Source: Candidatus Nomurabacteria bacterium RIFOXYB1_FULL_39_16 (GTDB taxonomy: Bacteria; Patescibacteriota; Minisyncoccia; Phycocordibacterales; UBA9973). Taken from it: 35,999 nucleotides of DNA. The position numbers and the translations under genes were made by a program. Every line of letters begins with the position of its first letter. Positions within the stretch are counted from its first letter, which is position 1. The notes under the pieces are model-generated. The model searched no databases and was not told where the DNA came from. It saw only the letters and a list, made by a program, of their open reading frames with translations. Positions 1 to 35,999 of the stretch are shown piece after piece. Where the stretch lies: positions 44,172 to 80,170 of the forward strand of contig MFWB01000012.1 in the NCBI GenBank assembly GCA_001787205.1, read 5' to 3'.

Positions 1-439
1 CCCTTTGGGTCGCAATTTTTTAACCCGAGGAGTCGCCTCCGGCTTGAATTGCACCATGGACGAAGCGAACTCCCTCATTTCTCTTTTTAAAGATGGACAC
101 GCGGAAAAGAGAGTAGCCAAAAAGCTCACCTTGATTATGAAAGAGCTTCAGAAGAAGTGGCTCGAAAAATTCCAAGAATCGTTGGCTAATCTTTCTCACG
201 ATATTTCTATTCCATCCACTATTTATATCGCGATAGATAAAGATTTGGCGGATTTTTTCTCCGAAACGATTAAAAGCGAGCAATTTAGCCAATACACTCT
301 GGCGGAATCAAAATTTGAGGTTGTTTTTTTAAGTACGGAACTACTTCATGGCATAGCCACCTTTAAAGAGCCGATAATCCGTGAGCCATTTCTCATCATT
401 GATTCCATTTACATTAACCGCTTTTTAATTGAAACATAA
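1..439 (+). CDS. C-terminal fragment of a conserved protein, possibly PilM/FtsA-like (5' end outside window)
   Basis: Frame is open to the left window edge; the ORF-track start at 5 is a TTG inside an open frame. Resemblance to CPR PilM/FtsA-like C-termini is from memory only. Confidence 0.45.
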   Translation, partial: PLGRNFLTRGVASGLNCTMDEANSLISLFKDGHAEKRVAKKLTLIMKELQKKWLEKFQESLANLSHDISIPSTIYIAIDKDLADFFSETIKSEQFSQYTLAESKFEVVFLSTELLHGIATFKEPIIREPFLIIDSIYINRFLIET

Positions 440-441
440 AT

Positions 442-1737
442 ATGCCTAAATACCTTTTTGAAGATATGGTAAGGAACAAACGTCTCAAGCAAGGGGCGGG
501 GAAAGAAATTCGGGAAGAAAAAAAAGAACCGGAACCCAAAAAAGAACCTATCTCAGAGATAATATACAAAGTGTCGGAAACAAAAGAGGCTAGAGTTATT
601 TATTCTAAAAGCAGGGGAAGATATATGCTCTGGACTATTGCGGGTATTTCCATAACTTTTTTTCTCTTTGCGCTTTCCTTTTTATTTTCAAACGCAGAAA
701 TTGTGGTGGATCCCAAGACAAGAGAAGTGGTTTTAAATGAAAATTTATCCGCTAACTTAAACTCAAACAGTGGTTTGCCTTTTAACCTGGTAGTTTTTGA
801 CGACACAGAAAGTAAAACCATAAAAGCAACAGGAGAAAAAGATGTGGCTGAAAAAGCAGTGGGTACCGTTATAATTTACAATACTTTCAGCTCCGCCCCT
901 CAGACACTCAGTATAGATACAAGGCTGGAAGGTTCCAACGGTAAGATGTATAAGACAGAAACGAAGACTGTAGTGCCGGGGATGAAAAAGGGAAGTACTA
1001 CTCCCGGTTCGGTTGAAGTGAAGATTTATGCGGCAGAGGCCGGGGAGGAATACAATAGCGTTCCGCTTGATTTTAAGATTTTTGGATTCAAGGGCACACC
1101 GAAATATTCCAAGTTCTACGGCAGGTCTAAGACGGGGACACAGATAACAGGTGGGTTTAAAGGTAGGGTTCCTTCTGTTTCAGAAGAGGAGAAAACAGTC
1201 GCTATGACCGAAATGGAAACAACTCTAAAAGCGAAACTACTTAAAAAGGTAGCTACGCCCGGGTTTGTTTTGTTTAAAGATGCGGTGTTTTTCAATATAG
1301 GTGATGCAGATATTCCATCTGCTACTCTGGAAAACAATCTTGCGACTATTACGCTTAAAGGCACAATTCACGGTATTTTATTTAATGAAGAAAAACTAAC
1401 CAAGAAGATAGCGGAGGATAATATTGAGGAATATGATGGTGCCGAAGTTTATATTCCGAATATCAAAGATTTAGTCTTTACCCCCGGCAACAATCTTACC
1501 TTTGAAGATTTAAAAAGTATAAATTTCAATTTGTCTGGTCCAGTGAAAATTGTCTCCAGGTTGGATGAAGATAAATTCACCACCGACCTTCTCGGTATAT
1601 CAAAAAAGAATTTTATTCAAATCTTGTCTCAATATCCAAATATTGAATCTGCTATCTTAAAACTAAGGTTCCCATGGATGCAATCCATCCCAGACGAAGC
1701 GGAAAATATAAAAGTCATTGTAAATTATCCAAAGTAA
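442..1737 (+). CDS. Membrane-anchored protein with possible baseplate-J-like domain
   Basis: One N-terminal TM segment (YMLWTIAGISITFFLFALSFLF), then a stretch (GTVIIYNTFSS...GSNGKMYKTETKTVVP...GSVEVKIYAAEAGEEYNS) resembling baseplate J-type motifs. Confidence 0.5.
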   Translation: MPKYLFEDMVRNKRLKQGAGKEIREEKKEPEPKKEPISEIIYKVSETKEARVIYSKSRGRYMLWTIAGISITFFLFALSFLFSNAEIVVDPKTREVVLNENLSANLNSNSGLPFNLVVFDDTESKTIKATGEKDVAEKAVGTVIIYNTFSSAPQTLSIDTRLEGSNGKMYKTETKTVVPGMKKGSTTPGSVEVKIYAAEAGEEYNSVPLDFKIFGFKGTPKYSKFYGRSKTGTQITGGFKGRVPSVSEEEKTVAMTEMETTLKAKLLKKVATPGFVLFKDAVFFNIGDADIPSATLENNLATITLKGTIHGILFNEEKLTKKIAEDNIEEYDGAEVYIPNIKDLVFTPGNNLTFEDLKSINFNLSGPVKIVSRLDEDKFTTDLLGISKKNFIQILSQYPNIESAILKLRFPWMQSIPDEAENIKVIVNYPK

Positions 1738-1741
1738 CCCC

Positions 1742-1770
1742 TTGACGTCGTTGGGTAATTTTATTATAGT
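1742..1770 (+). promoter_or_regulatory. Predicted sigma70-type promoter for infA (TTGACG-N17-TATAGT)
   Basis: -35 TTGACG 1742-1747, 17 nt spacer, -10 TATAGT 1765-1770; start codon at 1785. Confidence 0.7.
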
Positions 1771-1784
1771 TATAGTACATATAC

Positions 1785-2030
1785 ATGAGTGATTCAAAAA
1801 ATGAAAAAATTGTGACGGCCAGAGGAGTTGTTACCGAAGCGTTGCCTTCTACTTTATTCCGAGTGAAAATGAAAGACAGTAATGCAGAAAATGGGGAGGA
1901 TGAGAAAGAAATTCTGGCGTATCTGGGAGGTAAAATGCGTATGCATAGAATCAAGGTTTTAATAGGAGATTCGGTGGAGGTCGTGCTCGATTCTTATGGT
2001 GGCAAAGGTAGAATAGTAAAAAGGTTGTAA
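1785..2030 (+). CDS. infA: Translation initiation factor IF-1
   Basis: ARGVVTEALPSTLFRVKM...EILAYLGGKMRMHRIKVLIGDSVEV, the S1/OB-fold IF-1 signature. Confidence 0.95.
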   Translation: MSDSKNEKIVTARGVVTEALPSTLFRVKMKDSNAENGEDEKEILAYLGGKMRMHRIKVLIGDSVEVVLDSYGGKGRIVKRL

Positions 2031-2053
2031 TTTTTTTGATAATGGTGTATTAT
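2025..2053 (+). promoter_or_regulatory. Predicted promoter for rpmJ-rpsM-rpsK-rpsD-rpoA cluster (TTGTAA-N17-TATTAT)
   Basis: -35 2025-2030, 17 nt spacer, -10 2048-2053; leaves a leader of about 100 nt before rpmJ. Confidence 0.5.
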
Positions 2054-2087
2054 ACTCAGTACGGTTTGTAAAAGGTTATAACGCTGA

Positions 2088-2113
2088 AAAAATAAGGGTT
2101 TTTCCTTGTTTTT
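2088..2113 (+). promoter_or_regulatory. Terminator-like leader hairpin upstream of rpmJ
   Basis: AAAAATAAGG-GTTTTT-CCTTGTTTTT, 10 bp stem with one G-U pair, U-rich right arm. Confidence 0.4.
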
Positions 2114-2163
2114 CTTCTGTTATGTAGTCTTTTTGAACAAAAGAGTGTGAAAAGAAATTTTTT

Positions 2164-2274
2164 ATGAAAATAAAATCATCCGTAAAAAAAATTTGTGATA
2201 ATTGTAAAATGGTCAGACGAGCCAGGCATTTAAGAATAATTTGTACTAACCCTAAACACAAACAAAAACAATAA
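2164..2274 (+). CDS. rpmJ: Ribosomal protein bL36
   Basis: Manual translation [36 protein letters not shown]; CxxC...C...H pattern of L36. Absent from the supplied ORF track because it is short. Confidence 0.93.
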
Positions 2275-2277
2275 TTT

Positions 2278-2658
2278 ATGAGAATTCTAGGAATCACAGT
2301 ACCAAACGAAAAAAGACTTGAGATTGGCTTGACCTGTCTGTATGGTATAGGCATTTCGTCTGCCCGCAAGATCTTGGACCAAGTCGGCATTGACCGCGGA
2401 AAGAAAGCCAAGGATTTAACTCCAGATGAGGAAAACAAAATTCGTCTTCTTGTGGAGAAAATTCCGATTGAAGGAAATTTGAAACGAGAAACAGCCGCTA
2501 ACATAAAAAGATTGAAAGATATTAAAAGTTACAGAGGTGTCCGTCATATGAAGAGATTGCCTGTTCGCGGACAGCGCACCAAGACAAATTCCAGAACGGT
2601 AAGGGGTAACGTCAGAAAGACGATGGCCTCAGGTAAGAGAAAGGAAAGCAAGACATAA
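2278..2658 (+). CDS. rpsM: Ribosomal protein uS13
   Basis: MRILGITVPNEKRLEIGLTCLYGIG...SYRGVRHMKRLPVRGQRTKTNSRTVRG. Confidence 0.97.
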   Translation: MRILGITVPNEKRLEIGLTCLYGIGISSARKILDQVGIDRGKKAKDLTPDEENKIRLLVEKIPIEGNLKRETAANIKRLKDIKSYRGVRHMKRLPVRGQRTKTNSRTVRGNVRKTMASGKRKESKT

Positions 2659-2662
2659 TTTT

Positions 2663-3115
2663 ATGGCAAAGACCAAAACAACAACTGAAGAAGAGAAAAA
2701 AGTGGAAGGAGCACCGGAAGAGATGACAGGAGAAGAAAAAAAGGCTCCATCCAAGACACCAAAGAAGAAAATAGTCTCAGGTGTTTTGCACGTTGAAGCG
2801 ACCTTCAATAATACGAAAGTTCTTTTTTCAGACAAAATAGGCAACACCTTGTTCTGGGGAAGTGCTGGTGCAATGGGTTTCAGAGGAGCTAAAAAGGGAA
2901 CCCCGTTTGCCGCTTCCAAGGTGGGTGATGTGATTGGCGGTAAGGCTGCAGCCCTAGGGGTGAAAGATGCGGATGTGGTCATTCTGGGAGTCGGTTCTGG
3001 ACGCGAACCCGCAGTCAGAGCATTTATGGCTCATGGCATTGAAGTCACTTCCATATTAGACGCTACACCGGTGCCTCACAACGGACCGAAGGCCAAGAAG
3101 CCAAGAAGAGTATAA
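2663..3115 (+). CDS. rpsK: Ribosomal protein uS11 with charged N-terminal extension
   Basis: GVLHVEATFNNTKVLFSD...VGSGREPAVRAF...ILDATPVPHNGPKAKKPRRV. Confidence 0.96.
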   Translation: MAKTKTTTEEEKKVEGAPEEMTGEEKKAPSKTPKKKIVSGVLHVEATFNNTKVLFSDKIGNTLFWGSAGAMGFRGAKKGTPFAASKVGDVIGGKAAALGVKDADVVILGVGSGREPAVRAFMAHGIEVTSILDATPVPHNGPKAKKPRRV

Positions 3116-3120
3116 AGATA

Positions 3121-3152
3121 AATTACGAATTAAAAATTACGAATTACGAATT
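3121..3152. repeat. Short AT-rich direct repeats of AATTACGAATT
   Basis: AATTACGAATTaaaAATTACGAATTACGAATT in the rpsK-rpsD gap. Confidence 0.7.
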
Positions 3153-3157
3153 CAAGT

Positions 3158-3760
3158 ATGATAAGTAAACCAAAATTTAAAATTTGCAGAAGGTTGGGTC
3201 CAGGAGTTTATGACAAATGTCAGACTTCCAAGTTTGCCGCAGCTTCCACCAAGACTCTACCGGGAGGAAAGAGACCGAAAGCTCCCACTGAGTACGGAGC
3301 TCAACTCATAGAAAAGCAGAAGACACGTTTTTCATACGGGATATCGGAACGTCAACTATCCAACTACGTCAAGAAAGTTTCTCATATCAAGGGCGCAGGC
3401 ACCGCGGAAAAATTATATGAAAATCTTGAATCTCGCCTCGATAACGCCGTTTATAGAATGGGGCTCGGGGTAAGCAGGCGCGCCACCAGACAAATGGTTT
3501 CTCATGGACATTTTATTGTGAATAATCACAGAGTGACTATCCCTTCTTACGAACTAAAGACTGGAGATGTTGTGAAAATCCGCGAGGGAAGTAAAGTCAA
3601 GAAAATTTTCGCTAATTTGGCGGACAGGTTGAAAGACTACAGTGCTCCGACTTGGGTGGCGTTTGATTTGAATACTATGGAAGGGCGCATTTTAGCCAAA
3701 CCAAAAAACATTGAAACATTTTTAGACCTTAACGCCGTACTTGAATTTTACAGCCGTTAA
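3158..3760 (+). CDS. rpsD: Ribosomal protein uS4
   Basis: YGISERQLSNYVKK...LESRLDNAVYRMGLGVSRRATRQMVSHGHFIVNNHRVTIPSY, the S4 domain. Confidence 0.96.
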   Translation: MISKPKFKICRRLGPGVYDKCQTSKFAAASTKTLPGGKRPKAPTEYGAQLIEKQKTRFSYGISERQLSNYVKKVSHIKGAGTAEKLYENLESRLDNAVYRMGLGVSRRATRQMVSHGHFIVNNHRVTIPSYELKTGDVVKIREGSKVKKIFANLADRLKDYSAPTWVAFDLNTMEGRILAKPKNIETFLDLNAVLEFYSR

Positions 3761-3808
3761 ATTTACTTGTTTGTATTATTAAAATTAAAAGCTAACTTTT
3801 TTAAAATT

Positions 3809-4783
3809 ATGCCTGAATATAAAATAATTATGCCTTCCAAGCCTCGTGTAGTTGAGGAAAACGGCAATAAAGGAGTATTTGAAATAGACGGCCTATACCC
3901 TGGATACGGGCACACTCTCGGCAACAGTCTAAGAAGAATAATTCTTTCTTCTTTACCTGGAGCGAGCGTCACTTCTATTAAGATTGACGGTGTTTCGCAT
4001 GAATTTCAGACAATGGATGGCATTAAAGAAGACGTAATTGTAATGATTTTAAATCTGAAGAAAACTCGTTTCAAAATGATATCCGACGAACCACAGACAG
4101 TAACTCTTTCCATTAAAGGACCGAAGGAAATCTTGGCGGGAGACATCAAGACCGGAGGACAAGTGGAAATATTGAATCCAGAGCTTCATATTGCTGAAGT
4201 TACCGGCAAGGTAAATTTAAATATAGAAATGAAGATTGAGAAGGGTCTGGGCTTCATCGCGAAAGAAGTTTTCCAAAAAGAAAAAGTGGATGTCGGTACT
4301 ATTGCGGTGGATGCGATCTTTACTCCGATTCGCCGAGTGGCTTATGAAGTTGAAAATATGCGCGTTGGCGATAAGACCAACCACAACCGTCTCCGAATTT
4401 CTATTGAAACCGATGGCACCCTCACTCCTCGTGAAGCATTGTCTCGCTCTATTGAAATTATGATCAACCAGCTGAAAGCTATTGTTGATTTTAAAGAACC
4501 GGAAGAAGAAATAAAGATAAGTAAAAAAGTTTCCAAGGAAGAAGAAGAGGAAAAAGACGAGAAGAAGGGGGAAGACTTCGCGGATGTGTTAAAGACTCGC
4601 ACAGACAGTCTGGACCTCTCCACCAGGACATTGAATGCTTTGACTTCCGCCAACATCAGAACTCTGGGAGGACTTGCTCGCAAGAAAAGAGAAGATTTAC
4701 TTGAGGTAGAGGGTATCGGTGAAAAAGGAATTACAGAAATTAAAAAAGTTTTGAATAAATTTGGCCTGAATTTAAAAGAGTAA
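3809..4783 (+). CDS. rpoA: RNA polymerase subunit alpha
   Basis: GYGHTLGNSLRRIILSSLPGASVTSIKIDGVSHEF plus C-terminal alpha-CTD. Start set at ATG 3809 rather than the ORF-track start at 3767. Confidence 0.95.
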   Translation: MPEYKIIMPSKPRVVEENGNKGVFEIDGLYPGYGHTLGNSLRRIILSSLPGASVTSIKIDGVSHEFQTMDGIKEDVIVMILNLKKTRFKMISDEPQTVTLSIKGPKEILAGDIKTGGQVEILNPELHIAEVTGKVNLNIEMKIEKGLGFIAKEVFQKEKVDVGTIAVDAIFTPIRRVAYEVENMRVGDKTNHNRLRISIETDGTLTPREALSRSIEIMINQLKAIVDFKEPEEEIKISKKVSKEEEEEKDEKKGEDFADVLKTRTDSLDLSTRTLNALTSANIRTLGGLARKKREDLLEVEGIGEKGITEIKKVLNKFGLNLKE

Positions 4784-4807
4784 TTATGCATTTGAAAGAA
4801 TAATTTT

Positions 4808-5161
4808 ATGCGACACCACAACAATACAAGAAAATTCGGCAGAGACAAGACCCAAAAGCGCGCATTGCTTAATTCATTAGCGCTCAACTTGATAGTGCGT
4901 GAAAAAATCAAGACCACCGAACCGAAAGCTAAAGAGTTGCGACCTTTCATAGAAAAGCTGGTCACTCGCGCTAAAAAGAATGATTTGGCTACTCGCAGAA
5001 CCATCATCGCTAAACTATCCAGTAGTAATAAGGGAGTAAAAAAGCTTTTTGAAGTTCTGGCGCCCAAATACGCTGACAAAAAGGGGGGATATACCAGAGT
5101 TTTGAAATTGGGAGCCCGAAAGTCGGACGGCGCCAAGATGGCGATTATAGAATTTGTTTAA
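4808..5161 (+). CDS. rplQ: Ribosomal protein bL17
   Basis: MRHHNNTRKFGRDKTQKRALLNSLALNLI...GGYTRVLKLGARKSDGAKMAIIEFV. Confidence 0.96.
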   Translation: MRHHNNTRKFGRDKTQKRALLNSLALNLIVREKIKTTEPKAKELRPFIEKLVTRAKKNDLATRRTIIAKLSSSNKGVKKLFEVLAPKYADKKGGYTRVLKLGARKSDGAKMAIIEFV

Positions 5162-5180
5162 TTTTCAATAATAGTTTAGT

Positions 5181-5558
5181 ATGAAAAACGCAATGAAAAA
5201 AACAGAAGTAAAAGAAATGAAAACGATAGACGCAAGCGGAATGGCGCTCGGTAGGGTGGCAAGTACTGTGGCTATGTCCTTGATGGGTAAGACCAAGGCG
5301 ACTTTTGAACGCAACAAGTATTCCGGTTTCCCAGTGAAAGTCATCAATGCTTCCAAGCTTCGCATCACAGCCAAGAAATTAGATGAAATTTTCCATACTA
5401 GATATTCAGGAATGAGAGGCGGACTTCGTGTCTTAAAAGGCACAGAAACGGCGGAGAAAAAGGGTTTAAAAGAATTAATCAAGCTCGCGACATTTCAGAT
5501 GCTTCCGGATAACAAATTACGCAGAGTGATGATGAAACATTTAACAATTGAAGACTAG
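5181..5558 (+). CDS. rplM: Ribosomal protein uL13
   Basis: IDASGMALGRVASTVAMSLMGK...MLPDNKLRRVMMKHLTIED. Confidence 0.92.
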   Translation: MKNAMKKTEVKEMKTIDASGMALGRVASTVAMSLMGKTKATFERNKYSGFPVKVINASKLRITAKKLDEIFHTRYSGMRGGLRVLKGTETAEKKGLKELIKLATFQMLPDNKLRRVMMKHLTIED

Positions 5559-5584
5559 CGCCAAGCGTAATTTTACTAAATTAT

Positions 5585-6025
5585 ATGGATAAAGACAAAA
5601 AAGAAGTACAGACAAAAGATAAATACATAGAAGCGATTGGAAGACGTAAAACTTCCACAGCTAGAGTGCGTATCAAGCAGTCCGCGAAGACTCATTTTAT
5701 TGTAAACGACAAAGAGGCGAAAGAATTTTTCAAAACAGAAGTAGAACGCCGTTTGATACTGGATCCAATAATGAAAGGTATTCCGGCGAGCGGGACCAAG
5801 TCCGATACGAAATGGAGTGTGGAAGCGCATGTTTCGGGTGGAGGATTTCATTCCCAAGCTGAAGCGGTTCGCCATGGATTGGCTAGAGCTCTTATCTTGT
5901 CAGACATAGCTTTACGTGGAAGTATGAAGACTTTAGGATATCTAAAACGTGACCCAAGAGCAAAAGAACGAAGAAAATTCGGTCTCAAGAAAGCAAGGAA
6001 GGCACCACAATGGTCCAAACGTTAA
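5585..6025 (+). CDS. rpsI: Ribosomal protein uS9
   Basis: EAIGRRKTSTARVRI...GGGFHSQAEAVRHGLARAL...RDPRAKERRKFGLKKARKAPQWSKR. Confidence 0.96.
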   Translation: MDKDKKEVQTKDKYIEAIGRRKTSTARVRIKQSAKTHFIVNDKEAKEFFKTEVERRLILDPIMKGIPASGTKSDTKWSVEAHVSGGGFHSQAEAVRHGLARALILSDIALRGSMKTLGYLKRDPRAKERRKFGLKKARKAPQWSKR

Positions 6026-6033
6026 AAAACTAG

Positions 6034-6065
6034 AAAAATACCCCTTGAAAATAGGGGTATTTTTT
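6034..6065 (+). terminator. Rho-independent terminator after rpsI
   Basis: AAAATACCCC-TTGAAAAT-AGGGGTATTTTTT stem followed by T-run. Confidence 0.85.
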
Positions 6066-6079
6066 GTTAGTATGGATAT

Positions 6080-6700
6080 ATGAGCGATGAAGAAGAAAAG
6101 AAAGATATTGAAAACAAACCCCTCGAGGCTGCTCGGGGTGATTCTGCTGAATCAGAAGCAGAAGTTCTTGAATTTGAATTTAACGAAGACGGGGAAGAGG
6201 ATTTGAAGAAAACTCTAAAAAAATTCAGGGCTGATTTAAAGCAGTTAAAGAAAGAAAAAGAAGAATACCTTACCGGTTGGCAGAAAGAGCGGGCAGACTT
6301 TGCCAATTATCGCAAACAAGAAGAAGAAAGGAGGGCAAACTTTTCGGAAAGTGTGCGAGAGCGAATTCTCACTCGTTTTTTAACAGTCGTTGATAGTTTC
6401 AATATGGCCTTTGCGAACAAAGAAGCTTGGGAAAAAGTTGATGCTAATTGGCGCAGAGGAGTGGAGTATATTTATTCCCAGATGAATACAATTTTTGAAG
6501 AATACGGGGTGAAGCCTGTCGGAGAAGAAGGAGAAATCTTTGACCCAAATATTCATCAATCCATAGAAATGATAGAAACTGACAAAAAAGAACAAGATCA
6601 CAAAGTGGCGAAAGTAATTCAAAAAGGATATAAACTAGGCGAACGCATTATGCGTCCCGCTCGAGTTAACGTGTATGAATACAAAGAATCCGCCAACTAG
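6080..6700 (+). CDS. grpE: Nucleotide exchange factor GrpE
   Basis: Coiled-coil followed by WQKERADFANYRKQEEERR...FDPNIHQSIEMIET...KVIQKGYKLGERIMRPARVNV. Confidence 0.93.
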   Translation: MSDEEEKKDIENKPLEAARGDSAESEAEVLEFEFNEDGEEDLKKTLKKFRADLKQLKKEKEEYLTGWQKERADFANYRKQEEERRANFSESVRERILTRFLTVVDSFNMAFANKEAWEKVDANWRRGVEYIYSQMNTIFEEYGVKPVGEEGEIFDPNIHQSIEMIETDKKEQDHKVAKVIQKGYKLGERIMRPARVNVYEYKESAN

Positions 6701-8333
6701 AGTCTGTGAACACTGTCAACAAAACTTCACAATATCAGATGAAGAGCTAGCTTTGTATAAAAAAGTCGGTTTAAAAGTTCCTGGGTTGTGTTGTGAATGT
6801 CGGTGGAAAAAATATCTTTCGTTTGCTCCTTTTGGTAAATTTAGAAAAGGAAAATCTGATCTCTCGGGGGAAAATTTTATTACAGTTTTACCAGTCAATG
6901 CTCGTTTCCCGATCTATGCTTCTCACGAATGGTGGGGAGACGGCTGGGATCCAATATCTTTTGGACAGGAGTATAATTCGCAAAAATCGTTTTTTACACA
7001 GTTGAAAGAATTACAGGAAAAGGTTCCTCGTCCACACCAAGGTGGCAAAAATAACTTTAACTGTGACTGGTGTGAGGATGTATGGGAGTCAAAAAATTGC
7101 TATTTATCAAGAGCCCTTTTTAAATGTGAAAATCTTAGTTATGGTTACCGAGTTTTAACAAGTAAAGATTCTTTTGATTTAGTTTACTGTTTTGATCTTC
7201 AGAGGTCTTATAATTGTCTTTTTTGCCACAATTCTTTTAATTTAAATTTTTCCGAAAATTCCAAAGATTGTGTTGATTCTAACTTTCTTTTTGATTGTCG
7301 CAATTGCCAAAATTGTACTATGAGCTGGAATCTTAGGAATAAACGTTATTGTATAAGAAATGTGCAATATACTAAAGAAGAGTATGAAAAAGAACTGGCA
7401 AAGTTTAATTTTGGTTCATACAAAAATATAGTTATATTAAAGGAAGAATTTAAAAGAATTTTAAAAAATGAAGCAGTTCATCGAGAAAATTTTAATATTA
7501 AAACTACTAATTCTACAGGGAATTATATGACTAATTGCGACAAATGCATAAATGTTTTTTCCTGGGAAAATTCGCAAAATTGTCAGAATTGTATAAGGGG
7601 TTTAAACTCTAAAGATTCTATTGATCAAGCTTTTACCTGGAATACTGAAAATTCTGGCAATAACGGAACTGTCGATGGTGGTTACCAAATAAAACACTCC
7701 GCGCATTCTGTGGGTAGGTATTCTGAGTATATAGATAACTGTCTTGAGGTAGAATATTGTTTTGGGTGTGTTGGTTTAAGAAAAAAGAAATATTGTATTT
7801 TAAACAAACAATACACAAAAGAAGAATATGAAAAATTGAAAGCAAAAATTGTTTTAGATATGGGGGAAGAATATGGAGAATTTTTTCCATATTCTATGGG
7901 TATTTGCGACTATAATTTTTCGGCAAGTATACTTTATTTTCCCCAAACAACTAAAGAAGAAATATTGAGGGAAGGTGGCTATTGGTCCGAAGAGGATTTT
8001 TCTTCTGAAGATGGAATTTCATCTCTAGAACTCCCCGATGCAATTAAGGACACTGATTTGGGTATTTGTAATCAGGCCTTGATTTGCCCACAAACTCATT
8101 ATAGATTTAATATCTCACAATCAGAATTTGAATTTCATAAAAACAATAATTTTGCTTTGCCACGCGAACATTTTGACAGGAGAATGTTAGAACCCGCGCG
8201 CAAGATGGTAGTATCAAAAAGTTATCCATATAAATGTTTTTATTGTCAAAAGGATATTGAGGCGTATTATTTACCGGAATGGCATTATCAAAAAATAGCC
8301 TGTGAGGAATGCTATAAACAAAATATTGCCTAA
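6675..8333 (+). CDS. Zinc-ribbon / 12-residue-repeat protein, paralog 1
   Basis: N-terminal CEHC...CCEC, motif GDGWDPISFGQEY, Cys/Asn/Ser repeats, LRNKRYCIRNVQYTKEEYEKE, C-terminal CFYC...CEEC. Overlaps the 3' end of grpE by 26 nt. Confidence 0.85.
   Translation: MNTKNPPTRVCEHCQQNFTISDEELALYKKVGLKVPGLCCECRWKKYLSFAPFGKFRKGKSDLSGENFITVLPVNARFPIYASHEWWGDGWDPISFGQEYNSQKSFFTQLKELQEKVPRPHQGGKNNFNCDWCEDVWESKNCYLSRALFKCENLSYGYRVLTSKDSFDLVYCFDLQRSYNCLFCHNSFNLNFSENSKDCVDSNFLFDCRNCQNCTMSWNLRNKRYCIRNVQYTKEEYEKELAKFNFGSYKNIVILKEEFKRILKNEAVHRENFNIKTTNSTGNYMTNCDKCINVFSWENSQNCQNCIRGLNSKDSIDQAFTWNTENSGNNGTVDGGYQIKHSAHSVGRYSEYIDNCLEVEYCFGCVGLRKKKYCILNKQYTKEEYEKLKAKIVLDMGEEYGEFFPYSMGICDYNFSASILYFPQTTKEEILREGGYWSEEDFSSEDGISSLELPDAIKDTDLGICNQALICPQTHYRFNISQSEFEFHKNNNFALPREHFDRRMLEPARKMVVSKSYPYKCFYCQKDIEAYYLPEWHYQKIACEECYKQNIA
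7089..7376 (+). repeat. Array 1 of paralog 1: eight 12-residue repeats (coding)
   Basis: SKNCYLSRALFK/CENLSYGYRVLT/SKDSFDLVYCFD/LQRSYNCLFCHN/SFNLNFSENSKD/CVDSNFLFDCRN/CQNCTMSWNLRN/KRYCIRNVQYTK. Confidence 0.75.
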
Positions 8334-8373
8334 TACATATATCAGCGATAGCGTAAATATGTAAATTAAAATT

Positions 8374-10095
8374 ATGGAGTATAAACAAGAAACAAAAAAC
8401 TGCCAGAATTGCAAACAAGACTTTACGATAGAGCCGGATGATTTTAATTTTTACGAAAAAATAAAAGTCCCCCCACCTACTTTTTGTCCTGAGTGTAGAT
8501 TTCAAAGAAGAATGGTCTGGCGCAACGAAAGAACTCTTTTTAAAAGAAAATGTGATTTATGTCAGAAAAATATTATTGCTATGTATCGTGAATCCGTGCC
8601 CTTTCCGGTGTATTGTCGGGAGTGCTGGTATGGAGACGGATGGGATGCGACATCTTTCGGCAGAGAATACGATTTTAATAAAACATTTTTTGAACAGTAT
8701 AAGGAACTAATGGATCTAGTACCACGTTTCGCTATTTGGCATAGAGATGCAATTAATTGTCCATATTCAAACTTAGTACGGGAGTCAAAAAATGTTTATC
8801 TTTCAGCTTCAATACTTGGTTCAGAAAATGTTTTTTACTCTAAAACTATTGATAATTCCTTTAATGTTTTTGATAGTTATAATCTCAAAAATTCTCATGA
8901 ATGCTATGAAAACATAGACAGCGACAGAAATTACAATTCACAGTATCTTTTTTTATCCCGAAACTGTGTTGATTGTTGTTATTTGATTGATTGTACCAAT
9001 TGCAGTAATTGTTTTATGTCTTCCAATTTACGCAACAAGCAATTTTATGTAAGGAACAAGAGATACACAAAGGAGGGCTATTTAAAAGAAATAGAGAAGC
9101 TTAATCTTGGCAGTAAAATTATACGAAGTAATCTTATAGATGAATTCCAAACTCTGCGTGCAAACACAATTTATCGCTATGCGGATATCACCCAATCTAA
9201 CAACTCTACGGGAAATGAACTTACAAACACCAAAAATTGTAAAAAATGTTTTAGTGTTTATGATGCCGAAAATTTAAAATACTGCCATCGCTTTTTAAAA
9301 GCAAAAGATTGTTTTGACTCTGACCATGGGGGAATCAATACTGAACTTTTATATGAATGTAACACAGGAGCCAGGAATGATTATAATGTTAAATTTTCTT
9401 ATTCTCCAATAGATCAAGTCAGAGACGTAGACTACACGGATTCTTGCATGTCATCGAAAAATCTTTTTGGATGTGTTGGGATGAAAAATCAAGAAAATGT
9501 AATTTTAAACAAAGTTTATTCAAAAGAAGAATTTGAGATACTACGAGAGCAAATTATAAAACAAATGGATGATGCGCCATTTATAGACAAAGCGGGCAGA
9601 GTTTATAGATATGGAGAATTTTTTCCAATTGAGCTTTCTCCCTGGGCTTATAATGAAACCCTTTCCCAGGAATTCTTTCCTCTCTCTAAAGAGGAAGTAG
9701 AAAAAAACGGTTATTCTTGGTGTGTTCCGGAAGTAAAAAATTTTGAAATTACAATTCAAGCCGAAAACATAAAGGATAATATAGATGAAGTAGACGAAGG
9801 TATCCTGAAAGAAGTTTTGGGATGCGCTCATAAAGGCAAATGTGATCATCAGTGCAGTGTTGCTTTTCGCATCACTGAAACCGAATTTAAATTTTATAAA
9901 AAACACAATATCCCCATACCTGATAAATGCGCAAATTGTAGATACGGAGAGCGTTTTATGCAGGTACCTCTGCCCAGGCTCTACAAACGTCAGTGTATGA
10001 AAAAGGGTTGCTCTAATGAGTTTGAGACTCCTTATGCTTCAGACAGACCCGAAATAATCTATTGTGAGAGGTGTTATCAGCAGGAAATATATTAG
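8374..10095 (+). CDS. Zinc-ribbon / 12-residue-repeat protein, paralog 2
   Basis: CQNCKQDFTIEPDDFNFYEKIKVPPPTFCPECRFQRRMVWRNERTLFKRKCDLCQKN...YCREC; GDGWDATSFGREYDF; C-terminal duplicate ending ...CMKKGC-x17-CERCYQQEIY. Confidence 0.85.
   Translation: MEYKQETKNCQNCKQDFTIEPDDFNFYEKIKVPPPTFCPECRFQRRMVWRNERTLFKRKCDLCQKNIIAMYRESVPFPVYCRECWYGDGWDATSFGREYDFNKTFFEQYKELMDLVPRFAIWHRDAINCPYSNLVRESKNVYLSASILGSENVFYSKTIDNSFNVFDSYNLKNSHECYENIDSDRNYNSQYLFLSRNCVDCCYLIDCTNCSNCFMSSNLRNKQFYVRNKRYTKEGYLKEIEKLNLGSKIIRSNLIDEFQTLRANTIYRYADITQSNNSTGNELTNTKNCKKCFSVYDAENLKYCHRFLKAKDCFDSDHGGINTELLYECNTGARNDYNVKFSYSPIDQVRDVDYTDSCMSSKNLFGCVGMKNQENVILNKVYSKEEFEILREQIIKQMDDAPFIDKAGRVYRYGEFFPIELSPWAYNETLSQEFFPLSKEEVEKNGYSWCVPEVKNFEITIQAENIKDNIDEVDEGILKEVLGCAHKGKCDHQCSVAFRITETEFKFYKKHNIPIPDKCANCRYGERFMQVPLPRLYKRQCMKKGCSNEFETPYASDRPEIIYCERCYQQEIY
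8785..9072 (+). repeat. Array 1 of paralog 2: eight 12-residue repeats (coding)
   Basis: SKNVYLSASILG/SENVFYSKTIDN/SFNVFDSYNLKN/SHECYENIDSDR/NYNSQYLFLSRN/CVDCCYLIDCTN/CSNCFMSSNLRN/KQFYVRNKRYTK. Confidence 0.75.
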
Positions 10096-10186
10096 TTATC
10101 CACACCCGTACTCCCGGGGTATGGGAAGAGGAATATAATATAAGCAAAGGTCGGACTATTGTGATTTAGGTAACATCTCTATTTTT

Positions 10187-10492
10187 ATGGTATTCATTCA
10201 CACAACTTGTGCCACCGTAAAAGAAGCGGAAACGCTGGGGAAACTCATTATTGATAATAAAATGGGCGCGTGCGTGCATTCTTGGCCAATCAAGTCCATG
10301 TATAAGTGGGAGGGGGAGCTGAAGGCAACTGAGGAGGTGATGATAGTTATCGTTACTTTTGAATCCAAACTGGAAGATGTAAATGACTTGATTTCCAAAC
10401 ATCATAGCTACTCCACTCCTATGATTGCCGGCGTGGATATTCGCAGGATTAACAGGTCCTATAAAGAATGGATGACGCAAAATATTTCCTAG
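10187..10492 (+). CDS. cutA: CutA-like divalent cation tolerance protein
   Basis: VFIHTTCATVKEAETLGKLIIDNKMGACVHSWPIKSMYKWEGELKATEEVMIVIVTFESKLEDV; CutA1 signature. Confidence 0.9.
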   Translation: MVFIHTTCATVKEAETLGKLIIDNKMGACVHSWPIKSMYKWEGELKATEEVMIVIVTFESKLEDVNDLISKHHSYSTPMIAGVDIRRINRSYKEWMTQNIS

Positions 10493-10506
10493 CGGTTTTC
10501 GTTTTT

Positions 10507-11025
10507 TTATTTTCCGAAAGTTTCAAACAAAACTTTCTTGGTTTCGTCGTCTATGAATTCCGTGACGATAATCATCATCTCGGTGGTGAGGCCCAAATCC
10601 TTTTTTATATTCATAAATAAATTTTCAAAAGGAAAGGGAGAAATCCAAGCAGAATTTTTCAGACACACGAAGCCGGCTTTTTTCAGAAGGTAGCGCAGAC
10701 TTTCGCGTTCGCTTTTTCTATTCTCCGGAAGGTCCAGGAGAATAATTCTCCAAAGTCCATCCCAAGAAGTGGGGACTAAAGCATCTTCGCCTTCAAGACG
10801 TAAAGCATTTAGTTTGGATTTTCCTTCTTTGGTGATGCGTACGAATTTTCGACTGGAAGAATTGAACATTTCAGCGCATCCAGAATCTATGAGATTTTTT
10901 ATAGAACGAGTTATGGCATAAGAAGCCCTGGAGTCGCTCTCATCTTTAAAAGATTCAAGTGGAATAGCCGGTTTGTCTCCTAATATTTTCAGTATTTTAT
11001 TAGAATATTTGGATTTGCTTGACAT
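10507..11025 (-). CDS. PaaX-like regulator with Cas2-like C-terminal domain
   Basis: N-terminal winged-helix-like segment, then WDGLWRIILLDLPENRKSERESLRYLLKKAGFVCLKNSAWISPFPFE, as in PaaX/Cas2-like ferredoxin folds. Confidence 0.65.
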   Translation of the reverse strand: MSSKSKYSNKILKILGDKPAIPLESFKDESDSRASYAITRSIKNLIDSGCAEMFNSSSRKFVRITKEGKSKLNALRLEGEDALVPTSWDGLWRIILLDLPENRKSERESLRYLLKKAGFVCLKNSAWISPFPFENLFMNIKKDLGLTTEMMIIVTEFIDDETKKVLFETFGK

Positions 11026-11026
11026 A

Positions 11027-11047
11027 GATATATATTATCATATATAC
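11027..11047. promoter_or_regulatory. AT-rich imperfect inverted repeat between divergent PaaX-like gene and dnaK
   Basis: GATATATATTATCATATATAC; overlaps a candidate -10 (GATAAT on minus strand). Confidence 0.4.
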
Positions 11048-11112
11048 TACTTTTATACAAATAATTAGTGGTCGCGAAATATAAGTTAAATTATAAAATA
11101 ATCATAAATCAT

Positions 11113-13008
11113 ATGAGTAAAATAATAGGTATAGATTTAGGTACGACAAATTCGGCAGTAGCTATAATTGAAGGTGGTGCTCCGAAAATTGTAGAGAACG
11201 TAGAAGGTAATCGTACGACTCCTTCAGTCGTAGCTGTGGCGAAAAATGGCGATAGAATCGTCGGTCTTCTAGGCAAGAGACAAGCGGTGACAAATCCCGA
11301 AAATACCGTTTATGGCATCAAGCGTTTTATGGGGCACAATTTTGACGACCCGGAAGTGCAAAAAGATTTAAAGAATGCTTCTTTTAAAATACAAAAATCT
11401 ACTAACGGTGGAGTAGAGATAAAAATCGGAGACAAGTGGATGCGTCCGGAAGAAATTTCCGCGATGATTCTGTCAAAAATAAAATCAGACGTGGAAGCCA
11501 AGCTCGGGGAAAAAATTACTGAAGCGGTGATCACCGTGCCGGCGTATTTCAACGATGCGCAAAGAAAAGCCACAAAGGATGCGGGACAAATTGCCGGGCT
11601 GGATGTGAAGCGTATCATCAATGAACCGACGGCTGCGGCGCTTGCTTATGGATTTAATAAAAAGAAAAATGAAAAAATTGTGGTTTACGATTTCGGTGGC
11701 GGAACCTTTGACGTGTCTGTGCTTGAAATAGGTGATGATGTCATAGAAGTGAAGTCTACCGATGGCGACAGCCACCTGGGTGGACGTGATATTGACCACA
11801 AGATTATTAATTGGATAGCTGAAGAATTCAAGAAAACTTCCGGCGTGGATGTGCGTGGAGATAAGCTTGCCTTGCAACGCTTGGATGAGGCGGCAGAAAA
11901 AGCAAAGATAGAGCTTTCTACCGCTGTTGAAAGTGAAATCAATATTCCTTTCATTACTTCTACCACAGAGGGTCCTCAGCACTTACTCCTTAAAATGACT
12001 CGCGCTCAATTGGAATCAATTGCTGACGAATACATCACCCGTTCTATTGAAATCACCAAACGCGCCATGGCTGCTTCCGGTTTCAAGATGGAAGATATGA
12101 ATGAAATAATAATGGTCGGAGGACAAACCAGAATGCCGAAAATTGTTGAGGAAGTGAAAAAAGTCTTCGGCAAGACTCCAAACCTCTCCATTAACCCAGA
12201 TGAAGTTGTAGCTCTCGGTGCTGCCGTGCAGGCTGGAGTTCTTCAAGGAGATGTGCGTGATGTTCTCCTCCTGGACGTTATTCCTCTATCTCTCGGTATT
12301 GAGACGTTGGGAGGAGTAGCAACAAAATTAATTGAACGCAATACCACTATTCCATCAAATAAATCCCAAGTATTTTCTACCGCTGCGGACAATCAAACTT
12401 CTGTGGAAATCCATATCGTGCAAGGAGAGCGTCCGATGGCATCCGATAACAAATCGCTCGGACGATTTATTCTGGACGGTGTTCCACCAGCTCCTCGCGG
12501 GATGCCACAGATTGAGGTTGCCTTTGATGTGGACGTTAATGGTATCTTGAACGTGACAGCAAAAGATAAGGCTTCCGGCAAGACTCAGTCCATCAGGATT
12601 GAAGCAAGTTCAGGATTGAAAGAAGAAGATATAAAGAAAATGCAAGCGGATGCCGAACTGCATGCGGAAGAAGACAAGAAGAAAAAAGAAGTGGTGGATG
12701 TGAAAAACACCGCTGAAATGATTATTTATACCGCGGAAAAAGCGTTGAAAGACAATGAAGCGAAAATTCCGGCGGAATTGAAAGATAGCGTAAATGCGAA
12801 AATAACCGCGCTTCGTGGCGTAAAAGACGGCACTGACGGGGAAGCAATCAAAAAGGCGACCGAAGAGCTTTCTTCTGAAATGTCCAAGATTGGTGAGGCT
12901 CTAAACAAAGCCGGTGCCGAAACCCCTCCAGCTTCTACTCCGGAAGAACAAAACGAAGAAGTAAAAGAAGCAGAAATTAAAAAAGAAGGAGAAGAACCAA
13001 AAGCCTAG
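11113..13008 (+). CDS. dnaK: Chaperone DnaK (Hsp70)
   Basis: [22 protein letters not shown]...[19 protein letters not shown]...; start placed at ATG 11113. Confidence 0.97.
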
Positions 13009-13015
13009 TTTTTCA

Positions 13016-13043
13016 CTAAAAAGCCCTAAATAGGGCTTTTTAG
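13016..13043. terminator. Palindromic terminator after dnaK
   Basis: CTAAAAAGCCC-TAAATA-GGGCTTTTTAG, perfect 11 bp stem. Confidence 0.85.
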
Positions 13044-13073
13044 TTTAATAATTCTCTGGTATAATTTATCCGT

Positions 13074-15203
13074 ATGGAACTTCCAGAAATACCCGTAAAT
13101 AAAGACATTACTTATCTTGGACTCACTACCTATAGAGACAAGAACCAGCTTTTTGGCATCAAGCGTAAAGACAGGCGCCAACATGTTTATATTCTCGGAA
13201 AGTCTGGTACCGGTAAATCTGTGCTGATGTTCAATATGATTATTCAGAACATCCAGAACGGCGAAGGGGTCTGTATGGTTGACCCGCACGGAGAAAACGT
13301 GGAAGCTGTCTTGTCCGCCATTCCTCCACACCGAATGAAAGATGTGATTTATTTCAATCCCGCCGATGCTGATTACCATATTGGTTTCAATGTGCTGGAG
13401 CTCGTGGACCCGCAATACAAACATCTCGTGGCGTCAGGACTGATGGGCATCTTTACGAAAATCTGGGCGAACGCTTGGAGCGCCCGCATGGAATATATTT
13501 TAAACAACACCATCCTTGCGTTGCTTGATACTCCCGGCACCACGCTTCTCGGAATTCCGAGAATGCTAGTGGACAAAGATTATCGTCAGAAAATAATTTC
13601 TAATTTGAAAGATCCCGTTATCAAGGCCTTCTGGGTTCACGAATATGAGGCTTGGCAGGATAAATTCCGAAACGAAGCCATCGCCCCGATTCAAAACAAA
13701 GTCGGACAATTTCTCTCCACCTCTATCATCCGAAATGTCGTTGGTCAATCTAAGAGTACCATCAATATTTTTGATATGATGAACGACGGGAAAATTTTCT
13801 TGGTGAATGTTTCTAAAGGGCGCATCGGAGAAGACAACTCGGGGCTCTTGGGGGGAATGATTATTACGAAAATTCAGCTTGCTGCGATGGAGCGTGTGCG
13901 TATTCCAGAAGATCACCGAAGAGACTTCTATCTCTATGTGGACGAATTCCAAAATTTCGTGACGGATGCTTTCGCCGGGATTCTGTCCGAGGCTCGTAAA
14001 TACAGATTGAATCTCACTGTGGCGCACCAATACACCGCCCAGCTGGTGGTGGACAAGAGCTCTGCCGTGCGTGACGCTGTTTTCGGCAACGTCGGAACGA
14101 TGATAGTTTTCCGAGTCGGCTCCGATGACGCGGATTTCTTGGAAAAAGAATTTGACCCGGAATTTACTCCGCAAGACATAGTCAACTTGCCGAACTATAA
14201 AGTTTATATGAAATTGATGATAGATGGTGTTACTTCTAGACCATTTTCCGCAAAGACGCTTCCACAAATGGTAAAGTCTGGTGATAGAAAAATAGAAGAG
14301 GAAGTCATAAAGATTTCTCGAGAACTTTATTGCAGACCGAGGGGAGTTGTAGAGAGGGAAATCAATGAGTGGAGCGAAATGTCCTTGGGGGGTAGTGAGT
14401 ACTCTTCTTCTGGGGGTGGAGGAAACCTGGAAAAATTCCCGATTATTTGTTCGCTTTGCGGACTGGAGAAGACTGTGCCTTTCAAGCCGGAACCGGGCAG
14501 GCCGGCGTATTGTAAAGAATGCATCGCTAAAATAAAATCCGGAGAAGTAAAAGTGGAGAAAAAAGGAAAGGACCAGATAGCCTATGATGAATCCAAATTT
14601 TATAAACCTCTGGCAGACCTCGGGATAGAATTTGAACAAAAAGACAGAGGGAAAGTGGAAGAAGAAAACAGGTCTCCCGAAAGAGGAGCGAGTGATTTTG
14701 CGGAAGTGGGCAAGACTGTTCCTCCAATACAAAAGCCACCTATTCCGGCAAGTAAACCAAGTGTTTTCGGAGCTATTAAAAAAGTATTTACCAAACCTAT
14801 TCACACGAGCGAAAATAAAACAAAAGAGAATTTAGCACTCAAAGAGGTTCTGAACAAATCTCTACCGGACAGACAGGTAAGTCCCGAAGTAAAACCAGTC
14901 TCGACACCGATCTCGGCCCCTGTCTCCTTGGATTCTTTAAAAAACAAAGAAGCTTCGCCCATAGGTCTACAGCCGAGGGAGATTAAAAAACCTATTCATT
15001 CCAGCGGGGATCGAGCAGCTACTGCTGAAGATATGAATAAATTGAAAGATTTGATTGCAGAAAAAACTACCACCCCGGCTAAAGCCACCCCTCCTTCACA
15101 AGGAGGGGAAGAAACTTCTCAAAATAAAGCAAAAGCTTCGCCCGTAGACGGGCTACAGCCGAGGGAAGTGCCAGAAGATGTATTGAAGAAAATTTTAGAA
15201 TAA
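13074..15203 (+). CDS. VirD4/TraG/HerA-like P-loop ATPase (DNA translocation type), paralog A, with C-terminal CxxC-x17-CxxC motif
   Basis: Walker A GKSGTGKSVL, Walker B DFYLYVDEFQNF; tail contains CSLCGLEKTVPFKPEPGRPAYCKEC, then a low-complexity region. Confidence 0.8.
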   Translation: MELPEIPVNKDITYLGLTTYRDKNQLFGIKRKDRRQHVYILGKSGTGKSVLMFNMIIQNIQNGEGVCMVDPHGENVEAVLSAIPPHRMKDVIYFNPADADYHIGFNVLELVDPQYKHLVASGLMGIFTKIWANAWSARMEYILNNTILALLDTPGTTLLGIPRMLVDKDYRQKIISNLKDPVIKAFWVHEYEAWQDKFRNEAIAPIQNKVGQFLSTSIIRNVVGQSKSTINIFDMMNDGKIFLVNVSKGRIGEDNSGLLGGMIITKIQLAAMERVRIPEDHRRDFYLYVDEFQNFVTDAFAGILSEARKYRLNLTVAHQYTAQLVVDKSSAVRDAVFGNVGTMIVFRVGSDDADFLEKEFDPEFTPQDIVNLPNYKVYMKLMIDGVTSRPFSAKTLPQMVKSGDRKIEEEVIKISRELYCRPRGVVEREINEWSEMSLGGSEYSSSGGGGNLEKFPIICSLCGLEKTVPFKPEPGRPAYCKECIAKIKSGEVKVEKKGKDQIAYDESKFYKPLADLGIEFEQKDRGKVEEENRSPERGASDFAEVGKTVPPIQKPPIPASKPSVFGAIKKVFTKPIHTSENKTKENLALKEVLNKSLPDRQVSPEVKPVSTPISAPVSLDSLKNKEASPIGLQPREIKKPIHSSGDRAATAEDMNKLKDLIAEKTTTPAKATPPSQGGEETSQNKAKASPVDGLQPREVPEDVLKKILE
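14950..15166. repeat. Palindromic mini-repeats inside the coding tail of ATPase A
   Basis: AAGCTTCGCCCATAGGTCTACAGCCGAGGGA (14950-14980), AAGCTTCGCCCGTAGACGGGCTACAGCCGAGGGA (15133-15166), and perfect hairpin CCCCTCCTT-CAC-AAGGAGGGG (15088-15108). Confidence 0.75.
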
Positions 15204-16952
15204 ATGGAAGTTAAAACACCAAAAACTGACGCCTTGATTAATGAAATTTTAGAAAATCTCGTTCCACACGAGCGTACTTGTAAGTGGAAAGGGGAGCACT
15301 CATATTGTGAAGGAAAATTTGAAATAACAGAAGAAGATATTACTTTTTTAAAGATGCTTCGTGTGCCGACTCCAAATTATTGCCCAACTTGTAGACGGAT
15401 GAGGCGTCTTGTTCATATGAATATGATTCGTCTTTTTAAAATACCTTGTAAGGCGCCAAATCATAATGAAAGTATGATTTCTATTTTGCCCGAAGAATGC
15501 CCTTTCCCCGTATATGATTATTTATATTTTATTTCTGATGAATTTGACCCATTTTCTTTTGGAGTTAAGTATGAGGAAGGAATGGACCCCATGGAAACAC
15601 TTTTTAATTTACGTAAAAAGTTTCCAATGCCCTCTTTTTTAAATCGTGGTCTTTCAAGTATAAATAGTGACTATTCAAACGGGGGAAAAGACAACAAAAA
15701 TTGTTATTACGCGATGGCTTGTTATAAAGCGGAGGACGTCTGGTATTCCAGCATGGTAAACAGAAGCAGGAGCATTATGGATTCTAATGATATAGAAGAT
15801 TCTGAGTTGTTGTACGGGGGTTTATCTTCAGATCATATTTATAAATCTTCCTTTATTTATTTTTCTAATAATTGCACGGATAGTTTTCTTCTTTTTGATT
15901 GTAAAAATTGTGATAGCTGTTTCGGATGTATCAATCTACGCAACAAAAAATACTGTGTTTGGAATGAACAATTATCAAAAGAAGACTACGAAACTTTTAT
16001 TGAATCCATAAATCCCATATCAATAAAATCGCTAGCGCTTTATAAAGAAAAATTTTGGAATGTTGTCGCTAGTTTGCCAATGAATGCTTCCCATAATGTC
16101 GGATCAGAAAACGCAGTGGGTGTTCATATAATGCGCAGTCGCAATGTGTTTGACATTGGGGACTCAGACAATAGTGAACATATAAGGCACGCAGACGGAG
16201 CTATGTCTCACAAAGATTCTATGGATTTTCTTTTTTCCGGAGGAAATTCCAGTAAACTTTATGGAACTATAAATATTGGCTCACAATCGAGCGGGGTAAG
16301 GTTTTCTGTATCTTCTAAATTTTGTGTTGATTGTGAGTTTGTGTTTAATTCCAAGAATCTTACAAATTGTTTTATGTGTTTTGGGTTACAGGACAAATCA
16401 TATTGTATTTTAAATGTACAATATCAACCCGAAGAATATTTTGAGATTGTCGATAAAATAAAATTTGAAATGATAAAAAAGGGGGAATATGAAGATCCGC
16501 TCGGTCTTGAATTTTCCGCACAGGCCTATAATTTTTCCATGGCGCAAATCGCTTATCCTTTAAACAATGCTGAGATAATAAAATTGGGTGGTTATGTTGC
16601 CAAAGAATCTGAAACCAATGTTGGTGACACTGAAAAATTAACAGTGAATGAATTGCCAGAGACCATTACGGAAGCAACTGATGAGATATTAAAGAAGGCT
16701 ATATGTTGTGAAGTCACGGGGCGTCCGTTTAGGATTGTCAGTTCAGAATTGGAATTTTATAGAAGAATGAAATTACCATTACCGACTCTACACCCATCTT
16801 ATCGTATGGAAACACTGTTTCAACTAATTCATATAGGGAAGAAATATGAGACTACTTGTGTTAAATGCGGTAAAGCTATAAATTCTATTTTTGACCCCAG
16901 GTCAAATTTCATTCTGTATTGTGAAAAGTGTTATCAGCAGGAAGTTTACTAA
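15204..16952 (+). CDS. Zinc-ribbon / 12-residue-repeat protein, paralog 3
   Basis: FEITEEDITFLKMLRVPTPNYCPTCRRMRRLVHMN...; repeats; LRNKKYCVWNEQLSKEDYE; C-terminal CVKC-x17-CEKCYQQEVY. ATG directly follows the stop codon of ATPase A. Confidence 0.85.
   Translation: MEVKTPKTDALINEILENLVPHERTCKWKGEHSYCEGKFEITEEDITFLKMLRVPTPNYCPTCRRMRRLVHMNMIRLFKIPCKAPNHNESMISILPEECPFPVYDYLYFISDEFDPFSFGVKYEEGMDPMETLFNLRKKFPMPSFLNRGLSSINSDYSNGGKDNKNCYYAMACYKAEDVWYSSMVNRSRSIMDSNDIEDSELLYGGLSSDHIYKSSFIYFSNNCTDSFLLFDCKNCDSCFGCINLRNKKYCVWNEQLSKEDYETFIESINPISIKSLALYKEKFWNVVASLPMNASHNVGSENAVGVHIMRSRNVFDIGDSDNSEHIRHADGAMSHKDSMDFLFSGGNSSKLYGTINIGSQSSGVRFSVSSKFCVDCEFVFNSKNLTNCFMCFGLQDKSYCILNVQYQPEEYFEIVDKIKFEMIKKGEYEDPLGLEFSAQAYNFSMAQIAYPLNNAEIIKLGGYVAKESETNVGDTEKLTVNELPETITEATDEILKKAICCEVTGRPFRIVSSELEFYRRMKLPLPTLHPSYRMETLFQLIHIGKKYETTCVKCGKAINSIFDPRSNFILYCEKCYQQEVY
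15693..15980 (+). repeat. Array 1 of paralog 3: eight 12-residue repeats (coding)
   Basis: NKNCYYAMACYK/AEDVWYSSMVNR/SRSIMDSNDIED/SELLYGGLSSDH/IYKSSFIYFSNN/CTDSFLLFDCKN/CDSCFGCINLRN/KKYCVWNEQLSK. Confidence 0.75.
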
Positions 16953-16976
16953 ATTTTGTGCTAAAATATCCAATAT

Positions 16977-18515
16977 ATGCCTAAACCGAATCGAGTACAA
17001 ATAATCAAATACGCTCCGCCACCGCCAGAATTGCCTGTATTCGGTAAGGTGAAGCCCGAAGAGGTTTCTTTCATTGGACGGACGAATTATGTGGCTTCAT
17101 TGGAGGAGAAAAAGTTTGTTTTCGGCATTAAGCGCATAGACCGCCGAAGGCATTTATACATCATCGGGAAGTCCGGCGTAGGGAAAAGCAAACTGCTTGA
17201 ACTTTTTATGCGTCAAGATATATCTTATGGTCACGGAATTTGTCTGATTGACCCGCACGGCGATGAGATAGAAGCAATTTTAAAATTCATCCCGAAAGAG
17301 CGCATTGAGGATGTCTGTATTATTGACCCTACGGATTTGGACTATCCGGCTTCTTTCAATCCACTGGCTAATGTTGACCCGTTGTTTAAATTCCAATTGA
17401 CTCAAGGCTTGATAGAAGTTTTCCAAAAGCAGTTCGGGGCGAATTGGACTCCTCGTTTGGAGCACGTTTTTCGCTTTACTTGTCTGGCGCTTCTGGACTA
17501 TCCGCATGCCACGATGCGCGGAATGATTTCAATGTTGACGGACAGAAATTATAGGCAGAAGGTTGTGGAATACATCACGGATGATATGGTGAAAAGATTC
17601 TTCGCTATTGAGTTCGCCGACTGGTCCGAGAAATTTGATACGGACGCTATCATCCCGCTCGTAAACAAGCTGGGGCAATTTCTCTCCGATCCGTTGCTCC
17701 GAAATATCTTCGGGCAAAAACAAAACAAAATAGACATCAGTGAGTTGATGAATCAGCAGAAAATTATTTTAATAAATCTGTCCAAGGGTCGTCTCGGAGA
17801 GGAGAACTCCTCTTTCTTGGGGTCAATGTTTTTAACAAAGATAAAACAAGCGGGAATGGAGCGCGCCGCTATACCGGAGAAAGACCGCAAAGACTTTTAT
17901 TTGTACGTAGATGAGTTCCAAAATGTCGTTACCCAAACCTTTGAAAATATTTTATCGGAGGCCAGAAAGTATGCTTTGAACTTGACCATTGCTCATCAGT
18001 ACGTCGGGCAGATTTTACCGAAAGTTCACCAGGCCGTGCTTGGTAACTGCGGAAGCGTTATCACTTTCCGTATTGGGGGTGAAGATGCGGTAAAAATGAA
18101 ACCGGAATTCGCGCCGGTCTTTGACGTGAAAGATATGATTAACCTGGCAGTGACCGAATTTTTCGTCAAAATGACCATTGATGGAGAATCTTATGACCCA
18201 TTTTCAGCTGAAACTTTGCGGGTGCTTCCACCGACTCATCCTTCATATAGAGATGAGATTATAGAAGCCTCCCGCAGGAAATATTCAATACCGAAAGATG
18301 ATGCCGCGAAGCTTATTGCCGAAGAAGAAGCGACAATAATAAGAAGCGCGGAAGAAAAGGCAATAATAGAAGGAAGGGCAAAGAGGCTTGGTCGCAAGAT
18401 TGAACCTGAAGAAAAAGAAGGAGGAAATGAAGAGGGTGATGAAAATAAGGCAGAGGAAATAGAAGAAAAAGATCCAAAAAAGAAAACTTCACAAGAAGCC
18501 GAACCCATGATATAA
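16977..18515 (+). CDS. VirD4/TraG/HerA-like P-loop ATPase, paralog B
   Basis: Walker A GKSGVGKSKLL, Walker B DFYLYVDEFQNVV; collinear with ATPase A over about 400 aa. Confidence 0.8.
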   Translation: MPKPNRVQIIKYAPPPPELPVFGKVKPEEVSFIGRTNYVASLEEKKFVFGIKRIDRRRHLYIIGKSGVGKSKLLELFMRQDISYGHGICLIDPHGDEIEAILKFIPKERIEDVCIIDPTDLDYPASFNPLANVDPLFKFQLTQGLIEVFQKQFGANWTPRLEHVFRFTCLALLDYPHATMRGMISMLTDRNYRQKVVEYITDDMVKRFFAIEFADWSEKFDTDAIIPLVNKLGQFLSDPLLRNIFGQKQNKIDISELMNQQKIILINLSKGRLGEENSSFLGSMFLTKIKQAGMERAAIPEKDRKDFYLYVDEFQNVVTQTFENILSEARKYALNLTIAHQYVGQILPKVHQAVLGNCGSVITFRIGGEDAVKMKPEFAPVFDVKDMINLAVTEFFVKMTIDGESYDPFSAETLRVLPPTHPSYRDEIIEASRRKYSIPKDDAAKLIAEEEATIIRSAEEKAIIEGRAKRLGRKIEPEEKEGGNEEGDENKAEEIEEKDPKKKTSQEAEPMI

Positions 18516-18563
18516 AAGATACAGGCTCTAGGAAACTAGGCCCTAGGCATTAGTTAAATTAAT

Positions 18564-19220
18564 ATGCAAAAAGATTATTACAATATATTAGGTGTAAATA
18601 AAGGTGCTTCTAAAGAAGAAATTAAGAAGGCTTTTTATAAGTTAGCGCACAAGCATCATCCTGATAAAAAGGGAGGCAATGAAGCCACATTTAAACAAGT
18701 AAACGAAGCTTATCAAGTGCTCTCTGACGACGCCAAACGTTCTAAATACGACCAATACGGCGCCGGCTTTGAAAATATGGGTCAACAGCAAGGTGGGTAC
18801 GGGCGAGGCTTTGGTGGCTTTGAAGGATTTGATTTTAGTGGGTTTCAAAATGGTGGAGCGGAATTTGACTTTGGGAATCTCAATGATATTTTTAGTGATT
18901 TCTTCGGCGGGGGAATGGGTGGCTTTCGAACGACACGAACACCTCGTGGACGAAATATGCAAACGGAAATAAATATTTCCATGGTAGATTCTATTTTAGG
19001 AGTGGAGAAAAAAATGATATTGGGCGGACATAAAGAAATAACAATCAAAATTCCCGCCGGAATTCAAAATGGTCAGACTCTTAAAATGACCGGGTATGGT
19101 GAAGAAATTAAAAATGGTAAACCGGGAGATTTGCTTATAAGAGTAAATGTAAAATTTACCCACAAAATTTCCCCAAAAGCCCGCGAGCTTCTAGAACAGC
19201 TCAAAAAAGAGGGGATATAA
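18564..19220 (+). CDS. Short DnaJ-like co-chaperone (J domain, G/F region, one C-terminal beta-domain)
   Basis: [37 protein letters not shown]-rich linker; no CxxCxGxG zinc repeats. Confidence 0.85.
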
Positions 19221-19222
19221 GG

Positions 19223-19245
19223 TTACAGGTATCGGATACCTGTAA
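19223..19245. repeat. Perfect intergenic palindrome
   Basis: TTACAGGTATC-G-GATACCTGTAA, 11 bp arms; no T-run follows. Confidence 0.75.
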
Positions 19246-19254
19246 TAAAACATC

Positions 19255-19854
19255 ATGTTACCTGAAAAAATAATTTATATTACGGTCATCATAAGCTTAA
19301 TAGGTTATTTGGTGATGTTTAAAGACATCTTTAGGGGAAAAACTAAGCCTAATCTTGTGTCTTGGTTTCTTTGGATGTTGGGGCCTTTTATTGGTGTATT
19401 TTTTCAACTTAAGGCGGGAGCTGGGCTTTCGGTGATTCCAGTTTTTTTGGCTGGCTTTGGTCCATTGATTGTCATAATTGTGTCTATTTTTAATAAAAAA
19501 GCATATTGGAAAATTACCAAGCTCGATGTTTTTTGTGGAATATTTGCACTCATTGCTTTAATTCTTTATATTTTTACTCACAATTTGGGTATATCTATTA
19601 TGTTTGCGATTTTAGGTGATGGATTCGCGGCAATCCCCACATTGGTAAAGTCTTGGAATTTTCCAGATACTGAAACAGCTGTAGTATATTTGCCGGGCGT
19701 CATAAGTAATATTCTTGGATTGTTAATAATAAAAGATTGGATTTTTACTATTTACTCTTTCAGTTTTTATTTTATATTTGTAAACTTAGCAATAATATTA
19801 TGTATCTATCGCAAGAAGATATTAAATATGCTATATTTCAGAAATGACCAATAA
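19255..19854 (+). CDS. Polytopic membrane protein of unknown function
   Basis: Several hydrophobic segments; PNLVSWFLW motif. Confidence 0.65.
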   Translation: MLPEKIIYITVIISLIGYLVMFKDIFRGKTKPNLVSWFLWMLGPFIGVFFQLKAGAGLSVIPVFLAGFGPLIVIIVSIFNKKAYWKITKLDVFCGIFALIALILYIFTHNLGISIMFAILGDGFAAIPTLVKSWNFPDTETAVVYLPGVISNILGLLIIKDWIFTIYSFSFYFIFVNLAIILCIYRKKILNMLYFRNDQ

Positions 19855-20707
19855 AACGAAAAACAAATTTGTTACAATTGCTGCGATTCAGAATTCTGTT
19901 TCGCCCGATTTGAAAGCTAACTTGGTAAAAACAGCAAAGTTGGTGGAACAGGCTGCAAAGAAGGGCGCCCAGGTTATTTGTCTGCAAGAACTCTATAGGA
20001 CCATATATTTTCCGCAGTATAAGAATGCGAAGAAAGGTGATTTTTCAGAAACAATCCCAGGCGAGTCTACGAGGGTTTTTTCTGTAATCGCCAAAAAATA
20101 TAAGGCAGTGATTATTGTGCCAATTTTTGAAAAAGATGAAACAGGGCATTTTCATAACTCTGCAGTGGTGATAAATACTGATGGGAAACTAATGCCGACT
20201 TACAGAAAGATTCATATCCCGCAAGACCCTCTTTTTTACGAGAAAAATTATTTTGAAGATGGTAATGGTGGATATAAAATATATAAAACAAAATATGGTA
20301 CATTTGCTGTTTTGATATGTTATGACCAATGGTTCCCCGAGGCGGCTCGTGCAGTAAAGCTTGCCGGAGCGGACGTCGTCTTTTATCCGACCGCAATAGG
20401 AACTATTGTCGGAGAAAAACAAAAAGAAGGGGACTGGCATAATGCTTGGGAGACGATTATGCGTGGGCATGCTGTTGCTAATAGTCTATACGTCGTGGCT
20501 GTAAACCGCGTAGGTAAAGAAGATAAATTGAATTTCTGGGGGCAATCTTTTATTTGCGATGCTTTCGGTAAAATAATTAAAAAAGCGGGAAAATTGAAGG
20601 ATGAAGTTCTAATTTCTAAAGTTGATTTATCTAACAACAAAGTCATTGAAGAAGAATGGGGTTTTATGAGAAATCGTCGTACAGATACCTATAAAAAACT
20701 TTTATGA
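19844..20707 (+). CDS. aguB: N-carbamoylputrescine amidase (nitrilase superfamily)
   Basis: CLQELYRTIYFPQY...YRKIHIPQDPLFYEKNYFEDG...VLICYDQWFPEAARAVKLAGADVVFYPTAIG; Glu-Lys-Cys layout plus adjacency to aguA. Confidence 0.85.
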   Translation: MTNKTKNKFVTIAAIQNSVSPDLKANLVKTAKLVEQAAKKGAQVICLQELYRTIYFPQYKNAKKGDFSETIPGESTRVFSVIAKKYKAVIIVPIFEKDETGHFHNSAVVINTDGKLMPTYRKIHIPQDPLFYEKNYFEDGNGGYKIYKTKYGTFAVLICYDQWFPEAARAVKLAGADVVFYPTAIGTIVGEKQKEGDWHNAWETIMRGHAVANSLYVVAVNRVGKEDKLNFWGQSFICDAFGKIIKKAGKLKDEVLISKVDLSNNKVIEEEWGFMRNRRTDTYKKLL

Positions 20708-21702
20708 TGCCGGGAGAATGGGAACAACACAAGGCGACCTGGCTCGCGTGGCCAAATGATGACGACTTTTTCCAAGGCAAAATGGAAAAAGTAAAAGGCG
20801 TATATTTAAAAATAATTCTTGCGCTTCATAAGGACGAGATAATAAAGATCCTGGTTCTAAACCAGAACATAGAAGACGAAGTACGTAATATATTACGTAA
20901 TAGTAATGTTGATGTTTCTAAAATCGTTTTTTACCAAACGGAATATGTGGATGTGTGGATACGAGACTATGGTCCGACCTTCATAAAAAATGCGGGAAAT
21001 TTAAAATGGATAAAATGGAATTATGATGGATATGGCGGCAAGTTCCCAGAACTTTTCCCGGATAATGAGGTTTTTAATAATTTAAAAAAAGAAGTTTCTG
21101 GTGAAAAAATAGATATAGATATTGCTATGGAGGGCGGAGCAATAGACAGTAATGGGCAAGGTGTTGTTTTGACCACAGAAGAATGCTTGGCGCTTAATCG
21201 TAATAAAGACAAGTCAAAAATTGAAACAGAAGAAATTCTTAAAAATAGTTTAGGCGCCAAAAGGGTAATTTGGCTCAAGAAGGGAATCTTTAATGACCAT
21301 ACGGACGGGCATGTAGACGAAGTGGCGCGATTTATAAATCCGAATAAAATTTTGCTTGCGTATGAAGAAAATATAACAGATGAAAATTACGAAAGGCTGA
21401 AAGAAAATTTGGAAATTCTAGAAGAGTCCACTGATCAAAACGGAAATAAATTTGAAATAATTAAACTGCCGATGCCTCACATGAAGTACGATGATGACAA
21501 AAAGGCTCCGGTTTCTTACGCGAATTTCTATATTGGCAACAGAACAGTTTTAGTTTCTCTATTTAATGATGAAAATGATGAAAAAGCTATTTCAATAATA
21601 AAATCTTGTTTCCCCGACAGGGAAGTTGTCGGAATAGATTGTACGGATCTTATATATGGAGGAGGAGCTCTTCACTGTATCACTCAACAAGAACCCGAAT
21701 AA
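20704..21702 (+). CDS. aguA: Agmatine deiminase
   Basis: MPGEWEQHKATWLAWPND...VWIRDYGPTFIKN...EGGAIDSNGQG...DHTDGHVDEVARF...GGGALHCITQQEP. Confidence 0.93.
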   Translation: MMPGEWEQHKATWLAWPNDDDFFQGKMEKVKGVYLKIILALHKDEIIKILVLNQNIEDEVRNILRNSNVDVSKIVFYQTEYVDVWIRDYGPTFIKNAGNLKWIKWNYDGYGGKFPELFPDNEVFNNLKKEVSGEKIDIDIAMEGGAIDSNGQGVVLTTEECLALNRNKDKSKIETEEILKNSLGAKRVIWLKKGIFNDHTDGHVDEVARFINPNKILLAYEENITDENYERLKENLEILEESTDQNGNKFEIIKLPMPHMKYDDDKKAPVSYANFYIGNRTVLVSLFNDENDEKAISIIKSCFPDREVVGIDCTDLIYGGGALHCITQQEPE

Positions 21703-21705
21703 AAT

Positions 21706-23103
21706 TTAAATTTTATTAATCTTTTGCCCCTCCGAAGTATCTTTCACTTCATAGCCCAAGGAATTTATTTTATCTCGCAATTCATCGGACTTTTGGAAAT
21801 CTTTATTTTTACGAGCTTCTTCGCGTTCATCTTTTAGTTTTAAAATTTCTGTGGGGATTATTTCTTCTTTCAAGTTTTCAAAACCGAGTCCTAGTATTTT
21901 ATCAAAGTCCAAGATTGTCGCTTTTTTGTCGGCATCTGACATATTTTCGTCTTTGACGACATCCCAGAGAAGGGAAAGGGCTCGGGGGGTATCCAGGTCG
22001 TCTTCCATGTATTCTTTGAACTTATTTTGGTATTCCTGGTGCGCTTGTCCAGTGTCGTTTCCTAAGCCTAAATAAAGCCCATAAAGGCGTTTTAAGGCTG
22101 TTTCTGCCCCTTCTAGTGCCTCATAGTTAAAGTTCATTTTAGTCCTATAGTGGCCCATTAAAAGCCAAAAACGATAGGCCAGGGGATTAATGCCTTTTTC
22201 TATTAAGGTGCGTAAGGTTATGAATTCATCTCCTGATTTTGCCATTTTTGCCCCACCCATATCAATATGTTCATTATGCATCCAGATACGCACGAATGGT
22301 TTTTTGCCGGTAGCACATTCTGATTGAGCAATTTCATTTGTATGGTGTACCGGGATATGATCAATGCCTCCGGTGTGAATATCAAACTGTTCACCTAAAT
22401 ATTTTATACTCATCGCTGAGCATTCTATATGCCAACCAGGGAATCCTTTGCCGAGTTTTGTTTCATAACCTAAACCGTCTTTATCGGCAAATTTCCAAAG
22501 CACAAAGTCTGCTTGATTTTTTTTCTCTTTATTTTCTCCAATCCTTGATTCGGTATTTTCCTCAGAACCAGTTTTCCTTCCGGATAATTTCCAATAATCT
22601 GGAAATTTTGCTATTTCAAAATAAATTCCATCGCTTGTTTTGTACGCGAAATCTTTCTCTAAAAGTTTTTGAATTATTTCTACATCTTCCTTAATGTTGT
22701 CACTTGCATAATCTATAATGTTGGGACTTTTTATATTCATTGCCACCATATCTTCCATAAATTTTTCAGTATAAAAAACAGCTAGTTCCTTCATCCCCTC
22801 TATTGTGTAAGGTTTACCTTCGCGTTTCAAACCTTTTACCATCTTATCTTCTCCATCATCTGCGTCGCTTGTAAGGTGTCCCACATCCGTAAGATTCATT
22901 ACCCGATTTACTTTATATCCTTCATATTCTAAAGTTTTTTGTAGAATGTCAGCAAAGACGTAAGCCCTTAAGTTTCCGATGTGCGCATAATTGTACACCG
23001 TCGGACCGCAGGAATAGAACCCAACGTTGGGCGGATTGATTGGAACAAAGATTTCTTTTTCCCGAGTAAGGGTATTATAAAATTTGATTTTGCTTGAATT
23101 CAT
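21706..23103 (-). CDS. cysS: Cysteinyl-tRNA synthetase
   Basis: FYSCGPTVYNYAHIGNLRAYVFAD...GWHIECSAM...GGIDHIPVHHTNEIAQSE...KMAKSG (KMSKS-like). Confidence 0.95.
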   Translation of the reverse strand: MNSSKIKFYNTLTREKEIFVPINPPNVGFYSCGPTVYNYAHIGNLRAYVFADILQKTLEYEGYKVNRVMNLTDVGHLTSDADDGEDKMVKGLKREGKPYTIEGMKELAVFYTEKFMEDMVAMNIKSPNIIDYASDNIKEDVEIIQKLLEKDFAYKTSDGIYFEIAKFPDYWKLSGRKTGSEENTESRIGENKEKKNQADFVLWKFADKDGLGYETKLGKGFPGWHIECSAMSIKYLGEQFDIHTGGIDHIPVHHTNEIAQSECATGKKPFVRIWMHNEHIDMGGAKMAKSGDEFITLRTLIEKGINPLAYRFWLLMGHYRTKMNFNYEALEGAETALKRLYGLYLGLGNDTGQAHQEYQNKFKEYMEDDLDTPRALSLLWDVVKDENMSDADKKATILDFDKILGLGFENLKEEIIPTEILKLKDEREEARKNKDFQKSDELRDKINSLGYEVKDTSEGQKINKI

Positions 23104-24100
23104 TTCTGTATATTGAGATTAATGTATAGAGCAAGCTGACAGTAAGTGGTCCCATCAAGATACCCGCCGGACCCAAGAGGGAAATTCCCCCCAAAACTGA
23201 AAACAAAATTAGAAGCGGGGGGATGTTTGTTTTTCCACCAACTACCAATGGAGTCAAGAAATTATCAATTGTTCCCACTACGATTACCGCCCAAATCAGA
23301 AGGCCAATGGCTGAAGGAATATTTCCAGTTACAAAGAGAAAAATAATGGATGGTACGGACACGAAAGCGGTGCCGAAAGTCGGAATCAAAGAACAAATGG
23401 CGGCCACCACACCCCAAAGAGCGGGGTTGGGTACATTAAAGAACCAAAGTCCAAAGCCCATCAAAATACCCTGGATTAAGGCGATAAAAAGAGATCCCTT
23501 TACCACGCTGTTTACAGCTACAGTTAATCTTGAAATGATTTTTTCATCATCTTTATCGGAAAGCGGGGACAATATCACTACGGCTCTCTTCCATCTCTCT
23601 CCATCTTTCAAAAAATAGAAAATTATGAACAGCATTAGCATAAAAGAGAAGAAAGCTGAAACGACTGTACTGAATACATTGGCTACGTTGCTTGAAATGT
23701 ACGAGATAAAACTAGACACCTTCTCATTGATGTCAAAAGTCACTCCGGAAGGCAGAAATTTGTTTACAGTATTTCCTATAGAGTCCATAAATGGTCCAGC
23801 GTTTCCGGCATTGTTTAAGACAGAGAGGTAGGCATCTTGGCTTTGGTTGAAAACGATGACCCCAATGCCTAAAATCGGCCCACAAAGCACGATGGTAAAG
23901 AGGAGAATAGTGATAGTGGCGGACAGCCAGCTCGGTAAGCGCTTTCTATTCAGCCACGCATATATCGGATAAAGCACGATGGAGAAAGAAGCTCCCAATA
24001 CAAGCACGACCCAAAAGGGCTGAAAAATAAAAAAGGTGAAAACGAAGGTTAAAAATAATAGCCCAAAGAAAAAATACTTCTCTATAGTTTTTGATTGCAT
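23075..24100 (-). CDS. AI-2E family transporter-like membrane protein
   Basis: Polytopic; QGILMGFGLWFFNVPNPALWGVVAAICSLIPTFGTAFVSVP signature. Start placed at MQSKTIEKYF. Confidence 0.85.
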   Translation of the reverse strand: MQSKTIEKYFFFGLLFLTFVFTFFIFQPFWVVLVLGASFSIVLYPIYAWLNRKRLPSWLSATITILLFTIVLCGPILGIGVIVFNQSQDAYLSVLNNAGNAGPFMDSIGNTVNKFLPSGVTFDINEKVSSFISYISSNVANVFSTVVSAFFSFMLMLFIIFYFLKDGERWKRAVVILSPLSDKDDEKIISRLTVAVNSVVKGSLFIALIQGILMGFGLWFFNVPNPALWGVVAAICSLIPTFGTAFVSVPSIIFLFVTGNIPSAIGLLIWAVIVVGTIDNFLTPLVVGGKTNIPPLLILFSVLGGISLLGPAGILMGPLTVSLLYTLISIYRNEFKQNQIL

Positions 24101-24106
24101 AGTGGA

Positions 24107-24112
24107 ATTATA
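24107..24112 (-). promoter_or_regulatory. Extended -10 (TGCTATAAT) 6 nt upstream of the AI-2E family gene
   Basis: Reverse complement reads TGCTATAATtccactATG. Confidence 0.65.
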
Positions 24113-24180
24113 GCAGAAATTATGGCCTGTACCAAGCCTAGGGTTGCCTTTTTGCAAAATATCGTATAATATAGACAAAT

Positions 24181-24516
24181 ATGAAGAAAGAGGAATTTGC
24201 AGTTATAGCAACGGGCGGAAAGCAATATAAAGTCTCCGAGGGAGGCCTTGTTTCTGTTGAGAAAATAAAGACCACAGGAGTTGAATACAAAAAAGGGGAT
24301 AAAATATCCTTTGACAAAGTTCTACTTGTAGATGACGGTAAAGACACGACTATCGGCACACCATATATCAAGGGAGCGAAAGTTGACGCGGAAATCGTAG
24401 AAATCGGCCGCGCTCGCAAGGTTATGGTTGTAAAGTATAAACAAAAGTCCCGCTACCTGAAACGCAACGGCCACCGTCAGCCATTTTTCAAAGTAAAAAT
24501 CACTTCTATAAAATAA
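24181..24516 (+). CDS. rplU: Ribosomal protein bL21
   Basis: FAVIATGGKQYKVSEGG...KVMVVKYKQKSRYLKRNGHRQPFFKVKITSIK. Confidence 0.95.
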   Translation: MKKEEFAVIATGGKQYKVSEGGLVSVEKIKTTGVEYKKGDKISFDKVLLVDDGKDTTIGTPYIKGAKVDAEIVEIGRARKVMVVKYKQKSRYLKRNGHRQPFFKVKITSIK

Positions 24517-24525
24517 AAAGCTCTT

Positions 24526-24552
24526 AAAAACCACCGAAAGGTGGTTTTTTGT
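24526..24552. terminator. Terminator between convergent rplU and recR
   Basis: AAAAACCACC-GAAA-GGTGGTTTTTTG. Confidence 0.85.
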
Positions 24553-24559
24553 TTTTAAA

Positions 24560-25204
24560 CTACTGTCTATTTTTTAGCGCGTTTTTGAGAGTGTCGTTGT
24601 CGGAATATTCTAACTCTGTGCCGGTGGAGAGGCCTTTACCCAAAGAAGATATTTTTATTTCTAATTTTTCTGTGAGCTCTTTTAATTGTTCGCGGACATA
24701 TTGGTCTGTATGATCACCTTGGGGGCTGATACTAAAAGCTAAAATTATTTCTTGTAAATTGTTTTCTTTGAACCCCTGAGGTCTTGCCTCAGTGGTTGAA
24801 GTTTTTATTTTTTGTTTTAATTCCTCAATACGTACTCTACTTTTTGTATTTTTTTCAACGACAGGTACCAGTCCACCTAAAATAAAATATTTTCCATGAT
24901 AAACCCTGCTTTTTTGTATACTCTCTAAATCAGAATCTTTTTCCACTATCATCAAGGTGGAGGAATCAATATTTTTATCCCCACATATATTACAAATCTT
25001 TTCTTTATTATTTGTCATTATAAAAAATCTAAAGCACTCTTTGCACTGGGTCACTTCTTTTTTTAATTCCAAAACAAGTTCGGATAGATTTTGCGCGTAA
25101 GATGGATTTCTAGCCATTAAAAAATAGACAAAACGCTTGGCTTGTCTTTCTCCGATACCCGGGAACTCTTTAAAGATTTCAGTCAGTTTATCTATGGTGT
25201 CCAT
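24560..25204 (-). CDS. recR: Recombination protein RecR
   Basis: FPGIGERQAKRFVYFLM, zinc site CKEC...CNICG, TOPRIM region. Confidence 0.9.
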   Translation of the reverse strand: MDTIDKLTEIFKEFPGIGERQAKRFVYFLMARNPSYAQNLSELVLELKKEVTQCKECFRFFIMTNNKEKICNICGDKNIDSSTLMIVEKDSDLESIQKSRVYHGKYFILGGLVPVVEKNTKSRVRIEELKQKIKTSTTEARPQGFKENNLQEIILAFSISPQGDHTDQYVREQLKELTEKLEIKISSLGKGLSTGTELEYSDNDTLKNALKNRQ

Positions 25205-25209
25205 ATTAT

Positions 25210-26616
25210 TTAGAATTCGTCTAAATCACCACTAGCCTTTGATGGAGCGAATTCGCTGATGTTGCTCTTTTCAAGGTTTAAGAAGGTTGTGGTCTTTTCG
25301 TCAAAGTAAAGTTCCACTTTTCCAACTGGACCATTGCGGTGTTTTTCAATCAAAATTTCTGCGATATTTGTTTTCTCCGATTCGTCTTTACCTTTATCTT
25401 CGCGATGAATGAACATCACCACATCCGCGTCTTGTTCAATAGAGCCGGAGTCTCGGAGGTCTGAGAGACGAGGCTTACCACCACGAGACTCTACTGCACG
25501 GTTAAGCTGGGATAGGGCAAGTACAGGTACATCTAATTCTTTTGCTAGGGCTTTGAGCGATCTAGAAATTTCTGTAACCTGGTTTACCATAGAATCATAA
25601 TTTTTAGAGGTGGTCATAAGCTGTAAGTAGTCAACGATTATAAAATCAAGACTTTTTTCCGCTTTTATCCTGCGCGCAAGAGCTTTCATGCGGACGATTG
25701 AATTTCCCGGTGTATCATCAATGTAAATTTTAGCTTTTGCGAGTTTACCCAATGAATCACGTAATTGTGAAAATTCTCTATCAGAGGAGAGATTTCCTGT
25801 ACGCAAATTCCAGGCATTTACACGTGACTCTGCTGAGAGCATCCTATCTACGAGTTGCTGAGAAGACATTTCCAGAGAAAATATCAAAATCGATTTTTCA
25901 TGTATGACTCCAGCCATACGCGCCATATCTAGTGCGAGAGTGGTTTTACCCATACTTGGTCTTGCTGCTAGAATTATTAGGTCAGATTTTTGTAAGCCGG
26001 AAAGCATAGTATCTAAATCTTTGAAACCAGTCGGCAGTCCGCGGAGCATTCCTTTGTTCTCGTGCAACTTTTCCAATCGTTCATAAGCCTCGGGCAGGGC
26101 ATCCTTCAAGTTTACAAATTTCTGATTTTTCGGAGAGGAGACGACGCTGAAAATTTTCTTCTCTGCCATATCCAAGATGTCGTCCATATGATCGTCGCCT
26201 TCTTCAAAAGCGAGTTCGGAAACATAATCGGCCGCTTCAATCAAACTTCGGAGAACATATTTTTTCTGTACAATGTCGGCGTAGTGTTTAACATTGGCGG
26301 AAGAGGGGACTACGTTTACGATTTCTGCCAGGTACTGGTTGCCTCCGACCGCCTCAAGGAGTTTCTGTTCACTTAATTTAGTAGAAAGGGAGAGCATATC
26401 TATCGGTTCGTTTTTCACCGATAGGTCAAGCATCGCTTGGAAAATTTTCTTATTCTTTTCCACATAAAAAGAATCAGACGTTATCATATCTTCCACCTCG
26501 TGCATAGCGTCTTTGCGGAGCATTAGGGAGCCGAGAACCGCTTGTTCGGAAGGGATGCTTTGCGGTGGAATACGTACATTGTTGTTCTTTACACTATTTT
26601 TCCCGGCTTTTATCAT
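25210..26616 (-). CDS. dnaB: Replicative DNA helicase DnaB
   Basis: PPQSIPSEQAVLGSLM...LIILAARPSMGKTTLALDMAR...DFIIVDYLQLM...DLRDSGSIEQDADVVMFIHR. Confidence 0.96.
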   Translation of the reverse strand: MIKAGKNSVKNNNVRIPPQSIPSEQAVLGSLMLRKDAMHEVEDMITSDSFYVEKNKKIFQAMLDLSVKNEPIDMLSLSTKLSEQKLLEAVGGNQYLAEIVNVVPSSANVKHYADIVQKKYVLRSLIEAADYVSELAFEEGDDHMDDILDMAEKKIFSVVSSPKNQKFVNLKDALPEAYERLEKLHENKGMLRGLPTGFKDLDTMLSGLQKSDLIILAARPSMGKTTLALDMARMAGVIHEKSILIFSLEMSSQQLVDRMLSAESRVNAWNLRTGNLSSDREFSQLRDSLGKLAKAKIYIDDTPGNSIVRMKALARRIKAEKSLDFIIVDYLQLMTTSKNYDSMVNQVTEISRSLKALAKELDVPVLALSQLNRAVESRGGKPRLSDLRDSGSIEQDADVVMFIHREDKGKDESEKTNIAEILIEKHRNGPVGKVELYFDEKTTTFLNLEKSNISEFAPSKASGDLDEF

Positions 26617-26729
26617 GAGGTCATTCTAGCACGATAGAAAAATTATCAAAGCTCGAAAGTGGGTTAAGGTGTTACTAAAATGTTAATAAATACCTGTGCT
26701 GAAAGATTGAAGTATGATAATATTAAAGT

Positions 26730-27701
26730 ATGTCAAAAAAGGTATTTTCCAAAGTGTTTCTTTCGGGGGTTCAACCTTCTGGGAAACCCCATATAGGGAA
26801 TTATTTCGGGGCGATGAAGCAGTTTGTAGATTTACAAAATGAACACGAAGGCTATGTTTTTATAGCTGATTATCATGCTTTGCATTCTCTCAGAAACCCC
26901 AAAGAAATGAATGCAAACATAAAAAGCATTTTGCTCGATTATTTGGCTATCGGGCTCGATCCAGAGAAAGTGACTTTTTTCAAACAAAGTGATGTTTCTG
27001 AACACACTGAACTTGCCTGGATTTTTGATACTGTTACCACTATGCCTTTTTTGATGCGTGCGCATGCTTTCAAAGATGCGCAAGCTAAGAATAAAGAAAT
27101 AGATGTCGGCACCTTTAATTATCCTGTACTGATGGCGGCCGATATTCTGATGTATGGTCCAGATATGGTGCCGGTAGGAGCTGACCAAAAGCAACACGTG
27201 GAGATAGCTCGCGATATAGCCGAAAAATTCAATAATGTTTATGGACAGGGAGATCAGATCTTCAAATTGCCAGAGCCGATGATACTGAAAGATATGGCAA
27301 TAGTTCCTGGCACAGACGGCAGAAAGATGAGCAAGAGCTACAACAACACCATTCCGCTTTTCGCCGAATATGAAGAAATAAAAAAGTGCGTGATGAGCAT
27401 AGTGACTGACTCCAGTGGGGGAATACCACAAAATGTGTATGCTATACATAAACTTTTCCGCAGTGAAGATGAATTAAAGAAAATTTATGAAGAAAAATCA
27501 GGTAAATATAAAGAGCTGAAGGAAATGCTCGTAGAAGACATAGAGAAATTCATTGCTCCGCTCCGAGAAAAGAGAAAAGAATTTGAGAAAGATATCCCGG
27601 GGGCGTTAGCCATTCTGAAGGCCGGAGGTGAAAAAGCGAAAAAAATCGCAGGAGCAAAAATGGAAGAAGTGAGAGAAAAAATTGGGGTGAATGTTTATTA
27701 G
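26730..27701 (+). CDS. trpS: Tryptophanyl-tRNA synthetase
   Basis: FLSGVQPSGKPHIGNYFGAMKQ...GADQKQHVEIARDIA...GRKMSKSYNNTI. Confidence 0.95.
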   Translation: MSKKVFSKVFLSGVQPSGKPHIGNYFGAMKQFVDLQNEHEGYVFIADYHALHSLRNPKEMNANIKSILLDYLAIGLDPEKVTFFKQSDVSEHTELAWIFDTVTTMPFLMRAHAFKDAQAKNKEIDVGTFNYPVLMAADILMYGPDMVPVGADQKQHVEIARDIAEKFNNVYGQGDQIFKLPEPMILKDMAIVPGTDGRKMSKSYNNTIPLFAEYEEIKKCVMSIVTDSSGGIPQNVYAIHKLFRSEDELKKIYEEKSGKYKELKEMLVEDIEKFIAPLREKRKEFEKDIPGALAILKAGGEKAKKIAGAKMEEVREKIGVNVY

Positions 27702-27704
27702 AAA

Positions 27705-27732
27705 TTGTCTTTTTAAAATTATGGGTTATACT
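27705..27732 (+). promoter_or_regulatory. Candidate promoter of the attenuator cassette (TTGTCT-N16-TATACT)
   Basis: -35 27705-27710, -10 27727-27732; GTG of leader ORF begins 7 nt after the -10. Confidence 0.45.
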
Positions 27733-27738
27733 ATTCTC

Positions 27739-27807
27739 GTGAACAAAAATACACAGCAAAGCAAATATATTAAGTTTTTCTTCTTTAGCCACAACTTGGA
27801 AGGCTGA
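27739..27807 (+). CDS. Putative Phe-rich leader peptide (22 aa, (M)NKNTQQSKYIKFFFFSHNLEG)
   Basis: GTG AAC AAA AAT ACA CAG CAA AGC AAA TAT ATT AAG TTT TTC TTC TTT AGC CAC AAC TTG GAA GGC TGA; in-frame upstream ATG at 27721 is an alternative start. Not in ORF track (short). Confidence 0.5.
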   Translation: MNKNTQQSKYIKFFFFSHNLEG

Positions 27808-27880
27808 TATTTGCGCTGTAAAAACTACTAAAAAACTTACAACTCAAATACCAACCTTCCAAGGTTGGTATTTTGTTCTT
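27753..27880 (+). promoter_or_regulatory. Putative transcription attenuator with three mutually exclusive hairpins
   Basis: 1:2 ACAGC(AAA)GCAAATAT 27753-27768 with ATATTTGCGCTGT 27807-27819; 2:3 CTTGGAAGGCTGATATTT 27795-27812 with AAATACCAACCTTCCAAG 27846-27863 (16/18); 3:4 AAATACCAACCTTCCAAGGTTGGTATTT 27846-27873 followed by TGTTCTTT. Confidence 0.6.
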
Positions 27881-27893
27881 TGGAGGAAGAAAA

Positions 27894-28094
27894 ATGGGAA
27901 AGAGGAGAGTTCTCAGCTGTGGTTCTCACAAGAAGGTAAGGCGTCTTGGGCCGAGGAAGAAGTCTACCTTCAAATGTCCTGACTGTGGAATGTCGGTATA
28001 CAGAGACGCAAACTTACTCTCCGAGAAGAAGTGTGCCCCAGCCAAACTTCGTCGTCGGGAGAGGTACTACTTCGGTGAAGCAAGACACCCCTAG
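27894..28094 (+). CDS. Small basic Cys-containing protein of unknown function
   Basis: SD GGAGGA at 27882-27887 with ideal spacing to ATG 27894; MGKRRVLSCGSHKKVRRLGPRKKSTFKCPDCGMSVYRDANLLSEKKCAPAKLRRRERYYFGEARHP. Confidence 0.7.
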   Translation: MGKRRVLSCGSHKKVRRLGPRKKSTFKCPDCGMSVYRDANLLSEKKCAPAKLRRRERYYFGEARHP

Positions 28095-28120
28095 CAACGC
28101 GCTCGGCGTATCCGAGCAAC

Positions 28121-28160
28121 TGGCGGCCGTTCCCTTGGATGGGACCGGTCGCCATTTTTT
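28121..28160 (+). terminator. Strong GC-rich terminator downstream of the small gene
   Basis: TGGCGGCCGTTCCC-TTGGAT-GGGACCGGTCGCCA (13/14 paired) then TTTTTT; preceded by hairpin GCTCGG-CGTAT-CCGAGC at 28101-28117. Confidence 0.88.
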
Positions 28161-28171
28161 TATATTTATGC

Positions 28172-28177
28172 TAAAAT
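28172..28177 (+). promoter_or_regulatory. Extended -10 (TGCTAAAAT) 6 nt upstream of aspS
   Basis: TATGCTAAAATatttttATG. Confidence 0.6.
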
Positions 28178-28183
28178 ATTTTT

Positions 28184-29533
28184 ATGAAAAATCGTATTTA
28201 TATTAAAGATTTAAAAGATCACATTGGTAAAGAAGTTGTTGTCGCCGGTTGGGTAGATGTCAGACGCGACCAGGGGAAAATGGCATTTTTTGATATGCGC
28301 GACATGACGGGTAAAGTGCAAGCGGTGGCCTTGCCGAACCACACAGATGTTATAGAAAAATCAAAAGAGGTAAGACTTGAGTGGGTGTTAAAAATTACCG
28401 GATTGGTAAACAAGCGACCGGAAAGAAATATCAAAGCTGGAGTTTTAAACGGAGAAATAGAACTTGAAATTTTAAATATTGAAATACTGAGCGAAGCTCT
28501 TCCGCTTCCCTTTGATATGTCTTTGGACGGATACAACCTTGAGCTGACCACGGAGCTTGATAATAGAGCCATTGTTTTAAGACAACCTAAAGTGCAGGCT
28601 GTATTCAAAGTGCAAGAAACAGTGATTGATTCCTTCCGAGAATTTATGAAAAAGAATATGTTCTTTGAATTTCAGGCACCCGCTATCACTCCGGCCACCG
28701 CGGAAGGCGGAGCAGAAGTTTTCCAAGTGGATTATTTCGGCAAGAAAGCATACCTAACTCAATCACCTCAGCTTTACAAACAAATTGTAATGTCCGCTTT
28801 TGAAAGATGTTTTTCTGTAAACAAAGTTTTCCGTGCCGAACCGTCTTCCACCACGAGACATCTGACGGAAATAGTTTCCCTTGATGCCGAGATGGGATTT
28901 ATTGATTCATGGATGGATGTACGTGATATGGCAGAAGAAACAGTAAGATACATACTCAAACAAGTTGAAGCAAAAAATTCCGAGCACTTGAAAACACTAA
29001 ACGCAACCTTGCCGGTAATGATAGACAAGACGCCGACTTTATCTCTCCGAGAAATTCAACAGAAAATTTTTGAAAAATACGGTCGGGATGTTCGCGGTGA
29101 GAAAGATACAAATCCGGAAGATGAAAGGCAGATTTGTGAGATAATCAAAGAAGAAACAGGTTCCGACTTTGTGTTCGTTTATGGATACCCAACCCGAAAG
29201 AAACCATTTTATATTTATCCAAACCCGGAAGAGCCCGAATACAACGAAGGGATGGATCTTTTGTGTAGGGGGGTTGAATGGCTTTCCGGAGGAAGAAGAA
29301 TTAACGACTACAAACAACTTACAGAACATGTTGAACTTTGGAAAATGGACCCAAGTAAAGTTAAAATGTTTCTTGAGGCGTTTAAATACGGAGTTCCGCC
29401 TGAAGGAGGCTTTGCTTTCGGGGCAGAGCGTATAACTATGCAACTTCTTGGATTAAAAAATATTCGTGAAGCCTCAATGTTCCCGCGCGATATGAACAGA
29501 ATTGATGAAAAATTGAATAGTGACGGATATTAA
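28184..29533 (+). CDS. aspS: Aspartyl-tRNA synthetase, archaeal-type (short, no bacterial GAD insertion)
   Basis: GKEVVVAGWVDVRRDQGKMAFFDMRDMTG...SPQLYKQIVM...VFRAEPSSTTRHLTEIVSLDAEMGF...GGFAFGAERITMQLLGLKNIREASMFPRD; 449 aa. Confidence 0.9.
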   Translation: MKNRIYIKDLKDHIGKEVVVAGWVDVRRDQGKMAFFDMRDMTGKVQAVALPNHTDVIEKSKEVRLEWVLKITGLVNKRPERNIKAGVLNGEIELEILNIEILSEALPLPFDMSLDGYNLELTTELDNRAIVLRQPKVQAVFKVQETVIDSFREFMKKNMFFEFQAPAITPATAEGGAEVFQVDYFGKKAYLTQSPQLYKQIVMSAFERCFSVNKVFRAEPSSTTRHLTEIVSLDAEMGFIDSWMDVRDMAEETVRYILKQVEAKNSEHLKTLNATLPVMIDKTPTLSLREIQQKIFEKYGRDVRGEKDTNPEDERQICEIIKEETGSDFVFVYGYPTRKKPFYIYPNPEEPEYNEGMDLLCRGVEWLSGGRRINDYKQLTEHVELWKMDPSKVKMFLEAFKYGVPPEGGFAFGAERITMQLLGLKNIREASMFPRDMNRIDEKLNSDGY

Positions 29534-29538
29534 TTTTA

Positions 29539-29868
29539 ATGAACCACATAATTTCTGGTAGGGTGATGAGGGGCGATGGGTATGGTGGGAAGCTTGGATT
29601 TCCTACTGTAAATCTTGAACTGGAGAAAGAAGAAATTCTGCCGGCGGGGGTTTATGCTGGTATAGTAATTTTAGAAGATAAAGAATACCGAGCCGGAATC
29701 GCGGTTGACCAAAATAATAAAATAGATGCGCATCTTTTAGGATACAGTGGGGACGCTTATGGGAAAAAAGTAATTTTTAAAATAAATAAATTTTTAAGAG
29801 AGTATAGAAAGTTTGATACTGAAGAAGAATTAATTTCTCAAATTAAAAAAGATTTAGACAAATGTTAA
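29539..29868 (+). CDS. Stand-alone riboflavin kinase domain (RibF C-terminal type)
   Basis: GRVMRGDGYGGKLGFPTVNLELEKEEILPAGVYAGIV...VIFKINKFLREYRKFDTEEELISQIKKD. Confidence 0.88.
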   Translation: MNHIISGRVMRGDGYGGKLGFPTVNLELEKEEILPAGVYAGIVILEDKEYRAGIAVDQNNKIDAHLLGYSGDAYGKKVIFKINKFLREYRKFDTEEELISQIKKDLDKC

Positions 29869-30842
29869 ATACAGCGTTAAAAAATTATACCGGATCTATC
29901 TTGATAATCATTGCGGCGTTGTTGTGGGCCTTCGACGGGCTCATCCGCCAACATCTTTACACTCTTCCGCCCATAATCATAATTTTCTTTGAGCATTTAA
30001 TCGGTTTGATTATTCTAGCTCCGTTCGTTCTTCGCTATGTACTTAGGACCAAACTTGCCTCACGTGAATGGTGGCTTATTGTTTTAGTGTCAGCCTTAAG
30101 TGGTCTGTTGGGCACACTTTGGTTTACCACAGCGCTCGGCAAGGTGCATTTCATTTCTATTTCAGTGGTATTTCTTTTACAGAAACTCCAGCCCCTCTTC
30201 GCCATTTCTTCGGCTCGTGTTTTTTTGAAAGAAAAATTAGACAGTAGATATATAAAATGGGCTTTACTTGCAGTTGTTTCCGCGTATTTTGTGACTTTTC
30301 CGAATGGTGTAGTAAATTTACAAACAGGCGAGGGGACAATCATCGCAGCTCTTTACGCTCTCGGCGCAGCCTTTGCTTGGGGCTCGTCTACCACGTTCTC
30401 AAAGATGCTTTTAGGAAAAGTGGACCCCGTTAGAGACCGCGAGGGCTCGCAGCGGCCCCCTGTCTCTAATGGGGTGGATTTCAAAGTTAGCACTTTTTAT
30501 AGATTTTTGTTTACGGTATTAATTTCTTTGCCGGTGTTGCTACTGTTTGGTTCCGGTGCCAATGCTGGCTTTATTGTTCCGACTCTTTCGCAACTTGGTT
30601 TCTTGTTGGTTATCGCTTTATCTACCGGTATGGTTGCGCTCCTTATTTATTACAAAGGACTCGCGAAAACCCCGGTGCACATTTCCACCATTTTAGAATT
30701 AACTTTTCCGTTTATTGCCATTTTGTTGGATTTTGTCGTTAACCACACAGTTTTATCTGTTTCTCAGTGGATAGCGGCATTTGTTCTGGTATTTGCGATT
30801 TATAAAATAGCCCGATTGCGCGAGGACATAGCAGGTATATAA
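29862..30842 (+). CDS. EamA/DMT-family transporter
   Basis: Polytopic with duplicated EamA pattern; WAFDGLIRQHLYTLPP at N-terminus. Confidence 0.8.
   Translation: MLNTALKNYTGSILIIIAALLWAFDGLIRQHLYTLPPIIIIFFEHLIGLIILAPFVLRYVLRTKLASREWWLIVLVSALSGLLGTLWFTTALGKVHFISISVVFLLQKLQPLFAISSARVFLKEKLDSRYIKWALLAVVSAYFVTFPNGVVNLQTGEGTIIAALYALGAAFAWGSSTTFSKMLLGKVDPVRDREGSQRPPVSNGVDFKVSTFYRFLFTVLISLPVLLLFGSGANAGFIVPTLSQLGFLLVIALSTGMVALLIYYKGLAKTPVHISTILELTFPFIAILLDFVVNHTVLSVSQWIAAFVLVFAIYKIARLREDIAGI
30424..30475. repeat. Palindromic mini-element inside the EamA gene
   Basis: ACCCCGTTAGAGAC (30424-30437) and GTCTCTAATGGGGT (30462-30475), 14 bp inverted arms with one non-Watson-Crick position; inner hairpin GCGAG-GG-CTCGC. 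Confidence 0.8.
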
Positions 30843-30851
30843 TATGACTTT

Positions 30852-31214
30852 ATGAAAGATAACTTACTAAACAAAAAATGTGTTCCATGCGAAGGGGGTG
30901 CAAAGCCTCTAAATCACGAAGAAATTGTGGTATATATGGAACAAATAGTTGACTGGACATTGGTTGAGGGGCAAAATTCCAATGTGCGGGAGTCCGGCTT
31001 GGGCGCAAAAATTTCCAGAGAATACAAATTCAAAGATTTCATCGGGGCGATAAATTTTGTGAACAATGTAGCCGAAATAGCCGAAGGAGAAGGCCATCAC
31101 CCAGACATAAAAATAAATTATAATAAAGTAATATTGGAGCTTTCCACTCATGCCGTAGGCGGACTTTCAGAAAATGATTTTATTTTAGCAGCTAAAATAG
31201 ACGCGCGAAATTAA
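30852..31214 (+). CDS. Pterin-4a-carbinolamine dehydratase (PCD/DCoH)
   Basis: W-x-L-x-E...ISREYKFKDFIGAINFVNNVAEIAEGEGHHPDIKINYNKVILELSTHAVGGLSENDFILAAKID. Confidence 0.9.
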   Translation: MKDNLLNKKCVPCEGGAKPLNHEEIVVYMEQIVDWTLVEGQNSNVRESGLGAKISREYKFKDFIGAINFVNNVAEIAEGEGHHPDIKINYNKVILELSTHAVGGLSENDFILAAKIDARN

Positions 31215-31215
31215 C

Positions 31216-32604
31216 ATGAAAATAACTTTTAAGAACAACACAAAAGACTTACCAAGAGAGACTCTTTTTATCTCGGTTGGAGCCAAAAATGAGGATGAAG
31301 TTATAAAAGAGAGTGGGGTTAAAACTCTCTATTTGAAATGTGACAAAACGGAAAAGATGAGTTTAAGAAAACTATTTTTGCTCGTGCGCAAGATGGTCAT
31401 AATGGGCAAGAGCGCAAAGGTGGAGAAAATAGCTTTCAACTTTGATGATTTTAAATTTAGGAATTTTAAGCTCACAGACACAGAGCTCGGGGAGATTATC
31501 GGCTCTCAGCTTGATTTCGCAAACTATGAATTTAATAAATATAAGACTCCGCCAAAAGAAGGCTTCCCCCTCATTAAAGAAATTTTTATTTTAGGGGCAT
31601 CTAAGGAAACACAGAAAGCAATTTTGAAAGGGAACATTGTCGCCGACGAGGTCAACAAAACTCGTTCGCTTTCCAATATGCCCGGCGGAGATATGACGCC
31701 TTCAATTTTAGCTGCCAAGGCGAAAGAAGCGGTGAAGGGTCTGCCTGTCGTGGTCACAGTGTTGGGTGAGAAAGAAATGGAGAAACAGAAGATGTTGGCG
31801 ATAACTTCCGTCGGGCGGGGCTCGGAAGAAGAATCAAAATTTATAATTATGAAATATGAAGGTGGAAAAAAGGGAGGAAGACCGATGGTGCTCGTCGGCA
31901 AGGGTGTGACTTTTGACACTGGAGGAATTAACCTTAAACCAAGCAACAGTCTGCTTGGAATGAATATGGATATGTCGGGAGGAGCAGCCGTGATTCATAC
32001 TATTGCCCTGGCCGCAAAAATGAAATTAAAGAAAAATATAATCGGGCTCATTCCGTCTGTAGAGAATATGGCTTCGGGGAAAAGTTACAGACCCGGGGAT
32101 GTTATTCGTTCTATGTCCGGTCAGACGATTGAAGTGTTGAACACCGATGCCGAAGGGCGTGTAATTTTAGCGGATGCTTTGACTTATGCGCAAAAATATA
32201 ATCCGGAGGTGGTGGTTGATGTGGCGACTTTGACCGGCGCGGCTATGGTTGCCTTGGGCGAGAGAGCGTCGGCTATTTTTACCGATGATGATAAACTGGC
32301 GGAAATGATTGAAAAGGTGGGAGAGAAAACAGGGGATTATGTCTGGCGTTTGCCAATGTGGGAAGAGTACGAGAATGAAATAAAGGGGTCTGTCGGAGAC
32401 TTTACTAACGTCCATAACAAAGATTCTCGTTACGGTGGAGCTATCTACGGAGCGATTTTCCTGCATCAATTCATCAAAGGCTATAGATGGGTACATATAG
32501 ACATGGCTCCTCGTATGGTCGCAATGGCAGGTGAAAACCTGGGAGGGGGCGCCACAGGCTCTCCAGTAAGGCTTCTGTATAAGTTTATTGAAGAATATAA
32601 ATAA
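31216..32604 (+). CDS. pepA: Leucyl aminopeptidase (M17)
   Basis: VGKGVTFDTGGINLKPSNSLLGMNMDMSGGAAV...EVLNTDAEGRVILADAL. Confidence 0.93.
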   Translation: MKITFKNNTKDLPRETLFISVGAKNEDEVIKESGVKTLYLKCDKTEKMSLRKLFLLVRKMVIMGKSAKVEKIAFNFDDFKFRNFKLTDTELGEIIGSQLDFANYEFNKYKTPPKEGFPLIKEIFILGASKETQKAILKGNIVADEVNKTRSLSNMPGGDMTPSILAAKAKEAVKGLPVVVTVLGEKEMEKQKMLAITSVGRGSEEESKFIIMKYEGGKKGGRPMVLVGKGVTFDTGGINLKPSNSLLGMNMDMSGGAAVIHTIALAAKMKLKKNIIGLIPSVENMASGKSYRPGDVIRSMSGQTIEVLNTDAEGRVILADALTYAQKYNPEVVVDVATLTGAAMVALGERASAIFTDDDKLAEMIEKVGEKTGDYVWRLPMWEEYENEIKGSVGDFTNVHNKDSRYGGAIYGAIFLHQFIKGYRWVHIDMAPRMVAMAGENLGGGATGSPVRLLYKFIEEYK

Positions 32605-33357
32605 ATGGAGAAGGATACTTATCAAATAAAAACATCTGGTTTTGAGGGGCCGTTCGGTCTGCTTTTGAGTTTGGTGGAAAAGCGGAAGCTCTTTATCAAC
32701 GACGTATCGCTTGCGCAAGTGACCGAAGATTACTTGGAATATATAAATAAACTGGGTGGTTTGCCTCCATCCGAAATTTCCAGTTTTGTTCTGGTGGCTT
32801 CTACTCTGCTTTTAATTAAATCAAAATCACTCTTGCCAAACTTGGACCTTACCTCCGAAGAAGAGGGAGACATTCGTGATTTAGAAGAAAGGTTGCGTTT
32901 GTATGAAATTTTCACAAAACTCGGCGGAAAAGTAAAAAATACTTTTGGTAAGAAAATAATCTTCGCTCCGTTAGAGAGAAAGAACGACGTTTTGGTATTT
33001 CTGCCGGATGACCAAATCACCAGAGAATCTATGATGACCTTCGCTCGGAATACGCTTGATGGAATGCCGAAAAAGGTATTTTTGCCGAATGTGGAAGTAA
33101 AAACAGTGATAAGTATTGAAGAAATGATAGATAAATTGACCGAAAGGATACAGAATTCACTCAAAATGAATTTCAAAGATTTGCACGGACACAACGGTAG
33201 TATCACCACGCGCGAAGAAAAAGTGGTTGTTATTGTGGGATTTCTTGCTATGCTAGAACTTGTGAGGCAGGGGATGATAGATGCTATGCAGGAAAATGAT
33301 GGAGGGGATATTTTAATAGAAAAGACCGAAGTAATTATAAAAAACAATGAACAATAA
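32605..33357 (+). CDS. scpA: Segregation and condensation protein A
   Basis: YQIKTSGFEGPFGLLLSLVEKRKLFINDVSLAQVTEDYLEYI...LLIKSKSLLP. Confidence 0.92.
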   Translation: MEKDTYQIKTSGFEGPFGLLLSLVEKRKLFINDVSLAQVTEDYLEYINKLGGLPPSEISSFVLVASTLLLIKSKSLLPNLDLTSEEEGDIRDLEERLRLYEIFTKLGGKVKNTFGKKIIFAPLERKNDVLVFLPDDQITRESMMTFARNTLDGMPKKVFLPNVEVKTVISIEEMIDKLTERIQNSLKMNFKDLHGHNGSITTREEKVVVIVGFLAMLELVRQGMIDAMQENDGGDILIEKTEVIIKNNEQ

Positions 33358-33910
33358 TTTAGAACAGAAAATTGAAGCAATACTCTTTTTTAAGGGCGAA
33401 CCTATTTCTAGAAAAAAACTCTCAGAAGTTTTGGGAGTCGGACAAATAGAAATAAACGAAGGAATAGAAAAACTCAAAGAAAATTTGCAGAATAGGGGAA
33501 TAGTGCTTGTTGAAAATGATAATGATATTACTTTAGGCACCGCGCCGGAGCTTTCCAAGCTTATTGAAAATTTACAAAAAGAAGAATTAAATAAAGAACT
33601 TTCAAAAGCTGCTTTAGAGACATTATCCATCATTCTTTATAAAAATGGCGTGAGTCGAGCCGAGATTGACTATATCCGAGGGGTAAACTCTAGCTTTACT
33701 CTGCGCGCGTTGTCCATCCGCGGATTGATAGAAAAAACCACAGACTCGAAAGACAACAGACGTTTTATCTACAATCCAAGCTTTGAATTATTGTCTTATA
33801 TGGGAGTGAAATCCACGGCAGAATTGCCGGACTGGGAAGAGGTAAATAATTCTGTAAATGTAGCGGTAAAAAATATGGAAGCGGAAAAGAGAGAAGGAGA
33901 TGGAATATAA
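33347..33910 (+). CDS. scpB: Segregation and condensation protein B
   Basis: NLEQKIEAILFFKGEPISRKKLSEVLG...LSKAALETLSIILYKNGVSRAEIDYIRGVNSSFTLRALSIRGLIE. Confidence 0.92.
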   Translation: MNNNLEQKIEAILFFKGEPISRKKLSEVLGVGQIEINEGIEKLKENLQNRGIVLVENDNDITLGTAPELSKLIENLQKEELNKELSKAALETLSIILYKNGVSRAEIDYIRGVNSSFTLRALSIRGLIEKTTDSKDNRRFIYNPSFELLSYMGVKSTAELPDWEEVNNSVNVAVKNMEAEKREGDGI

Positions 33911-35666
33911 AAGTGAAAATAAAATATGTCAAAATTGCAAACAAGACTTCACCATAGAGCCGGAAGATTTTAATTTTTATGAAAAGATAAAGGTTCCTTC
34001 GCCCACGTTCTGTCCGCTTTGTCGTGCACAAAGGAGGCTTGTTTTCAGAAATGAAAGAAAGCTTTTTAAAGTTAAAGATGCTTTTACGGGGGAAAGTATT
34101 TTTTCTACTTACCCACAAGAAAGCGGAAAAAAAATTATTACCAGAGAAGAATGGTTTGGGGATGATTGGGATGCCATGGAATACGGGCAAGATTATGATT
34201 TCTCCAGTTCTTTTTTGAAACAATTTTTTGAACTCGAAAAACAAATACCCATGTATGGTTTGAATGCAAAAATGATGTCAAATAGTCCATATTCTGCGAA
34301 TGCTACTAATTTGAAAAATTGCTACCTTTGTTTTAGTTCGAATAATTCACAAGATTGTATGTATAGTAGCGCTATAGATTTTAGTAAAGATTGTGTAGAT
34401 AATTCTCATGTAAATCACTCTGAAAGATCTTACGAAAATTTTTGGTTACAGAATTGTTACCAGTGCCATTTTTCTATTAGGTCTATGGAATCGAGAAATT
34501 TGTGGTTCTGTCGGGGCTGTGTGGGGTGCAATGATTGTTTTGGAAGTGCAAATTTGAGAAAGGCATCTTATTGTATTTTTAATAAACAATATACGAAAGA
34601 AGAATATAAAAAGGAAATTAAAAAATTAAATCTAGACACTATTTCTGGACTAAAGGAAGCAAGAGAAAAAGCTAGAGCCTTTTGGTATACTCAACCCGCT
34701 AAATACCACCAAGGTTTAAAGAACTTAGATTGCACGGGTTCTTATGTAACTCATAGTAAAAATGTAAACGATAGTTATTTAATTAGAGAAAGTGAAAATC
34801 TACGATATTGTCAGTATTTACAAGTTCCAGAAAGTAAAGATTGTTATGACATAAATAATTGGGGAGCAAATACAGAACTTGGCTATGAGACAATGGAATG
34901 TGGTGATAATTCTTATAATAATAAATTTTCCAGAAATTGTTGGCCTGCTTGTAAAAACCTTGAGTACTGTATGCATATGTTTAGCTCGTCTGATTGTTTT
35001 GGTTGTGTTGGACTTAAGAAAAAGCAGTATTGCATTTTAAATAAACAATACACAAAAGAAGAATATTATGATTTGGTAAAAAAAATTAAGGAACATATGG
35101 ATGAGATGCCTTATGTTGATTCACAAGGACTCATTTATAAATATGGAGAATTCTTCCCGATAGAATTTTCCCAACTTGGGTATAATAATACTGTTGCAAT
35201 TCAACATTTTCCCTTAACAGAAAAAGAAGCAAAAGAAAAAGGGTATTTATGGATAAATATACCCCATGGTGAATACAAAATAACTATAAAAGTTGGGAAA
35301 TTACCAGATTCAATTTTTGATGTTACAGACAATATTTTAAAAGAAGTCATAGAATGTGAAAATTGTAAAAAAGCCTATAAAATTTTAGAAAATGAACTGA
35401 TTTTTTTAAAAAAAGAAAAACTTCCTTTACCGACAATGTGTTATGACTGTAGGTACGAGAGAAGGATTAGTGACAGATTAAAAATTCAATTGTACAAAAG
35501 ATATTGTATGTGTAACGGAGAAAAAGATGTTACTGGAATTTATAAAAATACAGTAAAACACATACACGGAGATGAACCATGTGGTGAAGAATTTAAAACC
35601 GGTTATCCACCCGAACATCCAGAAATAGTCTACTGCGAAAAGTGTTATCAGCAGGAGGTGTATTAG
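33900..35666 (+). CDS. Zinc-ribbon / 12-residue-repeat protein, paralog 4
   Basis: CQNCKQDFTIEPEDFNFYEKIKVPSPTFCPLCRAQRRLVFRNERKLFK; GDDWDAMEYGQDYDF; repeats; ends EIVYCEKCYQQEVY. Start overlaps scpB by 11 nt. Confidence 0.85.
   Translation: MEYKSENKICQNCKQDFTIEPEDFNFYEKIKVPSPTFCPLCRAQRRLVFRNERKLFKVKDAFTGESIFSTYPQESGKKIITREEWFGDDWDAMEYGQDYDFSSSFLKQFFELEKQIPMYGLNAKMMSNSPYSANATNLKNCYLCFSSNNSQDCMYSSAIDFSKDCVDNSHVNHSERSYENFWLQNCYQCHFSIRSMESRNLWFCRGCVGCNDCFGSANLRKASYCIFNKQYTKEEYKKEIKKLNLDTISGLKEAREKARAFWYTQPAKYHQGLKNLDCTGSYVTHSKNVNDSYLIRESENLRYCQYLQVPESKDCYDINNWGANTELGYETMECGDNSYNNKFSRNCWPACKNLEYCMHMFSSSDCFGCVGLKKKQYCILNKQYTKEEYYDLVKKIKEHMDEMPYVDSQGLIYKYGEFFPIEFSQLGYNNTVAIQHFPLTEKEAKEKGYLWINIPHGEYKITIKVGKLPDSIFDVTDNILKEVIECENCKKAYKILENELIFLKKEKLPLPTMCYDCRYERRISDRLKIQLYKRYCMCNGEKDVTGIYKNTVKHIHGDEPCGEEFKTGYPPEHPEIVYCEKCYQQEVY
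34311..34598 (+). repeat. Array 1 of paralog 4: eight 12-residue repeats (coding)
   Basis: LKNCYLCFSSNN/SQDCMYSSAIDF/SKDCVDNSHVNH/SERSYENFWLQN/CYQCHFSIRSME/SRNLWFCRGCVG/CNDCFGSANLRK/ASYCIFNKQYTK. Confidence 0.75.
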
Positions 35667-35667
35667 G

Positions 35668-35705
35668 TACTAAATTCTGCTATCGCAGAAAATGATACCT
35701 TTTAG
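35668..35705. terminator. Hairpin after paralog 4, possible terminator between convergent genes
   Basis: TTCTGC-TATC-GCAGAA nested within AGGTA...TACCT, followed by TTTT. Confidence 0.5.
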
Positions 35706-35710
35706 GGACT

Positions 35711-35999
35711 TTAAAGACACTCTTGATTGATGCCGAGGACGTAGTTGTTTATCAAATCTTGCTCGAGCGCATTTTCATCTCCTAAAAACCCACTAATGTC
35801 TTCTTTTTGAATCAGATTTATATATTTTTGTGTTAAGTTTCTAGCAATGGGTAAATAAGACCAGTGCCATTTCTCTTCGTTGTAACCCGTAGGTCTGTCG
35901 GGGCCTTTCGCATTGTACGGCTGGCAAAAGCCGAAGAGGGGAGCATTCTTATTCAGCCATTCGTATACCAAAGCACCCTTGGGGGTCTTGAAATATTCC
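35711..35999 (-). CDS. D-alanyl-D-alanine carboxypeptidase (VanY/M15-like), 5' end outside window
   Basis: Minus-strand frame open to right edge: EYFKTPKGALVYEWLNKNAPLFGFCQPYNAKGPDRPTGYNEEKWHWSYLP. Confidence 0.8.
   Translation of the reverse strand, partial: EYFKTPKGALVYEWLNKNAPLFGFCQPYNAKGPDRPTGYNEEKWHWSYLPIARNLTQKYINLIQKEDISGFLGDENALEQDLINNYVLGINQECL

Follow-up and report, generated by a model that had tools for sequence, protein, structure and literature searches.

A putative phenylalanine-codon transcription attenuator before a small zinc-ribbon-like gene in Candidatus Nomurabacteria, and a Patescibacterial family of leaders with exchangeable control codons

The window, a stretch of 35,999 nucleotides from Candidatus Nomurabacteria bacterium RIFOXYB1_FULL_39_16, a tiny, uncultured bacterium, carries between trpS and a non-discriminating aspS a short region in which all features described here lie on the forward (+) strand. 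An earlier note had proposed a Phe-type attenuator in front of a small uncharacterised gene, and a base-by-base check found every item on its list in place. The leader ORF extends from a GTG at 27739 to a TGA at 27805–27807 (27739–27807), and translation of its 22 codons gives the peptide VNKNTQQSKYIKFFFFSHNLEG, with four consecutive Phe codons (TTT TTC TTC TTT) at 27775–27786. Start, frame and Phe run are conserved among relatives, with TTT and TTC mixed. A sigma-70-like promoter that had been overlooked was located by a consensus scan at 27705–27732 (−35 TTGTCT at 27705–27710, a 16-nt spacer and −10 TATACT at 27727–27732). Its −10 ends exactly 6 nt upstream of the leader GTG, and the same spacing occurs in 51 of 83 family members, a count that is partly circular because the −10 was used in choosing the start, though for copies in the genus the start is set by the model without recourse to the −10. 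The leader transcript therefore probably begins at the start codon, i.e. is leaderless.

The true start of the downstream gene had also been missed: it is the ATG at 27894, behind a Shine-Dalgarno sequence GGAGG at 27882–27886, and the gene (27894–28094) encodes a basic protein of 66 amino acids with a zinc-ribbon-like CxxC..RDAN..C motif. Direct reading of the sequence revealed a probable terminator at 28122–28161 (GGCGGCCG..CGGTCGCC followed by T7), which is absent from a simple terminator scan because it does not fit the stem and loop rules of that scan; it would probably isolate the small gene from aspS. A −10 of aspS itself, TAAAAT at 28172–28177, was found by consensus scan and by reading the sequence. 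Its position exactly 6 nt before the aspS ATG at 28184 (28172–28186) suggests that many mRNAs of this lineage are leaderless.

The RNA of the leader can adopt three alternative pairings. Segment 1 (27753–27768) pairs with 27807–27819 over 13 bp with an AAA bulge, as claimed earlier, the two parts of the helix being 27753–27757 with 27815–27819 and 27761–27768 with 27807–27814. Segment 2 (27795–27821) forms the 5′ arm of an antiterminator, and its 3′ half is the part that also pairs with segment 1; the leader TGA indeed lies within it, and stop offsets were computed family-wide as well. Segment 3 (27837–27863) is the antiterminator 3′ arm, of which 27846–27857 doubles as the 5′ arm of an intrinsic terminator (27846–27880). 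The 2:3 pairing thus exists, yet its extent had been misjudged, since the fold contains 23 pairs between 27795–27821 and 27837–27863 instead of 16 of 18 between 27795–27812 and 27846–27863. The 3:4 terminator consists of a 12-bp stem (27846–27873) with a 4-nt loop, followed by the U-rich tract UUUUGUUCUU that had been reported, and is one of only two detected in a 3-kb scan. Folding of 27730–27895, a check the earlier note had suggested, gave −40.1 kcal/mol over 166 nt (z −4.6), which is better than all of 200 dinucleotide shuffles. Minimum free energy alone prefers 2:3 at this locus, so that the balance between 1:2 and 2:3 without a ribosome depends on co-transcriptional folding.

Only two convincing relatives of the 66-aa protein emerged from a protein search of about 450 genomes of the order, with 48% (locus L004) and 35% (L002) identity. 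At L004 the leader MNKSLQQTTSKFFFFSQETRRPIFAL is followed by the zinc-ribbon gene and then by a single-chain pheS, and at L002 the leader VNKKLQANKIFFFNYFSKTRELIFAL is located after trpS and a TrpR-like gene. Loci retaining the gene without the leader ORF, or without compensatory stem changes, had been named beforehand as evidence against an attenuator; both relatives were found to retain the leader ORF, the Phe run (FFFF in L004, FFF in L002) and compensatory changes in the stems. Residues invariant in the three-member protein group include F26, C28, C31, A39, N40 and C47. Matches of the protein in Pfam and NCBIfam stay below cut-off, it scores under the curated cut-offs of the HVO_2753-like and PRK14890 small zinc fingers (21 bits vs 80 and 18 vs 61), and a search of viral contigs returned no relatives. 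The candidates L003 and L005, protein matches without a leader, were rejected, and no fold is claimed, AlphaFold2 from three sequences having given pLDDT 71 and pTM 0.52, with a best PDB match at E 0.44. This small protein might conceivably bind RNA or the ribosome and be produced in response to Phe shortage.

A covariance model built from these three sequences (window, L004, L002; R1) recovered the element in 35 of 80 congeneric Ca. Nomurabacteria genomes, often in 2–5 copies. Besides the window, 51 strong copies came to light at other loci. With a second model, built from 52 members (R2), members that had not been used for training scored higher (e.g. L038, from 41.9 to 62.2 bits), and the element was placed in at least 36 of 397 genomes of the order, a lower bound with 8 candidates scored per genome. 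Beyond the genus the element is sporadic in order and phylum, the few copies elsewhere in the phylum including an LLLGLLLL leader before leuA. The best R2 match in five non-Patescibacterial genomes was at E 0.137, and the exact 20-nt core pattern occurs, among named genomes, in Ca. Nomurabacteria, in Paceibacterota/Patescibacteria MAGs and in five scattered matches in unrelated taxa, which is about the chance expectation. The sample consists of MAG assemblies, with genes called by eye and with HMMs. Covariance-model matches L099, L100, L145 and L046 were judged false positives, antisense matches arise from the near-palindromic antiterminator, L098 is truncated, and L097 (an MMM copy with a partial match) was excluded from the family statistics.

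Comparison across the family argues for all three helices. In the antiterminator, 89% of cells in the alignment are paired and 15 of 23 pairs have changed on both sides, which none of 500 shuffles reached, whereas slid pairings fall to 40–54% paired; covariation, which the earlier note had wanted to see, is thus present. Since this alignment was fitted to its structure, model-free tests of own against swapped partners were added. For 1:2 the own partner gave −11.6 vs −9.2 kcal/mol over 83 members and −12.0 vs −8.8 over 37 diverse members (with no equally good result in 20000 permutations), for 2:3 −7.6 vs −6.5 and for 3:4 −16.1 vs −9.1 (0 of 5000 permutations each); kinship among sequences can inflate such permutation tests, and the diverse set covers many genera. 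At least four U in the 8 nt after the stem are found in 72 of 86 cases, and the mean folding z is −3.8 over 52 members. The swap tests thus support each alternative helix at the sequence level, and covariation supports the antiterminator in addition. The window element is not a single oddity but one copy in a Patescibacterial family whose members share an RNA framework and carry control codons that can be exchanged. The idea of a single-copy oddity with frame-shifted relatives was ruled out, the same DNA ending naturally in two frames (..LEG* and ..RLIFAL*).

Runs of at least three identical residues in four occur in frame in 54 of 83 leaders, as compared to 26 and 22 in the other frames and 15.3 expected from shuffles; four identical of four occur 14 times in frame, 1 and 0 times in the other frames and 0.5 times in shuffles. 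The family covers at least eight amino-acid types, the runs consisting of F, L, M, I, V, P, C or H or of mixed aromatics, and synonymous change is seen inside them (LLLL leaders TTGTTACTGCTC vs TTGCTCCTACTC). In all 14 cases with a nameable first gene the run is cognate to that gene: VVV with valS (L038), FFFF with pheS (L037), HH in the leader IHH with hisG (L072), IIISGIII with cimA, encoding citramalate synthase (L089), LLLGLLLL with leuA (L144), SPVPP with proB (L074), SPVPP and PFTP with proC (L076, L067), and aromatic runs before DAHP synthase six times (L073, L080, L084, L101, L103, L105, the last with a 61-aa zinc-ribbon-like ORF in between). A simple permutation of our own puts the chance probability of this match below 1e-6. 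The earlier remark that the downstream gene is neither a Phe biosynthesis gene nor pheST is correct for the window and does not extend to the relatives, where the device precedes pheS directly (L037), the zinc-ribbon gene and then pheS (L004), or DAHP synthase.

Two copies with Met runs lie before a gene that is itself followed by homocysteine S-methyltransferase, and Met-run leaders (e.g. MMMAMMM; L045, L077, L090, L091, L092, L097, L104) stand before methyltransferase-like or other unannotated genes. A Phe/Tyr leader before an ilvE-type aminotransferase is a looser match and was kept outside the 14. With respect to the second gene, non-cognate arrangements occur as well, namely CC leaders before a short ORF and proS, and an FFFF leader before a 103-aa ORF and alaS, and in several copies (e.g. 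L019, L026) the run is weak or made up of mixed hydrophobic residues. Leaders rich in Trp, His, Phe, Tyr and Met (HFFW, WHYYMH, WHFTFY, FYFWY; L037:114-254, L070, L075, L079) precede one conserved family of proteins of 370–420 aa with the motif TSHaGN..YKL..s.lGlPd..WDvTc, which is without a Pfam match and probably has an aromatic amino-acid function. The single-chain (mitochondrial-type) PheS with an FDX-ACB domain (L004:1846-2988, L037:1658-2854) is the only PheRS in the f46-lineage genomes G355 and G334, as the only pheT-like sequence there is the C-terminal domain of that enzyme; the window's genus has a separate pheT.

Within the genus there are two main genomic spots, one before aspS with 18 copies, nearly all with Phe runs, and one before gyrB with 10 copies, mostly of Leu, Ile, Val and Cys types. 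The small ORFs between the attenuator and the next gene vary by genome (24–127 aa), several are basic or contain CxxC, and as a rule a terminator-like hairpin comes after them. A small, fast-evolving protein is the product of the putatively controlled gene in the window, as it is at many congeneric copies. A second small-protein family, with the motif LTVPPr.T.LPCG..R..gWvHh..C, lies behind leaders before aspS (L011, L020, L022, L024, L025). The window's genome has a second attenuator copy (G000 C8:104331-104476; L047, L053, L138) with the leader VNNSQTNKPNFFIIKLLSKLEG, upstream of gyrB and directly downstream of pheT, a position also found in G030. Tandem copies about 500–2000 bp apart, often with unlike runs (e.g. 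Ile/Val and Phe in L052), occur at L052, L060, L063 and L066, as if units duplicate and then change codons.

The locus is best read as a ribosome-mediated transcription attenuator that would sense charged tRNA-Phe, to which we assign a probability of roughly 0.88. Transcription would begin at or beside the leader GTG, with a ribosome trailing RNA polymerase. If Phe-tRNA is scarce, the ribosome would stall on the four Phe codons and cover segment 1, which would allow the 2:3 antiterminator to pair and the small gene to be transcribed, so that the output on Phe shortage would be the basic 66-aa zinc-ribbon-like protein. If Phe-tRNA is plentiful, the ribosome would reach the stop codon in segment 2, 3:4 would form, and transcription would end at about 27875–27880. 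Without translation, 1:2 would form and 3:4 would again terminate. The features by which this mechanism class is recognised are present, i.e. a control-codon ORF between segments 1 and 2, mutually exclusive 1:2, 2:3 and 3:4 pairings with compensatory change, a 3:4 terminator ahead of the gene and a leader stop in segment 2. Cognate codons accompany every relative with a nameable first gene (14/14), and the window's 66-aa gene is not a recognised Phe gene. Ribosome-mediated attenuation thus appears well supported comparatively.

It is unlikely, though worth considering, that the product of the attenuator is instead the terminated leader RNA, acting in trans as a small RNA, or the leader peptide, and that the downstream small ORF is incidental. 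Alphaproteobacteria are known to have trans-acting RNAs that derive from attenuators, the core GGCTGATATTTGCGCTGTAA..TTACAAC is conserved at the nucleotide level beyond what pairing needs, and the small downstream ORFs turn over quickly. Beyond the genus, however, the elements directly precede cognate biosynthesis or aminoacyl-tRNA synthetase genes, and the small ORF in the window is preceded by a good ribosome-binding site, is followed by a terminator and has homologues in two further genomes that also stand behind this leader. The position of 18 congeneric copies, nearly all with Phe runs, upstream of aspS could mean that aspS is the attenuated target; this is quite improbable, because its own −10 indicates otherwise, the strong hairpin with T7 intervenes, the spacing between attenuator and aspS varies from about 185 to 1180 nt, and other copies precede gyrB or unrelated genes.

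Stalling might also be caused by a signal other than Phe-tRNA, such as a drug or nascent-chain arrest at the common ..RLIFAL end: the same TAA ends 37 of 83 leaders, most of them reading ..RLIFAL, which is reminiscent of arrest peptides. A TGA in a different frame ends another 15 copies, mostly as ..LEG, LEV or LED, however, so that nucleotides and not the peptide are conserved at the leader end, and the run changes along with the controlled gene; we regard this explanation as very improbable. That a U-rich ORF came to lie beside an ordinary terminator by chance can be dismissed, even though Phe codons arise easily in U-rich sequence and the genome is AT-rich, because the 51 further copies, the antiterminator covariation, the swap tests, the in-frame run enrichment and the cognate gene matches all contradict it.

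The proposed tRNA-Phe-sensing attenuator resembles the pheL (pheA) and pheM (pheST) leaders of enterobacteria (Rfam RF01859, Phe_leader) in its Phe-run leader ORF, the stop in segment 2, the 1:2/2:3/3:4 arrangement and the intrinsic terminator, but differs from them in its target, a small zinc-ribbon-like gene, in its probable leaderless start and in a framework that serves many amino acids across the family. Its score places it outside RF01859 (24.3 bits, E 0.069, vs a gathering score of 55). The classical trp, his, leu, ilv and thr attenuators of Proteobacteria and the trp, leuS and ilvB attenuators of Actinobacteria follow the same logic, with a run that matches the gene, as in HH-hisG and LLLGLLLL-leuA here. 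In published attenuators, sequence is conserved among leaders of a single type of operon (PMC1262725), whereas in the present family one conserved core is common to leaders for different amino acids. In this it is like the T-box leaders (RF00230), which also place one RNA framework with an exchangeable specificity codon before many amino-acid genes; the present family lacks the T-box sequence, and its specificity would be read by a ribosome on the leader ORF.

In the open-access literature searched, no report was found that links leader-peptide attenuation with CPR or Patescibacteria, and the combination of Parcubacteria and leader peptide retrieved only unrelated papers. The pheL/pheM logic is known; new features are the lineage, the use of one framework in which the codons can be exchanged, and the small genes that it carries as cargo. 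If the proposal is correct, the least-known large bacterial branch, with tiny genomes and few biosynthesis pathways, would still sense single amino acids via translation-coupled attenuation. More tentatively, one conserved framework may have been copied around Patescibacteria genomes and re-specified by swaps of a few codons, as a general amino-acid sensor and leader-peptide counterpart of the T-box, whose targets in Ca. Nomurabacteria would mainly be small proteins, basic or zinc-ribbon-like, that are induced by starvation and quickly replaced, rather than biosynthesis genes. The codon runs would also hint directly at the function of unknown genes, such as the aromatic-run gene family and the small proteins, and the exchangeable-codon framework lends itself to easy tests, in vitro or in a laboratory host.

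For T-boxes proper (RF00230; specifier stem and antiterminator GGUGGUACC..), the window gave no Rfam match. A T-box-like leader precedes ileS elsewhere in the window's genome (G000 C11:39544-39675, L154) and in G122 C1 (L153), with 64–75 bits, under the Rfam gathering score of 93. Sub-threshold T-box matches are present in 39 of 118 genomes of the order, from which it follows that the Rfam cut-off probably misses CPR T-boxes. An absence of T-boxes as the reason for having attenuators was ruled out by these sub-threshold but convincing matches, including the one before ileS: T-boxes and attenuators coexist in the window's genome.
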